Position numbers and translations under genes: made by a program
Shown: positions 1 through 64,000 of the stretch, piece after piece
Numbering within the stretch: position 1 is the stretch's first letter
Layout: each line of letters opens with the position of its first letter
The notes under the pieces: generated by a model
The model's database searches: none
What the model was told of the DNA's origin: nothing
Seen by the model: the letters and a program-made list of their open reading frames with translations, nothing else
Assembly: GCF_900129235.1 (NCBI RefSeq)
Contig: NZ_FQUV01000004.1
Span: 310,001-374,000, forward strand
Length of the DNA: 64,000 bases
Source: Litoreibacter ascidiaceicola
GTDB taxonomy: Bacteria > Pseudomonadota > Alphaproteobacteria > Rhodobacterales > Rhodobacteraceae
Direction: 5' to 3'

Positions 1-90
1 GCCCATCAGCGCCAGTTGGCCCGTCGCATAGGGCCCCGCCAGCACATGGGTGAGGTCGAGAATTCTTATGCCTGTCAGCGGCTGGGTCAT
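1..90 (-). CDS. Family III CoA-transferase (CaiB/BaiF type), N-terminal fragment
   Basis: Only the first 30 codons are in the window; the gene runs off the left edge. The visible N-terminus reads MTQPLTGIRILDLTHVLAGP and continues YATGQLALMG, the typical opening of CaiB/BaiF CoA-transferases (G-x-x-V/I-L-D-L-T-x-V-x-A-G-P). Members move CoA between carboxylic acids through a mixed-anhydride/thioester on a conserved Asp, which lies beyond the window. The ATG overlaps the stop of the upstream fumarase-like gene as ATGA, so it is the last visible gene of the operon that begins at 4168. The substrate cannot be read from this fragment; a dicarboxylate or hydroxy-dicarboxylate is the inference from its neighbours. 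Confidence 0.85.
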   Translation of the reverse strand, partial: MTQPLTGIRILDLTHVLAGPYATGQLALMG

Positions 91-1046
91 TCCGCCGCTT
101 CCATCGCGGGGGCGTCCCAGTCGACGGTTTCGCGGCGTTGGTAGTCGGTGAACCAGTCGGGGTCGGTGCGATATTCCACCCGACCATCCGCGAACACCCG
201 CGCCACTGCGCGCCGTGAGGACAGGCAGAAGGCGTGGACGGACATTTGCATGCCGCCAGTGTGGCAGTAGCCCACTTCGATATTGCAATCGACGACCATG
301 GATTTGCCGACGAAGCCCATCGCCCCCATGCCGATAGAGTTGCCGATCTCCTTGAATTCCCGCTCCAGCGCGGCGATTTTCGGGTCGGAGTTCTCGCTGC
401 CCACCGTGCGCAGGCAGGCGGCGCGCTTGCCCAAGACCATGCAGGTGTCCTTGCAGCCGCCAAGCCCGATGCCGATAATCGCGGGCTGGCAGGCAAGGCC
501 GCGTTTGCCGAAGGCCACGAGGCTGTCGAGATAGAACCGCTTGATCCCCTCGATCCCGTCGGAGGGGAAGAGCATCCGGTAATCGGTGCCGAACAACCCG
601 CCTTTATGGACGGTGATCAGGTCGATCCATTCACCGCCCGGCTCGTAGCCATATTCGATCTCCGGCGCGCCGATGCCCACGTTGTTGTCGTGGTCCGTGC
701 GCCAAAGCGGATGCACGCGATTGGGGCGCAACGGCACGCCGTTGGTGGCATTCGCAGTTGCGCGGCGCAGGGCGGCTTCTAGTGCGATTGGGCCGCCTTC
801 GATCTGCGTCTCGTTGCCCATTTTGACATACCAGCGCGGGGTGCCGGTGTCGCCGCACATGGCGCGGCGGTCTTCCTTGGCGGCCTCGTAGTTTTCCAGC
901 ATGGCCTGCAATACGAAGGAGGACAGGTCGCCGTCCTCCACATCTGCGGCGGCTTGCAACCCGTCGAGATAGTCCTGCGGGATTTCGATGGCCGCCTTGT
1001 CCATCAGGGTCTCGGCGGTTTTCTGGATGATGTCGATGGGGATCAT
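87..1046 (-). CDS. Class I fumarase / L(+)-tartrate dehydratase family, alpha subunit
   Basis: A 319-residue protein of the iron-sulfur hydro-lyase alpha family (TtdA / FumA-alpha). Cysteines placed to bind the catalytic [4Fe-4S] cluster are C64 in MCGDTGTP, C202 in a Gly-rich GIGIGLGGCKDTC segment, and C261 in GYCHTGG. The family hydrates or dehydrates fumarate, tartrate, mesaconate and similar C4-C5 acids. I chose the ATG at 1046 because it overlaps the preceding stop (ATGA), although the frame stays open further upstream. The partner beta subunit normally sits next to alpha; here a CoA-transferase follows directly, so beta is either past the left edge or elsewhere. The exact substrate is unresolved. 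Confidence 0.85.
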   Translation of the reverse strand: MIPIDIIQKTAETLMDKAAIEIPQDYLDGLQAAADVEDGDLSSFVLQAMLENYEAAKEDRRAMCGDTGTPRWYVKMGNETQIEGGPIALEAALRRATANATNGVPLRPNRVHPLWRTDHDNNVGIGAPEIEYGYEPGGEWIDLITVHKGGLFGTDYRMLFPSDGIEGIKRFYLDSLVAFGKRGLACQPAIIGIGLGGCKDTCMVLGKRAACLRTVGSENSDPKIAALEREFKEIGNSIGMGAMGFVGKSMVVDCNIEVGYCHTGGMQMSVHAFCLSSRRAVARVFADGRVEYRTDPDWFTDYQRRETVDWDAPAMEAAE

Positions 1047-2800
1047 TCTGCGGCCTCCACTAATGAGACGGGTTCGCCTTCGGGCAGGATCGTCTCGCCC
1101 GGTTTGACGATGGTGAACTGGACGTCCTCGCGGGTGACGTCGAGGGTGTTGCCTGTTTGGCGGGCGACGGTGAAATAGCTGCTCTCCATCGCGCCGCTGT
1201 CCGGGAAGTCCTCGCGGTAATGTGCGCCTCGGGAGTTTTCGCGGGCCAGCCCCGCCTTGGTGATGACTTCGGAGATTTCGCAGAGCGACGCCATGTTGAG
1301 CCAATCGTGCCATGTCAGGTTGAAGGCGAGGTTGTCGCCTGCGACGCCAGCTTCCAGCAATTCGGCCTGAATGTCGGTGATGCGGGTCAGGCCGCGCTCC
1401 ATCCCGATTTCCGTGCGCATGACGCCCACGTCTTCCCACATGGCCTCCTGCAACTTGTCACGAAGCGGCTGGATCGGGGCGATCTTGTTTTGTAGCGGGC
1501 GGAGAGCGCGGGCCACTTCGGCTTCCAAAACGCTCTCGTCAGGGTCGCGGAGCGCGCCCATGTTGCGGATATCCATGCCCATCACGTCGCCCGCGACGCC
1601 GCCATAAACGGTGGAGTTCGCCACCCCGTTGCCGCCCAAACGGTTGGAGCCGTGGGCACCGCCCGCATCCTCACCCGCAACGTAAAGGCCTTCCAGCGCG
1701 GTGCGGGTGTCGGGATCGACCACGACGCCGCCCATGAAGTAATGCGCAGTCGGCACGACCTCGACCAGCCCGGCGGCCAGATCGAAGCCGCTATCGGCGC
1801 AGCGCTTGACCATGCCGGGGAATTTTGCGCGGACGTTGTCGGGGCCAAGGTGGGACATGGAGATGTATACGCCACCATTGGGCGTCGTCGTGTTCGACTT
1901 GCGCATTTCGGCGAAGATCCCGCGGCTGACCACATCGCGGGTGGCGCGTTCGCCCTTGGCGTCATAGTCGAACATGAAGCGGTTTTCCGCGCCGTTCAAA
2001 AGCTGCCCGCCCGCGCCGCGCAGGCCCTCTTCCAGCACTGTGCCGGTCATCTTGGTGTGGTCGCCCGCCAGAAGTCCGGTGGGGTGGAACTGCACCATTT
2101 CCATATCGCGCAGAGGCAGGCCGACACGCAGCGCCATGGCGAGGCCGTCCATCGTCTTGTCGCCGGAGGGCGTATGATACTTGTACATGGTCGGCCCGCC
2201 GCCAGTGCCCATCAGCACGGTCTTGGCGCGCACGAAACGGAACTTGCCGCTGCGCATGTCGATCATCAACACGCCCGCAAGCGCGCTGCCGTCTTTGGTC
2301 GGGATCAGCCCGATGGCGCGGTGCTCTTGCAGCTTTTCGACGGGGCGGGACAGGACCTGCTCCATCAGGCGGTTGATGATCTCGATACCGGTCAGGTCGC
2401 CCTTATGCACGGTGCGGTCCGCCGTCTGGCCCGCGAAGGCCTTTTGGTGCAGAGAGCCATCGGGGTTGCGGTCGAAGAAGCAGCCGATCTCGTTTTCCAG
2501 CTCTCGAATGCGCACGACGGCCTGTTCGCACAGCTTCCACGCCATATCCTGATTGGGCAGCCATTTTCCGCCTTGGATGGTGTCCATGAAATGCCGCTCG
2601 ACCGTGTCGCCGCCGCCAAGGGCCACGTTGTAGCCGCCTTGCACCATGCGGGTGCAGCCGCATTTGCCGATCAGACCTTTGACGGCAATGGTAATCTTGG
2701 TTCCTGCGGGCGCAGTTTGTTGCGCGTGGAGGGCGGCGAACATGCCCGCCCCGCCGGTGCCGAGGATCAGGATGTCGGTGTCGTGTCTCTCGATCTGCAT
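1043..2800 (-). CDS. Succinate dehydrogenase/fumarate reductase-like flavoprotein subunit
   Basis: A 585-residue FAD enzyme of the SdhA/FrdA superfamily. The Rossmann motif GTGGAGMFAA is at residues 14-23. Dicarboxylate-binding and catalytic positions are kept: FHPTG (H239), LRGAGG (R261), DVVSRG (R293), AHYFMGG (H353) and GSNRLGGNG (R387). The histidine that carries covalent FAD in SdhA/FrdA aligns with C49 in GKCGCTRMVQGG, so FAD is probably non-covalent. The ATG at 2800 overlaps the previous stop as TGATG, and it is followed by the fumarase-like alpha gene, again with ATGA overlap. It should oxidise or reduce a succinate-like acid at the membrane together with the three preceding genes. 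Whether the substrate is succinate itself is open. Confidence 0.85.
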   Translation of the reverse strand: MQIERHDTDILILGTGGAGMFAALHAQQTAPAGTKITIAVKGLIGKCGCTRMVQGGYNVALGGGDTVERHFMDTIQGGKWLPNQDMAWKLCEQAVVRIRELENEIGCFFDRNPDGSLHQKAFAGQTADRTVHKGDLTGIEIINRLMEQVLSRPVEKLQEHRAIGLIPTKDGSALAGVLMIDMRSGKFRFVRAKTVLMGTGGGPTMYKYHTPSGDKTMDGLAMALRVGLPLRDMEMVQFHPTGLLAGDHTKMTGTVLEEGLRGAGGQLLNGAENRFMFDYDAKGERATRDVVSRGIFAEMRKSNTTTPNGGVYISMSHLGPDNVRAKFPGMVKRCADSGFDLAAGLVEVVPTAHYFMGGVVVDPDTRTALEGLYVAGEDAGGAHGSNRLGGNGVANSTVYGGVAGDVMGMDIRNMGALRDPDESVLEAEVARALRPLQNKIAPIQPLRDKLQEAMWEDVGVMRTEIGMERGLTRITDIQAELLEAGVAGDNLAFNLTWHDWLNMASLCEISEVITKAGLARENSRGAHYREDFPDSGAMESSYFTVARQTGNTLDVTREDVQFTIVKPGETILPEGEPVSLVEAAE

Positions 2801-3141
2801 CAGATGGCCCTCAGAAGGAAAATGCCCGCCAGAAAGGTCGAGGCGGCGACGGTGCTGGCGGCGGCGGTTTTCTGGCCCGATGTCCACGGCAGGAACTCCA
2901 GCGCCATTAATCGCAATCCGCCGAGCATGTGGACGGAGAGCAGGAAGACGAGGCCGAATTCTGCGAATTTGACGATGGGTGTTTCCGCCCAGTGCAGGAA
3001 CCCGTCCAGCTTTTGCGGCGCGTTGAGAGCGTAGGATAGCACCCAGAAATGGGCGGGCAGGAACAAAGCCAAGGCGACGCCGGAGATGCGGTGCAGCAGG
3101 AACGCGATCCAGAGCGTGTGGGTGCGGTGTCCGTGTATCAT
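2800..3141 (-). CDS. SdhC-like cytochrome b membrane anchor of the dehydrogenase complex
   Basis: A 113-residue protein with three predicted membrane segments. It carries the SdhC-like LLHRISGVALALFLPAHFW segment near the N-terminus and, in the second half, SVHMLGGLRLMALE, which resembles the heme-ligand motif H-x4-GxRH of succinate dehydrogenase cytochrome b. It would anchor the flavoprotein and Fe-S subunits and pass electrons to or from quinone. The start at 3141 was chosen from the ATGA overlap with the preceding gene; a longer in-frame extension lacks any anchor-like sequence. It sits between another membrane subunit and the flavoprotein in a fully overlapping operon. Confidence 0.8.
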   Translation of the reverse strand: MIHGHRTHTLWIAFLLHRISGVALALFLPAHFWVLSYALNAPQKLDGFLHWAETPIVKFAEFGLVFLLSVHMLGGLRLMALEFLPWTSGQKTAAASTVAASTFLAGIFLLRAI

Positions 3142-3467
3142 ATCGCGGTGACCCCGTAGACCGCCTGCATCCCGAGGATCAGGAGCAGGGCGAGGATACC
3201 CCATGCGGCCGCGTTTAAGCCCATGCCGCGCAGGCCCGCCCATTCCGAGAGCACCGTGCGCAACCCGATGGCCGCGTGGATGGAGACGGCGACGACGAAT
3301 GTGCCGTAGAATAAGAACCACAGGATGCTGCCTTGGGTGCGGCCAAGGATTTCCGCCGCCGACAAGCCGCCTTGGATGGCGTAGATCATCACCGCGATAT
3401 GCATCAGCACCAGCGGCGCCATGATCAGCGCCGTGATGCGTTGCGCCATGTAGAGCTTTAGCGTCAT
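3138..3467 (-). CDS. Second small membrane anchor subunit of the dehydrogenase complex
   Basis: A 109-residue protein with three predicted hydrophobic segments. It begins MTLKLYMAQRITALIMAPLV, has H in LVLMHIAVMIY, and carries SIHAAIGLRTVLSEW, an H-x4-GLR motif like the heme-binding helix of SdhC/SdhD anchors. Together with the next gene it gives two membrane subunits, as in four-subunit succinate:quinone oxidoreductases. Its start overlaps the stop of the Fe-S subunit (ATGA) and its stop overlaps the next start, pointing to translational coupling. Whether it binds heme cannot be settled from sequence alone. Confidence 0.75.
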   Translation of the reverse strand: MTLKLYMAQRITALIMAPLVLMHIAVMIYAIQGGLSAAEILGRTQGSILWFLFYGTFVVAVSIHAAIGLRTVLSEWAGLRGMGLNAAAWGILALLLILGMQAVYGVTAI

Positions 3468-4168
3468 GTGCGCCTCTTGAAGAAGTTGCGGGCGGTTTCG
3501 CGCTTCAGGCCCGCGATGGCGTTCATCGGGTTCAACTCGTTGGGGCAATGCACCGCGCAACTACCCTGACTGTGGCAGTTGTGGCAGCCGCCCACGCCGG
3601 AGACCGCATCCAAAATCGCCTGCTTGTTGGCGTCCTTGCTGTCGTTATAGACGCTCCACGCCCGTTGCAGGGCGGCGGGGCCGAGGTAGTCGGGATTGCC
3701 CGCAACCGTGTCACAGGCGGCGTAACAGACGGAGCAGTTGATGCATTCGATCCCTGCGTTGATTTCGACACGGGCGGCGTTTGTGGGGTCTATAGCCTCG
3801 ATCGGATCGTCGCGGGTCTGGGTCGGGTGGTGCAGACCCTCTGCGGCGACCCATTTGTCGAAGAACGGGTCCATGTCGGTGGCCAAGTCCTTGATGACGG
3901 GCAGGTTCCGAAGGGGGCCAATTTCCATGTGGCCGTCTTTCAGCACCTTGTTGACATGGGTGCGGCAGGTCCAGCGCGGGACGCCGTTGACCATCATCGC
4001 GCAGGAGCCGCACATGCCAACGCGGCACGCATAACGGTAACTGAGCGTCGGGTCGGCGTATTGCTGGATCCACGCGACGACGTCGAGGACGGTCTGGTTG
4101 TCCTCCATCTTCACGTCAAAGGATTGGAACGCGCCTGTGGCCCCGCCGCGCCAGACGGATACGGACAT
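3464..4168 (-). CDS. Succinate dehydrogenase/fumarate reductase-like iron-sulfur subunit
   Basis: A 234-residue SdhB/FrdB-type ferredoxin protein. The [2Fe-2S] ligands are C48, C53, C56 and C68 (CRVGMCGSC then WTC). The dicluster domain has C142, C145, C148, C152 (CINCSVCYAAC) and C198, C204, C208 in CHSQGSCAVHCP, with an extra C195 just before. It carries electrons between the flavoprotein and the quinone site. It is the first gene of the operon. I prefer the ATG at 4168 over an in-frame ATG at 4249, because family homology starts at 4168 and the earlier start lacks a ribosome-binding site, though the one at 4168 (AAAGAG) is also weak. Confidence 0.85.
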   Translation of the reverse strand: MSVSVWRGGATGAFQSFDVKMEDNQTVLDVVAWIQQYADPTLSYRYACRVGMCGSCAMMVNGVPRWTCRTHVNKVLKDGHMEIGPLRNLPVIKDLATDMDPFFDKWVAAEGLHHPTQTRDDPIEAIDPTNAARVEINAGIECINCSVCYAACDTVAGNPDYLGPAALQRAWSVYNDSKDANKQAILDAVSGVGGCHNCHSQGSCAVHCPNELNPMNAIAGLKRETARNFFKRRT

Positions 4169-4261
4169 CTGCTGCTCTTTTGGCAAAGCGTTGCTCCCCC
4201 TTGGATTGACCGACGCGTATGAGAATATAGGTGCAGGTTTTACTAACATAAAGGAATAAAG

Positions 4262-4290
4262 ACTTACCCATCCTGTAAGTTATAATTACA
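4262..4290. promoter_or_regulatory. Overlapping inverted repeats in divergent promoter region
   Basis: Between the dehydrogenase operon (minus) and the GST gene (plus) is an AT-rich patch. It contains ACTTAC (4262-4267) matched by GTAAGT (4275-4280), and TGTAA (4274-4278) matched by TTACA (4286-4290) around an AT-rich TATAA-like core. The second repeat has the size and symmetry of a dimeric operator. No regulator gene adjoins it, so this is inference from symmetry and position only. Confidence 0.35.
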
Positions 4291-4358
4291 GCGGTTGAGC
4301 CTTCCCAATCCGCGCGTCGACGCTATTGTCGGGTGGCAATCTCAGGGGAGGAACGGGA

Positions 4359-4973
4359 ATGTTGACGCTCTATTATGCCAAGGGGACCGCCGCCTTGCCG
4401 GTCCATATTGCCTTGGAAGAGGCAGGGGCCGCCTATGACTTGCACCTGCTGGAGTTCGCCAACAAGGACCATTTGCAGCCGGAGTATCTGGCGATTAACC
4501 CCAAGGGCCGCGTGCCGGCGCTGGTCACGCCGGACGGCGTGTTGACCGAAACACCCGCGCTGTTGGCCTATATCGGGCAGGTGTTCGAGGCAGCTAAGTT
4601 GATCCCCGACACGCCGTTCGGCTTCGCAAAGGCGCAGGAGTTCAATCAGTATCTGGCGGCGACTGTTCATGTGGCCCACGCGCATAAGCACCGTGGGGCG
4701 CGGTGGTCGGACGACGCCGCGTCGCAGGATGCGATGCGGGCGAAGGTGGCCTCGAACATGACGGAGTGTGCGGGTCTGATCGAGACGCGCTATCTGCAAG
4801 GGCCGTGGGTGATGGGCGAGCAGTATACGGTTTGCGATCCGTATTTATTCTTGGTGGCGCGGTGGCTGAAGGGCGATGGCGTGGATGACAGCGCGTTTCC
4901 GAATATTTTGGCGCACCGTGCGCGGGTGGAAGCGCGACCGGCTGTGCAGGCGGTTTTGAAGCACCATGACTAA
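4359..4973 (+). CDS. Glutathione S-transferase family protein
   Basis: A 204-residue soluble GST. The N-terminal thioredoxin-like domain opens MLTLYYAKGTAALPVHIALEE. It has the cis-Pro region NPKGRVPALVTPDGVLTET, with the E-T(S) glutathione-binding pair, and the all-alpha C-terminal domain contains MGEQYTVCDPYLF, the usual D-containing N-capping helix. It probably conjugates or reduces small electrophiles with glutathione. The start at 4359 follows GGGGAGGAAC. An earlier in-frame ATG at 4326 lies before that ribosome-binding site and is not used. The stop lies 8 bases inside the next gene, so the pair is co-translated. Confidence 0.88.
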   Translation: MLTLYYAKGTAALPVHIALEEAGAAYDLHLLEFANKDHLQPEYLAINPKGRVPALVTPDGVLTETPALLAYIGQVFEAAKLIPDTPFGFAKAQEFNQYLAATVHVAHAHKHRGARWSDDAASQDAMRAKVASNMTECAGLIETRYLQGPWVMGEQYTVCDPYLFLVARWLKGDGVDDSAFPNILAHRARVEARPAVQAVLKHHD

Positions 4974-5793
4974 CGGGCTGTCCGACGTTCTGGCCGCGCG
5001 GTTCATGGATGCCCCTGATGTGCCAGAGGAATTGCAGGAAAACCCTGTGTTGCAGGGGATCGCGGGGCGGGCGTCGTGTCGGGCGTTCCTGCCCAGGCAG
5101 GTTCCGTTGGAGGTGCTGAAAACGCTGAGTGCTGTGGCGCTGTCGTCGCCGTCGAAAAGCGACCTGCAACAGCGCGACATCGTGATTGTCGAGGATGCGA
5201 AAGTGAAGGCGCAGTTGGTGGAGCTGGTGTCTGCGCAGGCGTGGATCGCGGGTGTGCCGTCTTTGGTGGTCATTTGCGCCAACAACCGCCGCCAGCGGCA
5301 ATTGCACGAGATGCAGGGGCTGGGCTTTGCCAACGACCATCTGGACGCGTTTTTCAACGCCAGCGTGGATGCGGGGATCGCCTTGGCGAGCTTTGTGATC
5401 GCGGCGGAGGCGGCTGGCTTGGGTTGCTGCCCGATCAGCACCATTCGCAACCACGCGCAGGAGGCGAGCGAGTTGTTGGGCCTACCGGACCATGTGTTTC
5501 CGGTGGCGGCCTTGGCATTGGGGTATCCTGCGAGCGAGGGGCAGATCAGCCCACGATTGCCCTTGCGGGCGACGGTGCATGTGGACCGGTTCAGCGAAGA
5601 CCCTGCGCGGGATTTGGCAGAATACGATGCCCACCGTGCGCAGGTGCAGCCGTATCGGACGCAGCGCAGTGCGGAGCTTTATGGAACCAGCGACCGCTAC
5701 ACTTGGTCGATGGACAAAGCGCGGCAATACAGTCTGCCGGAGCGGGTGGACTTCGGGGCTTTCATCAAGGCCAAGGGCTTCACGCTGGACTAG
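4966..5793 (+). CDS. Nitroreductase family protein (FMN-dependent)
   Basis: A 275-residue protein of the NADH oxidase/nitroreductase family. RASCRAF at about residues 35-41 matches the family's R-x-S-x-R-x-F FMN-phosphate motif. ALSSPSKSDLQQ is the usual A-P/S-S-x-x-N/D-x-Q-P region, and EAAGLGCCPISTIRN is the C-terminal FMN-binding stretch. The family reduces nitro compounds, quinones or enones with NAD(P)H. It overlaps the GST gene by 8 bases and meets the thiamine-diphosphate enzyme tail to tail with 4 shared bases. A joint role with the GST in detoxifying electrophiles is a reasonable but unproven reading. Confidence 0.85.
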   Translation: MTNGLSDVLAARFMDAPDVPEELQENPVLQGIAGRASCRAFLPRQVPLEVLKTLSAVALSSPSKSDLQQRDIVIVEDAKVKAQLVELVSAQAWIAGVPSLVVICANNRRQRQLHEMQGLGFANDHLDAFFNASVDAGIALASFVIAAEAAGLGCCPISTIRNHAQEASELLGLPDHVFPVAALALGYPASEGQISPRLPLRATVHVDRFSEDPARDLAEYDAHRAQVQPYRTQRSAELYGTSDRYTWSMDKARQYSLPERVDFGAFIKAKGFTLD

Positions 5794-7391
5794 TGCGCGG
5801 CCCCGCTGGGGGCGGGCAGGCCCTCGATCTGGACGTTGACGCAGGCGGGTTTGCCGCTTTGCACCGCGCGGTCGAGGGCCGCGTCGAGGTCGGCCAAGTC
5901 CGTGACGTATTCGCCATGCGCACCCAAGCCTTTAGCTGCCTCGTCGTAGCGCGCACCGCTGAGTTCGCATCCGATCAGGCGGTCGGGGCCGTAGTCGCGC
6001 AGCTGGATTTGGTGCTCGGCGTTCCAGCGCTCGTCGTTGCCGATGACGACCACATAGGGGAGGCCTGCGCGGGCGGCGGTCTCGAATTCGGCGAAGTGGA
6101 ATCCCACGGTTCCGTCGCCCATCAGGGCGAAGACTGTGGCGTCGGGGTGGGCGGCTTTGGCGCCGATCCCGTAGCACAGCCCGCCGCCGATAGCCCCGGA
6201 GATGCCGTTGGTCACCCGCAGATCCGCTTGCGTGGCGGCTTGCGCCCATTGGCCGAACTCGCCGCCATCGCAAATCATGATCGAGCGCTCGGCCTTGTCG
6301 ATTTGCCGCTGCACGGCGGCACAAAGCTGGGCGGGCGTGATTTTGCCGGACGGCACGGTGTCGCCCTCGCTGAAGCTGCGGGCTGCGAGGTTGATTGCGA
6401 CCTGTTCGCGCCATGTGTCATGGCCGCCATGGCCCGCCGCAATGAGCGCGTCGATGCTGTCGCGCGGGTCGGCAGCGAAGCAGGCTTTGAGGCGGGTGCC
6501 AAGGTTTCGGTGGGCGCGGTCGCGTTCGGCGGCGCAGGGTTGGACGACGATCCAGTCGCAGGACGGGTCGACGACGTTTGCGCTGCCGAACCCGAGGGTG
6601 AAGTCGATGCGCTTTCCCAAGGTTACGATAAGGTCGGCCTGCGCCAAGGCTTTGCCGACATTGCCCAAGGCCGGGTCTTTCAGCCCGCGCGGGCTTTCCA
6701 TCGCGATCACGGGCGCGCCCAAGGCATCCTGCAACGCGGCGAGCTTGCCGGGGTTGCGGGTGTCATTCATGGCGGGGCCGCACAGGATCAGCGGACGCTC
6801 CGCCTTGGCGATCGCCTGCGCGATGGTTTCAGCGTCGGCTGCGGGCAAGGGCATCGGCTCCTTGCCAAGCGCTGTGGGGATGGTGCCGCCCGTCGCATCT
6901 GCGTCGACCAGATCGAAGGGCAGGGCCATATGCACGGGGCCGGACCTGCCGGACAGCGCTGCGCGCAAGGCGCGGGCGGTGTCGGTGCCGAAATCGGTCG
7001 CGCGGATCGGGCGGAAGGACAGCTTGGTGACGGGCGTGGTCATCGGCACCTGATCGAGTTCCTGAAACGCGCCCCTCCCGTCCTGGCCAAGGGGCGAGTC
7101 GCCGGTGAGCAGCAGGACGGGGGTTTCCGACTCGGACGCCGTGAACAGCGGACCCAGAGCGTTCGCAGCGCCCGCGCCTGCGGTGACCATGGCGACGCCG
7201 ACGGTGCCAGTGAGTTGCGCATAGGCTTCGGCCATGAACACCGCGGCGGCCTCGTGGCGGGTGTGGATGATCTCGATCCCTGCATCAAAGCAGGCGTCAT
7301 AGACCGGCATGATCTGATTGCCCGACAGCGAAAAGATGCGCGTGACGCCTGCGGCGGCCAGCGTTTTTACCAGAAGGTCTGCGCCTCTCAT
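5790..7391 (-). CDS. Thiamine diphosphate-dependent enzyme, acetolactate synthase-like
   Basis: A 533-residue protein with the three-domain layout of the acetolactate synthase/benzoylformate decarboxylase family. E47 in IIHTRHEAAAVF is the conserved glutamate that activates the thiazolium. The middle domain is Rossmann-like. The C-terminal domain has GDGTVGFHFAEFETA, the GDG...N-type Mg-ThDP motif, ending at GN in VVVIGNDE. The family decarboxylates 2-oxo acids or makes C-C bonds. It is short for a biosynthetic IlvB and has no IlvN neighbour, so a catabolic enzyme is more likely. It is transcribed divergently from a GlxA-type regulator. The substrate is unknown. Confidence 0.8.
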   Translation of the reverse strand: MRGADLLVKTLAAAGVTRIFSLSGNQIMPVYDACFDAGIEIIHTRHEAAAVFMAEAYAQLTGTVGVAMVTAGAGAANALGPLFTASESETPVLLLTGDSPLGQDGRGAFQELDQVPMTTPVTKLSFRPIRATDFGTDTARALRAALSGRSGPVHMALPFDLVDADATGGTIPTALGKEPMPLPAADAETIAQAIAKAERPLILCGPAMNDTRNPGKLAALQDALGAPVIAMESPRGLKDPALGNVGKALAQADLIVTLGKRIDFTLGFGSANVVDPSCDWIVVQPCAAERDRAHRNLGTRLKACFAADPRDSIDALIAAGHGGHDTWREQVAINLAARSFSEGDTVPSGKITPAQLCAAVQRQIDKAERSIMICDGGEFGQWAQAATQADLRVTNGISGAIGGGLCYGIGAKAAHPDATVFALMGDGTVGFHFAEFETAARAGLPYVVVIGNDERWNAEHQIQLRDYGPDRLIGCELSGARYDEAAKGLGAHGEYVTDLADLDAALDRAVQSGKPACVNVQIEGLPAPSGAAH

Positions 7392-7527
7392 TCTATCGGT
7401 TCCTTGTTGCCTCTTTGAAGACCATCTGACCCCAACTGTGCCCCGCCGTCCAGCGCCGGTTTGAGCGCGGTTGCCGATAAGGCGCGAAACGTCCTACATA
7501 GTTTCCAGCTTATTAAAGAAGGACGCC

Positions 7528-8553
7528 ATGGGAGGACACCTGCCCACTGATCCGGCACCGAACGCCGCGGGGACCTCCATGCGACGCATGTTCGAGCTGT
7601 ACGTGACGGCAGGATTTTCCGAGTTGGAACTGTCAGCGATCACCCACACGCTGGCGCAGGCCAACGACATGCTCGCGGAACACTGGTTCTCGTGGCGCTA
7701 TGTGTCGGACGCGCCGGGGCTGGTGAAGGGAGCGTCGGGTATGATGGTGCGGGCGGAGCCTGCGATTATGAATTACGGCTTTTCCGACGTGATGATCGTC
7801 GTGGGCGGGCGTCAGGACGACAAGCCCGCATGGCTGGCGCGGGCGCGGGCCATGCAACGTCAGGCGCGGCTGGTGGTTTTGTTGTCGGATGCGGCCACGG
7901 TCTATATCAAATCCACCTCCCAGCCCGCGGGCGGCGTGACAACCCATTGGCGCGACATCGCCGCATTGGAAGAAAGCGGCTACCATCCCAATCTGACCAC
8001 GCGGTTCTCCGAAAATAGCGACGGCATCATCACCGCCGCAGGGGTCGGGGCGACGGCGGAACTGGTCATCGGCCTGATCGCGTCACAGCTACAAGCCCCG
8101 CATGTGGCCGAGCTTGGCAACCGGTTGCTGCTGCACACCATCCGCAAGAGCAATGCGGAGCAACCCAAGGATATTGCCGACAATGAGGGTCTGTTCGACA
8201 TCCATGTGACGCAAGCGATCCGGCTCATGGAAGATACGATTGCCGAGCCCATGTCTATGGCCGAGCTGACCGCGCAGGTCGGCTTGTCGACCCGTCATCT
8301 GGAACGGGTGTTTCGCAAGGTATTCAACGACAGCCCCGCGCGGTTCTACAAAAAGCTAAGGGCCAAACGGGCGCGGACGATGATCGAGGAAACCCTGATG
8401 CCGATGGTCGATATTGCCGTGGCGACGGGGTTCGGCTCGGTCAACACGCTGTCCAAGGCGGTGAAGGACGAATATGGCATGACGCCCTCGAAGATGCGGG
8501 CTCGGCGCAAGATTTCATTGCTCGCCTTCGACGAGGATCAGAGCGCTAGATAG
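7528..8553 (+). CDS. GlxA family transcriptional regulator (DJ-1-like domain + AraC HTH)
   Basis: A 341-residue regulator. Residues of about 20-190 resemble the DJ-1/PfpI-like sensing domain of GlxA proteins (for example FSDVMIVVGGRQDD). The last 100 residues form an AraC-type DNA-binding domain with SMAELTAQVGLSTRHLERVF and a second helix-turn-helix around ATGFGSVNTLSKAVKDEYG. The ATG at 7528 follows AAGAAGGA; an in-frame TTG at 7471 has no such site. Such regulators often control amine, betaine or amino-acid catabolism. The divergent thiamine-diphosphate enzyme is the nearest candidate target. The 3' end overlaps the EamA gene by 16 bases, tail to tail. Confidence 0.85.
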   Translation: MGGHLPTDPAPNAAGTSMRRMFELYVTAGFSELELSAITHTLAQANDMLAEHWFSWRYVSDAPGLVKGASGMMVRAEPAIMNYGFSDVMIVVGGRQDDKPAWLARARAMQRQARLVVLLSDAATVYIKSTSQPAGGVTTHWRDIAALEESGYHPNLTTRFSENSDGIITAAGVGATAELVIGLIASQLQAPHVAELGNRLLLHTIRKSNAEQPKDIADNEGLFDIHVTQAIRLMEDTIAEPMSMAELTAQVGLSTRHLERVFRKVFNDSPARFYKKLRAKRARTMIEETLMPMVDIAVATGFGSVNTLSKAVKDEYGMTPSKMRARRKISLLAFDEDQSAR

Positions 8554-9383
8554 CCAATCCCTGCGAAGGCCACGAGGCATCCGGCCCACTGGGCGACCCC
8601 CATGCGTTCACGCAGGAAGGCCCATGCCATAACGATTGTCAGCAATCCGAAAACCGATGCCGCGACTGCTGCATATTGCGCGTTGGGCAACCCGCCCGCC
8701 GACAGCACCGCCATTAACGCGATACCATCAAGGCACCCCATCGCGATCAGCACAGGCACGGCGCTGCGGCCGGGATTGAACGGCAGGCGGCGCAGGATCA
8801 TCAGGGCCGCCAGCAGGGCGATGGACACAAGACGGGTGATCAGGATGACGGGGAGGTCGGAGGCCATTTCGGTGGCGACCTGACCAATAGCGAAAGTGCC
8901 TGCGAAACCGACGCTTGCGATCAAGGCGTATACATTTGTGCGGCCCGCCGGTGGGGTGTCGGCGGCCTCATCAGTGGACAGCGCAGCGACCACCGACACG
9001 CCCGCGATGATGGCCAGCACGGCGAGCCAGTCCAGCCCCGACACCGCCGCGCCGGAAAAGGCTGCCCAGCCCACGGACAGGACCGGATAGCTTGCGATGA
9101 TCGGGGCGACCAAGCGGACAGGGCCGCGCTGGAACGCGCCGTAAAGGCTGATGCTGGCGACCAGGAAGAACACGCCTGAAAGTGCCGCGTAGGCTGCGGC
9201 CTCTAGCGCGACAGGGGCGATTGCTCCGGTACCAAGCATCAAGGCGGCTTGCAGGACCGAGCCTGCGACCAAGACGATCATCAAGGATGCCATTAGAGGC
9301 GCGCGCTGGCTTACCTGCCGCACGAGGATATCGTGCAGCCCCCAGCACATGGCGGCGATCAGGCCGAGGCCCAAGGCGCTCAT
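8538..9383 (-). CDS. EamA-family (DMT) transporter
   Basis: A 281-residue inner-membrane protein with about ten hydrophobic segments in two EamA repeats. The first starts MSALGLGLIAAMCWGLHDIL; the second starts around NVYALIASVGFAGTFAIGQV. It ends in AQWAGCLVAFAGIGYLAL, the usual last helix. Members export amino acids, metabolites or drugs; the substrate cannot be inferred. I chose the ATG at 9383, where the first membrane helix begins, with GGACGA as a modest ribosome-binding site. It converges with the GlxA-type regulator. Confidence 0.82.
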   Translation of the reverse strand: MSALGLGLIAAMCWGLHDILVRQVSQRAPLMASLMIVLVAGSVLQAALMLGTGAIAPVALEAAAYAALSGVFFLVASISLYGAFQRGPVRLVAPIIASYPVLSVGWAAFSGAAVSGLDWLAVLAIIAGVSVVAALSTDEAADTPPAGRTNVYALIASVGFAGTFAIGQVATEMASDLPVILITRLVSIALLAALMILRRLPFNPGRSAVPVLIAMGCLDGIALMAVLSAGGLPNAQYAAVAASVFGLLTIVMAWAFLRERMGVAQWAGCLVAFAGIGYLAL

Positions 9384-9449
9384 CTTGTGTCGTCCAAAGA
9401 CATGTCGGGGATCCTTATCTGTGGTATCGCTGGCGATATACCTACCAGC

Positions 9450-9486
9450 GCGCCCAAACGCCACGTTACATGTGGCCTCTGGGCGC
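9450..9486. repeat. 37-nt imperfect inverted repeat between divergent genes
   Basis: GCGCCCA (9450-9456) pairs with TGGGCGC (9480-9486), and inside it GCCAC (9460-9464) pairs with GTGGC (9472-9476). The two stems are separated by a 3x3 internal loop and close on a 7-base loop. It lies between the EamA gene (minus) and the ABC exporter gene (plus), 54 bases before the latter's ATG. No T-run follows, so it is not a standard terminator. It could be an operator or a 5' leader structure. Confidence 0.45.
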
Positions 9487-9539
9487 TTGCGGCTGTCCCC
9501 CCCCTCCGGTAAGCCATGCCGACGATAACCGGAGGCACC

Positions 9540-11327
9540 ATGGCAAAGGCACTAGGCAGCGAAGCAGAGCGCGAAAAATCCAAGCGGATTGGCGCGCTGG
9601 GGGCCCTATGGCCGTTCATGAAGCCATATCTGCCTTTGATGATTGCAGCGCTCTTGGCGTTGACCCTCACGGCCTGTGTGTCGTTGGTTTTGCCACTTGC
9701 GGTGCGCCGCGTGGTCGACGGGTTCGGCACCGACGAGGCCGCCTTGCTGGACCAGTATTTTAGCGCCGCCTTGGCCGTGGCCGCATTGCTCGCCGTTGGG
9801 ACAGGGTTCCGTTACTACCTTGTGACCCGCTTGGGCGAGCGTGTGGTGGCCGACATCCGCCGCGCCGTATTCGACAAAACCATCGGCATGGGGCCGGAGT
9901 TTTTCGAGCGCGTCATGACCGGCGAGGTATTATCGCGGATTACCACGGACACCACGTTGATCTTGTCGGTGATCGGCTCGTCCGTATCCATCGCGTTGCG
10001 TAACGTATTGATATTAATAGGCGGTTTGATTTTGATGCTGCTGACATCGGCCAAGCTGACGTCGCTGGTTTTGCTGATTGTCCCTGCCGTGATCGTGCCA
10101 ATCATCGTATTGGGTCGCCGTTTGCGCGTCTTGTCACGCGAGAACCAAGACCAGATCGCGGCATCCTCGGGCAATGCGTCCGAGACGCTTTTGTCGGTGC
10201 AAACGGTGCAAGCGTTTACCAACGAAGCCCCATCGCGGGCGAAATTCGCAGGCTTCACAGAAGCCGCGTTCGAGGCCGCGCGCAAACGCATCGGCACCCG
10301 CGCGGTGATGACGGTGATTGTGATCTTCCTTGTGTTCACGGGTGTCGTTGGCGTGTTGTGGATCGGGGCGCGGGACGTGCGCGCGGACATCATGACAGCC
10401 GGCGAATTGGTGCAGTTCCTGATCTACGCGATCATGGTGGCGGGGGGCGTGGCTGCGCTGTCCGAAATTTGGAGCGAGCTGCAACGCGCCGCAGGTGCGA
10501 CGGAGCGTCTGGTTGAGTTGCTGTCTGCCGAAGACACGGTGAAAGACCCCGAAAACCCTGCCGCCGTCGAGCGGCTTAGCGGTGCGGTCCAGTTCGACAA
10601 CGTGACCTTCCGCTACCCTGCGCGACCCGATATTGCGGCGCTTGACGGCGTGTCCTTGGACGTGGCCGCGGGCGAGACGATTGCCCTTGTCGGGCCATCG
10701 GGGGCGGGCAAAACCACGATCATCCAACTGCTGCTGCGCTTTTATGACCCGACCACCGGCGCGATCCGCTTGGATGGCCGCGACCTGCGTGACATGGCGC
10801 GCGAAGATTTCCGCCGCTTCATTGCTTTGGTGCCACAAGATCCGGTGATTTTTGCGGCCTCCGCCCTTGAGAATATCCGATTTGGCCGTCCCGATGCGAC
10901 GGATGCCGAAGTGGAAGAGGCCGCGAAAGCTGCCGCCGCGCATGAGTTCCTGAGCAAGCTGCCCGACGGGTATGACACCTATGTGGGCGAACGTGGCGTG
11001 ATGCTGTCCGGTGGGCAAAAACAGCGAATTGCCATTGCGCGCGCCATTCTGCGCGACGCGCCGATCCTGTTGCTGGACGAGGCCACCTCGGCGCTGGACG
11101 CGGAAAGCGAAGCGCTGGTGCAAACCGCCGTCGACCGCCTGAGCCGTGACCGCACCACCCTAGTTGTGGCGCACCGTCTGGCCACCGTGAAGAAGGCCGA
11201 CCGGATCGTGGTGTTCGACGAGGGCCGCATCGTAGCCACAGGGACGCATGACGCGCTGGTCGCCCAAGACGGGCTATATGCGCGTCTGGCGAAGCTGCAA
11301 TTTACCGCTGGTATTGCGGCGGAATAA
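9540..11327 (+). CDS. ABC exporter, fused permease-ATPase (MsbA-related)
   Basis: A 595-residue half-transporter. Six membrane helices span roughly residues 25-310. The nucleotide-binding domain has Walker A GPSGAGKTT, Q-loop VPQDPVIF, signature LSGGQKQR, Walker B ILLLDEATSALD and the H-loop VVAHRL. It should work as a homodimer that exports a lipid-like or amphipathic substrate, as in the MsbA-related subfamily common in alphaproteobacteria. The start follows GGAGG at 9531-9535. It stands alone, divergent from the EamA gene and convergent with a small secreted peptide gene. The substrate is unknown. Confidence 0.9.
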   Translation: MAKALGSEAEREKSKRIGALGALWPFMKPYLPLMIAALLALTLTACVSLVLPLAVRRVVDGFGTDEAALLDQYFSAALAVAALLAVGTGFRYYLVTRLGERVVADIRRAVFDKTIGMGPEFFERVMTGEVLSRITTDTTLILSVIGSSVSIALRNVLILIGGLILMLLTSAKLTSLVLLIVPAVIVPIIVLGRRLRVLSRENQDQIAASSGNASETLLSVQTVQAFTNEAPSRAKFAGFTEAAFEAARKRIGTRAVMTVIVIFLVFTGVVGVLWIGARDVRADIMTAGELVQFLIYAIMVAGGVAALSEIWSELQRAAGATERLVELLSAEDTVKDPENPAAVERLSGAVQFDNVTFRYPARPDIAALDGVSLDVAAGETIALVGPSGAGKTTIIQLLLRFYDPTTGAIRLDGRDLRDMAREDFRRFIALVPQDPVIFAASALENIRFGRPDATDAEVEEAAKAAAAHEFLSKLPDGYDTYVGERGVMLSGGQKQRIAIARAILRDAPILLLDEATSALDAESEALVQTAVDRLSRDRTTLVVAHRLATVKKADRIVVFDEGRIVATGTHDALVAQDGLYARLAKLQFTAGIAAE

Positions 11328-11353
11328 ATCCCCGCGATATAGCCGTCATCCAG

Positions 11354-11536
11354 CTAGTGACAGTGGTAAGGTTTAGAACCCGCGTGACAGCATTGGCCTT
11401 GTGGCGAGTCCTTGCGGCACCCTCCGCCGTGACCCACGGTGGATGAGCCTATGCTGGCTTCAGGGGCGATGAACAGCTCGGCCTGAACAGTTGATATGGA
11501 CAGCGCGAATGCAGCGACAAAAATCATAAATTTCAC
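11354..11536 (-). CDS. Small secreted Cys/His-rich peptide
   Basis: A 60-residue protein. Residues 1-19 (MKFMIFVAAFALSISTVQA) are a clear signal peptide with an A-x-A-like cleavage site. The mature part is only about 40 residues and rich in Gly, Cys and His, with GGGCRKD, GQCCHAG and a terminal KPYHCH. The Cys/His pattern suggests metal binding or a disulfide-knotted periplasmic peptide; no named family is certain. The GTG at 11536 has GAGG 8 bases upstream; an ATG three codons later has poor spacing. A CtrA-like box lies just upstream. Confidence 0.65.
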   Translation of the reverse strand: MKFMIFVAAFALSISTVQAELFIAPEASIGSSTVGHGGGCRKDSPQGQCCHAGSKPYHCH

Positions 11537-11553
11537 AATAAAAACCTCGGCTT

Positions 11554-11569
11554 GTTAATGGATTGTTAA
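11554..11569 (-). promoter_or_regulatory. CtrA-like binding site (TTAA-N7-TTAAC)
   Basis: Read on the minus strand the sequence is TTAACAATCCATTAAC, an exact match to the alphaproteobacterial CtrA consensus TTAA-N7-TTAAC. It ends 18 bases before the GTG of the small secreted peptide gene. The surrounding patch is AT-rich with a third TTAA nearby, so a chance match is possible. Confidence 0.4.
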
Positions 11570-11770
11570 GTAAGATTAACTCAAATTATTGTGGCTGTAT
11601 TGCGGCTGTCTTGCGCCAAATTGACGCTTTAAGTATTCCTCACGGGCAAGGTCTCGAAGGGATTGGCGCGCACGAAGCCGAATAATTCCCCGCAACTCGC
11701 CGCTTGCCAAATGGCGCCGGGGCGATCATCGTCTTTGGCAACCTAATATGTCATCAAAGGGAGATACGAC

Positions 11771-12196
11771 ATGGGGCTTTGGAGCTTTGTAAAAGACGCT
11801 GGTAAATCGCTGTTCGGGGCCGCCGAAGCGGCTGAGCCGGATGCGGCGACCTTGCAAAAGGAAATCGCTGATCTGGGGCTGGATGCCTCTGGTCTGGACA
11901 TCACGGTCGAGGGCGACAAGGTCAAAGTGACCGGTGACGCCGTAAGTCAGGAGATCAAGGAAAAGATCATTCTGGCCGTGGGCAACGTCGAAGGCGTGGC
12001 CGAAGTCGAGGACGAGGTGGCCGGTGGCGATCCTGTGTTCCACACGGTCAAAAAAGGCGACACCCTTTGGGGTATCTCCGCCAAGACATTGGGCAACGGC
12101 GCACGCTACGAAGAGATCTTCGAAGCGAACAAACCGATGCTGACCCACCCCGACAAAATCTACCCCGGTCAGGTTCTGCGCATCCCGCAGGGCTGA
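11771..12196 (+). CDS. kbp: BON and LysM domain protein (Kbp/YgaU-like)
   Basis: A 141-residue protein matching the Kbp (YgaU) layout. A short N-terminus MGLWSFVKDAGKSLFGAAE leads into a BON domain at about residues 27-85, and a LysM domain at about residues 90-139 contains FHTVKKGDTLWGISAKTLGN and PDKIYPGQVLRIPQG. In E. coli Kbp is a cytoplasmic potassium-binding protein; BON and LysM otherwise suggest envelope contact. There is no signal peptide, in keeping with Kbp. The start has GGGAG upstream. It is a single-gene unit closed by a hairpin terminator at 12217-12241. Confidence 0.85.
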   Translation: MGLWSFVKDAGKSLFGAAEAAEPDAATLQKEIADLGLDASGLDITVEGDKVKVTGDAVSQEIKEKIILAVGNVEGVAEVEDEVAGGDPVFHTVKKGDTLWGISAKTLGNGARYEEIFEANKPMLTHPDKIYPGQVLRIPQG

Positions 12197-12216
12197 GCCA
12201 CTCGAAATATGTTTGG

Positions 12217-12241
12217 AAAGGGGGCCGATTTGGCCCCTTTT
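12217..12241 (+). terminator. Rho-independent terminator after the BON-LysM gene
   Basis: AAAGGGGGCC (12217-12226) and GGCCCCTTTT (12232-12241) form a GC-rich stem with a GATTT loop, ending in a short T-run. It begins 20 bases after the stop codon. Confidence 0.75.
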
Positions 12242-12342
12242 CGCATTTTAGCGTAGCGTCAGACTTGCACCACGCCGCATTCCCTTTACGTTTAATCCCA
12301 ACAAAAGAATGGTTCGACAACGGACCGCCAAGGGAGGAAAAT

Positions 12343-14223
12343 ATGGGAAACTTCGCCACAAAGGCGGATCGGGACGCGATTCAAGCTGAAAGCGCTTGGG
12401 AAGATCGTGACCTGCCACGCACGATGTATCAGTTCCTGACTGCGACGAAGGACAAATTCGGGTCGCGCAACGCGTTCTCGTATCAACTGACCTCGGGACC
12501 TACGGACAAGAACGAAACTCTCACATGGGACGAGTTGCACGGCAAATGTTGTCAGGCGGCTAACCTGTTCCGCTCCTTGGGCGTGGGCGAGAATGATGTG
12601 GTGGCCTATGTGCTGCCCAACGCGTCGGAGACCGCATATACATTGCTTGGCGGCTCCATCGCGGGGATCGTGAACCCGATCAACCCGCTGCTGGAACCCG
12701 AGCAGATCAGCGCCATCCTGCGCGAAACCAACGCCAAGGTGGTGGTGACGCTGAAAGCGTTCCCGAAAACGGACCTTGCCCAGAAAGTCGCGGAAGCGGT
12801 TGGTCATGCGCCGAATGTAAAGCATGTGCTGGAAATCGACCTGCTGCGCTACCTGACGGGTCTGAAGAAATTCATTGTGCCGTTTATCCGGCCCAAGGTT
12901 CATGCCGTCCACCATGCCAAGGTGCTCGACTTTTGCACCGAGTTGAACAAGCAGCCCACCTCGCTTGCGTTTGAAGACAGCGCCGGTGACCGTGTGGCCT
13001 TCTACTTCCACACCGGCGGGACGACCGGCATGCCGAAAGTGGCGCAGCACAAGTATTCCGGCGTCGTCTATAACGGCTGGCTGGGGCGCAAGCTGCTGTT
13101 CACCGAGGAAGACGTTCTAATGTGTCCGCTGCCGTTGTTCCACGTCTTCGCATCGCATGTGGTGCTGATGTCGGTGATCGCTTCCGGCGCGCATGTGGTG
13201 TTCCCCACCCCGCAAGGCTATCGCGGCGACGGGGTGTTCGACAACTTCTGGAAGCTGATCGACAGATACAAGGTGACCTTCATGATCACCGTGCCGACCG
13301 CGATTTCTGCGTTGATGCAGCGGCCTGTTGATGCGGATATCTCCAGTCTGAGAATAGCCTTCTCGGGCTCGTCGCCCTTGCCGGTGGAGCTGTATAACCG
13401 TTTCGAGAAAGCCTGCGGCGTGACCATCGTTGAAGGCTACGGGCTGACCGAGGCGACCTGCCTTGTGTCGATCAACCCGCCGTCGGGTGAGAAGAAGGTC
13501 GGCTCGATCGGTATTCCGTTCCCGTATACGGACGTCACCATCCGCCGCGTCGCCGACGGATCGGTCTGCGATGTGGACGAGATCGGCGAGATCTGCCTGC
13601 ACAACCCCGGCGTTTACGAAGGCCATACCTATACTGAGGCCGACAAGAATGTAGGCCTGTATTATGACGACAAGTATCTGCGCACCGGTGATTTGGGGCG
13701 TCTGGATGCGGACGGCTATTTGTGGATCACAGGCCGCGCCAAGGATTTGATCATTCGCGGCGGTCACAATATTGACCCTGCCGAGATCGAGGAAGCCTTG
13801 GCCGGACATCCGGATGTCGGCTTTGCCGGGGCAATCGGGCAACCCGACGCCCATGCTGGCGAAATCCCATGTGTCTATGTGGAGCTTGTAGATGGCGGCA
13901 CGGCAACGGTTGACGATTTGATGACCTTCGCCAAAGAGAAGGTGCACGAACGCGCGGCCCATCCGAAATATATCGAGCTGATGGACGAGCTGCCGAAAAC
14001 AGCGGTCGGCAAGATTTTCAAGCCGGAACTGCGCAAGATGGCGATCACACGCATTTATAACGAAGCGTTGAAAAAAGCCGATATTGCAGCGGAAGTGGTT
14101 TCGGTCGTTGAAGACAAGAAGCGCGGTTTGGTGGCGAAAGTTGCCAAGCGCGGCGACGTCAATTCCGAAGCAGTGAGCCATGTGCTCGGCTCGTTCACCC
14201 GTCCGTGGGAATGGGTGGACTAG
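12343..14223 (+). CDS. Acyl-CoA synthetase (AMP-forming)
   Basis: A 626-residue class I adenylate-forming enzyme. The P-loop FHTGGTTGMPK is at about residues 221-231. Then come the adenine-binding YGLTEATC, the TGDLGRLDADGYLWITGR hinge with the ribose-binding Asp, and PKTAVGKIFKPELR with the catalytic Lys near the C-terminus. It would activate a carboxylic acid with ATP and CoA. It is longer than most acetyl- or short-chain synthetases, and the acid is not evident. GGGAGG just before the ATG at 12343 decides the start over an upstream open stretch. It is a monocistronic unit with terminators on both sides. Confidence 0.88.
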   Translation: MGNFATKADRDAIQAESAWEDRDLPRTMYQFLTATKDKFGSRNAFSYQLTSGPTDKNETLTWDELHGKCCQAANLFRSLGVGENDVVAYVLPNASETAYTLLGGSIAGIVNPINPLLEPEQISAILRETNAKVVVTLKAFPKTDLAQKVAEAVGHAPNVKHVLEIDLLRYLTGLKKFIVPFIRPKVHAVHHAKVLDFCTELNKQPTSLAFEDSAGDRVAFYFHTGGTTGMPKVAQHKYSGVVYNGWLGRKLLFTEEDVLMCPLPLFHVFASHVVLMSVIASGAHVVFPTPQGYRGDGVFDNFWKLIDRYKVTFMITVPTAISALMQRPVDADISSLRIAFSGSSPLPVELYNRFEKACGVTIVEGYGLTEATCLVSINPPSGEKKVGSIGIPFPYTDVTIRRVADGSVCDVDEIGEICLHNPGVYEGHTYTEADKNVGLYYDDKYLRTGDLGRLDADGYLWITGRAKDLIIRGGHNIDPAEIEEALAGHPDVGFAGAIGQPDAHAGEIPCVYVELVDGGTATVDDLMTFAKEKVHERAAHPKYIELMDELPKTAVGKIFKPELRKMAITRIYNEALKKADIAAEVVSVVEDKKRGLVAKVAKRGDVNSEAVSHVLGSFTRPWEWVD

Positions 14224-14253
14224 TACTGCCTCCCCAAAACGCGTGATCCAAAA

Positions 14254-14289
14254 GCACCCGTCTCGCAGTGAATGCGAGGCGGGTGTTTC
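14254..14289 (+). terminator. Strong hairpin terminator after the acyl-CoA synthetase gene
   Basis: GCACCCGTCTCGCA (14254-14267) pairs with TGCGAGGCGGGTG (14273-14285), interrupted by one bulge, around a GTGAA loop, followed by TTTCT. It sits 30 bases after the stop and separates this gene from the NO-regulator gene. Confidence 0.75.
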
Positions 14290-14357
14290 TTCGAGAGGCG
14301 CCAAGATAGATCGACGAGATGTGTGGAAGCCGCGCGCATGCTGTGTCATGAGAGGAT

Positions 14358-15074
14358 ATGTCGGATTCTCTTGCCAGAAAAACACAACCGCAGCTTGATG
14401 AAAGCCTGCTGGTGCATTTGCCACCGTTCTCCAAGCTGGAGACGCGGCAGATCAGGGCGATTTTGGACCAAGCCACGACACGGAGAATCGAGGAGGGGGC
14501 TGCCATTTTCGACGAAGGTGCGCCTGCGGAGCGGTTCTACCTGTTGTTGGATGGATATGTGCGGGTGGTTCGCCTGTCACCGACCGGAGAGCGCATCACC
14601 GCGCTTCATATCCCGCCCGGGCAATTGCTGGGCATTGCGCGCGCGCTTGGCCGTACCGATTACCCTGCAACGGCAGTTGCAGCGGCGGAATCGATTGTCC
14701 TGAGTTGGCCGACACGGTTATGGGACAGCTTTGTCGCCGAGTATGAGGGCTTTTCGACCGAGACTTACGCGGTGGTCGGGCAGCGCCTTGAAGAGATGAG
14801 CGAGCGGATCATGGAGCTTGCGACGCAGCATGTCGAGCAACGGGTAGCAAACTCGCTGCTTCGGCTGATCAACCAGACAGGCCGCAAGGTTGCGGGCGGA
14901 ATAGAGATCGACTTCCCGATCACCCGTCAGGACCTGTCGGAAATGACTGGCACCACATTGCATACGGTGAGCCGTCTTTTAAGCGGTTGGGAAAAGCAGG
15001 GGCTGGTGAAAAGCCAACGCAAACGGATCATGGTTTGCGACGCCCACGCACTGGTGGTTCTGAGCCAGCCCTAG
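14358..15074 (+). CDS. nnrR: Crp/Fnr-family regulator, NnrR/Dnr type (NO-responsive)
   Basis: A 238-residue regulator with an N-terminal cyclic-nucleotide-binding-like beta roll (EGAPAERFYLLLDGYVRVVR at about 56-75), a long dimer helix and a C-terminal winged helix, ITRQDLSEMTGTTLHTVSRLLSGWE, whose TVSR matches the DNA-reading E-x-x-SR helix of Fnr proteins. It lacks the N-terminal cysteine cluster of Fnr, so it should not be an Fe-S oxygen sensor; NnrR/Dnr members are believed to sense NO through heme. The gene precedes the DUF1858 gene and norCBQD, where TTG-N8-CAA boxes occur. The start follows AGAGGA. The NnrR assignment rests on context. Confidence 0.75.
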   Translation: MSDSLARKTQPQLDESLLVHLPPFSKLETRQIRAILDQATTRRIEEGAAIFDEGAPAERFYLLLDGYVRVVRLSPTGERITALHIPPGQLLGIARALGRTDYPATAVAAAESIVLSWPTRLWDSFVAEYEGFSTETYAVVGQRLEEMSERIMELATQHVEQRVANSLLRLINQTGRKVAGGIEIDFPITRQDLSEMTGTTLHTVSRLLSGWEKQGLVKSQRKRIMVCDAHALVVLSQP

Positions 15075-15089
15075 CAAGGCGCGCTTGAT

Positions 15090-15305
15090 CTAGACGCCTG
15101 TTTCTATGACCGCACGCAGCTCGTCGATGAACGTGTCGTAATCCAGATGGTATTCGATGCAGGCATCGATAACGGCGTGAAACGGGGTGATCATGCACCC
15201 CACGCACAGCATCTTATGACGCAGGAAGACCTCTATGGTTTGAGGCCAGCGACTCATCAAGTCCTGCAAGGGCAGGTCTGGGTCGTCGAATTTCCTGTGA
15301 GGCAT
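15090..15305 (-). CDS. DUF1858 domain protein (putative redox/disulfide small protein)
   Basis: A 71-residue protein consisting of a single DUF1858 domain, with the C-x-x-C pair in MLCVGCMITPFHAV and the helical end IEYHLDYDTFIDELRAVIE. The domain is often linked to hybrid-cluster or ScdA-type nitrosative stress proteins. The ATG at 15305 has AAAGGA upstream; a longer in-frame version is not supported. It converges with the NnrR-type regulator and is divergent from norC, and the TTG-N8-CAA box lies in the shared promoter region. A role in handling NO damage or thiols is inference. Confidence 0.75.
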   Translation of the reverse strand: MPHRKFDDPDLPLQDLMSRWPQTIEVFLRHKMLCVGCMITPFHAVIDACIEYHLDYDTFIDELRAVIETGV

Positions 15306-15351
15306 CGCATGTCCTTTCAAACTTATGATACCACCCCTACCGCCTGAAACT

Positions 15352-15365
15352 TTGCTCTGGCGCAA
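15352..15365. promoter_or_regulatory. NnrR/Fnr-type box between DUF1858 gene and norC
   Basis: The sequence TTGCTCTGGCGCAA is a TTG-N8-CAA dyad of the Crp/Fnr class; the half-sites TTGCT and CGCAA are closer to NnrR than to Fnr sites. Its centre lies 67 bases before the norC ATG and 53 bases before the DUF1858 ATG, so it could serve both directions. Confidence 0.6.
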
Positions 15366-15425
15366 ACTCTGTGTTTTCGGTGCGGGTTAAGCCCGAGGCA
15401 TCCCGAACCAAGAGGAGGCCCGAGA

Positions 15426-15878
15426 ATGGCTGAGTTTCTTACCAAATCGCGGGCGCGCAATATCTTCTACGGGGGATCATTATTCTTCGTGGTCGTCTTC
15501 ATTGCGTTGACCGTTCAGAGCCACAAATACGTGGTAGAAGTATCGACCGCCGGCATGCCGCTGACCGAAGAGGTGGCACTTGGCAAACATGTGTGGGAGC
15601 GCCATTCCTGCATCAACTGTCACACGCTACACGGAGAAGGCGCTTACTTCGCGCCCGAACTTGGCAACGTCATGACCCGCTGGGACGTGCAAAACGACCC
15701 CGAAGCTGCCTACGAGACGCTGGAAGGTTGGATGAGTTCCCAGCCATCGGGCATCGAGGGGCGTCGCCAGATGCCGCTTTTCGAGATCACCGAAGAAGAA
15801 ATGCGCGGCCTGGCCGAGTTCCTTCGCTGGGCAGATCAGACCGACACGCAGGGCTGGCCGCCCAATGACGCGGGTTAA
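15426..15878 (+). CDS. norC: Nitric oxide reductase subunit C (cytochrome c)
   Basis: A 150-residue membrane-anchored cytochrome c. One transmembrane helix lies at about residues 13-31. The heme c motif is CINCH (C62, C65, H66), and M116 in RRQMPLFE is the likely second axial ligand. It receives electrons and feeds NorB, which reduces 2 NO to N2O. AGAGGAGG at 15411-15418 sets the ATG at 15426. It is the first gene of the norCBQD operon, with the NnrR-type box about 60 bases upstream. Confidence 0.96.
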   Translation: MAEFLTKSRARNIFYGGSLFFVVVFIALTVQSHKYVVEVSTAGMPLTEEVALGKHVWERHSCINCHTLHGEGAYFAPELGNVMTRWDVQNDPEAAYETLEGWMSSQPSGIEGRRQMPLFEITEEEMRGLAEFLRWADQTDTQGWPPNDAG

Positions 15879-15890
15879 GGAGATAACATC

Positions 15891-17240
15891 ATGAAATATC
15901 AATCTCAAAAAGTCGCGATGGCCTATTTCGTCTGCGCCATGGCGCTGTTCGGAATTCAGGTTCTGGGCGGGTTGCTCGCGGGCTGGATCTACGTCTCGCC
16001 CAACTTTCTGTCGGAGCTGTTGCCGTTCAACATCATCCGCATGATCCACACCAACGCGCTGATCGTCTGGCTGCTGCTGGGCTTCTTTGGCGCGGCCTAC
16101 TTCCTTGTGCCGGAAGAATCCGAGCGGGAAATCTATTCGGTCAAGCTGGCCTATATCCAACTGGCGATCTTAATGATCGGCACGCTGGGCGCGGTTGGCT
16201 CCTACCTTGTGGGCATCCACGGCGGACGCGAATTTCTGGAGCAACCGCTCTGGGTTAAATTCGGCATCCTCGTCGCGGCGCTGATCTTCTTGTTCAACAT
16301 CTCGATGACCGTGCTGGCGGGCAAGAAAACCGCCATCACCAACGTGCTGTTGATGGGGCTGTGGCTGCTGTCATTGCTATGGATTTTCGCCTTCATCAAC
16401 CCCGACAACCTGTCGCTCGACAAGATGTACTGGTGGTTCGTGGTTCACCTGTGGGTGGAAGCCACGTGGGAGCTGGTCATGGCCGCAATCCTCGCCTTCC
16501 TGCTTTTGAAGCTGACAGGTGTAGACCGCGAGGTCGTGGAAAAATGGCTTTATGTCATCGTCGCAACGGCGCTGTTCTCGGGCATCCTTGGCACCGGACA
16601 CCACTTCTACTGGATCGGCTTGCCGGGTTACTGGCAGTGGGTCGGCTCGATCTTCTCGACCTTCGAGGTGATCCCGTTCTTCCTGATGATGAGCTTTGCC
16701 TTCGTCATGGTCTGGAAGGGCCGCAAGAACCATCCCAACAAGGCCGCGCTTTTGTGGTCGCTGGGGTCGTCGACCGTTGCCTTCTTCGGCGCGGGTGTCT
16801 GGGGCTTTCTGCATACGCTGCACGGGGTGAACTTCTACTCTCACGGCACGCAGATCACTGCCGCCCATGGTCACCTGTCCTTTTACGGGGCGTATGTGGC
16901 GCTGAACCTGGCAATGTTCACCTATGCGATGCCGATGCTGCGCAACCGCGAGCCTTATAACCAAGTGCTCAACATGGTGTCGTTCTGGCTGATGACGGGT
17001 GGCATGGCGTTCATGACCTTCGTGCTGACCTTTGCCGGCACCATCCAGACGCATATGCAGCGTGTGGTAGGGGACTATTACATGGACGTGCAGGATGCGC
17101 TGTCGATCTTCTACCTGATGCGCTTTGGCGCAGGGGTGGCGGTCGTCGCTGGTGCCATTCTGTTCATCTACTCCATGCTGGTGGTCCGTAAGCGTGAAGT
17201 TATCACGCCCGGCTCGGCCAACCCTGTTGCGGGGGAGTAG
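15891..17240 (+). CDS. norB: Nitric oxide reductase subunit B (heme b / non-heme Fe)
   Basis: A 449-residue protein with twelve membrane helices, of usual NorB length. Ligand positions are visible: H53 (MIHTN) and H328 (AHGHLSF) for the low-spin heme, H326 for heme b3, and H186, H237 and H238 (GTGHHFYW) for the non-heme iron FeB. The catalytic glutamates E190/E194 (WVEATWE) and E259 are also present. It is the short, cytochrome c-dependent form without the N-terminal quinol-oxidase extension. It starts 12 bases after norC with AAGGAG upstream. It reduces NO to N2O at the periplasmic side of the membrane. Confidence 0.97.
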   Translation: MKYQSQKVAMAYFVCAMALFGIQVLGGLLAGWIYVSPNFLSELLPFNIIRMIHTNALIVWLLLGFFGAAYFLVPEESEREIYSVKLAYIQLAILMIGTLGAVGSYLVGIHGGREFLEQPLWVKFGILVAALIFLFNISMTVLAGKKTAITNVLLMGLWLLSLLWIFAFINPDNLSLDKMYWWFVVHLWVEATWELVMAAILAFLLLKLTGVDREVVEKWLYVIVATALFSGILGTGHHFYWIGLPGYWQWVGSIFSTFEVIPFFLMMSFAFVMVWKGRKNHPNKAALLWSLGSSTVAFFGAGVWGFLHTLHGVNFYSHGTQITAAHGHLSFYGAYVALNLAMFTYAMPMLRNREPYNQVLNMVSFWLMTGGMAFMTFVLTFAGTIQTHMQRVVGDYYMDVQDALSIFYLMRFGAGVAVVAGAILFIYSMLVVRKREVITPGSANPVAGE

Positions 17241-17243
17241 GTG

Positions 17244-18038
17244 ATGAACATGCAGACAACTCCGCACTTGCCGTTCTACCACGCGACGGCGCGCGAATGT
17301 GAGCTGTTCGAAACGGCGTATGAAAATGGTTTGCCCCTTCTTTTGAAGGGGCCGACCGGCTGCGGCAAAACCCGCTTTGTGGAGCATATGGCCGCCAAGT
17401 TGGGCAAGCCGCTTTACACGGTGGCCTGCCATGACGACCTGTCGGCAGCCGACCTGATCGGGCGCTACCTGTTGAAAGGCGGGGAGACGGTCTGGGTCGA
17501 CGGCCCGCTGACCCGCGCGGTGCGCGAAGGCGGCATCTGCTACCTCGATGAGGTGGTGGAGGCCCGCAAGGACGTTACCGTGGTCTTGCACCCGTTGACC
17601 GATACGCGGCGCACGCTGATGATCGACCGGACGGGCGAGGAACTGGTGGCCCCCAAAGGCTTCATGTTGGTGGCAAGCTACAACCCCGGCTACCAGAACG
17701 TGCTGAAGCGGCTGAAACCGTCGACGCGCCAGCGGTTCCTGTCGGTGTTGTTCGACTTCCCGACCCCCGAGATCGAGATTGCTGTTGTCGTGAAGGAAAG
17801 CGGGCTGGATGCGGGACGCGTGGCCCCGTTGGTGCGGCTTGCCGGCCATATCCGCGCCTTGTCGGGTATGGATTTGGAGGAGGGGGTTTCCACCCGCCTG
17901 CTGATCTACGCCGCCACATTGATGGCCAGCGGCATGGGGGTGGACCAAGCCCTTGAGGCGGCGATTATCGAGCCTCTGAGCGACGAGCCGGATGTGGGTC
18001 TGGCTTTGCGTAATCTGATCTCCACGATCTACGGATAA
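17244..18038 (+). CDS. norQ: NorQ, AAA+ ATPase for nitric oxide reductase activation
   Basis: A 264-residue MoxR/CbbQ-class AAA+ ATPase. Walker A GPTGCGKT is at residues 36-43, Walker B is GGICYLDEV, and the sensor region is around SYNPGYQN. The C-terminal part is the CbbQ_C-like domain. NorQ works with the VWA protein NorD to insert or activate the non-heme iron in NorB. A GTG at 17241 directly abuts the norB stop, but GGGGGAG is better spaced for the ATG at 17244. Five bases separate it from norD. Confidence 0.94.
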   Translation: MNMQTTPHLPFYHATARECELFETAYENGLPLLLKGPTGCGKTRFVEHMAAKLGKPLYTVACHDDLSAADLIGRYLLKGGETVWVDGPLTRAVREGGICYLDEVVEARKDVTVVLHPLTDTRRTLMIDRTGEELVAPKGFMLVASYNPGYQNVLKRLKPSTRQRFLSVLFDFPTPEIEIAVVVKESGLDAGRVAPLVRLAGHIRALSGMDLEEGVSTRLLIYAATLMASGMGVDQALEAAIIEPLSDEPDVGLALRNLISTIYG

Positions 18039-18043
18039 GCGCA

Positions 18044-19930
18044 ATGAAACTCCTCGATCTCATGGAACCCGAAGAAACGGTCGGCAACCTGTGGCATGAC
18101 ATGGCCAGCGGGATCGGGGCGCACATTTCGTACCCCGAGGCGGGTGTTACACTCGCCTCGGTCCGGCCCAGCCTTGCGGTGCTGTTTCGCGCCTTGGGTG
18201 GTGCCGCGGGCGTTGAACTGGGTGAAGCCCCTGCGACGCTTGCCCGTCACCGCCGCGTTTTGCGTCGCAAACTGGGGGCCGAGCGCGACCGCGAATGGGT
18301 CGCGGGCTTTGACGGGGAGCGCTTGGCGTTACCACCAGTCATCGCGGATTTCCCAGAGGCGCGGCTGAATCGTGCCGCCTATTTCTGGCTGACGGCGCTG
18401 GCCGCCGTGACGGATGTGTTGGCGCTTGATCTGTCGGGCGAGGGGGCCGCATCGGATTGCGCCCAAATTCGCGCCAATGCCATCGCCGCCGATCAGGCCT
18501 ACGCGACCTGTCCGGGGCTGAGCGGTGCCTACGCTGAAATGGTGCAGTATTGCGCGGCCAACCGGCCCGACGTGACGCGCCCCGCGCAAGAAGGCATCAT
18601 CGAGTCCGCCCTGCGGGACCAGCTTTGCGGTGGAACCCCCGTTATGGTGAGCAATGACACGCCGCGCGGCTACATGCCGTTCGCGCCTGTACCGATCTGG
18701 CTGCGGTTTTCGCCCGCCGGTTCAGGGGCCGCAGCGAGCGAGGAACACGCAGACCCTGCCGCCCCGCCACCCAATGCCGCGACCACCACGCGCAAGCTTG
18801 GCAGCCGCAAGGATCAGGAGCAGCAAAACCGCAAGGACAGCTTCATCATTCACCGCTTCGAGTCGATCCTGTCTTGGGTCGAGTCGATGAACATCAACCG
18901 CAGCGTGGATGATGACGACGACGAGAACGCCCAGAAGGCGGCGGATGATCAGGACGAGATTGTCTTGTCCAAACATGACCGCAAAGCCGCGACGCGCTTG
19001 CGGCTGCATCTGGACCTGTCACCGTCGGACGCGGATCACGAGGCGCTGGCGGGGAAACACACATACCCGGAATGGAACCACCGCAGCCGCAGCTATATGG
19101 ATGGTCATTGCCGTGTGCTGGATGCCCCTGCGCAGCCTGATCCGGCCTCCAGCTACCACCCCAACGAGCGCCGCATCCGCGAGGTGCGCCGCCAGTTTGA
19201 GGCCCTGCGCCCGCGCCGCATTCTGCAGCCGCGTCAGGTGGATGGCACGGAACTGGACCTTGACGCGCTGTTAACGGCGCGAGCGGACCTTCTGGCCACC
19301 GGACGCGGGTCCGACCGGATCTGGCAAAGCGCGCGTCAGGTGGAGCGTGATTTGTCGGTGGCGTTCCTCATTGACACGTCGCGCTCGACCGAGGCGGCGA
19401 TTGGCGATACTTCGGTAATCGAGGTTGCCCGAGAGGCCATGGCGTCACTGGCCGCTGGTATCGATGCGGCAGGGGACCGGCTGGGCATCTGGGGCTTTTC
19501 GTCCTTGCGCCGTGACCGCGTTTTCCTGACCCGCTGCAAAGGGTTCGAGGCCCCGATGAACGCCGAGGTGACCAACAATATAGGTGCGTTGAAACCTGGC
19601 CATTACACGCGGCTGGGGGCGGCCATCCGCCATGTCAGCGCGCAACTGGCCGAGGAGCCGAGCGCGCGAAAGCTGCTGATCGTGCTGACCGATGGCAAGC
19701 CGAATGACCTTGACCACTACGAAGGCCAGCACGGCATCGAAGACAGCCATATGGCCGTCAAGGAAGCCCGTCGCGCGGGGCAGAACCTGTTCGGCGTTAT
19801 TATCGACGAGGACGGGCAGGACTGGTTCGCGCGCATTTTCGGGCGCGGCGGCTTCGCGTTGTTGCCCAACCCTGAACGTCTTACGCGGGCCTTGCCCGAC
19901 ATTTACCGCACACTCACGCAGGAGGTTTGA
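18044..19930 (+). CDS. norD: NorD, von Willebrand factor A protein for NO reductase activation
   Basis: A 628-residue soluble protein. The C-terminal VWA domain starts at about residue 439 with VAFLIDTSRSTEA, whose DTSRS (444-448) is the metal-ion-dependent adhesion site; LIVLTDGKPND follows near 549. A strongly acidic run (DDDDENAQ) near 288-296 links the two halves. NorD pairs with the NorQ ATPase to make functional NorCB. The length is normal for the family. It lies in the operon between norQ and a tiny membrane protein gene that starts 1 base after its stop. Confidence 0.94.
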   Translation: MKLLDLMEPEETVGNLWHDMASGIGAHISYPEAGVTLASVRPSLAVLFRALGGAAGVELGEAPATLARHRRVLRRKLGAERDREWVAGFDGERLALPPVIADFPEARLNRAAYFWLTALAAVTDVLALDLSGEGAASDCAQIRANAIAADQAYATCPGLSGAYAEMVQYCAANRPDVTRPAQEGIIESALRDQLCGGTPVMVSNDTPRGYMPFAPVPIWLRFSPAGSGAAASEEHADPAAPPPNAATTTRKLGSRKDQEQQNRKDSFIIHRFESILSWVESMNINRSVDDDDDENAQKAADDQDEIVLSKHDRKAATRLRLHLDLSPSDADHEALAGKHTYPEWNHRSRSYMDGHCRVLDAPAQPDPASSYHPNERRIREVRRQFEALRPRRILQPRQVDGTELDLDALLTARADLLATGRGSDRIWQSARQVERDLSVAFLIDTSRSTEAAIGDTSVIEVAREAMASLAAGIDAAGDRLGIWGFSSLRRDRVFLTRCKGFEAPMNAEVTNNIGALKPGHYTRLGAAIRHVSAQLAEEPSARKLLIVLTDGKPNDLDHYEGQHGIEDSHMAVKEARRAGQNLFGVIIDEDGQDWFARIFGRGGFALLPNPERLTRALPDIYRTLTQEV

Positions 19931-19931
19931 C

Positions 19932-20105
19932 ATGCGTATCCTTGCTCTCGTTTTTTCGCTGATGGCGATGCCCGTCTGGGCCAGCTCATTTGACCGCCCG
20001 ATCCCGCAGGCCCAATCTGCCACCGCAGAATTCTGGTTCGCCGTAGGCAGTCTCGGCCTAATCGCAGCGCTGTATCTGGTGCACAGATTGGTCTCTCGCA
20101 AATGA
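19932..20105 (+). CDS. Tiny membrane protein in the nor operon
   Basis: A 57-residue protein. Residues 1-17 (MRILALVFSLMAMPVWA) look like a signal peptide or first membrane helix, followed by a short polar loop (SSFDRPIPQAQSA) and a second helix at about 35-53 ending LVHRLVSRK. It begins 1 base after the norD stop, with GGAGG upstream, and its stop overlaps the next ATG (ATGA), so it belongs to the operon. It occupies the position where norE/norF or NnrT-like small genes are found in other denitrifiers. I do not recognise the family with confidence, and no catalytic motif is visible. Confidence 0.7.
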   Translation: MRILALVFSLMAMPVWASSFDRPIPQAQSATAEFWFAVGSLGLIAALYLVHRLVSRK

Positions 20106-20341
20106 CGGATCGGGGCTGGTCCGTTGCACGTATCGCGGTGGTCCTTTACCCGTTCGGGGCAGGGGCCATGGCGGTGAATGTGTTTTTCGCCTCCCTGATC
20201 TTCAGCTGGATCGGCGGGCCGGTTCTGACGGCCTTCTGGTCAATCTCGATTGGCTGTGTGATTGGCATTCCCGCCACATGGTATTTCGCCCGCCATATCC
20301 GCTATCTTATGGATACGGCAGACGCCCGCAGCGCAGACTAA
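20102..20341 (+). CDS. Small two-helix membrane protein in the nor operon
   Basis: A 79-residue protein with two hydrophobic segments, about residues 9-33 (ARIAVVLYPFGAGAMAVNVF) and 38-63 (GGPVLTAFWSISIGCVIGIP), followed by a charged tail HIRYLMDTADARSAD. It overlaps the preceding tiny gene by 4 bases and ends 10 bases before nnrS. It is smaller than the cytochrome oxidase III-like NorE and closer in size to NorF, but similarity is not certain. A part in assembling or stabilising NorCB or NnrS is inferred from the operon only. Confidence 0.72.
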   Translation: MTDRGWSVARIAVVLYPFGAGAMAVNVFFASLIFSWIGGPVLTAFWSISIGCVIGIPATWYFARHIRYLMDTADARSAD

Positions 20342-20351
20342 GGAACACGAC

Positions 20352-21542
20352 ATGGCAACTTCATCCGCAGAGCAGATGCGCGCGTGGCAAGGGCCGGCGC
20401 TGTTCAGCTTCGGCTTCCGCCCGTTCTTTTTGTTCGGGGCGGTTTGGGCTTGTTTCGCGATGCTGCTCTGGATACCGGCGCTGTCGGGCGCGGTGACATT
20501 ACCCACGCGGTTCGATCCCGTCTCATGGCACGCGCATGCGTTCTTGTTCGGCTATCTGGGCGCGGTGCTGGCGGGCTTCCTGCTGACGGCGGTTCCGAAC
20601 TGGACCGGACGCCTGCCATTGGTTGGCTGGCCGCTGGCGGCGATGTTCGGGATATGGCTGGCGGGGCGTGTGGCGGTGCTGTTTTCGGAGTTTCTGCCGT
20701 CTGGCGTCGCCGCCGCAATTGATCTGGCATTCCCCGTTATCCTTGGCGCGGTGATCCTGCGCGAGATTGTCGCCGGAAAGAACTGGCGCAACCTGATGGT
20801 GCTGGGCCTGCTCGCGGTCTTCACCTTCGCGAACCTGCTGTTCCACATTGAAGCCGGGCAAGGCGATATTGCCGCGCAGGGCGTCGGGCTGCGGCTTGGC
20901 GTTGGCACGGGGGTGATGATGATTGCCGTGATCGGCGGGCGCATCGTGCCATCTTTCACCCGCAACTGGCTGGCCCGGGAGGGCAAGGAGGCGCGCCCGA
21001 CCCCGCCGATGCAAATGTTCGACAAGGGTGTCTTGCTGGCGAGTGTCGCGGGATTGTTGCTTTGGGTTTTGCGTCCGGAAAGCGGGGTCACTGGCGTGGC
21101 GCTTCTTGTGTTGGGCGCGCTGCATCTGGTGCGGGTGGTGCGCTGGAAAGGGCATCACACGGGCGGCGAGGCCTTGGTTTGGGTGCTGCACGTCGCTTAT
21201 GCCTTCATTCCGCTGGGCGCGATTGTCATCGGGTTGGCGATTGTGCTGCCTGACCTTGTGCTTACGCAATCGGCGCAGCATCTGTGGATGGCGGGTGCGA
21301 TTGGGGCCATGACCTTGGCGGTGATGACCCGTGCGACGCTGGGACATACTGGGCAGAGCTTGCATGCGGGCGTTGGGACGCTGTTTATCTATCTTGCGCT
21401 GTTCGGGTCGGTCGCCGCGCGGGTATTCGCCGGAGGGGAGCCGGTGTTCTATCATATCTCAGGGCTGCTGTGGATCGTTGCCTTTGGCGGCTTCGCCGTG
21501 GCCTACGGGCCGCTGTTGCTGCGCCGCAAAGACGGTGCCTGA
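20352..21542 (+). CDS. nnrS: NnrS family protein (heme-copper type, NO stress)
   Basis: A 396-residue membrane protein with about twelve helices. It shows NnrS hallmarks: FSFGFRPFFLFGAVWA near the N-terminus, WHAHAFLFGYLGAVLAGFLL, GGRIVPSFTRNWL, and TRATLGHTGQ in the C-terminal half. Conserved His residues are thought to bind heme and copper. NnrS relieves nitrosative stress and is usually under NnrR control. The ATG at 20352 is chosen because AAGGAA precedes it and homology starts there, although the frame extends upstream. It sits in the nor operon just before nnrU. Confidence 0.92.
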   Translation: MATSSAEQMRAWQGPALFSFGFRPFFLFGAVWACFAMLLWIPALSGAVTLPTRFDPVSWHAHAFLFGYLGAVLAGFLLTAVPNWTGRLPLVGWPLAAMFGIWLAGRVAVLFSEFLPSGVAAAIDLAFPVILGAVILREIVAGKNWRNLMVLGLLAVFTFANLLFHIEAGQGDIAAQGVGLRLGVGTGVMMIAVIGGRIVPSFTRNWLAREGKEARPTPPMQMFDKGVLLASVAGLLLWVLRPESGVTGVALLVLGALHLVRVVRWKGHHTGGEALVWVLHVAYAFIPLGAIVIGLAIVLPDLVLTQSAQHLWMAGAIGAMTLAVMTRATLGHTGQSLHAGVGTLFIYLALFGSVAARVFAGGEPVFYHISGLLWIVAFGGFAVAYGPLLLRRKDGA

Positions 21543-21546
21543 GCCC

Positions 21547-22215
21547 ATGAGCTGGACTGCCTTTGCCGTTGTTTTTGTGGCGTTCTTCGTGACCCATTCG
21601 ATCCCCGTGCGCCCCGCTGTGAAGTCGCGGATCGTCGCGCGGATTGGTGCGGCGGGATTCGGCATGGCCTATTCCACGCTGTCCATTGCCATGCTGGCCT
21701 TGCTGATCTGGGCCGCTGGGAAGGCGCCGTTTGAAGTGTTGTGGCCCCAAATGCCGTGGCATCGCCACGCGGTTCATCTGGGCATGCTGGCGGTGTGTTT
21801 GCTCCTAGCGCTGTCGCTTGGGCGGCCTAACCCGTTTTCTTTTGGCGGGGCGCGGAATGACGAATTTGATCCGGCCAAGGCGGGCGTTGTCAGATGGTCC
21901 CGCCATCCGGTTTTGCTGGCGCTGGCCCTTTGGGCAGGGCTGCATTTGCTGCCAAACGGCGACCTTGCCCATGTGATCCTGTTTGGCACGCTTGGAGGCT
22001 TTGCGGTCATCGGGCGCCGGTTGATCGACAGGCGCAAACGGTGCGTTATGGGCGCGGAACGGTGGCAGGCGTTGCGCGATGCGACCCGCGCAGCCCCGCG
22101 CTTCTACCGCCCGCGCTCTTGGCTGGAACTGGTGGTGCGCGTCGGCGCAAGCGTCGTGGCCTTCGCGACGCTATTGTGGCTGCATCCGGTGGTGATCGGC
22201 GTGCCCGCGCTCTAG
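21547..22215 (+). CDS. nnrU: NnrU family membrane protein
   Basis: A 222-residue inner-membrane protein with about six helices, containing the NnrU signature stretch VRWSRHPVLLALALWAGLHL (about residues 117-136), which also resembles isoprenylcysteine methyltransferase-like NnrU proteins, and FGTLGGFAVIGRRLIDRR. Its biochemical role is not established; it is linked genetically to nitrite and NO metabolism. It starts 4 bases after nnrS and is the last gene of the nor operon. It meets hemN tail to tail with a 4-base overlap. Confidence 0.9.
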   Translation: MSWTAFAVVFVAFFVTHSIPVRPAVKSRIVARIGAAGFGMAYSTLSIAMLALLIWAAGKAPFEVLWPQMPWHRHAVHLGMLAVCLLLALSLGRPNPFSFGGARNDEFDPAKAGVVRWSRHPVLLALALWAGLHLLPNGDLAHVILFGTLGGFAVIGRRLIDRRKRCVMGAERWQALRDATRAAPRFYRPRSWLELVVRVGASVVAFATLLWLHPVVIGVPAL

Positions 22216-23567
22216 GACGCGCGGGAGTAGCGCACACCTTCTGGAACATGCGCATCAAAGCAACTTGCGATAATGCGGGTCAGTGCGCGGCCCTCGGGTT
22301 TGATCTCGAGACATTGGTTTTGCAGCGATACCAACCCGTCAAACTTGGCGGCGATCTGCGGCAAAAGCGGTGCAATATTCGCTGCCTGTGCGCCGAACTC
22401 ATCTTGCAGGTCCGCAATGTCCAACCTGAAATCACACATCACGCGCTCGATTACGCGGGCGCGAACCTGGTCGTCGAAATTCATCTCGTATCCGCGTGTA
22501 CCTGCAAGCTGGCCTGCCGTGATGCGCTGGATATAGGCCGCCGTTGCGGGGGCGTTCTGGATATAGCCGTTGGGAAAGCGCGAGATGGACGATGCGCCAA
22601 GCCCGATCAGCGTCTGGCAGGTGTCGGCGGTGTAGCCTTGGAAGTTGCGACGCAAACGGCCAGTGCGGCGGGCCGTGTCCAGCTCGTCACCGGGGCGGGC
22701 GAAATGGTCGATGCCGACGGCGGGAAGTCCTGCGATCTCGAATCGCTCCGCGGCGAGCTGCGCCAGATGATAGCGGGCCAGATCGTCGGGCAAGGCGTCC
22801 TCGTCAATGAGCTTTTGCCGCTTCGACACCCAAGGAACATGGGCATAGCCGAACAGCGCCACGCGGTCAGGCGCGAAGGTGAGAACTTTGTCGATGGTGT
22901 CGGAAATGCGCGCCTCGGTTTGGTGCGGAAGCCCGTAAACCAGATCGGTGTTGAGCGAGGTGATCCCCGCCGCGCGCAGATCGGCGACACAGGCGCGGGT
23001 AACTTCGAACGGTTGCTCGCGACCGATGGCGGCTTGCACCAGCGGGTCGAAATCCTGAATGCCGATAGAGGCGCGGGTCATACCTTCGGCGGCCAGCGCG
23101 TCGATCTTGGCGCGGTCCACCATAGTCGGATCAATCTCGACCGAGAATTCAAAGTCCTTGGCAGGTGGGAAGACATCGCGAACGGCTTTCGCCAAGCGAT
23201 GGATCAGGTGCGGTGGCAAAATGGTGGGCGTCCCGCCACCCCAGTGCAGCCGCCCCATGCGTATGCCCTTGGGCAAGGTTGCGCGCAGCAGTTCCAGTTC
23301 GGCTTCCAGCGTTCCAACATAGCTTTCGACGGGGCTGAGGGTCACGGTGCCTTGCGTATGGCAGGCGCAGAACCAGCAAAGCCGCTCGCAAAACGGGATG
23401 TGGAGATAGACAGACACCGGCACATCGGGATCAAGGGAGCCAAGCGATTGCGCTTGGAAATCATCGCGCACATCCGTGGTGAAGACCGCAGCCGTCGGAT
23501 ACGAAGTGTAGCGCGGCACGCGCGCATCGAAGAGGCCGTGAGCCTTGAGGGTGTCTATATGTTTCAT
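22212..23567 (-). CDS. hemN: Oxygen-independent coproporphyrinogen III oxidase (radical SAM)
   Basis: A 451-residue radical SAM enzyme. HIPFCERLCWFCACH carries the cluster cysteines C60, C64 and C67 plus C69, the CxxxCxxCxC pattern of true HemN rather than HemW. RYTSYPTA at the N-terminus and WGGGTPT also match. It converts coproporphyrinogen III to protoporphyrinogen IX without oxygen, feeding heme supply in low-oxygen or denitrifying growth. The ATG at 23567 begins the family-like sequence; an upstream in-frame start lacks support. A TTG-N8-CAA box lies upstream at 23602-23615. Confidence 0.93.
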   Translation of the reverse strand: MKHIDTLKAHGLFDARVPRYTSYPTAAVFTTDVRDDFQAQSLGSLDPDVPVSVYLHIPFCERLCWFCACHTQGTVTLSPVESYVGTLEAELELLRATLPKGIRMGRLHWGGGTPTILPPHLIHRLAKAVRDVFPPAKDFEFSVEIDPTMVDRAKIDALAAEGMTRASIGIQDFDPLVQAAIGREQPFEVTRACVADLRAAGITSLNTDLVYGLPHQTEARISDTIDKVLTFAPDRVALFGYAHVPWVSKRQKLIDEDALPDDLARYHLAQLAAERFEIAGLPAVGIDHFARPGDELDTARRTGRLRRNFQGYTADTCQTLIGLGASSISRFPNGYIQNAPATAAYIQRITAGQLAGTRGYEMNFDDQVRARVIERVMCDFRLDIADLQDEFGAQAANIAPLLPQIAAKFDGLVSLQNQCLEIKPEGRALTRIIASCFDAHVPEGVRYSRAS

Positions 23568-23601
23568 GACCCTGCAATGACGGAAATCGACGCGATTGTT
23601 T

Positions 23602-23615
23602 TTGCGCGATATCAA
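23602..23615 (-). promoter_or_regulatory. Fnr/NnrR-type box upstream of hemN
   Basis: Read on the minus strand it is TTGATATCGCGCAA, that is one perfect Fnr half-site TTGAT and one NnrR-like half-site CGCAA, spaced by 4. The centre is 41.5 bases from the hemN ATG. Fnr-type control of hemN is known in related Rhodobacter; here it is inferred from the motif. Confidence 0.55.
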
Positions 23616-23679
23616 ACTTTGTCGAAAAGTTTGCGCGCCCGCTGCCATCTGAGGGCGATAAATGTCTGGCTTGGAAAGA

Positions 23680-23754
23680 TGGTGCTGTGAGAGAGGATTG
23701 AACTCTCGACCTCACCCTTACCAAGGGTGTGCTCTGCCACTGAGCTACCACAGC
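23680..23754 (-). tRNA. tRNA-Thr (anticodon GGT)
   Basis: A complete cloverleaf on the minus strand: acceptor GCTGTGG/TCACAGC, D arm GCTC-AGTGGCA-GAGC, anticodon arm CACCC-TTGGTAA-GGGTG with anticodon GGT (reads ACC/ACT), T arm GAGAG-TTCAATC-CTCTC, discriminator A and encoded CCA (the TGG at 23680-23682 on the plus strand). The acceptor has one G-T pair at position 7, which is tolerated. It lies between hemN and a divergent small basic protein gene. Confidence 0.95.
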
Positions 23755-23779
23755 ATCTACACTTGCGTGTGGGCGGGGT

Positions 23780-23813
23780 ATTAGGGTGAAAGTCTACTCG
23801 GTGCAACCCTAAT
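23780..23813. repeat. Perfect 8-bp inverted repeat upstream of tRNA-Thr
   Basis: ATTAGGGT (23780-23787) is matched by ACCCTAAT (23806-23813) across an 18-base spacer. It lies 26 bases upstream of tRNA-Thr (minus) and 37 bases before the small basic protein gene (plus). No T-run follows. It may be a regulatory dyad or chance; nothing in the flanking genes explains it. Confidence 0.35.
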
Positions 23814-23849
23814 CTGGACCCTTTTACCGCCCTAGGTTAAGACGGTCCC

Positions 23850-24020
23850 ATGAGCGACAAGATGTCCCCGAATAACCCGCCAAAGCCGCAAAACAGCGCG
23901 CAAGCGCGCGAAGCGCGGTTGAAGGCGGCGTTGAAGGCCAATATGGGACGCAGGAAGCAGCAGGCGCGCGCGCGAAAATCCCCCGACGAGACGGGCAAAA
24001 ACGAGACAAAAGGGCAGTAA
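23850..24020 (+). CDS. Small basic protein upstream of murA
   Basis: A 56-residue protein starting MSDKMSPNNPPKPQNSAQAR and continuing with a helical, Ala/Lys/Arg-rich core (EARLKAALKANMGRRKQQAR), ending KSPDETGKNETKGQ. It is very basic and has no cysteine or membrane segment. It ends 3 bases before the murA ATG, so it is likely co-transcribed. Small proteins with an ARLKAALKAN-like core preceding murA occur in Rhodobacteraceae as far as I recall; the function is unknown. It falls below common 60-codon cut-offs and is easily missed. Confidence 0.65.
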   Translation: MSDKMSPNNPPKPQNSAQAREARLKAALKANMGRRKQQARARKSPDETGKNETKGQ

Positions 24021-24023
24021 TAT

Positions 24024-25289
24024 ATGGATAAGATCATCGTCACGGGCAACGGCCCGTTGAAGGGGGAGATCGCGATCTCCGGGGCAAAGAACACCTGCCT
24101 GAAACTGATGACCGCCGCACTTCTGAGCGACGAGCCACTGACGCTGACCAATGTGCCACGCCTGTCCGACATCGGGACATTGTCGGAACTGCTGGAATCC
24201 CTTGGCTGCGAAGTGGCGCTGTTGAACGGGGGCAACGTCATGGTGTTGTCTGCCGGCGAAATCACCAATCGCAAAGCCGAATACGAAATGGTGCGCAAGT
24301 TGCGGGCGTCGTTTAACGTGCTGGGTCCGCTGGTTGCCCGCGAAGGCGAGGCGACGGTGTCGCTGCCCGGCGGTTGCGCCATTGGCGCACGCAAGGTGGA
24401 TTTGCACCTGATGGCGCTGGAAAAGCTGGGGGCCACGATTACGCTGGACGAAGGCTACGTGCATTGCTCCGCCCCGAACGGTTTGACGGGCGCAGTAATC
24501 GAATTCCCGTTCGTCACGGTGGGCGGGACCGAGAACGCGATTACCGCCGCGACACTGGCGAAAGGCACGACCATCATCAAGAACGCGGCGCGCGAGCCGG
24601 ATACAGTTGATTTGTGTAAATGCCTGAGCGCCATGGGCGCCAAGATTTCCGGTGCTGGCACCTCCGAGATTACCATTGAAGGCGTCGACCGCCTGCATGG
24701 TGCGACCCACGAAGTGATCGCCGACCGCATCGAGTTGGGCACGTTCATGATCGCGCCTGCTATTGCAGGGGGCGAGGTTGAGCTGATCGGCGGCCGCCGT
24801 GATCTGGTAGATGCGTTTTGCAACAAGCTGGAAGCAACGGGCGTTGTGGTCACCGAAACCGCGCGTGGCTTGAAGGTGTCCCACAATGGCGACCGTCTGA
24901 AGCCTGTCGACGTCGAGACCCAACCCTTCCCGGGCTTTCCGACCGACCTGCAAGCGCAGATGATGGCGGCACTGTGCCTTGCTGATGGCACCTCGAAACT
25001 GCACGAAACGATCTTCGAGAACCGCTTCATGCACGCGCCCGAATTGATCCGCATGGGGGCCAAAATTGATGTTCAGGGTGGCCATGCCACGGTGACGGGC
25101 GTTCAGAAAATGAATGGCGCACCGGTTATGGCGACCGACCTGCGGGCATCGGTTTCCCTCATTCTGGCGGGCCTTGCCGCCGAGGGGGAGACGACCGTCG
25201 GCCGTGTTTACCACCTAGACCGTGGATACGAGCGGATCGAGCAGAAACTGGGTGGCGTAGGCGCGTTAATCAAACGGGTGCCAGAATGA
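24024..25289 (+). CDS. murA: UDP-N-acetylglucosamine 1-carboxyvinyltransferase
   Basis: A 421-residue enzyme of normal MurA length. The N-terminal [20 protein letters not shown] contains the substrate-binding K-N pair. C118 in [15 protein letters not shown] is the catalytic Cys, the fosfomycin target. The C-terminal [20 protein letters not shown] and [14 protein letters not shown] match the family. It transfers enolpyruvate from PEP to UDP-GlcNAc, the first committed step of peptidoglycan synthesis. The gene follows the small basic protein by 3 bases and overlaps the DUF2948 gene by 4 bases. Confidence 0.97.
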
Positions 25290-25765
25290 GCCGTGACGCA
25301 AGCTTCGAGGATGGTGCCGAGCGGCCCCTTCGCCTGACGGCGGAGGACGCCGATGATGTCACGGTGATCTCGTCGCTTGCGCAGGACGCGGTCTTTCCGG
25401 TGAGCGAGATGGCTTGGAAGCCTGCGCAACGTCGCTTTGCAGTGTTATTGAACCGCTTCCGGTGGGAAGATTTGCCTGCCGCCGAACGGCGTGGGCGGGA
25501 TTTCGAGCGTGTGCGTGCGGTTCTGGCCTTTGATGACGTGACCAAGGTGTCGTCTAGCGGCTTGGACCGGTCCGACCCTGAAATTGTGTTGTCTTTGCTG
25601 TCCATCACGTGGATGGCGGGTGAGGACGGAGCGGGGCGGTTCGAGCTGACACTCGCAGGCGACGGCGCAATTGCGCTGGAAGCGGAATGCGTGAACATAA
25701 CGCTGCAAGACGTCACGCGCCCTTATATCGCGCCATCACGCAAAGCACCGACACACCCACAGTGA
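25286..25765 (+). CDS. DUF2948 family protein
   Basis: A 159-residue soluble protein of the DUF2948 family, with [23 protein letters not shown] at the start and [20 protein letters not shown] in the first third. No catalytic motif can be named. It starts with an ATGA overlap on murA and ends with GTGA overlapping the acetyltransferase gene, so it is embedded in the murA-to-hisD housekeeping operon, a conserved arrangement in Rhodobacterales. The function is unknown. Confidence 0.85.
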
Positions 25766-26256
25766 AAATCCGGACGCTCACCAGCGCGGATGCGGAGGCG
25801 TTTCAAGCGCTCCACATCGAAGGGGTCACCAACTACCCGACCGCGTTCCTCAGGTCGCTTGGTGAGGTTCGCGATACGAGCTTGGACGAGTTGGCGCGGG
25901 TTCTGGATAGCGGCAAGATTATGGGCGCTTTTGCGGGCAAGACGCTGATTGGCCTTGCGGGGTTGGCCCAGAACGGCTTTGCCTCGGCACGGCATCGCGC
26001 AATGATCGGGCCGTTCTATGTGAGCACGGCCAGTCAGGGGCAGGGTGCTGCGCAGGCGCTGATGGACGCGCTGGTTGTGAAAGCCAGACAGATGGGTGTG
26101 CTGCAATTGGAACTCTACGTTTGGGCGAAGAACCCGCGCGCCCAGCGGTTCTACATCCGCAACGGCTTCGAACAAGTGGGCCGAATTCCGAGATCCGTGA
26201 TCATCGACGGCGAAGAGTGCGACGATTTATTGATGGTACGTGCTTTGGATCGTTGA
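25762..26256 (+). CDS. GNAT-family N-acetyltransferase
   Basis: A 164-residue GNAT protein. The acetyl-CoA binding motif A is visible as VSTASQGQGAAQALMDALV, a Q-x-x-G-x-G/A-like loop after IGPFYV. The C-terminal NPRAQRFYIRNGFEQVGRIP is the usual motif B. The GTG at 25762 overlaps the previous stop (GTGA); frame extension upstream lacks GNAT character. The acceptor may be an amino group of a protein, amino acid or small amine; nothing fixes it. hisD follows 31 bases downstream. Confidence 0.85.
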   Translation: MKIRTLTSADAEAFQALHIEGVTNYPTAFLRSLGEVRDTSLDELARVLDSGKIMGAFAGKTLIGLAGLAQNGFASARHRAMIGPFYVSTASQGQGAAQALMDALVVKARQMGVLQLELYVWAKNPRAQRFYIRNGFEQVGRIPRSVIIDGEECDDLLMVRALDR

Positions 26257-26287
26257 GCCTTCCGCGCCTGCGCGGTATGGAGGCGAC

Positions 26288-27592
26288 ATGCCTATGTTTC
26301 TCAACAGCGCTGACGCTGAATTCGACACTCAATTTGCCCGGCTTCTGACGATGAAGCGTGAAGACAGCCCCGATGTGGACGCTGTGGTTGCAGGGATAAT
26401 TGCCGATGTGCAATCGCGCGGTGACGCGGCGGTTATCGAGTTAACCTCCAAATTTGACCGGATGGAATTGACGCCCGAGACGCTGGCGTTCTCTCGCGAG
26501 GAAATGGACGCGGAAATCGCGAAAGTTCCGGCTGAGGAGCGCGCAGCACTTGCGCTGGCCGCCGAGCGCATCCGCGCCTATCACGACCGCCAACTACCCC
26601 AAGACGAAGCGTGGGACGGTCCCCATGGCGAGATGCTTGGCTGGCGCTGGACTCCGGTCGAGGCCGCGGGGCTATACGTGCCGGGCGGATTGGCGAGCTA
26701 CCCGTCATCGGTGTTGATGAACGCCATTCCCGCGCAAGTTGCGGGTGTGGAGCGGTTAGTGATCTGCGCCCCCACACCGGACGGGGTTGCGAACCCGTTG
26801 GTGCTATTGGCGGCGCGCTTGTCTGGCGTCGAGACTGTCTACCGCATTGGCGGCGCTCAGGCGATTGCAGCATTGGCTTACGGCACGGAGACGATCACCG
26901 CGGTGGACAAGATCACCGGACCGGGCAATGCGTTTGTCGCCGCCGCCAAGCGTCGCGTATTTGGGCGGGTCGGCATTGATATGATCGCGGGGCCATCCGA
27001 GATTTTGGTGATTGCCGATAAGGACAACGATCCTGACTGGGTGGCGGTTGATTTGTTGTCGCAAGCCGAACATGACGAAAGCGCACAAAGCATCCTGATC
27101 ACCGACGACGCAGGGTTCGGTTTGGAGGTCGTCAAAGCGGTCGAGGCACGGCTGGAAACGCTGGAGCGTCGGGCGATTGCCGGACCAAGCTGGCGCGATT
27201 ACGGCGCGGTGATTGTTGTGCGCGATATGGAAGAGGCGTTAATTCTGTCTGACAAGATTGCGCCGGAACACCTTGAGATTGCATGCGAAAATGCCGATGA
27301 ATTAGCCGCGCGGGTGCGCCATGCAGGGGCCATCTTTATTGGTGCGTATACACCTGAAGCCATCGGGGACTATATCGGCGGGCCGAACCACGTGTTGCCA
27401 ACAGCACGTTCGGCGCGCTTCTCGTCAGGCCTGTCGGTGATGGATTTTGTGAAGCGTACGACGCTTGCCCGCATGACGCCGGAAGCCCTCAAAGCCATCG
27501 GCCCCGCTGCAGAGACTTTGGCCATAGCCGAAGGCTTGGAAGCCCACGGATTGTCGGTCCGCGCAAGATTGAATAGGTTGAATGAAGAATGA
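26288..27592 (+). CDS. hisD: Histidinol dehydrogenase
   Basis: A 434-residue HisD of standard length. The diagnostic run from about residue 118 includes AAGLYVPGGLASYPSSVLMN, then DKITGPGNAFVAAAKRRVFG, DMIAGPSEILVIAD, the zinc/substrate region QAEHDESAQS and APEHLEIACEN. It oxidises L-histidinol twice with NAD+ to give histidine, the last two steps of the pathway. GGAGG precedes the ATG at 26288. It overlaps the UPF0262 gene by 4 bases. No other his gene is present in the window. Confidence 0.97.
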   Translation: MPMFLNSADAEFDTQFARLLTMKREDSPDVDAVVAGIIADVQSRGDAAVIELTSKFDRMELTPETLAFSREEMDAEIAKVPAEERAALALAAERIRAYHDRQLPQDEAWDGPHGEMLGWRWTPVEAAGLYVPGGLASYPSSVLMNAIPAQVAGVERLVICAPTPDGVANPLVLLAARLSGVETVYRIGGAQAIAALAYGTETITAVDKITGPGNAFVAAAKRRVFGRVGIDMIAGPSEILVIADKDNDPDWVAVDLLSQAEHDESAQSILITDDAGFGLEVVKAVEARLETLERRAIAGPSWRDYGAVIVVRDMEEALILSDKIAPEHLEIACENADELAARVRHAGAIFIGAYTPEAIGDYIGGPNHVLPTARSARFSSGLSVMDFVKRTTLARMTPEALKAIGPAAETLAIAEGLEAHGLSVRARLNRLNEE

Positions 27593-28059
27593 GTAAACTT
27601 TGCGAAGTCACCATCGACGACAGCGGCTTGCCGACGCCCACAGCGGAGATCGAGCAAGAACGCAAAGTCGCTATTTTCGACCTGATAGAAGACAATTTGT
27701 TCGACCTGCCGCAAGACGGCGCACCGGACGGGCCGTATAAGCTGGACCTGTCCATTCGCGAGCGGAGGCTGGTCTTTGATCTGCATACCGAAGGCGGCGA
27801 CAAGGCGGCGGAGTTCCATCTGTCGCTTGGGCCGTTCCGTCAGGTGGTGAAGGACTACTTCCAGATTTGCGAAAGCTACTTTGACGCCGTCAAGAAACTG
27901 CCACCAAGCCAGATCGAAACCATCGACATGGCGCGGCGGGGTATTCACAACGAAGGTGCCCGCGTGCTTGAGGACCGTCTGGAAGGCAAGGCCCGCGTCG
28001 ACACCGACACAGCGCGGCGGCTGTTCACCCTCATTTGTGTTTTGCACTTCGGAGGGTGA
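27589..28059 (+). CDS. UPF0262 family protein
   Basis: A 156-residue soluble protein recognised as the alphaproteobacterial UPF0262 family from ERKVAIFDLIEDNLF, PYKLDLSIRERRLVFDL and the C-terminal DTDTARRLFTLICVLHFGG. No active-site motif is known. Its start overlaps the hisD stop by 4 bases, and the phosphatase gene follows after 4 bases, so it sits inside the hisD operon. The role is unknown. Confidence 0.88.
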   Translation: MSKLCEVTIDDSGLPTPTAEIEQERKVAIFDLIEDNLFDLPQDGAPDGPYKLDLSIRERRLVFDLHTEGGDKAAEFHLSLGPFRQVVKDYFQICESYFDAVKKLPPSQIETIDMARRGIHNEGARVLEDRLEGKARVDTDTARRLFTLICVLHFGG

Positions 28060-28063
28060 GGGA

Positions 28064-28531
28064 ATGGCGGAGGAGCAACCACAATCGGTTCTGTTCTGTT
28101 GCGATCACAACGCAGTCCGCTCGCCTATGGCTGAAGGGTTGATGAAGAAATTCTACGGCACAGACATCTACGTTCAGTCTGCTGGCGTGAAAAACGACTT
28201 AGATATTGATGGCTTCACCGTGGCCGTTTGTCACGAAATGGGCATCGAGCTGTCCCGCCACCGTACGCGATCGTTCGAGGAGATGCAGGAATGGGGGGAC
28301 GACCTGTCAGGGTTTGACCTGATCGTGGCACTTAGCCCCGCATCGCAGCGCCAAGCATTGGAGCTGACACGGGTCTATCATCTAGCCGTCGAATACTGGC
28401 CCATTCTGGACCCGACAGGATTGGGAGAGGGCCGTGAAGAGAAGCTGAATTCCTACCGCATGGCCCGCGACCAGATAAAAGACCGGATTCTGGCGCGTTT
28501 CGGGACGCCTACAGCGTTTGATGAGGCCTAA
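28064..28531 (+). CDS. Low-molecular-weight phosphatase family protein
   Basis: A 155-residue protein with the LMW-phosphatase/arsenate reductase fold. The catalytic loop is C13-D-H-N-A-V-R19, fitting C-x5-R but differing from the common C-x-G-N-x-C-R-S form. The general acid region is WPILDPTG. It probably hydrolyses a phosphate monoester or reduces an oxyanion; which of these is unclear. The start ATG at 28064 has GGAGGGTGAGG just before it. The gene ends the hisD block; 128 bases follow before infA. Confidence 0.82.
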   Translation: MAEEQPQSVLFCCDHNAVRSPMAEGLMKKFYGTDIYVQSAGVKNDLDIDGFTVAVCHEMGIELSRHRTRSFEEMQEWGDDLSGFDLIVALSPASQRQALELTRVYHLAVEYWPILDPTGLGEGREEKLNSYRMARDQIKDRILARFGTPTAFDEA

Positions 28532-28659
28532 GCGCACCATAAACACCGATAAATCCGGTGTGACGCTATGGCCAAACCCACTTAACCCTTGAAAACCCCC
28601 AAGTCCCGGCGCATTTAGTGCCACGCCCGCACTTTGGTGGGCATAACAACGGAGTGAAC

Positions 28660-28878
28660 ATGGCCAAGGAAGAACTGCTCGAATTCCCCGGCGTCGTGAA
28701 GGAACTCCTGCCTAACGCGACGTTCCTGGTCGAGCTGGAAAACGGCCATACGATCATCGCGCATACGGCAGGCAAGATGCGCAAGAACCGCATCCGCGTT
28801 CTGGCAGGCGACAAGGTGCAGGTCGAGATGACCCCCTATGATCTGACCAAGGGTCGGATCAACTACCGCTTCAAGTGA
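28660..28878 (+). CDS. infA: Translation initiation factor IF-1
   Basis: A 72-residue S1/OB-fold protein, the canonical length. It includes [40 protein letters not shown] and [20 protein letters not shown]-1 binds the ribosomal A site during initiation. The ATG at 28660 is chosen over an earlier in-frame start at 28618. It overlaps maf by 4 bases, and infA-maf-rng-yacG form one coupled unit. It likely has its own promoter in the 128-base gap upstream. Confidence 0.97.
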
Positions 28879-29471
28879 CCGCTCTGACCCGGGAAGCCGG
28901 GTTGAGGCTCGTGCTCGGCTCCGGCTCGCCAAGGCGGCTGGAGCTTTTGGCGACTCTGGGGATTACCCCGGACGACATTCGCCCCCCCGATATCGACGAA
29001 GACCCGCAGCCCACCGAGAAGCCGCGCGACTACTGCCGCCGCATCGCCCACAGCAAGGCAGAGGCCTTGGTTCTTGCGGACAATGAGGTGGCCCTGTGCG
29101 CTGACACGACCGTCGCGTTGGGACGCCGTATCTTGGGCAAACCTGCTGATGCTGGCGAGGCCGCGCAGTTTTTGCTGTCGCTGTCAGGACGCAGACATCG
29201 CGTGATTACCGCAATGGCGGTGAAACGTGGTGACCGGATTTGGACCGCTGACGTGGTCACCTCGGTCAAGATGAAAAACCTATCGGATGAAGAGTTGAAC
29301 GCCTATCTTGCCACCGACGACTGGCAGGGAAAGGCGGGGGGCTACGCGATCCAAGGACTTGCCGGTGCGTTCATCCCGTGGATACAAGGCTCGTACACAG
29401 GCGTCATGGGGCTTCCCGTGGCGGAAGCCGCTCAGTTGTTGAAAACCGCAGGATATGAGGCCGCGCGATGA
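28875..29471 (+). CDS. maf: Maf family nucleoside triphosphate pyrophosphatase
   Basis: A 198-residue Maf protein. The N-terminal [19 protein letters not shown] contains the S-x-S-P-R-R motif, and [11 protein letters not shown] carries the metal-binding Asp. [20 protein letters not shown] is the third conserved block. It hydrolyses non-canonical or specific NTPs to NMP and pyrophosphate. The GTG start overlaps the infA stop (GTGA), and its stop overlaps the RNase gene start (ATGA). Confidence 0.94.
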
Positions 29472-30496
29472 AGGGTGCTTTGATTGTCTTAGGCGAGCTG
29501 GCTGGCCGTGAAGCCGCCGCACGCATGGTGGACGGCGTTCTGGATGACTTGCTGATTGCGCCGGATGATGATGCCCCACCTGCACCGGGCGCGATATACC
29601 GCGCTGTGGCCGACCGCCCGCTTAAGGGACAGGGCGGTATGATGATGACCTTGCCCGACGGACAGACAGCCTTGTTTCGCGGCGCGCAGGGCTTGAAGCC
29701 CGGCACAACGATGCTGGTGCAGGTGACCTCCTACGCCGAGTCTCACAAGGCAGTACCTGTCACCGACCGGCTGATTTTCAAAGGCCGCAGCGTGATTGTG
29801 ACACCGGGCGCGAAGGGACTGAACGTCTCACGCCAAGTCCGCGACGAAGACGTGCGCGAGACGCTGTTAGAAGCCTTGCACCGCTCTCGGGCACCTGAGG
29901 CCGGACATGGGGTTATTCTGCGCACAGGCGCGGTTGGTCTGGATGCCGATGATATCGCCGAGGAAGCCGACAGTCTGCTTGATCTTGCGGATGCGGTTTT
30001 GGCGGACATCGAGGGTGAGCCTGAACTTCTGGTCGACGCACAGGGGCCGCATGATCTGGCTTGGCGTGATTGGCCACATTCGAACGAGACCGTTGAAGGC
30101 TTCGAGGCCCATGGCGTGCTGGACGCCTTGGCGTTGCTTGACCATGACGAGGTGCCACTTGGCCAAGCGTCCATGTTCATAGAGCCGACCCACGCACTGG
30201 TCGCCGTGGACGTGAATACGGGCGGCGATTTTTCACCGGCTGCCGGGTTGAAGGCTAATCTGGCCGTGGCGAAGGCTTTGCCGCGGATGTTGCGTCTGCG
30301 CGGATTGGGGGGGCAGATCACCCTCGATCTGGCGCCCATGGCGAAAAAAGACCGTAAACAATTTGAAACCGCGCTGCGCAGCGCGTTCCGTAGCGACCCG
30401 ATTGAAACCTCGCTGGTTGGCTGGACGCCGCTGGGCCATTATGAGTTGCAGCGCAAACGGGAACGTCTGCCGATACCGAAAGGACTGGCCCAATGA
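29468..30496 (+). CDS. rng: Short ribonuclease E/G family protein
   Basis: A 342-residue protein, much shorter than E. coli RNase G (about 490). It keeps an S1-like N-terminal part (about 40-115) and the catalytic half with the Mg-binding [11 protein letters not shown] (Asp near residue 246) and [16 protein letters not shown] (Asp near 286). The zinc-link cysteines and the C-terminal small domain found in RNase E/G are absent. Cleavage of single-stranded RNA, for rRNA or mRNA processing, is likely. It overlaps maf and yacG by 4 bases each. A full-length RNase E is presumably elsewhere in the genome. Confidence 0.85.
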
Positions 30497-30711
30497 GCTG
30501 TCCCATTTGTTCCAAGAAAACCGTCGAAAAATTCCGCCCGTTTTGCTCAAAGCGCTGCGCCGATATTGATTTGGGTCGCTGGATGACGGGCGCTTACGCG
30601 CTTCCCAGCGAAGACCCGGTCGATGATGAAGAGTTGATGGAAGAGCTGGAGAAAAAACTGGGTGAGATAGCCTCGGGTGGCCCTGCCGGTGATGGCTCGA
30701 AGCCTCACTGA
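30493..30711 (+). CDS. yacG: DNA gyrase inhibitor YacG (zinc-binding)
   Basis: A 72-residue zinc protein with C3-P-I-C6 and C18-S-K-R-C22, followed by [18 protein letters not shown], the YacG signature. E. coli YacG binds GyrB and inhibits gyrase. Its start overlaps the RNase gene stop by 4 bases. It closes the infA-maf-rng-yacG unit. Confidence 0.92.
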
Positions 30712-30748
30712 CGGCCCGATGCACCGGAGTTTGTACTTTTCATGAACT

Positions 30749-30817
30749 AGGCTATGGACAGCACCAAATCACTAGCCTAAATAGGCCCACGTTCGCAGGT
30801 AAACACCCTATGCGAAC
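30749..30817. repeat. Two inverted repeats between yacG and tRNA-Phe
   Basis: TAGGCT (30749-30754) pairs with AGCCTA (30774-30779), and GTTCGCA (30791-30797) pairs with TGCGAAC (30811-30817), with spacers of 19 and 13 bases. They fill the space between the yacG stop and tRNA-Phe. The first may help end the yacG transcript. The second ends 8 bases before the tRNA 5' end and could mark leader processing. Neither has a T-run. Confidence 0.35.
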
Positions 30818-30824
30818 ACCCGGT

Positions 30825-30899
30825 GCCCGGGTAGCTCAGGGGTAGAGCAGTGGATTGAAAATCCTCGTGTCGGTGGTTCAAATCCGCCCCTGGGCACCA
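30825..30899 (+). tRNA. tRNA-Phe (anticodon GAA)
   Basis: A cloverleaf with acceptor GCCCGGG/CCTGGGC, D arm GCTC-AGGGGTA-GAGC, anticodon arm GTGGA-TTGAAAA-TCCTC with anticodon GAA, T arm GGTGG-TTCAAAT-CCGCC, discriminator A and encoded CCA. Position 28-42 of the anticodon stem is a T-T mismatch; all other stem pairs are Watson-Crick or G-T. It stands between yacG and the antiporter operon. Confidence 0.95.
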
Positions 30900-30997
30900 T
30901 TTCAAACTTCATACTTCGCGAATGCCAGAAACCATTGAAACCACAATCGGTTCCGGTTTTCGATTTGGTGTTGGGAATCAACCTCGGGTGAGGCTAA

Positions 30998-31375
30998 TCA
31001 GTTTTCTGCCTGCACCTCTTGTTCCGGTACGCTTAGCGTCGACCATGTGTCATCGCGGGGCGGTGGTGGTGGCGTTGCGCATGTTCGGGTGTGGATGCTG
31101 ACCTTCGCGATGAAATGCGCGGAGATAGGGGCTGTCACGAACAAGAAGGCCATGATCAAGATTTCATGCACCGACGTATCGCCCAAGACGAACGAATGTA
31201 TCATCGATGCCAATAGCAGCATGCCGATCCCGATGGTTCCAACCTTTGTAGGGGCATGTAAGCGGGTCATGGGGTCGTTAAACTTCAAAAGCCCGATGAC
31301 ACCCACGATGATGAATGCAGACCCGATCAGCAGGCATATCGCGGTTGCGTAAGTTCCGATGATTTCGCCGCTCAT
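30998..31375 (-). CDS. phaG: Mrp/Pha-type cation/proton antiporter subunit G
   Basis: A 125-residue membrane protein with three helices. The MnhG/PhaG family region includes GVIGLLKFNDPMTRLHAPTK and GTIGIGMLLLAS. The C-terminal 25 residues form a polar tail with a run of five prolines. It is the last gene of the six-gene phaAB-C-D-E-F-G operon and overlaps phaF by 4 bases. All subunits together form an Na+(K+)/H+ antiporter driven by the proton gradient. Confidence 0.93.
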   Translation of the reverse strand: MSGEIIGTYATAICLLIGSAFIIVGVIGLLKFNDPMTRLHAPTKVGTIGIGMLLLASMIHSFVLGDTSVHEILIMAFLFVTAPISAHFIAKVSIHTRTCATPPPPPRDDTWSTLSVPEQEVQAEN

Positions 31376-31659
31376 TCGATGATGTCCCCCCGCAACAAAA
31401 AGCGCGCTAGCGCGACCGTGGAGACAAAGCCGAGCATTGCGACGAGCAAGGCAACCTCGAAGTAGATTTGAACGCCTAAGTGAATGCCAAGAACGATGAT
31501 CAGACCCAGTGCGTTGATGACCATCGTATCAAGGGCAAGGATCCGGTCCCCCGGAGTTGGCCCCAAAACCAGACGTACCATGGAGAGCAACTGCCCAAGC
31601 GCGAGGGCGACGAAGGCAATGACCGATGCCATGTCCAAAAATCCTAAGGCTAGGGTCAT
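31372..31659 (-). CDS. phaF: Mrp/Pha-type cation/proton antiporter subunit F
   Basis: A 95-residue protein with three helices and the MnhF-type core VRLVLGPTPGDRILALDTM. The ATG at 31659 overlaps the phaE stop (ATGA); a second ATG nine codons later is possible. It overlaps phaG by 4 bases. It is a small structural subunit of the antiporter. Confidence 0.92.
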   Translation of the reverse strand: MTLALGFLDMASVIAFVALALGQLLSMVRLVLGPTPGDRILALDTMVINALGLIIVLGIHLGVQIYFEVALLVAMLGFVSTVALARFLLRGDIIE

Positions 31660-32156
31660 TTGAAAATCTCCTTCAGGCGGTTTTGATATCGCGAGATGAT
31701 ATCGTCGCGAACGGCATCAGGGTCGTCGGTGTGCAACACATGGACCAGAAGACTGTTCCCGTGCTCGGACAGGTCCGCCGAAACGGTGCCAGGTGTCAGC
31801 GTGATGGTGCCGGCCAGCACGGTAATGGCCTCGGGTTGGCGCAACTCTAGCGGCACCACGATCCAAGCCGGTTTCAGCTTTGAATTCGGAACGCTCAGGA
31901 CGATCCAAGCAACCTGCACATTCGCGACCACAATGTCCCACAATACCATGACGCAATATGAAGCCATCTTGCCCAGCCGGAACCCTTTGGGCGTGTCAGG
32001 CCACCAAACCGATGTCCCCCACGGGATAATAATCCCGAGGAAGACACCAAAGACCATCATTCCCGCGGAAAACTCGTTCTGCAATAGGGTCCACACCACT
32101 GCTAAGAGAAGTGTCAGCAACGGATGTGGAAGCAGCCAATAGAATGCGCGTGACAT
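31656..32156 (-). CDS. phaE: Mrp/Pha-type cation/proton antiporter subunit E
   Basis: A 166-residue protein. N-terminal helices (WLLPHPLLTLLLAVVWTLLQ) are followed by the MnhE core, including VPLELRQPEAITVLAGTITL, TPGTVSADL and a soluble C-terminal domain ending RYQNRLKEIFK. It begins 1 base after the phaD stop and overlaps phaF. It is part of the antiporter's small-subunit wing. Confidence 0.93.
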   Translation of the reverse strand: MSRAFYWLLPHPLLTLLLAVVWTLLQNEFSAGMMVFGVFLGIIIPWGTSVWWPDTPKGFRLGKMASYCVMVLWDIVVANVQVAWIVLSVPNSKLKPAWIVVPLELRQPEAITVLAGTITLTPGTVSADLSEHGNSLLVHVLHTDDPDAVRDDIISRYQNRLKEIFK

Positions 32157-32157
32157 A

Positions 32158-33702
32158 TCAGTGATCCTCCGTCGTTGGTTTGCTGTGCTTGCCCGGCGTT
32201 TCTATCACAGTCGAAATGTAGGGCTCTGGCGCGAAAAGCTGCGCGGCCATGGTTGTGGTGTAGGCATGCATCTGCCCCGCAAAGACCGTGTGCGCTACCA
32301 AGAGCGAGATAAGCCCGCCAACAGCAACATAAGACAAGGCCGCCGGACGCGGATGGATGGGGGCGTCTTCTAGCGCCTCGATACTATGTGCCTTCCAGAA
32401 CAGAACGCTACCTGCAAGGGCAAAACCGACGATGCTGATCAAGCTCGACGTCAGAACGATCACCCAGATCCAGACCATGAGGTCAGCGTCATAGGCCGCA
32501 TTCAAGATGAGCAGCTTACCCAGGAACCCTGACAATGGCGGCAGGCCTGCCATCGCAATCGCACCTATGAAAAACAACCCTGCGGTTAGGGCGTTGCCCG
32601 CGACTGGGGGCTGCGGTGTCAGGTTCAGATCGGCGCGACCAGTACGCACAAGGTCCGAGATCAGAAACAAGACAGCACCAGCCAATGTCGAATGCACGAT
32701 GTAGTAGAGAGCGGCCGCGATGCCCTCGGGTGTGAACAGCGAGATCGCCACCATCACCATGCCCATGGACCCGATCACAGAGAACGCGACAAGCCGGTCC
32801 AGCCGCTTGGCTGCCAGAACGCCCACCATCCCGATGGCCAGCGACAACAGCGCGGCGGGGAGCAACCAAAGGTCATGCAAGCCTGCTGTGACGTCCAAGT
32901 CCGGCGGAAAAATCATCGTGTAGACGCGGATGATTGCGTAAGCACCGACCTTCGTCATGATGGCAAAAAGCGCGGCCACGGGAGCGGGTGCTTCGGCATA
33001 GCTCGACGGCAGCCAGAAATGCAGCGGAACAAGCGCTGCCTTGATCGCAAAGACCAGCAGCAAAAGTACGGCGGCTATGCGGATGCCTACAGTGTCCTCG
33101 GGGCCAATCATAGCGACGCGATTGGCCAGATCGGCCATGTTCAACGTGCCTGTCTCGGCATAGATCGAGCCAAGCGCAAATAGAAAGAGCGTCGAGCCGA
33201 TAAGGTTGAACAACACGTACTGGACACCTGCGCGCAGTCTTTCGTTGCCACCTGCGTGGATCATCAAGCCGTAAGACGCGATCAGCAACACCTCGAAAAA
33301 GACGAAGAGGTTGAAGAGGTCTCCGGTTAGGAACGCGCCCATGATGCCCATCAGCTGGAACTGGAACAGCGCGTGGAAGTGTCGCCCGCGATTGTCCCAG
33401 CCCGAACCTATCGCGTAAAGCAGCACGAAAAGCGCCAGCACCGCTGTCAGGAGAACCATCAGCGTCGACAGCCGGTCGGCCACCAGCACGATGCCGAACG
33501 GAGCGGCCCAATCGCTGAGTTGGTAGAGTACAATGGAGCCGTCGGACACCTGAAAGGCCAACCCTGCTGCAATGATGATCAGGGCCAGTACACCAGCGAT
33601 CGACAGGGTCCGTTGAATGCCGATGTGGTACCGTGCCGCCAGCACGATAAACGGCGCAAGCAAAGCGGGCAGCACGACGGGGGCGATGATCCAGTGGTTC
33701 AT
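32158..33702 (-). CDS. phaD: Mrp/Pha-type cation/proton antiporter subunit D
   Basis: A 514-residue protein with about fourteen helices, homologous to NuoN/NuoL-type proton-channel subunits. Conserved features include the helix with FFEVLLIASYGLM (key Glu), AIKAALVPLHFWLPSSYAEA (key Lys and LHFWLP) and AAKRLDRLVAFSVIGSMG. It probably forms one of the two proton-conducting paths of the complex. It overlaps phaC by 4 bases. Confidence 0.94.
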   Translation of the reverse strand: MNHWIIAPVVLPALLAPFIVLAARYHIGIQRTLSIAGVLALIIIAAGLAFQVSDGSIVLYQLSDWAAPFGIVLVADRLSTLMVLLTAVLALFVLLYAIGSGWDNRGRHFHALFQFQLMGIMGAFLTGDLFNLFVFFEVLLIASYGLMIHAGGNERLRAGVQYVLFNLIGSTLFLFALGSIYAETGTLNMADLANRVAMIGPEDTVGIRIAAVLLLLVFAIKAALVPLHFWLPSSYAEAPAPVAALFAIMTKVGAYAIIRVYTMIFPPDLDVTAGLHDLWLLPAALLSLAIGMVGVLAAKRLDRLVAFSVIGSMGMVMVAISLFTPEGIAAALYYIVHSTLAGAVLFLISDLVRTGRADLNLTPQPPVAGNALTAGLFFIGAIAMAGLPPLSGFLGKLLILNAAYDADLMVWIWVIVLTSSLISIVGFALAGSVLFWKAHSIEALEDAPIHPRPAALSYVAVGGLISLLVAHTVFAGQMHAYTTTMAAQLFAPEPYISTVIETPGKHSKPTTEDH

Positions 33703-34055
33703 GATGTGCCCTCCGCCTTGTCGTCGGCGTCTTCGCTTGGATCGTCGACATGGTCATCGTCGGACCCCAAGAACGCGCCAAGACCAATCATCACCACAAC
33801 GGCTGTCATCCCAAAGGAAATGACGATGGCAGTCAGCACCAAAGCCTGCGGCAGTGGATCGGTATAGACGGACACCCCATCGCTCAGGATTGGAGGTGCG
33901 CCGACGGTCAGGCGGCCGGACGAGAACAGGAACACGTTAACCGCATAGGTCAGCAACGACATTCCCAAGATCACCGGAAAGGTCCGCAGGCGAAGCATCA
34001 GATAGATGCCACCAGCAGTCAGAACGCCAATGGCGGAGGCAACCAGAAATTCCAT
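33699..34055 (-). CDS. phaC: Mrp/Pha-type cation/proton antiporter subunit C
   Basis: A 118-residue protein with three helices, homologous to NuoK. It shows GIYLMLRLRTFPVILGMSLL, and the helix containing DPLPQALVLTAIVISFGMTA is the typical MnhC/NuoK block. The C-terminal tail is very acidic (SDDDDHVDDPSEDADD). AAGGAGG precedes the ATG at 34055; longer starts upstream are not supported. It sits 1 base after phaAB and overlaps phaD by 4. Symbols follow the antiporter genes, not the unrelated polyhydroxyalkanoate synthase phaC. Confidence 0.93.
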   Translation of the reverse strand: MEFLVASAIGVLTAGGIYLMLRLRTFPVILGMSLLTYAVNVFLFSSGRLTVGAPPILSDGVSVYTDPLPQALVLTAIVISFGMTAVVVMIGLGAFLGSDDDHVDDPSEDADDKAEGTS

Positions 34056-34056
34056 A

Positions 34057-36936
34057 TCAGCCTCCTTCCTTTGCAGGTTTCGCACCAATCTGGAGCGGGT
34101 TCTCTCTCGAGGGGTCGATATCCATCGGGTGCTCGTTGTCAGGCACATGTGCGCGCCGCGCAAGGCGCGAGAAGCTTTCCAACGACAGCATCACAGCTCC
34201 GACAACTGCCAGAAACACGCCAAGATCAAAGAGCGCTGCGGTCGCCAGTTCGAACTTCTCAAACGGCGGGATACGGACATAGGTGAAGTCCGACGTCAGG
34301 AAGGGTTTGCCGACAAACCATGAGCCGATGCCCGTGAAACCGGCAATCAACACACCTGCACCGATCACGCCATGATAGGGATAGCGCAGCCGTGCCGAAG
34401 TCCACGCAAAACCGCTGGCCATGTATTGCATCACGACACCGATCGAGACGATGAGGCCCGCGATAAAGCCGCCGCCCGGCTCGTTATGTCCCCGCCAGAA
34501 GATGTAGAACCCGACCAAAAGGACCACCGGCATGATCACACGGGTCAGGACCACCATCATCATCGGATGCACGTCGCCTGCGCGGGCTTGATCGGGTAGG
34601 CGGTTCAAAAGCCGCGCACGCACGGGGCCACCCAGCAATGTTTCTGTCAGCGCATAGATCAGGAGTGCAGCGATCCCCAGCACGATGATTTCGCCATATG
34701 TGTCAAATCCCCGAAAGTCGACGAGGATCACGTTGACCACATTGGTCCCGCCGCCGCCCTTGTAGGAATTGGCCAGATGAAATTCCGAAATCGGAGTGCT
34801 GACCGCGTCGCGCAAAAGATAGTAATAAGCCAGCGCGAAGGTCGCCAGCCCGCCTGCAATCGCAATACCCGTATCGCGCACGCGGCGCAGGACAGAGCTT
34901 TCTATTGGGGTGCGGTTTGGCAGGAAATTGAGGGCCAGCAGCATCAAGATAATCGTGACCACCTCGACAGTGAACTGGGTCATCGCCAGATCGGGTGCGC
35001 TAAAGAAAACAAACCCGACAGAGACCATCAGCCCGACGATGCCAATCAGGATCAGCGACAAAAAACGATTGCGGTGCATCAACACCATACCGCAGGTCGC
35101 AGCGACCAACATCAACCAACCCGCAATGAGCACGGGGTCCGCAGGCTGCAGCGTGCGGGTGGCAGTCCCGACTGATCCGGTGCTCCAAGCGTGGAAACCC
35201 GCAGCGAGTATGGTAACAGCGGCGACAGCCGCGTAGCGCGTAAACGCGCCGTTGTGCAAAGGCAGAATGACCTGTTGAGACACCCTGACGACAGCATTGA
35301 TAATGGTATCGAAGATTGCTTTGGCTTCGGGTCTTGGGGTGGTGTCCCAAAGGCGCAGCGCGGGGGTGAAAACGGCAATCATCAGTAAGCCGCCGACAAC
35401 GGCTATCATCGACATGAAGAGGGCCGGAACCAGCCCGTGCCAGATTTTGAAATAAGCTTTTGGTACCTCTGCCGCGTCGCCAAGAACGGAGGCTGTCACC
35501 AGTTTCACGAAGGGCTCGGCCAGGAAAGGCGCGACACCGATTACCACGACCAGCACCACCAAAATCGCGGGTGGCATCCAAAGGCCTGCCTCCGGATCAT
35601 GGGGCTTGGCGGGATAGTCGTCCCGCACCGGACCCAAGAACACATGCCCGATCAGCCGGAAACAATAGGCCGCAGACAGAAGCGATCCGAATGTCGCCAG
35701 TGCGGGAACCAGCCAAGGTAGCCCAAACAGCACCGTGTGGTTGGCCTCTTCCAGCATCATTTCTTTTGACAAAAATCCGTTGAGCAGCGGAATACCCGCC
35801 ATCGACAGCGCCGCAAGGGACGCGATCATGAAGGTAATCGGCATCAGTTTCCGCAAGCCTCCGAGGCGGCGAATGTCGCGGGTATGGGCCTCGTGGTCGA
35901 TGATACCGGCAGACATGAAAAGCGCGGCTTTGAAGGTCGCGTGGTTGAGGATGTGAAACACCGCAGCCATCGCGCCAAAAGCGGTGCCTGTGCCCAAAAG
36001 CATGGTGATCAGGCCAAGATGGCTAACCGTCGAGAAGGCCAGTAGCGCCTTTAAATCATGCTTGAACAGCGCGATCAGTGCGCCCAGAACCATGGTGACC
36101 AGACCTGCGGTGGTGACAATCATGAACCATTCGGGTGTGCCGGACAGGACGGGCCACATCCGCGCCATCAGGAATATCCCTGCCTTCACCATCGTCGCCG
36201 AGTGTAGATACGCAGACACCGGCGTGGGCGCTGCCATGGCGTGTGGCAACCAGAAATGGAAAGGGAACTGCGCCGATTTGGTGAAGCAGCCCAGCAGGAT
36301 CAGGATCAAGGCGGGAACATAAAGCGGGTCTGCTTGAATAAGGTCGCGGTTCTCAAGGATCACGCTCAGATCGTAGCTGCCGACGATCTGGCCCAAAATC
36401 AGCATGCCACCAATCATCGCCAAACCGCCCATGCCCGTGACGGTCAAGGCCATTCGCGCGCCTTGCCGACCCTCCGGCAGGTGCTTCCAATAGCCGATCA
36501 GCAAGAACGAAGACAGCGATGTCAGCTCCCAGAAAACCAGCAAAAGCAGGATGTTGTCGCTCAGAACGATGCCGACCATCGCGCCTTGGAACAGCAGGAG
36601 GTAGGTGAAGAACTCGCCCATATTGTCATCGCGGCTTAGATAGTTCCGCGTATAAGCGATAATCAGCAGGCCAATGCCCAAGATTAACAGCGCAAAGAAG
36701 AATCCAAGCCCGTCCAACATCAACGTGAAATTCAACCCAAGCGACGGCATCCAGTCGACCCGCGCCGTCACGACTTCTCCGGCCAGAACCAAGGGCAGAT
36801 TTGTCAGCAAGCCGATGAAAGCGGCCAGTGAGACGGCAAAAGTCACGCCGGCACAGGCTGAGCGCCCCGCAGAATTCATCAGACCCGGCAAAAATGCGCC
36901 TAAGAAGGGCAGTGCAACGATAATGAAAAGGGACAC
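34057..36936 (-). CDS. phaAB: Mrp/Pha-type cation/proton antiporter, fused subunits A and B
   Basis: A 959-residue membrane protein. Residues to about 500 are the NuoL-like channel (FWELTSLSSFLLIGYWKHLP with key Glu; FPFHFWLPHAMAAPTPVSAY). A middle region is NuoJ-like (APDLAMTQFTVEVVTIILML). The last 150 residues form an MnhB domain with FYIFWRGHNEPGGGFIAGLI. The A-B fusion is the usual state in alphaproteobacterial pha operons, whereas Bacillus Mrp has two genes. It starts the operon. The antiporter exports Na+ or K+ and supports growth at alkaline pH or in salt. Confidence 0.95.
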   Translation of the reverse strand: MSLFIIVALPFLGAFLPGLMNSAGRSACAGVTFAVSLAAFIGLLTNLPLVLAGEVVTARVDWMPSLGLNFTLMLDGLGFFFALLILGIGLLIIAYTRNYLSRDDNMGEFFTYLLLFQGAMVGIVLSDNILLLLVFWELTSLSSFLLIGYWKHLPEGRQGARMALTVTGMGGLAMIGGMLILGQIVGSYDLSVILENRDLIQADPLYVPALILILLGCFTKSAQFPFHFWLPHAMAAPTPVSAYLHSATMVKAGIFLMARMWPVLSGTPEWFMIVTTAGLVTMVLGALIALFKHDLKALLAFSTVSHLGLITMLLGTGTAFGAMAAVFHILNHATFKAALFMSAGIIDHEAHTRDIRRLGGLRKLMPITFMIASLAALSMAGIPLLNGFLSKEMMLEEANHTVLFGLPWLVPALATFGSLLSAAYCFRLIGHVFLGPVRDDYPAKPHDPEAGLWMPPAILVVLVVVIGVAPFLAEPFVKLVTASVLGDAAEVPKAYFKIWHGLVPALFMSMIAVVGGLLMIAVFTPALRLWDTTPRPEAKAIFDTIINAVVRVSQQVILPLHNGAFTRYAAVAAVTILAAGFHAWSTGSVGTATRTLQPADPVLIAGWLMLVAATCGMVLMHRNRFLSLILIGIVGLMVSVGFVFFSAPDLAMTQFTVEVVTIILMLLALNFLPNRTPIESSVLRRVRDTGIAIAGGLATFALAYYYLLRDAVSTPISEFHLANSYKGGGGTNVVNVILVDFRGFDTYGEIIVLGIAALLIYALTETLLGGPVRARLLNRLPDQARAGDVHPMMMVVLTRVIMPVVLLVGFYIFWRGHNEPGGGFIAGLIVSIGVVMQYMASGFAWTSARLRYPYHGVIGAGVLIAGFTGIGSWFVGKPFLTSDFTYVRIPPFEKFELATAALFDLGVFLAVVGAVMLSLESFSRLARRAHVPDNEHPMDIDPSRENPLQIGAKPAKEGG

Positions 36937-37036
36937 GGGAACTCCAGAAAGGATCGATTATGTAACTTGCACAAAGCTGGTCAGGATTCGCAAGAGCGCG
37001 GACGCGATTATCCGCCTGAACAAGAGTGCCGCGCCT

Positions 37037-40000
37037 TCAATCAGATTGTGTTTCAACTCCGACACGTCGCTTGCGCTCGCCCAGCATCAACATCGCAGGC
37101 GTCACCACCAAAGTGAGAACAGTGGCGATCACAAGCCCGCCCGCAATAGCGGAGGACAGCTCCGTCCACCACTGGGTCGAGGGCGCCCCGTAAACGATCT
37201 CTCGGGTAAAGAAATTCAGGTTTACACCAATGACCATTGGCATGAGGCCAAGCGCGGTCGTCACGGATGTCAGTATTACCGGACGCAAACGCTGTGCGCC
37301 CGTGCGCAAAGCGGCCTCCAAGGGCGACTGCCCGGAGGCTTTTAGGTCGTTATAGGTGTCGATCAGCACGATGTTGTTGTTCACGACAATCCCCGCCAGC
37401 GCGATGACCCCGATCCCGCCCATCACGACCCCGAAGGGGCGGCCGGTAATGATCAGACCCAGCAAAACTCCGGCGATGGAAAAGACGATCGCGCTCATCA
37501 CCACGAAGGCTTGGAAGAAGCTGTTGAACTGCAACACGAGGATGACGAACATCAAGAAGATGGCCGAGATAAACGCGCCGATCAGGAACGCCATGCTTTC
37601 TGCCTGGTCTTCTGCTTCACCTGCAAAGCTGAATTTTACGCCTTCGGGAAGGTCCGCGGCTTCTAACGAGGCCGTCAACGCGCGCACCTGATCATTGACA
37701 AGTACGCCCGGCGCGACGTTGGCCTCAATCGTGGTGACGCGCTTTTCGTCGATACGGCGGATGACGCCCGTGCGCTCGGATGGCTCGAAAGTCACGAAGT
37801 TCGAAATCGGGACGAGACCAGCCGATGTCGGAACGCGCAAGTTGCCCAGTTCGGCAAGCGAGCGCTCCTCTCGCGGGAAGCGCACGCGGATGTCCAGAGA
37901 CCCGTCGACATCGTCGGGGCGATAATCGGCGATGGTGATCCCTTGCGTAAGCAATTGTACCGCTTGCCCCAGAAGGCTGACATCCGCGCCAAACCGTGCC
38001 GCTTCGGCGCGATTGACAAGGATCGACACCTCTACGCCCGGCAGGGGCCGTGTATCGGTGACATCGGTGAAGCCACCCTGCTTGTCCATCAGAGCACGAA
38101 TTTGTTCGACCGCGATGGTTTGTGTCTGGGGGCTACGGGCGGTAATTTGCAGGTTGATCGGCTTGCCCGTAGACGGGCCGCCGCTTTCGGTTTGAACCTG
38201 CACGTCGATGCCCGCGATATCGGCAACGCTGTTGCGAATGTCTACGCCGATCTCGGCGGCAGGGCGACGGGTGTCCCATGCGGTCAGTTCAAGTTGCAGC
38301 GTGCCGATGGTTTCCTCGTCGCCCTGACCCGCGCTCATGGTGGAGCGTGCGTAGATGCTGGCAATCTCGTCATAGCCCAGTATGCGTTCTTCGACGGCGC
38401 GCACCAAAGCGTCGCGCTCGAAAATCGAAAAGTTATCGCGTGCGCGCACTTGGACTTGCATGAAGTCAGGCTCGACGGACGGGAAGAAGCTGATGCCCTT
38501 GCCGAATTGAGCATAAAGGCTGAATCCGCCCAACAGCAATGCCAGCGCCAACAGGAGTGTCGCCAGAGGGCGCAGGATCGCCCATTCCAAGATTTTTATG
38601 TAAGCGCCTGTGGCGCCCTTGATGTCGCGCGGATCACCAAATTCCGCTGCATGTAGTGCCGCTTTCGCCGTTGCGGTTTGAGGCTGCCGTTTGCCGATCA
38701 GGCCGCCGACGACAGGGATGAAAACCAATGCCATGAACAGCGATGCGAACAGTGTAAGGATCACTGTGATTGGCAGAAACTTCATGAATTCACCGACCAT
38801 CCCCGACCAGAAGAGCAGGGGGAAGAACACGCTGAGGGTGGTCGCCGTAGATGCAATGATTGGCCATGACATGCGTTTGGCGGCGAAGGCATATGCGTCT
38901 TTGGCGGATGCGCCTTCTTGCAAGCGCCGGTCGGCGAGTTCGGTGGTTACAATCGCACCATCCACAAGCATACCTACAACAAGGATGAGCGAGAACAAGA
39001 CGACGATGTTCATCGTGTAGCCCATTGTCCATAGCGCAATGACACCAGCAAGAAACGCACCGGGGATCGCCAGGCCAACAAGGATCGCAGACCGCAACCC
39101 GAGGGCGAGAACGATGACGATCATCACCAGGATCACGGCGGCAATCACGTTGGCTTCCAAATCACTGAGCAGGTCTTTGACCTGTTTGCTTTGGTCTTGA
39201 AGGTAGGTGACTTCGACACTCTCGGGCCAATCGGTACTCAGGCGGTCCACGAGCGCCTGAACTTCGGCAACGGTGTCGATGATGTTCGCGCCGGACCGTT
39301 TTTTCACTTCCAAAGCAAGCGCTGGCTGCCCGTTAATGCGCGCGAAAGACGTCGGGTCTTCAAATGTGCGCCGGATGGTGGCGACGTCGCCAAAAGTGAC
39401 GACGGTATTGCCGCGCACCAAGACGGGCATGGACATCACGTCCTCCAGCCCTTCGATGAGGCCTGGGACTTTCAATACGATACGGCCTGCGCCGGTCTCG
39501 ATTGCGCCAGCGGCAATCAGGCGGTTGTTGCGCTGGATTTGGCCGATCAGCTCGTCAAAGGACAGGTTGTAGGTCTGGAAGACAGTAGGGTCGATCAGAA
39601 CCTCCAGAAACTCGAACCGCTGCCCGCCGATATCAACCTCTAGGACCCCGCTGAGACCTTCGATTTCTTCTTGCAGCGTTTCTGCGAGATCGTTGAGTGT
39701 GCGCTCCGGAACCGGACCGGACAGGATCGCTGTGATAATCGGGAATAGGGCCGTGTTTATTTCTGTGATCTTGACGTCATAGGCGTCGTCGGGCAGGTCA
39801 CCTTCGGCGCGGTCAGCAGCTTCGCGCACTTTGTCCAGTGCACTCTCGCTGTCAAAGCCGGGGCTGAACTCCAACTGAATGCTGGCGAAGCCTTCGGAGG
39901 CTTCCGACTTGAGACTTTCAAGCCCGCTGATGGAGGCGAATTCGGTTTCCAACGGTTCCAACAACAAGCGTTCCGCGTCGCTGGGGCTGATACCATCCAG

Positions 40001-40153
40001 CCCGGTTGAGACATAGAACAGCGGTAGAGGAACCTCGGGGTTTGCTTCCTTTGGGATGGAAACATAGGCATAGGCGCCGACAGTCAAAACCATCACCAAC
40101 GCCATGACCACGACCCGCGAGCGTGAGAACGCAGCGTTGATAATCGCGTTCAT
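37037..40153 (-). CDS. RND efflux transporter, permease subunit
   Basis: A 1038-residue inner-membrane RND pump with the two-fold repeat: twelve helices and two large periplasmic loops. The helix 4 region reads VVGMLVDGAIVTTE, keeping one Asp where AcrB has DD. The helix 10 region reads GIVVNNNIVLIDTYND, with Asn where AcrB has its proton-relay Lys. It should drive export using the proton gradient with the adjacent adaptor and an outer-membrane channel not found here. It overlaps the adaptor gene by 4 bases. The substrate class is not clear from sequence. About 100 bases separate it from phaAB downstream. Confidence 0.9.
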   Translation of the reverse strand: MNAIINAAFSRSRVVVMALVMVLTVGAYAYVSIPKEANPEVPLPLFYVSTGLDGISPSDAERLLLEPLETEFASISGLESLKSEASEGFASIQLEFSPGFDSESALDKVREAADRAEGDLPDDAYDVKITEINTALFPIITAILSGPVPERTLNDLAETLQEEIEGLSGVLEVDIGGQRFEFLEVLIDPTVFQTYNLSFDELIGQIQRNNRLIAAGAIETGAGRIVLKVPGLIEGLEDVMSMPVLVRGNTVVTFGDVATIRRTFEDPTSFARINGQPALALEVKKRSGANIIDTVAEVQALVDRLSTDWPESVEVTYLQDQSKQVKDLLSDLEANVIAAVILVMIVIVLALGLRSAILVGLAIPGAFLAGVIALWTMGYTMNIVVLFSLILVVGMLVDGAIVTTELADRRLQEGASAKDAYAFAAKRMSWPIIASTATTLSVFFPLLFWSGMVGEFMKFLPITVILTLFASLFMALVFIPVVGGLIGKRQPQTATAKAALHAAEFGDPRDIKGATGAYIKILEWAILRPLATLLLALALLLGGFSLYAQFGKGISFFPSVEPDFMQVQVRARDNFSIFERDALVRAVEERILGYDEIASIYARSTMSAGQGDEETIGTLQLELTAWDTRRPAAEIGVDIRNSVADIAGIDVQVQTESGGPSTGKPINLQITARSPQTQTIAVEQIRALMDKQGGFTDVTDTRPLPGVEVSILVNRAEAARFGADVSLLGQAVQLLTQGITIADYRPDDVDGSLDIRVRFPREERSLAELGNLRVPTSAGLVPISNFVTFEPSERTGVIRRIDEKRVTTIEANVAPGVLVNDQVRALTASLEAADLPEGVKFSFAGEAEDQAESMAFLIGAFISAIFLMFVILVLQFNSFFQAFVVMSAIVFSIAGVLLGLIITGRPFGVVMGGIGVIALAGIVVNNNIVLIDTYNDLKASGQSPLEAALRTGAQRLRPVILTSVTTALGLMPMVIGVNLNFFTREIVYGAPSTQWWTELSSAIAGGLVIATVLTLVVTPAMLMLGERKRRVGVETQSD

Positions 40154-41268
40154 CGGGCTGGTTCCTCGGGCCGAGGATTTACAGTTTCGCCCTCGCTTAC
40201 GAACCCTTGACCCACCGTAATGACGTCGGCCTTGTCAGGCAGACCCGTGACCCAGATCCCCTCGATTTGAGCGCGGACAACCTGGATGGGATGGAACTCG
40301 ACGGTCATGTCTTCGGCGACGGTCTTTACACCAAGCTCCCCGCGTTCACTAAGCGATACAATCGACGGCGACAGAAAATGGGCGGTGGCCTCGCCTGTGG
40401 GAATACGGACCTCCGCAGAGATGCCGGCGGGGATCGCACCGTCTTCGTTTGGCACATCAATTTCGGCAAGGAAGGTACGCGTCTGAGAGGACGCGGAGGT
40501 GCCAACGAAGGACACCGTGCCGCTGCGCTCCTCTCCGGTAATGAATTTAACCGTCGCGGATTGGCCGTTTTTGATGCGGGTTAGGGATTGCTGCGGGACC
40601 TGTATCGTAACGGTCAGCGGCGTGTTGTCCACGATGCGCCCGATTGCCGAGCCTGCGGACACAAATTCGCCGGGGTCTAGATCCAGTGTTTCGATCCGGC
40701 CATCGAACGGGGCGGTGATCACAAGGTTTTTAGAGGCCTCCTGCGCGTCAGCGACCTGCGCTTGTGCCGACGCCAAAGCGGCACGAGCCTGCGCGACGCG
40801 ATCAGCGGTCGCAACGCCCCGTTGTAGCAACGCTTCCGCGTTATCGAATTCGCGTTGGGCGCGGGCGAGTTCTTCGTTTGCGCGATTGATCTCGGCCTTG
40901 TTTGTGGTCGCATCCAGTCGCGCGATGATGTCACCAGCCTCTACATTCTGGCCTTTCGTGACGAGCACTTCGGCGACGTCGCCGGAAACCTCTGCACGCA
41001 ACTCGGTGTCGCGGTCGGGTATCGCCTGGCCTTCGGCTTGGTAGTACTGGGTCACGGTTTCGGCGACGGAAGGTTTGACGGCGACCGCAATCGGCTTGGG
41101 CGCCTCGCGCGTTGGAGTGGCGGTTGGCTCGGCGGACGGGAAAATGAAACCGCTGCCCATCCAGGCCACGATAACCACCACTAATGCCGTTGCAATCCAA
41201 GTGGAGCGGGACGCGCCCTCGTCATCCTGGAACTCCAGCGCTTTTGCGTCTTGGGCCGTGTTGGTCAT
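40150..41268 (-). CDS. RND efflux periplasmic adaptor subunit (HlyD/AcrA type)
   Basis: A 372-residue membrane-fusion protein. One N-terminal helix (about 24-42) anchors it; it has no lipobox. The lipoyl half-motifs are AEVSGDVAEVLVTKGQNVEA and APFDGRIETLDLDPGEFVSA, flanking a coiled-coil hairpin at about 125-185 rich in Ala/Gln/Glu. Beta-barrel and membrane-proximal domains follow. It bridges the RND pump to an outer-membrane channel. It is the first gene of the two-gene operon, and the 345-base region upstream contains several dyads. Confidence 0.9.
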   Translation of the reverse strand: MTNTAQDAKALEFQDDEGASRSTWIATALVVVIVAWMGSGFIFPSAEPTATPTREAPKPIAVAVKPSVAETVTQYYQAEGQAIPDRDTELRAEVSGDVAEVLVTKGQNVEAGDIIARLDATTNKAEINRANEELARAQREFDNAEALLQRGVATADRVAQARAALASAQAQVADAQEASKNLVITAPFDGRIETLDLDPGEFVSAGSAIGRIVDNTPLTVTIQVPQQSLTRIKNGQSATVKFITGEERSGTVSFVGTSASSQTRTFLAEIDVPNEDGAIPAGISAEVRIPTGEATAHFLSPSIVSLSERGELGVKTVAEDMTVEFHPIQVVRAQIEGIWVTGLPDKADVITVGQGFVSEGETVNPRPEEPAR

Positions 41269-41613
41269 GGTTTAATCCTTCCGAGCAGCAAACTGCTGGT
41301 GCGGTCTGAGCGGGTCTGTTGAGGAGCTTCGGTGAATACCTAAATTGTTGCGTTGATTACAAACTCGTTTGAGCAATTCAGGTATCATACATGGATCGAA
41401 ATCCTTCGTTAACACTCGATTAGAGTGCGCTTTGCTTATACGTCAAGGGTATTCAGTTTGAGCCGAACATTCAGACGTAACGTCTCTTTACGTTGGATTT
41501 TTCAGAAATGCGTTCAAGAAATCCCCGTGAAATTGCGATTGAGCACCCAAACGTTCGAAGGCGGCTTCCGGTTCCCGCGCTGCGTGACGGTCAACCACCA
41601 GACGTCGAAAACG
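41269..41613. other. Intergenic region with several dyads, no gene seen
   Basis: This 345-base gap lies between the asparaginase-like gene's 3' end and the RND adaptor's start, both on the minus strand. I see no supported coding sequence on either strand. It holds a 12-base imperfect inverted repeat (41336-41385), a CAAAC-TC-GTTTG dyad (41360-41371), CACTC/GAGTG (41413-41427) and AGACGT-A-ACGTCT (41473-41485). It should contain the promoter of the RND operon. Confidence 0.6.
41336..41385. repeat. Long inverted repeat upstream of the RND efflux operon
   Basis: ATACCTAAATTG (41336-41347) pairs with CAATTCAGGTAT (41374-41385) at 11 of 12 positions, across a 26-base spacer that itself contains the palindrome CAAACTCGTTTG (41360-41371). 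The repeat lies 68 bases upstream of the adaptor gene's ATG. It could be a repressor operator or a leader hairpin. No regulator gene is adjacent. Confidence 0.5.
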
Positions 41614-42105
41614 TCAGACGTCAAAGCGTCCCTGTTCGGTGTTCTTGGTCAAGGCGGCGGCCTCGAAAACGCGGCCGTTCATCACGCCATAAACCCCGTT
41701 TTGCATCACTTGAGCAGCGATGATCGCACCGCCCATGTTAAATGGTCCGTCAGAAAAACTCAGAGAATGCGGGCGCATTGCGCCTGTGAGCACGATAGTT
41801 TTTCCCGAAACACGCTTCGATATCCACCGCGCGCTTTGGCCCATTGTGCCAGTGCCGTGGGTGACCACAATTGCGGGTTCAGGTGCCGCAAGAATGGCCT
41901 CGACGATTGTAGCCCGATCATCATCATCAAAGTCGAGACTGTCCTTCAGCATCAGGAGCTGGACGGTCGGAAAATGACAGCGGGCGAGGGATAGAATTTC
42001 GGGGACATGAGTGGTGTTGTCCTCCGAAAAGGCCAGCGCCTCGGTGGCGGGGTCATGGACTTTGTCGATAGTTCCGCCCGTCACGATGATCCGAACATCT
42101 TTCAT
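41614..42105 (-). CDS. Short asparaginase-domain protein
   Basis: A 163-residue protein holding only the N-terminal asparaginase domain. MKDVRIIVTGGTIDKVHDP has the nucleophile Thr in TGGTID, and VVTHGTGTMGQSA has the second catalytic block THGT(D/G)T, here with Gly where asparaginases have Asp. It ends near GVMNGRVFEAAALTKN. Classical asparaginases are about 330 residues, but standalone short members of this size are known, so it need not be a truncation. Whether it hydrolyses asparagine, glutamine or another amide is unknown. It follows pqiC with an 86-base gap. Confidence 0.78.
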   Translation of the reverse strand: MKDVRIIVTGGTIDKVHDPATEALAFSEDNTTHVPEILSLARCHFPTVQLLMLKDSLDFDDDDRATIVEAILAAPEPAIVVTHGTGTMGQSARWISKRVSGKTIVLTGAMRPHSLSFSDGPFNMGGAIIAAQVMQNGVYGVMNGRVFEAAALTKNTEQGRFDV

Positions 42106-42191
42106 AACATAATCCTTCCGCTGGAAGTTCAGCGCCCGACGCTAATCGCGAACCGAAAGCGGTTGCGCGAGCGGACCTGAGTAGGGGGCGG

Positions 42192-42755
42192 CTACCGCAA
42201 CCCGTTGCGCGCAATGTAGACCGCAAGATCAAGGATCACCTGACCCCGCGCCGCGGCAATGGCTTGTGGTCCGCCCAACGGGTCAAACGGTACCGCAAGA
42301 TCAAACAGTCCAGAGCGTTCGCGGCCACCATCCGGAACGCCTACAAAGAACTGTCCGGACGCGCGGAACTGACCGTTCGCACCGGCGATGAGGCTTTCAA
42401 AACGGACCTCCAAACGGGCGTCCGGAAAGGCTTCGAACGGCCATGGCTCGGAGGCAACACGCGCACCGGTCAGACGCGCAAGATTGCGGGTTAACTCCAA
42501 GGCGACCGCCCGCTCGGGGCTGTCGGCCCAAAGAATGGCGGAGTCAGTCACGAGTTTGCCGTCCAGATCCTCGATTGCGATCTCGTTGGCACCGGCATAG
42601 GCTGGCAACGAGACGTCGCGCACTTCGACCGCACGAAAGGCGATACGTTGCTTTTGTTCAACTTGCGGTGGGGTAACCGGATAAAGGTCGGGCGTGGCCC
42701 CGCAGGCAGCAAGCGCGAAAGCGGTCCCGACAAGGATCGGCTTTAGTGCAGTCAT
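42192..42755 (-). CDS. pqiC: PqiC-like lipoprotein of the MCE lipid-transport system
   Basis: A 187-residue outer-membrane lipoprotein candidate. The signal peptide ends with the lipobox FALAAC (Cys18). The mature part matches the ABC-type transport auxiliary lipoprotein/PqiC family, with VRDVSLPAYAGANEIAIEDL and LVTDSAILWADSPERAVALE. PqiC forms an outer-membrane ring docking on the PqiB needle. It lies 2 bases after pqiB and ends the pqiAABC operon. Confidence 0.88.
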   Translation of the reverse strand: MTALKPILVGTAFALAACGATPDLYPVTPPQVEQKQRIAFRAVEVRDVSLPAYAGANEIAIEDLDGKLVTDSAILWADSPERAVALELTRNLARLTGARVASEPWPFEAFPDARLEVRFESLIAGANGQFRASGQFFVGVPDGGRERSGLFDLAVPFDPLGGPQAIAAARGQVILDLAVYIARNGLR

Positions 42756-42757
42756 AA

Positions 42758-44842
42758 TTATCTTCCCCGTAATAGTGAGCCTGGGTTGCGTTCCAGCATA
42801 CGTGCCAGTGATGTCATCGCCTCGGCTGCTTTAGAAATGTCGCGCAATGCGCTCTGGGCATCACGGCTCAGCACTTCGCCTTTGTTATACCCTGCAATCG
42901 TTTGGTTGGCTTGGTTTAACACCTGCTGCACCCGTTCGACCAACGCCGGCAAATCCTGTGTGGAAATGGCGACAGCATCGGCTGCTTTGCGCGTTGAATC
43001 CAGCGTCGCGTTTATGTTCGTGACGGCACCGCCTTCACGCAATTCCCGCAAGGTCGCGTTTATTTCGTTTAAGGCAGAGCCGAGGTCTTCTGGCAGCTTC
43101 TTCGCCGCGTCGGTGCCCAAAATTGCATCCGCCGAAGTTGTAAGAGACGTAAGCTGTTCGGTCAAAGCATCCAAAGGCAGGCTTTCTGCCTTCGCGGCAA
43201 CGGCTTGCAGCTGCGTGACAAGCGCAGGCACCCCTTCGACCGAGGCGTTCACACCATTCGCTGCCGCCGCCGCCGCATTGACCGCCGCGACGAGTTGGGT
43301 GGTAAACTTTTCCTCTTCCAACTGCGCCAACAAGGTTTCGAACCGACCAAGCGCTCCGTTAAGTTTAGCGGGGATGTTTTGCACATCATCCGACCCGACG
43401 ATATCGCGCACATCGCCCAACAAGGCGCGTACAACCTTCGGCGTCTCGCGAAGGTCTTCGTTGGAAATCAGCGCGTCGGCACTGTTCAGGAACTGGATAG
43501 CGCTGTTGAGCAACTCTTCGATTGGCAGGTTGTTGATGCGTGAAACCACGCCCGCAACCGTCGCCGTGACGTCGGAGATGTCATTGCTGGTGCTTGGGAT
43601 GATCGGGATGATGCCTTCACCGGATTGCACAACATACGAGGATACATTCTCGGTATCGACCAACTCGATCTTCAGGCCGCCCGCAAGAAGGCTGGCGGAC
43701 GCAAGCCGCGCACGCAGGCCTTCCTCAATACGGCGCGACAGAAACTGCAACGCTGCCTCAGGTGTGACCTCATCCGTCAAACCAAGCCGCGCGGGCTGGA
43801 TGTCGATGAGCGCGTTCAGCCGCACCCGCTCATCGCCGAACGCATCTGCGTCAATGACGCCTGATACGCCGGTCACCCGGCCAATCGGAAAGCCGCTGAG
43901 CTCAACCGGGGCGTCCACGGCAAGACCGGAGATGCTTTCGTCGAACACCACGCGCATTTGAAGCGGCTCTGCTTCCGAGGCGTTGAAGACGCTGTCACGC
44001 GCTGACTCTTCGTCGGCAAACACTTCGAACGACTTGCCGTCAGACACCCGCCCACCGCTGGAAACGAAGGTTTCGAAGGTCAGGCCACCGCTGACGAGCG
44101 TGGCGAAGGACGAGAAGTCGATTTCCGCGCCGCCTGGGCCGACGGAAAAGGTGAATCCGGAGGTGTCCCAAAACCGCGTTCTGTCAGAGATCAGGCGGCT
44201 ATGGGGGTGGTAGATAATTGCTTCCGCGACGGCAAAACTGCCCTGCTGCGAAATATGCGCCTTGCCCACGCGCCCGACTTCGATCCCGCGAAACGTGATG
44301 GGACTGTTGTCGGTCAAGTTGCCACCCGCCGTGGTGCGCAAGGTGATTTCGAGCCCTTCTTTACCATAGCGATACAGCGGGGTGTCTTTCAGGCCTTTGA
44401 ATTTGGATTGCGCGGGACCGATATCGCCGTCCCAGGTGCCTTCGATGTACACACCTGTCAAAACCGTATCGAGACCGCTTACGCCTTGTGCGCTCAACTC
44501 AGGTTGGACCACCCAGAAACTGGCACCCACATCCACAAACGGCGCGATGTCCTTGTCTATTCGCACAAGGGCCACAACGCCGGACAGGTTCGACGCGAAC
44601 TTGACGTCTTCCACAACACCGACGGCCACATCCCGAAACCGCAGCTCGGTCTCGCGTTTTGCGATACCGGCGCCATTCTCGAACTCGATCTCGATAAGCG
44701 GGCCACGGTCGGTGTAGGACTGCCACGCGACGCCAAGGGCAATGGCCAAGGCCAAAATGGGGATGATCCAGACGAAGGACGCATTCGCGAAAAACGACTT
44801 GCGTGCCGGTTCGATGGACACGGGTGTTGGCGTCTCACTCAT
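42758..44842 (-). CDS. pqiB: PqiB-like MCE-domain protein
   Basis: A 694-residue protein with a single N-terminal helix (about 22-40, ANASFVWIIPILALAIALGV) and MCE domains, seen as repeated IEIEFENGAGIAKRETELRF-, LEITLRTTAGGNLTDNSPIT- and MRVVFDESISGLAVDAPVEL-like blocks. A long helical C-terminal region follows (rich in Ala, Asn, Leu). The three MCE domains match PqiB rather than LetB. It should form a periplasm-spanning tunnel for lipids between the membranes. The C-terminal helical part is longer than in E. coli PqiB (546 residues). The start at 44842 overlaps the second pqiA gene. Confidence 0.9.
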   Translation of the reverse strand: MSETPTPVSIEPARKSFFANASFVWIIPILALAIALGVAWQSYTDRGPLIEIEFENGAGIAKRETELRFRDVAVGVVEDVKFASNLSGVVALVRIDKDIAPFVDVGASFWVVQPELSAQGVSGLDTVLTGVYIEGTWDGDIGPAQSKFKGLKDTPLYRYGKEGLEITLRTTAGGNLTDNSPITFRGIEVGRVGKAHISQQGSFAVAEAIIYHPHSRLISDRTRFWDTSGFTFSVGPGGAEIDFSSFATLVSGGLTFETFVSSGGRVSDGKSFEVFADEESARDSVFNASEAEPLQMRVVFDESISGLAVDAPVELSGFPIGRVTGVSGVIDADAFGDERVRLNALIDIQPARLGLTDEVTPEAALQFLSRRIEEGLRARLASASLLAGGLKIELVDTENVSSYVVQSGEGIIPIIPSTSNDISDVTATVAGVVSRINNLPIEELLNSAIQFLNSADALISNEDLRETPKVVRALLGDVRDIVGSDDVQNIPAKLNGALGRFETLLAQLEEEKFTTQLVAAVNAAAAAANGVNASVEGVPALVTQLQAVAAKAESLPLDALTEQLTSLTTSADAILGTDAAKKLPEDLGSALNEINATLRELREGGAVTNINATLDSTRKAADAVAISTQDLPALVERVQQVLNQANQTIAGYNKGEVLSRDAQSALRDISKAAEAMTSLARMLERNPGSLLRGR

Positions 44843-45494
44843 CTGTCGTCGTTCCCTCTTGTCTGGCACGTACGTCCCAGATCATGCGGCTGTCAAAGGC
44901 CTGTGCCGATAGCATCGTAAAAATCACAGATAGCGCAAAAAACAGGCTGGCACGGCCCGGATTGACCGCAGCGAGAGTATTTAACTGGACGAGCGACGAC
45001 ATGATCGCAACTACAAAAATATCAATCATCGACCAGCGCCCGATATATTCGACCACCTCATACAGCACCTGACGGTGGTGGTTGGACACGCTGGAGGGGC
45101 GTTTGACCGATATGGCAAGAAAGGCGATGGCCATAAACTTGCCTATGGGAATGACGACGCTCGCAATCAGGATGATCAAGGCAATGCCCACAGCCCCGTG
45201 ATGGATTAGCTCGACCGCACCGCCGACGATTGTGTCTTCCTGCACGCTAAGCAAGGTGCGGGTTTGTAGCATCGGGTACATATTGGCGGGCACGTAGCAC
45301 ATCAACCCAACCAGCCAAAGCGCCCACACCCGCTGCAAGCTCAGGCGGTCGCGCGCAACGATTGTGCTGCCACAGCGGCCACATGTTTGCGTGCCCGCGG
45401 GCCAGACCTGCGTGCACCGTGTGCAGGCAACGACGCCGAGATCGCGCGCGCTTACGATGTTTGAGTTTTGTCCAGCGACTTCCATACCGACCAT
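44835..45494 (-). CDS. pqiA: PqiA-like membrane protein (second half)
   Basis: A 219-residue protein with an N-terminal zinc ribbon (CTRCTQVWPAGTQTCGRCGS) and four membrane helices. It has the PqiA/YebS core VPANMYPMLQTRTLL and VVIPIGKFMAIAFLA, and ends near SAQAFDSRMIWD. In E. coli PqiA one polypeptide carries two such modules; here they are two genes. It overlaps the preceding pqiA gene by 43 bases in another frame, and pqiB by 8 bases. It is thought to be the inner-membrane partner that delivers lipids to PqiB. A second ATG at 45485 is possible. Confidence 0.85.
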   Translation of the reverse strand: MVGMEVAGQNSNIVSARDLGVVACTRCTQVWPAGTQTCGRCGSTIVARDRLSLQRVWALWLVGLMCYVPANMYPMLQTRTLLSVQEDTIVGGAVELIHHGAVGIALIILIASVVIPIGKFMAIAFLAISVKRPSSVSNHHRQVLYEVVEYIGRWSMIDIFVVAIMSSLVQLNTLAAVNPGRASLFFALSVIFTMLSAQAFDSRMIWDVRARQEGTTTDE

Positions 45495-46087
45495 CTACAT
45501 AAGAAATTGTCTTGAACCACAACTAGGACAACCAGCCCCGAAAACATCCAGAACGCGGGCCCGAACGCAACATCCGCCAAATCGCTGATCTTGATCAATG
45601 CAACGGCGCAGCCCAGCACAAAGATTTCTGCCATCGACCACGGGCGCAACGCTTCGGCCAAGCGGAAGGCCTGAGTTGACCCGCGTGCAGGGGGCCGGTC
45701 CAGAACAATCGGCACAAGGACGTATATGGTGAGCAGAACCCGCGCCAATGGCACGAAGATAATCAACGCCGCCGTGGTCAGCGCAAGTGCCACCAAAGGC
45801 CCGTCACTAAACGCAAGTGCCGCATCAAGGATCGAGACCGAGTTTGTCGCGCCCGCCGCTGAAATCGACAGAAACGGGAAAACTGTGGCGGCAATAATCA
45901 AGATCGTAATCGCGACGGATACAGCAATGATCTGCAACCCTGCCTTGCGGCGCGGGGTGATCAACACAGTCCCGCAACGCGTGCACACTGCCCTTTGACC
46001 GACCTTGGGGCGCTCAAGCGTAAAGGCCGCATCGCAATGCGTACAGACAATCAAATTGTCGAGGGGAATCGGCAGGGGTTGGTCCAT
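45452..46087 (-). CDS. pqiA: PqiA-like membrane protein (first half)
   Basis: A 211-residue protein, first in the operon. The zinc ribbon is CTHCDAAFTLERP with CTRCGTV (four Cys), followed by four helices, including AATVFPFLSISAAGATNSVS, matching the PqiA family's P-F/M-L motif. The C-terminal helix contains MAEIFVLGCAVALIKISDLA, resembling the M-x-E/D-I-F-V motif of the partner gene. It overlaps the next gene by 43 bases out of frame. Both halves have complete modules, so this looks like a two-gene form, not a frameshift. Confidence 0.83.
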   Translation of the reverse strand: MDQPLPIPLDNLIVCTHCDAAFTLERPKVGQRAVCTRCGTVLITPRRKAGLQIIAVSVAITILIIAATVFPFLSISAAGATNSVSILDAALAFSDGPLVALALTTAALIIFVPLARVLLTIYVLVPIVLDRPPARGSTQAFRLAEALRPWSMAEIFVLGCAVALIKISDLADVAFGPAFWMFSGLVVLVVVQDNFLCRWSVWKSLDKTQTS

Positions 46088-46277
46088 TAGGCTACCTATC
46101 CGATTTTTGCGCCAGCTACACGAAATTCAATTTTCAAACCTTGAAGGCGCGAACAGCAGAATCCATCGTCCCGTTCTGGGTCGTTTGATCAGACATTTTC
46201 GGGGCAAATTTGCAATTTTGTCAATTCATCAATATGTTATGCAGAACAACAAAAATAATATCTTGAGCGGTTTCATT

Positions 46278-46736
46278 ATGGTCAGACATCTCCGTGAGGT
46301 CTGGGACAGTTATTTGTCCCCGATGTTGCAACGCCCGAAGCGTTTGCAAGTTGCAGCGCTATGCTACCGTGATCGCGGGGATGATCGCGAAGTGTTGCTC
46401 GTGACCAGCCGCGACACCGGACGTTGGATTATCCCGAAAGGGTGGCCCATCCGCGGATTGAGTTCTCCCGAAGCGGCCATGCAAGAAGCGTGGGAAGAAG
46501 CTGGCGTGTCTGACGGGCACATGGAGACCGAGTCCATCGGCACCTACACCTATGACAAGACCCTGCGCAGCGGCTTGCCTGTTGCTGTCGAAACGCTGGT
46601 TTACTCCGTCGAGGTGGAAAATCTGGAGGAAGACTTCCCCGAAACTCAAGAGCGTCGCCGCAAATGGGTCAGCCCGTCCGATGCGGCGGGCCTTGTTCAC
46701 GAAAGCGAACTCAAGTCCATATTCCGCGCGCTGTGA
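46278..46736 (+). CDS. Nudix hydrolase (DIPP-like)
   Basis: A 152-residue Nudix protein. The box is GWPIRGLSSPEAAMQEAWEEAGV: it keeps the Gly and the EAWEEAG metal-binding core, but the first Glu is Leu and the Arg is Gln. IIPKGWP before the box resembles diphosphoinositol-polyphosphate phosphohydrolases and their bacterial relatives. It would cleave a nucleoside diphosphate linked to another moiety. I prefer the ATG at 46278 with GAGCGG upstream over 46239, which lacks a ribosome-binding site. It is divergent from the pqi operon. Confidence 0.83.
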   Translation: MVRHLREVWDSYLSPMLQRPKRLQVAALCYRDRGDDREVLLVTSRDTGRWIIPKGWPIRGLSSPEAAMQEAWEEAGVSDGHMETESIGTYTYDKTLRSGLPVAVETLVYSVEVENLEEDFPETQERRRKWVSPSDAAGLVHESELKSIFRAL

Positions 46737-46802
46737 TATTTATAGCTGATCTGCGGCGCGGTCATTCGAGCGGTTGATTTTAGCTCTACTTTAAGAGACT
46801 AC

Positions 46803-46823
46803 TCCCCCGACAAATTCGGGGGA
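46803..46823 (+). promoter_or_regulatory. Hairpin that buries the Shine-Dalgarno of the phosphate transporter gene
   Basis: TCCCCCGA (46803-46810) pairs perfectly with TCGGGGGA (46816-46823) around a CAAAT loop. The 3' arm contains GGGGGA, the ribosome-binding site of the gene that starts at 46830, six bases further on. When folded, the stem would hide the site. It is not followed by a T-run. A leader-type or translational control is inferred. Confidence 0.55.
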
Positions 46824-46829
46824 CGATTC

Positions 46830-48317
46830 ATGTCAGACCAACAACAAGGCGATCCGCGCCATCTTGAAACGCTGGATCGGGATCTGGCGCGCTATTCCAA
46901 CCTTGAGATGGCGACCAGTTACGTCTCTCGGCCTATTGTTGGTCCAAGCATCGCCTTCGTGTTCATTGTGCTGGCTGGCCTGGCTGCGGCGATGATCTTC
47001 GGCCAAGCAAACAATTCGCTTATCGTCGTCATTGCTGCGTGCTTCGGGGCCTATATGGCGCTAAATATTGGCGCCAATGACGTGGCCAACAATATGGGTC
47101 CTGCGGTTGGTGCGAATGCATTGACCATGGGCGGGGCCATTGCCATTGCCGTGGTCTTCGAGAGCGCTGGAGCCCTGCTGGCAGGCGGCGACGTCGTTTC
47201 AACCATTGCGAAGGGCATCATCGCGCCCGAAAGTATGGGCGACGCGCAGACGTTTATGTGGGCGATGCTGGCCGCGTTGTTGTCGGCGGCGTTATGGGTG
47301 AACCTCGCGACATGGGTGGGTGCGCCCGTGTCGACGACCCACTCTGTCGTTGGCGGGGTTATGGGGGCGGGCATTGCCTCGGCAGGGCTTTCAGCGGTGA
47401 GTTGGTCGACCATGGGTGCAATCGCCGCCAGTTGGGTGATCTCGCCGGTTCTGGGTGGGCTTGTCGCTGCTGGGTTCTTGTGGCTGATCAAGTCGCGCAT
47501 CATCTATCAGGACGATAAAATCGAGGCGGCCCGCAAATGGGTGCCGGTTCTGGTCGGCATTATGGCGGGGGCGTTTTCTGCTTATCTGGCGCTCAAGGGT
47601 ATCAAAAAGATCATCAAGATCGACATGTCTACCGCGTTGCTGATCGGTGCCGCGATTGGTGTCGCGACTTGGGCGATCATGATCCCTACCATACGCAAGC
47701 AGTCCGAAGGGTTGGAAAACCGCAACAAGTCGCTGAAAGTTTTGTTCGGTATTCCCTTGGTTGTATCGGCGGCATTGTTGAGCTTTGCGCATGGTGCGAA
47801 CGATGTGGCCAATGCTGTTGGTCCCTTGGCCGCGATTGTGCAGGCGTCGCAGTCCGGTGATTTCACACATGCGATCAGTATCCCGATCTGGGTCATGGTG
47901 ATTGGTGCCTTCGGTATCTCGTTCGGGTTGTTTCTATTCGGCCCCAAATTGATCCGCATGGTGGGTAGCCAAATCACCAAGCTGAACCCGATGCGGGCCT
48001 ATTGCGTGGCGCTGTCGGCTGCGATCACCGTGATTGTGGCCAGCTGGCTGGGCCTTCCGGTGAGCTCGACCCATATCGCTGTTGGGGGCGTGTTTGGCGT
48101 GGGCTTCTTCCGCGAATGGGATGCGGAGCGGCGCATCAAGAAGGCACGGCTCGCTATGCCTGACCGTCCCGCCATGGCGACGGAAGAACGTCGCCGCCGC
48201 AAATTGGTTCGCCGGTCGCACTTCATGACCATTATCGCGGCTTGGATCATCACGGTTCCCGCCGCAGCGATCCTGTCGGCGATCATCTTCCTGGGTATCT
48301 ACACGATCATGGTCTGA
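46830..48317 (+). CDS. pit: Inorganic phosphate transporter, PiT family
   Basis: A 495-residue membrane protein with two PHO4 halves. The family's duplicated signature is visible as GANDVANNMGPAVGANALT near residue 76 and AHGANDVANAVGPLAAI near residue 321. A soluble N-terminal stretch of about 40 residues precedes the first helix. It takes up phosphate as a metal-phosphate complex with protons or Na+. The gene is alone, with an unusual hairpin over its ribosome-binding site and a strong terminator at 48343-48372. Confidence 0.93.
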   Translation: MSDQQQGDPRHLETLDRDLARYSNLEMATSYVSRPIVGPSIAFVFIVLAGLAAAMIFGQANNSLIVVIAACFGAYMALNIGANDVANNMGPAVGANALTMGGAIAIAVVFESAGALLAGGDVVSTIAKGIIAPESMGDAQTFMWAMLAALLSAALWVNLATWVGAPVSTTHSVVGGVMGAGIASAGLSAVSWSTMGAIAASWVISPVLGGLVAAGFLWLIKSRIIYQDDKIEAARKWVPVLVGIMAGAFSAYLALKGIKKIIKIDMSTALLIGAAIGVATWAIMIPTIRKQSEGLENRNKSLKVLFGIPLVVSAALLSFAHGANDVANAVGPLAAIVQASQSGDFTHAISIPIWVMVIGAFGISFGLFLFGPKLIRMVGSQITKLNPMRAYCVALSAAITVIVASWLGLPVSSTHIAVGGVFGVGFFREWDAERRIKKARLAMPDRPAMATEERRRRKLVRRSHFMTIIAAWIITVPAAAILSAIIFLGIYTIMV

Positions 48318-48342
48318 TCTTGCGAAGGGTAGGGTGTTGAGG

Positions 48343-48372
48343 GGTGCGGGCTGCAAATCCCGCGCCTTTTTT
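48343..48372 (+). terminator. Rho-independent terminator after the phosphate transporter gene
   Basis: GGTGCGGG (48343-48350) pairs with CCCGCGCC (48359-48366), with one T-G pair, around an 8-base loop, followed directly by six T. It ends 4 bases before the stop codon of the convergent pxpC gene at 48377. Confidence 0.85.
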
Positions 48373-48376
48373 GCGG

Positions 48377-49390
48377 CTAGTCTTCAGCGCCGCTGATCAC
48401 GCCACCAATAAGATTTTCGCGCAGAAGGCGCTCGTTAAGGCTTGGACGGGGTTTGGCAAGCTCATCGAGATAGGCGCGTCTTTGACGGGCCGCTGCACGC
48501 ACGATGGAGATCGCGTCTTCAGGGCTGACCGCGGTAAATGCAACGCTGTCCTGTGCCCGCATTTGAGACAACCGATCGAGGTCGCACGAGATGACGGTCG
48601 CGATCTTCGGATAGCCGCCAGTCGTTTGGTGATCCGCAAGCAGCACTGTGGGAACGCCATCGCCTGCGACCTGCACAGAGCCGCGCAGGATTGGTTCTGA
48701 CGGGATAGAAAGCGCTTCGTTAAGCTCTAGTTGAGGGCCGTTAAGACGCACGCCCATACGGTCAAACGCATCGGTGAGCTTATAGGGTGTGTTCAGAAAA
48801 GTTGCGACCGAAGACGGCGCAAAGTGTTGGTCCTGCGGTCCGACCACAACGCGCACCTGCCCATCGGGTTGTGCAAAGGCGGGGCAGGGGATGTCGCCCA
48901 TGCGGTCGTCGCGGATATGGGCGCTTTCAATCTCGATGTCCTGCCCGGATCGCAACGCGCCACCACCAAACCCCGACATCGAATGTGTCGCCGTGTGTCC
49001 AAGCCATTTGCTCGCCTTCAGGTCGCCCGCAAATGTGAGGTAAGTCCAACTCCCCCACGCGCCGCCTCTGATCGTAAGCTTTTCACCTTCATGCAATGTC
49101 TGCACTGTCCAAGCCGTCGTTTTGGCACCGGCACAGTCAACGGAAAACCCGCCACCGGCCACAGCAAAACTTACCGAACCTTGCTTGCATTCAAGAACCA
49201 ACCCGCCAAGTGATACCTCTAGTCCGGTCGCGTCCTCGGGCTGGCCAAGCGCGGTATTCGCAATGGCAAAGCTGGTGCGGTCCATCGGTCCTGATGCAGA
49301 CACCCCAAACCGCATATGCCCGCCACGCCCACCATCTTGGATGGAGACCAAGGGCCCCGCATGAATGACACGTAAGAGCGCGCTACTCAT
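48377..49390 (-). CDS. pxpC: 5-oxoprolinase subunit C (biotin-dependent carboxyltransferase-like)
   Basis: A 337-residue protein of the PxpC/KipA family. It has LVSIQDGGRGGHMRFGVSAS near the N-terminus (GR-x-G-x-x-x-x-G-V-x-x-S-G), then GDIPCPAF and VVVGPQDQHF, and a C-terminal block around LADHQTTGGYPKIATVIS. With PxpA and PxpB it forms an ATP-dependent 5-oxoprolinase that converts pyroglutamate to glutamate. The ATG at 49390 overlaps pxpB (ATGA); an upstream in-frame stretch is not used. It is the last gene of pxpABC and converges on the PiT terminator. Confidence 0.92.
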   Translation of the reverse strand: MSSALLRVIHAGPLVSIQDGGRGGHMRFGVSASGPMDRTSFAIANTALGQPEDATGLEVSLGGLVLECKQGSVSFAVAGGGFSVDCAGAKTTAWTVQTLHEGEKLTIRGGAWGSWTYLTFAGDLKASKWLGHTATHSMSGFGGGALRSGQDIEIESAHIRDDRMGDIPCPAFAQPDGQVRVVVGPQDQHFAPSSVATFLNTPYKLTDAFDRMGVRLNGPQLELNEALSIPSEPILRGSVQVAGDGVPTVLLADHQTTGGYPKIATVISCDLDRLSQMRAQDSVAFTAVSPEDAISIVRAAARQRRAYLDELAKPRPSLNERLLRENLIGGVISGAED

Positions 49391-50049
49391 AGGGCCTCGC
49401 GACGGATGCGGTTGAACGAAACGGTGTCCCCCACGTCGAACAGAAACGGGCGGTCCGGATTGCCGGTCATGATTTTTGCGGGCGTGCGGCCGATGATTGA
49501 CCAGCCGGTTGGCATGACGATGGTGGTCGCAAGGCATTGCGGCCCGGCGATCATCACGCTGCCGGCGGGGATGTCTCGCACCGGCGCGGTTTTGCGTGGA
49601 ACCTGGATCGCTTCAGGCACGCCAGCCAGATACGCATATCCCGGTGCAAACCCGTACATGCCAACGCGATAACGCGCAGAGCTATGGGCCTGAATGACGG
49701 CGTCTTCGCTCATGCCACAGGCTTTGGCGACAGCTACAAGGTCGGGGGAAAAGTCATCATCGTAGCAAATGTCGAGCGTATGATGCGTGGCCTGCGCATC
49801 GCTGTCGGGTGACACGGGGAGTAGGGAACGAACGTCCTTCTCGACCTGAACGTGATCGGTTTCCAGTGGGTCAAAAACCACAAGGAGGTTCACCAAAGCG
49901 GGGACAACCTCTTGCAGTCCCTTGATTTGTGCCATGGTGATCGCGTGATCCAGCGCAATGACCAAGCGATTTACATCGTCGCTTATTTCAGAAGCGAACT
50001 CTACCAAGACCGCATGGTCGGCCACCGGTTTGAACTGCGGCGCGTTCAT
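49387..50049 (-). CDS. pxpB: 5-oxoprolinase subunit B (KipI-like)
   Basis: A 220-residue PxpB/KipI protein. The allophanate hydrolase subunit 1-like domain shows FAPGYAYLAGVPEAIQVPRK, VMIAGPQCLATTIVMPTGWS and the end DVGDTVSFNRI. It is the ATP-related partner of PxpC in 5-oxoprolinase. It overlaps pxpA at its start and pxpC at its end, each by 4 bases, so the three proteins should be made in step. Confidence 0.92.
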   Translation of the reverse strand: MNAPQFKPVADHAVLVEFASEISDDVNRLVIALDHAITMAQIKGLQEVVPALVNLLVVFDPLETDHVQVEKDVRSLLPVSPDSDAQATHHTLDICYDDDFSPDLVAVAKACGMSEDAVIQAHSSARYRVGMYGFAPGYAYLAGVPEAIQVPRKTAPVRDIPAGSVMIAGPQCLATTIVMPTGWSIIGRTPAKIMTGNPDRPFLFDVGDTVSFNRIRREAL

Positions 50050-50813
50050 CCTCGCGCAAAACCGGAAACCGTGATGCCCGCCGCAGAGAGGCGTTTGCGA
50101 ATTGCACTGGCCATGGCAACCGCGCCGGCACTGTCGCCATGAACGCAGATGGACTGCGCGTTGAGGGCGATGGGATCGCAGTCAATGACAGGCATCAATC
50201 CTGTCTCGAGAAACGCAAGCAGACGCTCGGCCGCCTCATCCGGATCGTGGATCATCGCCCCGTCTTGCCCGCGCGGGACGAGCTGGCCGTTGGAAAGATA
50301 CCCGCGGTCGGCGAATATTTCTGAATAGACCTCCGTCTTCGCACTGCGCGCGGCTTGCTCTAGCTGCATGCCCGAAATCGCAAGGATGGAGAGGTGTGGA
50401 TCAATCTGAGCCACTGCGCTCACAATCGCATCTGCCACGCCGCGATCCGCCGCCGCAAGGTTGCCGAGCGCGCCATGAGGTTTCACATAGGTGACCTTGG
50501 TGCCTGCCATCTTGGCGAGCGCCTGCAATGCGCCGACCTGCGCCGCGACCATGCGACCGATCTCGACAGTGGGCATAGGGATGATCCGGCGCCCGAACCC
50601 TTCGCGATCATTGTAGCCGGGATGCGCGCCGACGGTGACGCCGTTGTCACGGGCGAGGCAAAGCGTTCCATACATTGTCTCGGGGTCGCTTGCGTGACCG
50701 CCACACGCGATATTGGCGCTGGATACGATTGACAGCATGGCGGCGTCGTCGCCCATGGTCCACGGGCCGAAACTCTCTCCAAGATCGGAGTTCAGGTCGA
50801 TGCTGCGGGACAT
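50046..50813 (-). CDS. pxpA: 5-oxoprolinase subunit A (LamB/YcsF family)
   Basis: A 255-residue LamB/YcsF protein. The N-terminal DLNSDLGESFGPWTMGDDAA is the diagnostic D-L-N-x-D-x-G-E motif; SSANIACGGHASDP, GAHPGYNDREGFGRR and YVKPHGALGNLA follow. It ends with ICVHGDSAGAVAMASAIRKR. It catalyses the ring-opening part of pyroglutamate hydrolysis with PxpBC. It is the first gene of the operon, 89 bases from the ROK regulator gene's end on the same strand. Confidence 0.94.
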   Translation of the reverse strand: MSRSIDLNSDLGESFGPWTMGDDAAMLSIVSSANIACGGHASDPETMYGTLCLARDNGVTVGAHPGYNDREGFGRRIIPMPTVEIGRMVAAQVGALQALAKMAGTKVTYVKPHGALGNLAAADRGVADAIVSAVAQIDPHLSILAISGMQLEQAARSAKTEVYSEIFADRGYLSNGQLVPRGQDGAMIHDPDEAAERLLAFLETGLMPVIDCDPIALNAQSICVHGDSAGAVAMASAIRKRLSAAGITVSGFARG

Positions 50814-50902
50814 GAGGCGCTCCTACCGTCGTCTGGATTTCTACGCAGGATAGACCGTTTAACGTGCGATGTAAGCGGCAACTGTTCAAAATTCGGGAGA
50901 AG

Positions 50903-52096
50903 TTATAGCGTCAGACCCGAGTTGGTGTTGAGAAGGTATTGCGAGAAAATAGGACTGCACGCGGCTCCAAGCTCGCGGGCCTGTCTGCCAATGGTTCCGG
51001 CTTCGACCTGCGGAGGAATCAGCCCACGCGTGTCTTGGTTCAACAAATAGCGTCGTGTGCGCGCGACAAGGGTCTCCTTGACGTCCGGTGGTAACCCCCC
51101 GTCGATCATAATCGCTTCAAAATCAATGACCGCGCATGTGGACAGGGCGGCCTTGGCAAGCTCTTGCGCCGTTTGCCGGATCCAGGGCTCGACATAACGG
51201 GCATAAGGCGACCAGTCGTCGCTATCCCAAAGCCCGCTGGGGTCCAGCCCCACTTCAGACAAGCGCGCTTCGAGCAGGTGGATCGAGGCGATGTCGATGA
51301 GTTGGCGACTTTCACCGTTCGGCCCGACACTGCGCAAAGACCCCAACGCACCTGCATTTCCTTGATGACCTTCGAAAACGGAGTGGTTCAAAACGATCCC
51401 GCCTCCGACGAACGCGGCGACGAAGAAGTAGGCGTAGTCGCGAAACTCTTTGCCCCGCCCGTAGACATGCTCCGCACGACAGGCGGCGGTCGCGTCGTTG
51501 ACTACATGCACGGGAAGATCACTGAACAAGGCGATTTCATCTTGAAAGCTCACCCCTTTCCACAGCGCAAATTCTTCCGCGGACGCGCCGACCATCTCGT
51601 GCCAGTTCCACAATTCGAAAGGGGCAGCGATCCCGATACCGCACAATCGTTGTTGAAGATCAGGGGTGAGAGTCGATGTCAGCTCGTCCAGTCCACTGCG
51701 GATAAACGCAAATATTTCTGCGGGCAGGGGATATGAAAAAGTCGTCGACACATCTGCGCGAATGACGCCGGTGAAGTCCATCAGAACGATTTTCGCGCTG
51801 CGCCGACCGATGTTCACACCAAGCGAGAACACCCCGTCAGGGGCCAGTGTCATCGGCACCGAGGGCTTGCCGACCTTACCGCGCACAGGTGCGCCACGGG
51901 CGAGCAATCCGTCCTTTTCCAGCTTTCGCAGAATGACCGAAACGGTTTGCGGCGATAGCCCCGCAATCCTTGCCAGATCGCTCCCGGGCATAGCTCCGCC
52001 ACGCTGCAACATTGACAGCAAAAGGCGTTCATTGTGGTTACGCAACCCGCTTTGGTTTGCGCCGCCACTGAGCGATCTGATTTTGGACCCGTCCAT
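50903..52096 (-). CDS. frcR: ROK-family transcriptional regulator (FrcR-like)
   Basis: A 397-residue ROK regulator. A winged helix at about residues 25-80 has GSDLARIAGLSPQTVSVILR. The sugar-kinase-like domain includes FSLGVNIGRRSAKIVLMDFT and HVVNDATAACRAEHVYGRG. The zinc/sugar C-x-C-G-x-x-G-C-x-E motif of ROK kinases is not intact (GNAGALGSL at that place), as expected for a regulator. It lies divergent to frcBCAK, the same position as frcR in Sinorhizobium, so it probably represses that operon in the absence of fructose. Confidence 0.82.
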   Translation of the reverse strand: MDGSKIRSLSGGANQSGLRNHNERLLLSMLQRGGAMPGSDLARIAGLSPQTVSVILRKLEKDGLLARGAPVRGKVGKPSVPMTLAPDGVFSLGVNIGRRSAKIVLMDFTGVIRADVSTTFSYPLPAEIFAFIRSGLDELTSTLTPDLQQRLCGIGIAAPFELWNWHEMVGASAEEFALWKGVSFQDEIALFSDLPVHVVNDATAACRAEHVYGRGKEFRDYAYFFVAAFVGGGIVLNHSVFEGHQGNAGALGSLRSVGPNGESRQLIDIASIHLLEARLSEVGLDPSGLWDSDDWSPYARYVEPWIRQTAQELAKAALSTCAVIDFEAIMIDGGLPPDVKETLVARTRRYLLNQDTRGLIPPQVEAGTIGRQARELGAACSPIFSQYLLNTNSGLTL

Positions 52097-52150
52097 TTAC
52101 GTGGGACCCTATACTTTACGATCTCAAGAGAAAACATCGCATGCTGAATT

Positions 52151-52167
52151 AATAAATCAAGTTTATT
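52151..52167. promoter_or_regulatory. AT-rich dyad, candidate operator of the ROK regulator
   Basis: AATAAA (52151-52156) and TTTATT (52162-52167) are spaced by 5 bases inside a strongly AT-rich stretch (about 52145-52175) in a GC-rich genome, in the 176-base divergent gap between the ROK regulator and frcB. ROK regulators such as NagC and Mlc bind A/T-rich dyads. No experimental support is available here. Confidence 0.45.
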
Positions 52168-52272
52168 TATTTATTGACCCAGGAATGCGAATCGCGTTTC
52201 TTAGCGTCAGTTCCGCCGGGAGGGCGGGGTTCTGATCCGTATGACGGACCACAACATGTCTGGGAGGACATC

Positions 52273-53292
52273 ATGAAAAAATTACTCGCTACGTCGGCTG
52301 TCGCGCTGACCACTTTGTCCGGTGCGGCATTTGCAGACGGCCACGCAGTCACTGCTTGCCTGATCACCAAAACCGACACCAACCCGTTCTTCGTCAAGAT
52401 GAAGGAAGGCGCTGAAGCCAAAGCGGCAGAGCTTGGCATGACGCTGAAATCCTTCGCAGGTAAGGTCGACGGCGACCACGAAACACAAGTTGCAGCAATC
52501 GAAACCTGCATCGCAGACGGCGCCAAAGGCATCCTGCTGACTGCCTCCGACACATCCTCCATCGTATCTTCGGTGAAGCAAGCCCGTGACGCAGGCCTCG
52601 TAGTTATTGCGCTGGACACACCGCTGTCCCCAATCGACGCGGCTGACGCAACTTTCGCAACTGACAACTTCCTTGCCGGTGAGCTCATTGGCAAATGGGC
52701 TGCTGCGACACTCGGTGACGACGCTGCAAACGCTAAAATTGCGATGCTTGATCTGGCCGTGTCGCAACCGACTGTCGGCGTTCTACGCGACCAAGGGTTT
52801 CTGAAGGGCTTCGGAATTGATCTGGGTGACCCGAACAAATGGGGCGACGAAACAGATCCCCGTATCGTTGGCAATGACATCACCGCAGGCAACGAAGAAG
52901 GTGGCCGCAAGGCTATGGAGAACCTTCTTGCCAAGGACTCTGGTATCAACGTGGTCTATACCATCAACGAACCTGCCGCTGCTGGCGCATACGAAGCCCT
53001 GAAAGCGTTCGGTCGTGAAAACGACGTGCTGATCGTATCCGTCGACGGCGGCTGTCCCGGCGTTGCCAACGTCAAGGACGGCGTAATTGGTGCGACCTCG
53101 CAGCAATACCCGATGCTGATGGCCTCCAAAGGCGTCGAGGCGATTGCCGCATGGGCCAAAGACGGCACCAAGCCAGCACTGACCCCAGGCAAGGACTTCT
53201 TCGACACTGGCGTTTCGCTGGTCACCGATAAACCAGCCGAAGGTGTCGAAAGCATTGACGTCGCCAAAGGCATGGAGCTTTGCTGGGGCTAA
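52273..53292 (+). CDS. frcB: Fructose-type ABC transporter, substrate-binding protein
   Basis: A 339-residue periplasmic sugar-binding protein of peripla_BP_4 type. A signal peptide covers residues 1-20 ([21 protein letters not shown], cleaved after AFA). [19 protein letters not shown] and [19 protein letters not shown] are typical of the ribose/fructose-binding fold, as is [12 protein letters not shown]. The set frcB-C-A-K with frcR matches the fructose/mannose/ribose transporter of Sinorhizobium meliloti. The ATG at 52273 follows GGGAGGAC; upstream codons are leader. A hairpin after the stop may keep the mRNA for this gene at higher level. Confidence 0.88.
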
Positions 53293-53315
53293 CACCCGCA
53301 CGACTATGAAAAAAC

Positions 53316-53339
53316 AAGGGGCGGTGCATTCCGCCCCTT
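53316..53339 (+). terminator. Hairpin between frcB and frcC
   Basis: AAGGGGCGG (53316-53324) pairs perfectly with CCGCCCCTT (53331-53339) around TGCATT. The following TTCGTCTTC is not a clean T-run, so partial termination or 3'-end protection of the frcB message is more likely than full stop. Such hairpins are common after binding-protein genes. Confidence 0.6.
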
Positions 53340-53360
53340 CGTCTTCAAAGGGAGGGAACG

Positions 53361-54401
53361 ATGTCCAGCGCAGACACAACGAATGATGGGGTCGCCAAGT
53401 TCGAGCAACCCAACAGGGGCTTTCTAGGCACCGTCCAACACCTGCTACACGTCAATCCGGCGCTTGTGCCGCTGATCGTCCTTGTGGCATCGATTGTGGT
53501 GTTCGGGCTTTTGCTCGGCTCCAAGTTCTTCTCGCCCTTTGCGCTCACACTGATCTTGCAGCAGGTGCAGATCGTCGGCATCGTCGCCGCAGCGCAGTCG
53601 CTGGTGATCCTGACCGCGGGCATCGACCTCAGCGTCGGGGCCATCGCGGTGATCTCCTCGGTGGTGATGGGGCAATTCACCTTCCGATACGGCCTTCCGG
53701 TCGAGGTCTCCATCGCGTGCGGCTTGCTCTTCGGCACCGCCATCGGCGCCTTGAACGGCTGGCTCATCGCAGCCATGAAGCTGCCGCCATTCATCGTGAC
53801 ATTGGGCATGTGGCAAATCGTGCTTGCCGCCAACTTCCTCTATTCCTCGAACGAGACGATCCGGTCTCAAGACATCGCAGAAAACGCCGCGATGCTGCAA
53901 TTCCTTGGTGCGAAGTTTAATATTGGCGGCGCGGTCTTTACCGTGGGCGTATTGTTCATGGTGCTGCTCGTTCTCGTGCTGGCCTACGTCTTGCGCCACA
54001 CCGCATGGGGTCGCCATGTCTACGCCGTGGGCGACGACGCCGAGGCGGCGGAACTGTCAGGCGTGAACGTCAAGGGGACCATCATTTCCGTCTACGCCGT
54101 CGCAGGTCTTATCTGCGCCTTTGCAGGCTGGGCCTTGATCGGGCGCATCGGGTCGGTGTCGCCAACCTCTGGCCAGCTTCTCAACATCGAATCGATCACC
54201 GCGGTGGTGATCGGGGGCATTTCGCTGTTCGGCGGGCGCGGCTCCATCCTCGGCACATTCTTCGGCGCGTTGATCGTGGGGGTCTTCACCCTCGGCCTGC
54301 GCCTCATGGGGGCCGACGCACAGTGGACCTATCTGCTGATCGGTGTGCTTATCATTGCGGCTGTGGCCGTGGACCAATGGATCAGAAAGGTGGCAGCGTA
54401 A
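53361..54401 (+). CDS. frcC: Fructose-type ABC transporter, permease
   Basis: A 346-residue permease of the RbsC/AraH family with about ten helices. Typical segments are QSLVILTAGIDLSVGAIAVI (T-x-GIDLSVG), LPPFIVTLGMW, RHVYAVGDDAEAAELSGVNV (the loop that contacts the ATPase) and VIGGISLFGGRGSILGTFFG. It forms the membrane channel with FrcA. GGGAGGGAACG precedes the ATG. The stop overlaps the frcA start by one base (TAATG). Confidence 0.9.
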   Translation: MSSADTTNDGVAKFEQPNRGFLGTVQHLLHVNPALVPLIVLVASIVVFGLLLGSKFFSPFALTLILQQVQIVGIVAAAQSLVILTAGIDLSVGAIAVISSVVMGQFTFRYGLPVEVSIACGLLFGTAIGALNGWLIAAMKLPPFIVTLGMWQIVLAANFLYSSNETIRSQDIAENAAMLQFLGAKFNIGGAVFTVGVLFMVLLVLVLAYVLRHTAWGRHVYAVGDDAEAAELSGVNVKGTIISVYAVAGLICAFAGWALIGRIGSVSPTSGQLLNIESITAVVIGGISLFGGRGSILGTFFGALIVGVFTLGLRLMGADAQWTYLLIGVLIIAAVAVDQWIRKVAA

Positions 54402-55177
54402 TGGAACCCATTCTCAAAGGACGCGGGCTAGTCAAACGCTACGGCAAAGTCACCGCACTGGACCACTGCGACTTCGACCTGATGCCGGGTGAAATTCTGG
54501 CGGTGATTGGCGATAACGGGGCGGGGAAATCCTCTCTGATCAAGGCGGTCTCAGGCGCGGTCATTCCGGACGAGGGGGAGGTTTTCTTGGAAGGCAAGAA
54601 AATCCACTTCACCTCGCCCATCCAAGCCCGCGAGGCGGGTATCGAAACCGTCTACCAAACTCTGGCCATGTCACCTGCCTTGTCGATTGCCGACAATATG
54701 TTCATGGGCCGCGAGTTGCGTAAACCCGGCTTCATGGGAAAATGGCTGCGCCAGCTTGACCGCGCGGAAATGGAACGTCTGGCGCGTGACAAGTTGACCG
54801 AGCTGGGGCTGATGACCATCCAGAACATCAACCAAGCGGTCGAAACCCTGTCAGGTGGCCAGCGTCAAGGTGTCGCCGTGGCCCGCGCTGCGGCGTTCGG
54901 CTCGAAGGTGATCATTCTGGATGAGCCGACCGCAGCCCTAGGGGTCAAGGAAAGCCGCAAGGTGCTGGAACTGATACAGGACGTGAAGTCGCGTGGCATC
55001 CCGATCATTCTGATCAGCCACAACATGCCGCACGTCTTCGAGGTGGCCGACCGCATCCATGTTCACCGTCTGGGCAAGCGCCTTTGCGTGATCAACCCGA
55101 AGGACTACACAATGTCCGATGCGGTGGCGTTCATGACTGGCGCGAAGGAGGCTCCTGCACAAACGGAGGCCGCGTGA
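54401..55177 (+). CDS. frcA: Fructose-type ABC transporter, ATPase
   Basis: A 258-residue single-domain sugar ABC ATPase. Walker A GDNGAGKSS is at residues 37-45, then the Q-loop region TVYQTLAM, signature LSGGQRQGVAVARAAAFGSK, Walker B VIILDEPTAALG and the H-loop ISHNMPHV. RbsA/XylG-type ATPases have two domains; FrcA has one, which fits this length. It starts with a one-base overlap on frcC and its stop overlaps the frcK start. Confidence 0.9.
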   Translation: MEPILKGRGLVKRYGKVTALDHCDFDLMPGEILAVIGDNGAGKSSLIKAVSGAVIPDEGEVFLEGKKIHFTSPIQAREAGIETVYQTLAMSPALSIADNMFMGRELRKPGFMGKWLRQLDRAEMERLARDKLTELGLMTIQNINQAVETLSGGQRQGVAVARAAAFGSKVIILDEPTAALGVKESRKVLELIQDVKSRGIPIILISHNMPHVFEVADRIHVHRLGKRLCVINPKDYTMSDAVAFMTGAKEAPAQTEAA

Positions 55178-55788
55178 CACAACCGGTCCCGCCGGAAATT
55201 CTGGCGCTGATTAACGGCCTGTCCACAACATCGGGCCGCCGCCTGATTGCGGTTGCTGGCCCTCCTGCCAGTGGCAAGTCGACACTGGCCGAGCAACTGG
55301 CGGACATCCTGCCAGACGCCGCAGTGGTGCCAATGGACGGCTTTCATCTCGACAATGAAGTTCTGTCCGAGCGTGGCCTTCTGGGTCGCAAAGGTGCGCC
55401 ACAAACATTCGACGCGTTGGGTTTTTTGGACCTCGTCAAAGCGCTGCGCGCGCCTGTCACGCTGTCCTACCCGACCTTCGACCGTCTCCGCGATTGTGTG
55501 GTACCAGATGGCGGCGAGGTAAAAGCCGACTGCAAAACGGTGATCGTGGAGGGCAATTATCTGCTGTTGGACAGCGCCCCGTGGGACCAACTACACAAGC
55601 TCTGGGACGCCAGCATTTTCCTTGATGTGTCGCCCGACGTGCTGCGCGACCGCCTGCTGCAACGCTGGCGCGACCACGGATACTCCGAGGCGCAAGCCTT
55701 AACGAAAGCTGAATCGAACGACCTGCCCAACGCGCAGGTAGTGATGCAAAGCGCGGTCAACGCCACGTATATCGTTAACGATGCCTAA
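55174..55788 (+). CDS. frcK: FrcK-like P-loop kinase
   Basis: A 204-residue P-loop kinase of the uridine kinase/pantothenate kinase-like group. Walker A GPPASGKST is at residues 29-37; VPMDGFHLDNEVL and VIVEGNYLLLDSAPW are the usual substrate regions. The role of FrcK in fructose use is not settled; a sugar or nucleoside-like acceptor is possible. The GTG at 55174 overlaps the frcA stop (GTGA). It ends the operon and overlaps the M14 gene tail to tail by 4 bases. Confidence 0.87.
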   Translation: MTQPVPPEILALINGLSTTSGRRLIAVAGPPASGKSTLAEQLADILPDAAVVPMDGFHLDNEVLSERGLLGRKGAPQTFDALGFLDLVKALRAPVTLSYPTFDRLRDCVVPDGGEVKADCKTVIVEGNYLLLDSAPWDQLHKLWDASIFLDVSPDVLRDRLLQRWRDHGYSEAQALTKAESNDLPNAQVVMQSAVNATYIVNDA

Positions 55789-56828
55789 ATAATCTCGTCT
55801 TCATCGAACAGCGGATCTTCTTCCAATTGCACGGACAAGTCCTCCACCGCTGTTTCCGCGCGGGCATTGGAGACGACCTCCGCGATGTGATAAATCGCGT
55901 CGCCCTCATTCACGATAGGCATCACCGCGCGGCCGATGATGATCCCATCGAAGGACGCGAACAACTCCACTTCGTTCTCGCCGAACGGGTCGGAGACAGC
56001 CGCGAGCAACTCACCATCCTCGACCACATCGCCTTCGCTTTTGAACGCGCGTAGAAGCCCACCTGCGGGCGCACGGACCCATTTCGACGACTTGCACAAG
56101 ATTGAGGCGGCCTTGGCCGGCGTCACCGCCTTACGCGGCAACATCTCGCGCGTCGCCATCACCCGCAGAATGCCCGCGACACCGGCCCGCACATACATCT
56201 CGTCAAAGCGCAAACCTTCGCCGGCTTCATAGAGCAGCACGTCAATCCCGCGATCCCGAGCGGCGGCGCGGAGCGACCCGTCGCGCAGCGCGGAGGTCAG
56301 GATAACAGGCGCTCCGAAAGCGTGGGCGAGTTCCATTTTCTTGCGGGACGTACCGGAGACCCTGATTTGGGGCAGGTTGGTGCGGTGAATGGCGGCTGAG
56401 TGCAGGTCGACGCCAAAACTGCACCGCTCGACAACGTGACTCATGAAGTCATGCGCAAGGCGCGACGCCAAGGACCCGGTGGGCGTGCCGGGGAAACAGC
56501 GGTTCAAATCGCGCCGATCCGGAAGATACCGCGAATGGTTATGGAAGCCGAAAGCGTTTACAATCGGAACCACCAGCAAGGTTCCCCGCAGGGAACCCAG
56601 TGATTTGGTGCGCAGAAGACGGCGCAAGATTTCGACACCAATCACCTCGTCGCCATGAATACCCGCCGACACAAACATCGTCGGTCCCGGCCTTTTACCG
56701 TGGATCACGTGCACGGACATCGTGACGGGCGTGTGATCCGACAAGGTCGATATCGGCAGGTTCACCGTCTTGCGGGTTCCAGCGTCGATAGCTACGCCTC
56801 CGATTTCAAAGGAGTCTCTTTTTGTCAT
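55785..56828 (-). CDS. Succinylglutamate desuccinylase/aspartoacylase-like (M14) protein
   Basis: A 347-residue zinc-dependent deacylase-like protein. SAGIHGDEVIG (H58, E61) and DLHSAAIHR (H143) give the metal ligands; DRRDLNRCFPG carries the substrate-binding D-L-N-R. The C-terminal part is a beta domain that includes VRAPAGGLLRAFKSEGDVVE, like a biotinyl/lipoyl-type fold found in this AstE/AspA subgroup. It should cleave an amide or ester bond of an N-acyl substrate. Its ATG overlaps the stop of the acyl-CoA ligase gene (ATGA), so the two are coupled. The substrate is unknown. Confidence 0.83.
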   Translation of the reverse strand: MTKRDSFEIGGVAIDAGTRKTVNLPISTLSDHTPVTMSVHVIHGKRPGPTMFVSAGIHGDEVIGVEILRRLLRTKSLGSLRGTLLVVPIVNAFGFHNHSRYLPDRRDLNRCFPGTPTGSLASRLAHDFMSHVVERCSFGVDLHSAAIHRTNLPQIRVSGTSRKKMELAHAFGAPVILTSALRDGSLRAAARDRGIDVLLYEAGEGLRFDEMYVRAGVAGILRVMATREMLPRKAVTPAKAASILCKSSKWVRAPAGGLLRAFKSEGDVVEDGELLAAVSDPFGENEVELFASFDGIIIGRAVMPIVNEGDAIYHIAEVVSNARAETAVEDLSVQLEEDPLFDEDEII

Positions 56829-58468
56829 GGGGCAGGAGCCTTGGCGAGGTCTGCCACCATGGCATCCCGCATGATGAATTTTTGGGGTTTACCGGTGACG
56901 GTCATTGGAAGCTCGTCCTTGAAACGAATATGGGTCGGCAACTTGTAGTGGGCAATCTGGCCTTTGCAAAAGGTGCGAATGTCGTCGTGTGTCGTTTGGG
57001 CACCGTCACGCAACACAAGCCACGCGCAGACCACCTCGCCATAGGTGTCATCGGGGATGCCGAACACCTGCACTTGCGACACATCGGGGTGGGTGAACAG
57101 GAACTCCTCGATTTCGCGCGGATAGATGTTTTCACCACCGCGGCAGATCATGTCTTTGACCCGTCCGGTGATCATCACGTAGCCATCTCCATCCATCGTC
57201 GCCAGATCGCCCGTATGCATCCATCCGTCGCGAATGGCGCTGGAGGTCTGGGCGTCTTCCCCCCAATACCCCTGCATCACCGAATACCCGCGTGTCAGCA
57301 ACTCGCCCTGCGTGCCGACATTCACCGTTTCACCGTCCTCGCCCACGATCTTTACCTCCACATGGGGATGGATACGCCCCACGGTGCCGACGCGCTTGTC
57401 CAGTGGATCATCGAGGCCGGACTGGAACGATACGGGCGAGGTCTCCGTCATCCCGTAAGCGATGGTCACACCGGTCATGTGCATATCACGTTGCACCTTT
57501 TTCATAATCTCGCGCGGACAGGGCGCGCCTGCCATTATCCCCGTCCGCAGGTGGCTCAGGTCAAACGTGTCAAATTCCGGCAAAGCCATCTCGTTGACGA
57601 ACATGGTGGGTACGCCAAAAAGTGCTGTGCACTTCTCGTCATGCACGGCTTGCAATGTATCGCGCGGCTCGAAGCCCTCACCGGGGATTACCATGGTTGC
57701 CCCATGGGCCACACAGCCAAGCGTGCCCATCACCATGCCGAAGCAATGGTAGAACGGTACCGGAATGCACAGCCGGTCAGCCTCGCTGAAGGCCATTGTT
57801 GCGGTGGTGAAATAGGCGTTGTTTACGATATTGTGGTGCGTCAGGCAGGTCCCCTTCGGGTGTCCTGTCGTGCCTGAGGTGTACTGAATATTAATCGTGT
57901 CATGGGGTGCGAGCGTTGCCAAAATCGCGTCGAGCCGGTCGGTATCATCGGACAAGATATCATCAAACGCCAGAAACCCGTCCGGCGCGTCCCCCATGGC
58001 AATGAGGTGCCGCAGAGTGTCCGGCTTGGGATCGACCGCGCGGATCATTGCTATGTAGTCGGACGATTTGAAATTCTGGGCGGTTACAAGAGCCGAGCAG
58101 CCGACCTTGTCCAACGCATAAGACAGCTCTGACTGGCGGTAGGCCGGATTGATGCATACCAGAATGGCCCCGATGCGCGCGGTGGCGAACTGGGTCAGCA
58201 ACCACTCGACTCGGTTCGGCGACCAGATGCCGACGCGGTCACCCTTGCCAAGGCCAAGATCAAGGAAACCCGCCGCTAGACGGTCCACCTGGTGGGCAAA
58301 CTCCGCATAGGTCCAGCGGATGTTTTGCTTGGGGAAGATACAGGCTTCGTGGTTGGGTAACCGTTTAGCGGTGCGGGCAAGCAGGGCCGGAATAGTCAGC
58401 TCCAGCAGCGGCGTATCGGTCACGCCGGAAACATGCGAAAGCCCGCCGATAGGGCGCCTGTTGCTCAT
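56825..58468 (-). CDS. AMP-dependent acyl-CoA ligase (fatty-acyl-CoA synthase type)
   Basis: A 547-residue ANL-superfamily ligase. TSGTTGHPKGTCLTHHN is the P-loop region; then YGMTETSPVSF, HTGDLATMDGDGYVMITGRV, GGENIYPREIEEFL and the C-terminal MTVTGKPQKFIM with the catalytic Lys. It resembles medium/long-chain acyl-CoA synthases (FadD-like, about 540-560 residues). GGGAGGATAA precedes the ATG at 58468. It is first in a two-gene unit with the M14 deacylase-like gene. The acid is not identified. Confidence 0.9.
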   Translation of the reverse strand: MSNRRPIGGLSHVSGVTDTPLLELTIPALLARTAKRLPNHEACIFPKQNIRWTYAEFAHQVDRLAAGFLDLGLGKGDRVGIWSPNRVEWLLTQFATARIGAILVCINPAYRQSELSYALDKVGCSALVTAQNFKSSDYIAMIRAVDPKPDTLRHLIAMGDAPDGFLAFDDILSDDTDRLDAILATLAPHDTINIQYTSGTTGHPKGTCLTHHNIVNNAYFTTATMAFSEADRLCIPVPFYHCFGMVMGTLGCVAHGATMVIPGEGFEPRDTLQAVHDEKCTALFGVPTMFVNEMALPEFDTFDLSHLRTGIMAGAPCPREIMKKVQRDMHMTGVTIAYGMTETSPVSFQSGLDDPLDKRVGTVGRIHPHVEVKIVGEDGETVNVGTQGELLTRGYSVMQGYWGEDAQTSSAIRDGWMHTGDLATMDGDGYVMITGRVKDMICRGGENIYPREIEEFLFTHPDVSQVQVFGIPDDTYGEVVCAWLVLRDGAQTTHDDIRTFCKGQIAHYKLPTHIRFKDELPMTVTGKPQKFIMRDAMVADLAKAPAP

Positions 58469-58527
58469 GGTTTTATCCTCCCTGATTGGGAGGAACCTAC
58501 GCGCAAGATCGTGCGCCGCCAATGGGC

Positions 58528-58971
58528 CTATTGCGCGTCATCCAGCCAGATCGTGACAGGACCGTCATTTACCAAGCTAACCGCCATGTCCGCACCGAAT
58601 TCACCAGTTTCCACCGCGACACCGCAGGCGGCTAAATCTGTTGCAAACTTTTCGTAGAGCACGCGCCCTTCGTCGGGACGGGCGGCTGTTGAGAAGCCCG
58701 GACGGTTGCCACTACGCGTGTCCGCTGCCAGTGTGAACTGGCTGACGACAAGCGCAGTGCCTCCGATATCCACCAAGGATCGGTTCATCTTGCCGGCATC
58801 ATCCTTGAAGATGCGCAGCTTGGATATTTTGGAGGCCAGCTGTGCGGTCTGATCCGGCGCGTCGCCTGCCATTGCACAGACCAAAATCAACAGACCAGCC
58901 CCACATGCCCCGACCTGTTCGTCGTTTACTGAAACTGATGCGTGCGAGACCCGTTGGACAAGCGCCCTCAC
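58528..58971 (-). CDS. dtd: D-aminoacyl-tRNA deacylase
   Basis: A 147-residue DTD of standard length. [20 protein letters not shown] and the C-terminal [11 protein letters not shown] carry the conserved S-Q-F-T-L and N-x-G-P-V-T motifs of the chirality-checking site. It removes D-amino acids from tRNA. The start is GTG at 58971, overlapping the stop of the PfkB kinase gene (GTGA). Confidence 0.95.
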
Positions 58972-59888
58972 AACTCATGCGCCCAAGGCGGGTTTGCGCC
59001 CGCGCGTGATACAGTAATGGCGGCAGTTTTGCTGCCCATGGCCAGTGCCGTGCGAAGCGTGTCCGCAGGCAAGGCAGCGAGCGTTGCTTTATCCAACGCG
59101 CCCTCTTGCTGTAGCCCCGCCAGAAAGCCCGCGTTGAAAGTATCGCCTGCGCCAACTGTGTCGACGACGTCGACTTTATGTGCGGGAACAGTGACGCGGT
59201 GCTCAGCGGTGTAGCCAATTGAGCCTTCGGATCCTTGGGTGATCAAAACCACCTTGGTGCCGCGTGCGATTAGATCGCCAGCTAGAGTGTCCAGATCACC
59301 TTTGCCTTCCAGCCAGTGCAAATCCTCGTCGCTTAACTTAACGACATCCGACATTGCCATCATCGATTTGATGCGCGTCACATAGGAGTCTCGGTCGGTA
59401 ATGAAGGACGGGCGAATATTCGGGTCGATCATGGTCACACGGGACGTAGCTTCGCGGGCCATCAGTGCCTCGTAAGCAGAACCGCACGGCTCCCCGACCA
59501 ATGAGATGCCACCGAAAAACAGGGCCGAGACGTCAGCGGGCAGGACTGGCAAATCAGCCTCGGTCATCACCCGCAAGGCACTGTTCTCGTCGTAAAAGGT
59601 ATAGGTGGCGTGGCCATCAGATAGACGCACGAAGGCCAATGTTGTTGGTCGCGCGGATCGAAACGCCAGATCGGACGACACGCCGGCCTCACTTAACTTG
59701 GTTTCCAGCATCTCGCCAAACAAGTCGGTAGACAGACCACAAAAGAACCCAGGGGCAGCGCCCAGACGTCCCAAAGCGATGGAGGTGTTGAAGACCGCAC
59801 CGCCCGCATAGGGGGCGAAAGCCAACTCTCCCTCTTGCGAGACGCGGGGCAACATGTCGATAAGGGCTTCGCCGCAGCACAGGATCAT
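58968..59888 (-). CDS. PfkB-family carbohydrate kinase (fructokinase-like)
   Basis: A 306-residue sugar kinase. [20 protein letters not shown] near residue 30 is the PfkB signature 1 area, and [19 protein letters not shown] is signature 2 with the catalytic Asp. Length and motifs fit fructokinase (ScrK/FrcK-like sugar kinases of the ribokinase superfamily). Nearby frcBCAK makes fructose to fructose-6-phosphate plausible, though it lies on the other strand. The ATG at 59888 has GAGGTGG at good distance; a GTG three codons upstream is less favoured. It overlaps dtd by 4 bases. Confidence 0.85.
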
Positions 59889-59903
59889 AATTGCCACCTC
59901 AGG

Positions 59904-61013
59904 TTATTGGTTCAGGGCTATTCCATACCCAACAGCCAAAGCCACCAGCAAGCCAATGATGACCGCAATCGCAATTTTGGCGGAAGAGTATGGGCGTTCA
60001 CCTTTTACTGTACCAGTTTGACCGTTAACGACAAAGCGATACGTCTTGCCGCGATACTTGTACGCAGCCATCCAGACGGGCAGCAAAATATGCTTGAAGG
60101 TCACGTCCTTGACAGTCGTGTTGGCCGAGGTGATGCGCTGCTTGTCGCCACCGATGTCGAAGCGGATATCGCGGGTGATCATCGCGTCCATCTTGGCGCG
60201 CGCCTCCAGAAACCCGGTTTCCAAGTCGACGGTGTAGCCTTCGGCCCGAAAGCCCGCGAGATATTCGGGCGTGTAAGGCGCAAGCTGGGATAGGTTCCAA
60301 GGCGCCAACGCGTCGGTGTAGCTTTTTGGCAGAGAGGTCGAGGCCAGAACCAACACATCGTCAAAGAACCGCGCCACGCGCCCGCCGACTGCGGACCAAT
60401 GTGTTTTGGCGACGCGTTGCTGGTGGCGTTTGCCATCGCGCATCACGGTGCGGGTTTCATAATAAATCTTGCCGCGCTGACCGGTGTAGCTGGTCTTGGT
60501 GTCCGCGTCATACGTCCAGAAGGGTACGTAGATACCGCTAAGTTTGCGGCCCTTCTTGGCGTATTCCTGCAAACCGTTCGGGGCAAACCAACGCTTGCCC
60601 AACCAATCGACCATGGCCTGTTGCGCGTCCCGCTCTGCGATCTCGAACGGCAGCACGGCGCGCGGTTTAATGTGGCGATGTGTTCCGGTGTCAGTGACGA
60701 CGGGTGTGGCACAAAACGGGCATTCCGCGGCATGGCTGTCGGGGTCAAACTCGACCTGCGCCCCGCAGTTGGGGCAACTGGAGACGCGCGTCTCCTCCAT
60801 TTCGGAATCTTGAAGGGTGCCGCGAATGGCCGATTGGAAATCCAATTCACGGATGCTGGATTGTACCGCTTCCAGCATGGGCTCCACATTGCCGCAATGG
60901 TCGCACTTGAGCGCGTTGTCCTCCGGATCGAACCGCAGGTCGGAACCGCAGGTGTCACACGGAAACCTGTGCTCGATTTCTGGGGCTGTCTTGTCGAGTG
61001 GGTTGTCGCTCAT
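59904..61013 (-). CDS. Double zinc-ribbon membrane-anchored protein
   Basis: A 369-residue protein. Two zinc ribbons open it: C19/C22 with C37/C40, and C80/C83 with C98/C101. A middle region (about 130-340) has no motif I recognise, though it contains GIYVPFWTYDADTKTSYTGQ and LLPVWMAAYKYRGKTYRFVV. One membrane helix (about 346-366) ends it. Homologous proteins are often annotated as TFIIB-type zinc ribbon or, misleadingly, PriA-like. It follows the SPFH gene on the same strand with an 85-base gap. The cluster context suggests a role at a membrane. The function is unknown. Confidence 0.75.
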   Translation of the reverse strand: MSDNPLDKTAPEIEHRFPCDTCGSDLRFDPEDNALKCDHCGNVEPMLEAVQSSIRELDFQSAIRGTLQDSEMEETRVSSCPNCGAQVEFDPDSHAAECPFCATPVVTDTGTHRHIKPRAVLPFEIAERDAQQAMVDWLGKRWFAPNGLQEYAKKGRKLSGIYVPFWTYDADTKTSYTGQRGKIYYETRTVMRDGKRHQQRVAKTHWSAVGGRVARFFDDVLVLASTSLPKSYTDALAPWNLSQLAPYTPEYLAGFRAEGYTVDLETGFLEARAKMDAMITRDIRFDIGGDKQRITSANTTVKDVTFKHILLPVWMAAYKYRGKTYRFVVNGQTGTVKGERPYSSAKIAIAVIIGLLVALAVGYGIALNQ

Positions 61014-61098
61014 GACGTGGGTATGTCCGCAGGTTCAGCGTTAGGCGCAATGCGATGGATCTAGCGGCAGGGTGTTCGTCCCGCCACCAAATTGATCA

Positions 61099-62214
61099 TC
61101 AGGCTGGTGGGGGTGGAGGCGGCAGAATTGTAAAAAGCTGCGCCAGTTCCTGCACATCCTCGGCAGGCATCCATCCGTCTTGACCCGCAGTCCAAACAAG
61201 TGTTTCGCGCTGCAACGCGCCATCCGATGCCATACGTCCCATGGCCGCCTTGGAGTATGGCCCCTTGGTCTCACCGGCTTCCGCAATGTGCCAGACATGT
61301 TCGACCGGTGGCGGGGGCGGGGCGGTGTGGGTGGCTTGCGCCGCTTGACCCCAAGGCCCGCCATGGCCCATCTGGCCTGCCATGGCCATACCGAGACCCG
61401 CGCCTATACCTGCTCCCATGCCACCACCGGCGGCCCCCGCATTCGAGGCCGCAGCAGTCATGGCTTCGGCGGCAGAGTACTGGGTGAATTTCCCCAGATC
61501 ACCCGCAATGCCAACGGAGGTGCGTTTGTCTAGCGCGGCCTCTACCGCTGGGGGAAGGGATATGTTTTCGATGTAGAATTCCGGGATCGTCAGGCCGTAT
61601 TGCGCAACAATCGGCGAGATTGCCGCCGCGATAAGTTTGCCCAGATCGCCCGTATTCGCAGCCATGTCCAGCGCGGGAATGCCGGAGGAGGCAATCGCGC
61701 GGGAAAACTCTTGGACGATGATATTGCGGATCTGGTAGCTGATTTCGTCCATCGTGAATTCGCCGTCGGTGCCAACAATCTCACGCAGGAACACGGCAGG
61801 ATCGGTGACGCGGACCGAATAGGTGCCGAAGGCGCGGATGCGCAGGGGGCCAAATTCTGGGTCGCGCAGCATGATCGGGTTCTTGGTGCCCCATTTCAGA
61901 TCGTTGAAACGGGTGGTATTGACGAAATAAATCTCGGACTTGAATGGCGATTTGAAGCCGTGATCCCAGTGGTTCAGCGTTGTCAGGATCGGCATGTTGT
62001 TCGTCTCGAGCATATACAGCCCCGGTGTGAACACGTCCGCCAGTTGGCCTTCATGCACAAACACCGCCGCTTGCCCCTCGCGCACGGTCAGCTTCGCGCC
62101 ATATTTGATCTCGTGCCCTTCACGCTCGAAGCGGGAGACCATGGTGTCGCGGGTGTGATCTACCCAATGAATGACGTCGATGAATTCACCGGTCAGAAAA
62201 TCAAAAATACCCAT
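61099..62214 (-). CDS. SPFH-domain protein with C-terminal GYF_2 domain
   Basis: A 371-residue protein. The N-terminal SPFH/virion-core (YdjI-like) domain spans about 20-240, with LTVREGQAAVFVHEGQLADV and RAFGTYSVRVTDPAVFLREI. Next comes a Gly/Ala/Met-rich stretch (255-290) with TAPPPPP, and a GYF_2 domain at about 306-355 (VWHIAEAGETKGPYSKAAMG). It has no true membrane helix; SPFH proteins associate with membranes as oligomers. It is often paired with a zinc-ribbon protein as here. The cellular role is unknown. Confidence 0.85.
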   Translation of the reverse strand: MGIFDFLTGEFIDVIHWVDHTRDTMVSRFEREGHEIKYGAKLTVREGQAAVFVHEGQLADVFTPGLYMLETNNMPILTTLNHWDHGFKSPFKSEIYFVNTTRFNDLKWGTKNPIMLRDPEFGPLRIRAFGTYSVRVTDPAVFLREIVGTDGEFTMDEISYQIRNIIVQEFSRAIASSGIPALDMAANTGDLGKLIAAAISPIVAQYGLTIPEFYIENISLPPAVEAALDKRTSVGIAGDLGKFTQYSAAEAMTAAASNAGAAGGGMGAGIGAGLGMAMAGQMGHGGPWGQAAQATHTAPPPPPVEHVWHIAEAGETKGPYSKAAMGRMASDGALQRETLVWTAGQDGWMPAEDVQELAQLFTILPPPPPPA

Positions 62215-62240
62215 GTGGTCCTCACTAAATGGTCTTCGGG

Positions 62241-63188
62241 TTAGCTTTCACCGCCCAATAGCTCCGACGCGATCACTTCAACGATCGGGCGGGCGCGGGC
62301 GGGGGATGTTCCAAGCGGAAGCCGCTCGTCATACAATATCTGGAGCAAGATTTCGTCGTGGCGGGTCAGCAGTGCGAATTCATCGTCATCATTGAAGATG
62401 GACGGTCTCGCGGCAGGGCTATCGTTGCTGAGGCCCAGTCCTTGGGCGATTTCCTCGTGATAGCAGCTTTGACGCAAAAGATCGGGATGCTCGGCGCGCA
62501 CGATGGCCACGGCAGAATGGAAGCTGTCAGGCGTGTCGGCATCCGAGAAGGCATAAACGGCGCAGTAAATCGGGCGCGGCATGCTGGTGATCTGACGCGC
62601 AATGCCAGCGTCCAGTCCGGGGATCAGCTTCATCAATTGCGGCCCGAACGCTTCGATTTCGTCGATGGTCAGGACAGCTACGTGGAAATTGCCTTTGCCG
62701 CGTGTCACGCCAACCTTTGCGCCGGACACTCTCGAAAGGCGACGGGCATAGTTTGCGACGGTTTGTTGGTCCTTGGTGCGGATGCTTTGGGAAACAGCAG
62801 GTCCGAACTGCATCGAGACGTTGATCGGCTTTTCCCACCTTTGAACGCGGCCTTCCGAACGCTGGTTCGTGTAGAGCCCGTCCACAAGGGTGAACTCGTT
62901 GAAAACCCCGATCTGTATGAAGTTATTCACCAATTGGCGCTTGGAGAATGGCGTGTCGATACCGCCGCCATCCGAGCGCAGCAATCCTTGCGAAAGCAAG
63001 CTGCGTTGGACCTGCGCATAATAGGCCGACAACTCTTTCGACCGCTCGGAAGGCTCAACCAGTTTGGGGGCTGGCTTCCGGGCAGGGGCCACGCGCTGCT
63101 CGGGGCGCGGGCTAGACACAGGCGCGTCGCAGGCTGACAGCGTCACCGCCATCAGCCCTGCAAGTGCGATATGGAGCGAAGCCCGCAT
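62241..63188 (-). CDS. DUF2927 domain lipoprotein
   Basis: A 315-residue protein with a lipoprotein signal (lipobox VTLSAC, Cys20) and a DUF2927-type domain. RSCYHEEIAQGLGLSNDS sequence is the E-E-x-x-Q-x-L-G-L block near residue 240 and NDDDEFALLTRHDEILLQIL follows. It resembles a metalloprotease-like helix, but a full HExxH is absent. I chose the ATG at 63188 rather than the TTG one codon upstream. It lies 3 bases after the TelA-like gene and 26 before the SPFH gene. The function is unknown. Confidence 0.8.
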   Translation of the reverse strand: MRASLHIALAGLMAVTLSACDAPVSSPRPEQRVAPARKPAPKLVEPSERSKELSAYYAQVQRSLLSQGLLRSDGGGIDTPFSKRQLVNNFIQIGVFNEFTLVDGLYTNQRSEGRVQRWEKPINVSMQFGPAVSQSIRTKDQQTVANYARRLSRVSGAKVGVTRGKGNFHVAVLTIDEIEAFGPQLMKLIPGLDAGIARQITSMPRPIYCAVYAFSDADTPDSFHSAVAIVRAEHPDLLRQSCYHEEIAQGLGLSNDSPAARPSIFNDDDEFALLTRHDEILLQILYDERLPLGTSPARARPIVEVIASELLGGES

Positions 63189-63191
63189 CAA

Positions 63192-64000
63192 TCAGCCTGT
63201 GGACGAGCCGATATTGTGGCCCGACGCGGTGCCCCGCGCAGAGGCGGATGCCAGCGTATCGCGCAGCTCCCCTTCCATGCGTTGCAACTCCACTTCGGCC
63301 TCGGCACGCTTGCGCTTGCCTTCGTCGGCGATTTGCAGGCTTTCCTCGATCGTCCTGATAAGGTCCGCGTTGGCTTGCTTGACTGCTTCGATATCAAACA
63401 CGCCGCGTTCCATTTCCTCACGAACCGCCTTGTTGGCCGTGCGCAGGTTTTCGGCGTTGGCGGTCAGCAGCTCGTTGGTCAAATCGTTCGCGTCCCGCAC
63501 GGCGGCGGCAGCCTCGGAGGAGCGCTGGATCGTCAGTGCCTGTGCCAGTTGAGTTTCCCAAAGTGGCACGGTGTTCACGAGGGTAGAGTTGATCTTGGTG
63601 ACCAGCGACTTGTCGTTTTCCTGCACCAAGCGAATGGATGGCAGCGATTGCATGGTCACTTGACGGGTCAGCTTCAGATCGTGGACGCGGCGTTCCAGAT
63701 CGTCGCGGGCCGCACGCAAGTCGCGCAATTCTTGTGCCACCATGACTTGGTCGTTTTCTTTCGCTTTTTTTACAGCAGCTTCCTTGGCCGGAATATCCTT
63801 GCTGTCGAGTTCGGCGATCTTTTCCTCACCGGCGGTGATGTAGAGCGCCAGTTCGTCGTAGAAATCCAGCGTGCGGTCATACAACACGTCGAGTGACTTG
63901 ATGTCCTTGAGCAGCGCATGTTCATGCGACAGCAAATTGTCGGTGATCTTGTCGATCTGGCCCTGAACGCTTTCATAGCGCGCCATGAATTTTGCAGCAG
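63192..64000 (-). CDS. Toxic anion resistance protein (TelA family), C-terminal part
   Basis: The reading frame is open to the right edge, so the 5' end is cut off; an internal ATG at 63986 is not the true start since the residues before it (AAKFMARY) continue TelA-like sequence. About 270 residues are visible: MARYESVQGQIDKITDNLLS, LYITAGEEKIAEL and WETQLAQALTIQRSSEAAAA, mainly coiled helix. TelA proteins are linked to tellurite and cell-envelope stress, but the mechanism is unclear. It is the first visible gene of the four-gene cluster. Confidence 0.88.
   Translation of the reverse strand, partial: AAKFMARYESVQGQIDKITDNLLSHEHALLKDIKSLDVLYDRTLDFYDELALYITAGEEKIAELDSKDIPAKEAAVKKAKENDQVMVAQELRDLRAARDDLERRVHDLKLTRQVTMQSLPSIRLVQENDKSLVTKINSTLVNTVPLWETQLAQALTIQRSSEAAAAVRDANDLTNELLTANAENLRTANKAVREEMERGVFDIEAVKQANADLIRTIEESLQIADEGKRKRAEAEVELQRMEGELRDTLASASARGTASGHNIGSSTG

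Follow-up and report, generated by a model that had tools for sequence, protein, structure and literature searches.

The closest described relatives of the locus considered here belong to the Krebs cycle and to organosulfonate breakdown. Complex II (SdhABCD) comprises an iron–sulfur subunit, two membrane anchors and a flavoprotein, and in housekeeping succinate dehydrogenase the FAD is covalently bound via a conserved histidine. Class I fumarase, L-tartrate dehydratase and mesaconase share an alpha–beta organisation and three aligned Fe–S cysteines. The 3-sulfolactate clusters (SuyAB, SlcC/ComC, SlcHFG, ComDE–Xsc) combine Tct uptake with TauE/YeiH export and begin at sulfolactate. A homotaurine route in Roseovarius nubinhibens runs through 3-sulfopropionate, sulfoacrylate and sulfolactate, according to a thesis cited in PMC11489063. 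For the steps from 3-sulfopropionate to sulfolactate, the literature searched, which was incomplete, yielded no gene assignment.

The window (the whole 64,000-nucleotide stretch of Litoreibacter ascidiaceicola DNA that was analysed) opens on a cluster of seven minus-strand genes, sdhB-C-D-A, hydratase alpha, a CaiB-type CoA-transferase and hydratase beta, for which a role in organosulfonate metabolism is, in our judgement, very probable. The cluster runs on into the contig stretch left of the window (L005), only 90 bases of the CoA-transferase gene lying inside the window. The features are as follows:

L005:13298-13963, minus strand, left of the window: hydratase beta subunit (Pfam Fumerase_C, 76 bits)
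1..90, minus strand: first 30 codons of a CaiB/BaiF (family III) CoA-transferase of 376 amino acids, the rest at L005:13960-15000 (CoA_transf_3)
87..1046, minus strand: class I fumarase-type hydratase alpha subunit, 319 amino acids (Pfam Fumerase)
1043..2800, minus strand: SdhA-like flavoprotein, 585 amino acids, proposed sulfonate dehydrogenase (Pfam FAD_binding_2 and Succ_DH_flav_C)
2800..3141, minus strand: SdhC/D-type cytochrome b subunit, 113 amino acids (Sdh_cyt, 44 bits; TIGR02970 above cut-off)
3138..3467, minus strand: SdhC/D-type membrane anchor, 109 amino acids (Pfam Sdh_cyt, 35 bits)
3464..4168, minus strand: SdhB-like iron–sulfur subunit, 2Fe-2S plus 4Fe-4S dicluster (Pfam Fer2_3 and Fer4_17 above cut-off)
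4359..4973, plus strand: glutathione S-transferase-like protein, divergent from the operon (family name from a relative's annotation)
4966..5793, plus strand: nitroreductase-family protein (Pfam Nitroreductase)
5790..7391, minus strand: thiamine-diphosphate (TPP) enzyme, distantly related to acetolactate synthase and 2-hydroxyacyl-CoA lyase

From sdhB to the CoA-transferase gene, successive overlaps are 4, 4, 1, 4 and 4 bases, confirming the tight cluster with 4-base and one 1-base overlaps described in the first-pass annotation. The hydratase beta subunit that the annotation had sought left of position 1 is present there, overlapping the CoA-transferase gene by 4 bases. All seven proteins score above the cut-off of a Pfam family. 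The sdhB start was taken to be an ATG; a TTG further upstream is also possible.

The gene-order comparison that the annotation had called for was made on the best 80 of 561 loci from other genomes (the named loci), among which R. nubinhibens does not figure. The order sdhB-C-D-A-alpha-beta is complete in 76 of the 80, with the remaining four ending at a contig edge, so the arrangement is not due to chance. Genes in the relatives' loci were called automatically and only roughly, leaving out short ORFs and frames that overlap, and homologue matches shorter than half the query were discarded from the neighbour counts. All counts are of loci rather than independent events, L132/L138, L104/L188 and L146/L191 being the same or nearly the same organisms. 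The 81 loci referred to below are the window plus the 80 named loci, 20 loci form a more divergent set, and 114 loci are 81 + 20 + 13 (L190 and L191 excluded); the 16 stretches L184–L199 enter only the counts of 117, of 116 (without L192) and, in part, of 114.

A canonical sdhC-D-A...B set lies on the same contig, around 240 kb from the operon (C17, about 66–72 kb), its SdhA scoring far above the sdhA_forward equivalog cut-off. The operon genes are therefore not the only sdh genes in the genome, and the possibility that they encode the housekeeping enzyme can be set aside. The SdhA-like protein itself falls below every NCBIfam SdhA/FrdA cut-off among the families listed (25 of 28). Compared across a family of 94 sequences, it resembles the complex II flavoprotein in retaining H242, R286, H354 and R399, which together with T254 form the substrate site (E. 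coli SdhA numbering; E250, below, refers to FrdA). It differs from complex II, in 94 of 94 sequences each time, in that the FAD-linking histidine is replaced by cysteine, T254 by glutamate and FrdA-E250 by alanine, and in a six-residue insertion bearing an invariant lysine or arginine. Glutamate at the T254 position is not an obvious sulfonate binder and counts against a sulfonate substrate. Relatives of this SdhA occur on 16 plasmid records.

The hydratase is altered in a comparable manner. Both subunits are present and the three Fe–S cluster cysteines are aligned, placing it in the class I fumarase family, but the CQDTG motif, found in 7/7 ordinary homologues, is replaced by C-[GA]-D-T-G in 100/100 orthologues, and RPNV has become RPNR in the same 100/100. 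The operon hydratases form a separate group, with at least 67% identity to that of the window versus at most 36% for the other homologues met. Orthologues, the window genome included, were found in 34 of 295 sampled genomes of the family, 24 of 385 of the class and 10 of 398 of the phylum.

What might these enzymes act upon? The annotation had proposed that a C4–C5 dicarboxylate (methylsuccinate, mesaconate, citramalate) is oxidised, hydrated and CoA-activated for a malyl-CoA-type lyase, in which case the sulfonate-type neighbours described below would be coincidental. Class I fumarases do hydrate mesaconate (PMC4682846), and a CoA-transferase is embedded in the window operon, its CoA_transf_3 match (328 bits) covering 366/366 positions, although its scores are far below the NCBIfam cut-offs. 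Only nine of the 80 named loci, however, have a CoA-transferase gene between alpha and beta (one of the nine in fragments), and none of the 20 more divergent loci does; in five loci, weak or partial relatives occur in other parts of the flanks. Searches with the genome's CitE-type protein (E 1e-10) and its mesaconyl-CoA-hydratase-type protein as queries found no relative in the 114 loci, among them the 15 kb to the left of the window. With the sulfonate neighbours in addition far above chance, this proposal is highly improbable, and, given the rarity of the transferase and the lack of CitE-type relatives in the loci searched, we reject malyl/citramalyl-CoA logic as the core. What survives of the original idea is a dehydrogenase and hydratase pair for a succinate analogue, without CoA activation at its centre. 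The pseudomonad itaconate/methylsuccinate cluster (Ict-Ich-Ccl-Mcd-Msi) likewise has a CoA-transferase and degrades a succinate analogue, as we propose for the operon, but acts on CoA thioesters and includes a lyase (PMC12290011), whereas the operon loci contain CitE-type relatives in 0 of 114 cases.

The left flank, in which CoA-thioester genes had been expected, does hold one CoA enzyme, but its type points to sulfur chemistry: an acyl-CoA dehydrogenase homologue at L005:5192-6418 matches the NCBIfam family of 3-sulfinopropanoyl-CoA desulfinase with 662 bits (cut-off 600). In this sub-clade, the embedded CoA-transferase and the desulfinase some 9 kb away could form a 3-sulfinopropionate branch, in which CoA transfer would be followed by release of propionyl-CoA and sulfite, the locus serving C3 sulfur acids including a sulfinate. 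Both genes are also present in L074, and V. paradoxus TBEA6 pairs a succinyl-CoA-dependent CoA-transferase with the same desulfinase, the title cited in PMC6370202 naming a class III transferase. The window locus shares this combination of desulfinase and family III CoA-transferase with the thiodipropionate branch (Act, AcdA), which is described without an SDH or hydratase step (PMC6370202). Against this, a desulfinase is found in only five of 117 stretches, few loci thus linking it to the operon, and seven of nine named transferase loci (intact or broken), besides L074 and the window, have flanks without one. We regard such a branch as possible but somewhat doubtful; it is compatible with, and does not exclude, the sulfopropionate reading set out below. 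The CoA-transferase would be an accessory of some loci only, and in this genome it may work for the neighbouring desulfinase.

The neighbours that recur across loci indicate organosulfonates rather than C5 dicarboxylates. A gene of the TauE (sulfite exporter) family is near the operon in 60 of 81 loci; with 5–17 TauE genes per genome (mean 7.5, n=30), our own arithmetic gives a chance expectation of about 3% for one within 20 kb. YeiH-family genes occur in 10 of the 81 and genes for a SorA-like molybdoenzyme in nine, and overall a sulfite/sulfate exporter or sulfite-oxidase-like gene is linked in 62/81 loci (51/59 of those of at least 18 kb). Such genes are much rarer in the 20 divergent loci, with TauE in five, a SorA-like gene in one and YeiH in none. 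TauE-family proteins also export other anions. In P. versutus and NT-25 the YeiH gene overlaps hydratase beta by 4 bases; in six loci YeiH begins no more than 3 bases from the end of the beta match, and in nine, one of them divergent, the SorA-like gene begins 0–57 bases past it (distances measured from the end of the tblastn match rather than from annotated stops). The SorA-like protein lacks the SorA arginine at the aligned position and its sulfite activity is unsure, so the gene was downgraded as firm proof of sulfite release. As a calibration, the 31 YeiH family matches in 29 genomes included eight no more than 4 kb away from Xsc or from a 394-amino-acid (SuyB-sized) PF04295 gene, six in the sdh–hydratase operon and one adjoining a TIGR01275 (CuyA-family) gene.

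Sulfite-handling genes adjoining beta suggest that sulfite may be produced by the operon itself: 3-sulfopropionate would be oxidised to sulfoacrylate, water added onto the sulfonate-bearing carbon, and the resulting alpha-hydroxysulfonate would collapse to malonate semialdehyde and sulfite, cleaving the C–S bond. In Pseudomonas sp. MPC6, a gene for a CoA-acylating (methyl)malonate-semialdehyde dehydrogenase (MMSDH; 695 bits, cut-off 448) overlaps beta by one base and is followed by NIPSNAP and YeiH, and L170 and two Cupriavidus plasmids likewise have MMSDH homologues close to the operon. The operons of Limimaricola pyoseonensis and Citreimonas salinaria include YeiH, and both genomes lack Xsc and PF04295 but carry TIGR01275 (CuyA-family) genes. 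MMSDH is nevertheless confined to four of 117 stretches, such a route would make Suy-, Slc/ComC- or CuyA-type genes near the operon needless, and the intermediate given by the thesis that PMC11489063 cites is sulfolactate. We consider hydrative desulfonation unlikely; if true, two duplicated Krebs-cycle enzymes, the fumarase-type hydratase and the SDH-like complex, would make up an entire desulfonation route that dispenses with CoA, alongside the Xsc, Suy and Cuy routes already described.

Suy-, Slc/ComC- or CuyA-type genes are indeed found near the operon, though in only 11 of 116 stretches, some being the same organism twice. On M. oryzae and M. radiotolerans plasmids, one run comprises sdhBCD-alpha-beta-sdhA, a TPP enzyme, TauE, two UxaA-family genes of SuyA/SuyB size, a 2-hydroxyacid dehydrogenase that we labelled SlcC-like and a gene closest, among NCBIfam families, to L-sulfolactate dehydrogenase, with a score below cut-off. 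The P. versutus pTAV3 locus adds YeiH, NIPSNAP, Tct and relatives of both Methylobacterium dehydrogenases, and that of NT-25 adds gabD and a sulfolactaldehyde-reductase-like gene just below cut-off; GabD-type enzymes are known to make 3-sulfopropanoate (PMC5320631). A haloarchaeal SdhA relative has two UxaA genes and TauE as neighbours. The appearance of these C3-sulfonate genes demoted a further candidate, in which sulfosuccinate is converted via sulfofumarate to oxaloacetate and sulfite. The four retained SdhA residues fit this pathway, which would account for a hydratase pocket that has lost glutamine and gained arginine, and Tct transporters would suit trianions. The known-type genes alongside the operon are nonetheless of the C3 kind (Suy-, Slc/ComC-, CuyA-, sulfolactaldehyde-reductase-like), and the literature searched, mainly surfactant and oil-spill work, held no gene work on sulfosuccinate; we judge the pathway improbable.

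The TPP enzyme is a possible sulfopyruvate-type decarboxylase; 29 other stretches have homologues close to the operon, and in Methylobacterium the gene follows sdhA immediately. The nitroreductase cluster recurs in 17 other loci and the glutathione S-transferase-like cluster in nine, the window included. An MR_MLE gene is also among the neighbours; the pathway proposed below does not account for these four kinds of gene, which counts against it.

Across the family, Xsc is present in 29 of 34 operon-bearing genomes versus 157 of 261 others (Fisher p 0.004, tallied by eye and without tree correction). Of the five operon-bearing genomes without Xsc, two have a PF04295 match and three lack PF04295 and have TIGR01275 genes; both families also cover other enzymes. 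ComE is above cut-off in 17/34 operon-bearing genomes, the only set counted. The window genome has Xsc and ComE, located elsewhere, its single PF04295 gene (544 amino acids) is not SuyB-sized and it gave no match to TIGR01275, so that a route here would need ComDE and Xsc.

Expression data come from Paracoccus strain Merri, in which growth on sulfofucose raised nine proteins of the cluster MDP0926751-0926761, with TauE as ...757, grouped under 'fumarate and tartrate metabolism' and reported as unassigned (PMC12421959). Our Merri locus (L138) contains sdhB-C-D-A-alpha-beta-TauE-LysR and three ABC-transporter genes, 11 in all with TauE seventh, and looks like this cluster, the match being by gene order and position only. 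Induction by sulfofucose does not name the operon substrate. In public records the genes are labelled as coding for an FAD-binding protein and a fumarate hydratase, and the same proteome study placed the apparent cluster under the Krebs cycle (PMC12421959).

Taking the observed gene order, its conservation, the altered pocket residues and the sulfonate-type neighbours together, the best reading, which we favour by a little over even chances, is a quinone-linked 3-sulfopropionate dehydrogenase and a sulfoacrylate hydratase that lead to 3-sulfolactate. The membrane-bound SdhABCD-like enzyme would oxidise 3-sulfopropionate (the succinate analogue) to 3-sulfoacrylate (the fumarate analogue), and the [4Fe-4S] alpha–beta hydratase would add water to give 3-sulfolactate (the malate analogue). 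Import would rely on TctCBA or TauABC-like transporters controlled by a LysR regulator. Other enzymes of the locus or of the genome at large (SuyAB; SlcC/ComC followed by ComDE and Xsc; or CuyA) would then remove the sulfonate group as sulfite, with TauE/YeiH-type exporters and sulfite dehydrogenases disposing of the sulfite. The exact substrate and product are close to an even call, and we infer the direction of the reactions. The operon shares Tct uptake and TauE/YeiH export with the 3-sulfolactate clusters, and in some loci Suy-, SlcC- or ComC-like genes adjoin it; it would place two steps with TCA-type enzymes upstream of the sulfolactate at which those clusters begin.

Algae, plants and sulfosugars are sources of C3 sulfonates, which make up a large share of the organic sulfur cycle. 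The company that the operon keeps across many bacteria suggests that this marine bacterium uses a second, altered set of two Krebs-cycle enzymes to break down small sulfonated acids, rather than in a CoA pathway. If true, this would be a clean case of a succinate–fumarate–malate enzyme pair retuned for sulfonates, and a clear gene set for the conversion of 3-sulfopropionate to sulfolactate would allow the process to be traced in genomes and metatranscriptomes.

The first 4.2 kb of the window carry, on the minus strand, sdhB, sdhC, sdhD, sdhA, the gene for the alpha subunit of a hydratase and the beginning of that for a CaiB-type CoA-transferase, with successive overlaps of 4, 4, 1, 4 and 4 bases. 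The beta subunit, which the first-pass annotation had suggested looking for left of position 1, was found by extending the sequence leftwards into the same contig (stretch L005), and Pfam backs each gene assignment from sdhB to hydratase beta. The operon's remaining genes and neighbours are:

Window 5790-7391: TPP enzyme
Continuing left of the window: CaiB-type CoA-transferase, 376 aa, 4-base overlap with hydratase beta
Left of the window: hydratase beta subunit, 221 aa
L005:12168-13301: enolase-superfamily (MR_MLE) gene, first gene left of beta, dehydratase or racemase?
Left of the enolase-superfamily gene: TauE/SafE transporter gene
Left of TauE/SafE: LysR-type regulator (our reading)
Left of that regulator: TctC-TctB-TctA-type genes (our reading)
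Left of the Tct-type genes: second LysR-type regulator (our reading)
L005:5192-6418, about 9 kb left of window position 1: acyl-CoA-dehydrogenase-like gene, NCBIfam 3-sulfinopropanoyl-CoA desulfinase (662 bits, equivalog cut-off 600)

The TPP enzyme, possibly a sulfopyruvate-type decarboxylase, is present in 29 other stretches with the operon; in Methylobacterium its gene lies directly behind sdhA. An enolase-superfamily gene is found near the operon in 16 other loci.

The operon is real and conserved. Scanning named genomes gave 561 confirmed relatives. The best 80 of these, examined with their flanks, include Roseovarius, Paracoccus, Litoreibacter, Hoeflea, Bradyrhizobium, Pelagibius and others; 76 of the 80 have all six core genes in identical order and the remaining four end at a contig edge; the same order is seen in 13 of 20 divergent loci. 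Counting the window genome each time, hydratase alpha orthologues occur in 34 of 295 genomes of its family (at least 69% identity), 24 of 385 of its class (at least 67%, below which identity falls straight to 36% or less) and 10 of 398 of its phylum. SdhA relatives lie on 16 plasmid records, including those of Cupriavidus, Methylobacterium, Pseudomonas and, at 48%, a haloarchaeon. This patchy distribution across the sampled genomes fits a module that has probably moved laterally. Separately, L156, L164, L167 and L168 have hydratase alpha-beta without sdhBCDA in the examined stretch (L164 being cut just before alpha), with ABC transporter genes immediately upstream in L167, and the alpha match contains one stop codon in L038, L054, L059 and L072, assembly error being a possible source.

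It had been proposed that the operon dehydrogenates, hydrates and activates its substrate, giving a malyl-CoA type product for a lyase. The first two steps hold up as a pair, being conserved together in the 76 complete loci. A CoA-transferase lies between alpha and beta in nine of the 80 named loci (L074-076, L086, L087, L099, L101, L128 and L139) and in none of the 20 divergent ones; in five more loci, weak or incomplete relatives occur at other places in the flanks. Neither the CitE-like nor the mesaconyl-CoA-hydratase-like protein of the window genome found a relative in 114 loci. Since the transferase is rare at this position and the CitE-like protein has no relative in those 114 loci, what is conserved is dehydrogenation together with hydration. 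The malyl-CoA logic falls outside this unit, and we have dropped it as the core of the operon, of which the CoA-transferase is a non-core member. The window genome's CitE-like gene and putative mesaconyl-CoA hydratase (the latter our reading) adjoin a canonical sdhC-D-A...B set about 240 kb from the operon. In L101 (Roseovarius marisflavi) the embedded transferase survives only in fragments, as if it were being lost. By analogy with Act and AcdA, a CoA-transferase/desulfinase pair in Variovorax (PMC6370202), the embedded transferase may serve the desulfinase; the two occur together only in the window and L074 among the loci compared. L074, L134, L145 and Sulfitobacter THAF37 (L199) each have a desulfinase relative close to the operon.

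We hold it very probable that the operon has an organosulfonate role. TauE-family genes are found at 60 of 81 loci (the window plus 80); at 5–17 TauE genes per genome (mean 7.5 in 30 of these genomes), chance alone would put one in about 3% of 20-kb stretches, by our arithmetic. In P. versutus and NT-25 a gene of the YeiH family (putative sulfate exporter) shares 4 bases with beta; at six loci such a gene begins no more than 3 bases from where the beta match ends, and at nine a SorA-like molybdoenzyme gene begins 0–57 bases beyond that point. SorA-like, YeiH and NIPSNAP genes are consecutive in Hoeflea (L096, L100). When YeiH was calibrated on 29 operon-bearing genomes, 31 matches were obtained: eight within 4 kb of an Xsc or 394-aa PF04295 (SuyB-sized) gene, six inside the operon and one adjoining a TIGR01275 gene. 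Against the sulfonate reading, however, the 20 divergent loci have TauE in five, SorA-like in one and YeiH in none. A minority of stretches (11/116) have Suy-, Slc/ComC- or CuyA-type genes close to the operon; in Citreimonas and sampled genome G199 a TIGR01275 (CuyA-family) gene is 6–9 kb from the hydratase genes. A small NIPSNAP-family gene, often beside YeiH, is found within the operon or immediately after it in 16 of 117 stretches (L104, L111, L119, L184, L188, L189 and others).

Annotated plasmids and named strains give fuller assemblies. In M. radiotolerans and M. oryzae, sdhBCD-alpha-beta-sdhA is in one run with the TPP enzyme, TauE, a pair of UxaA-family genes sized like SuyA and SuyB, a dicarboxylate carrier, a 2-hydroxyacid dehydrogenase and a member of the Ldh family; in NCBIfam this last gene scores best, below cut-off, for L-sulfolactate dehydrogenase. 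M. oryzae adds a molybdoenzyme and YeiH. P. versutus pTAV3 has the operon, YeiH, NIPSNAP, TauE, LysR, Tct and relatives of both Methylobacterium dehydrogenases. NT-25 has the operon, YeiH, NIPSNAP, LysR, TauE, TRAP, a sulfolactaldehyde-reductase-like gene just below its cut-off and gabD, GabD-type enzymes being described as able to form 3-sulfopropanoate (PMC5320631). M. nodulans has YeiH, TauE and two molybdoenzyme genes, one of them named soxC, both accompanied by a cytochrome c. On a plasmid of the haloarchaeon Natribaculum luteum (L186), SdhA- and SdhB-like genes have as neighbours a pair of UxaA genes, TauE and a gene annotated as argininosuccinate lyase; hydratase alpha had no match in this stretch, and the lyase-named gene may be an unrelated hydratase that takes its place.

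In Paracoccus Merri (L138) the 11 genes run sdhB, C, D, A, alpha, beta, TauE (seventh), LysR and three ABC transporter genes, and by this order and the position of TauE we take the block to be the published cluster MDP0926751-0926761, of which nine proteins are raised on sulfofucose and which was filed under 'fumarate and tartrate metabolism', with TauE as number 757 (PMC12421959). Homotaurine in Roseovarius nubinhibens is described as passing via 3-sulfopropionate and sulfoacrylate to sulfolactate (PMC11489063, citing a thesis by Jutta Mayer), the very sequence that a dehydrogenase and a hydratase would make, and sulfolactate uptake is assigned to the Tct-type system SlcHFG (PMC5812351). No gene assignment for the steps from 3-sulfopropionate to sulfolactate was found in the literature searched, where subscription papers and theses are sparsely covered and one may exist.

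On the favoured model, 3-sulfopropionate and quinone would give sulfoacrylate, which with water would give 3-sulfolactate, to be taken on by SuyAB, ComDE/Xsc or CuyA. In some genomes an alcohol or aldehyde may be the entry point: in L144, L150 and L152 a Zn-ADH gene ends 12–51 bases before the sdhB match, with SSADH-like genes nearby. A less likely rival is direct desulfonation to malonate semialdehyde, suggested by Pseudomonas MPC6, where an MMSDH gene overlaps hydratase beta. Xsc is present in 29 of 34 operon-bearing genomes vs 157 of 261 others of the family (p 0.004, kinship ignored), in the window genome together with ComE and away from the operon; we therefore lean to linkage with C3-sulfonate enzymes, although both products still fit. 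For the exact chemistry leading to sulfolactate, substrate and product, we put the chances at about even.

The predicted active sites bear on the substrate. All 94 SdhA-like sequences keep H242, R286, H354, R399, Q50, F119 and E255 (E. coli numbering), but have Cys for the FAD-linking His, Glu for T254, Ala for the Glu at FrdA position 250 and, before the pocket, a six-residue insertion with an invariant Lys or Arg, then a conserved T-G-T. In 100 hydratase alpha sequences C[GA]DTG replaces the CQDTG of ordinary homologues (7/7), and RPN is followed by Arg, at a position taken by Val in the solved fumarate hydratase 7xky. Half of each pocket is thus kept and half altered in a fixed way, as would fit a substrate with one carboxylate replaced, a reading that leaves the Glu at T254 unexplained. 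The operon most likely encodes two enzymes of TCA type adapted to organosulfonates.
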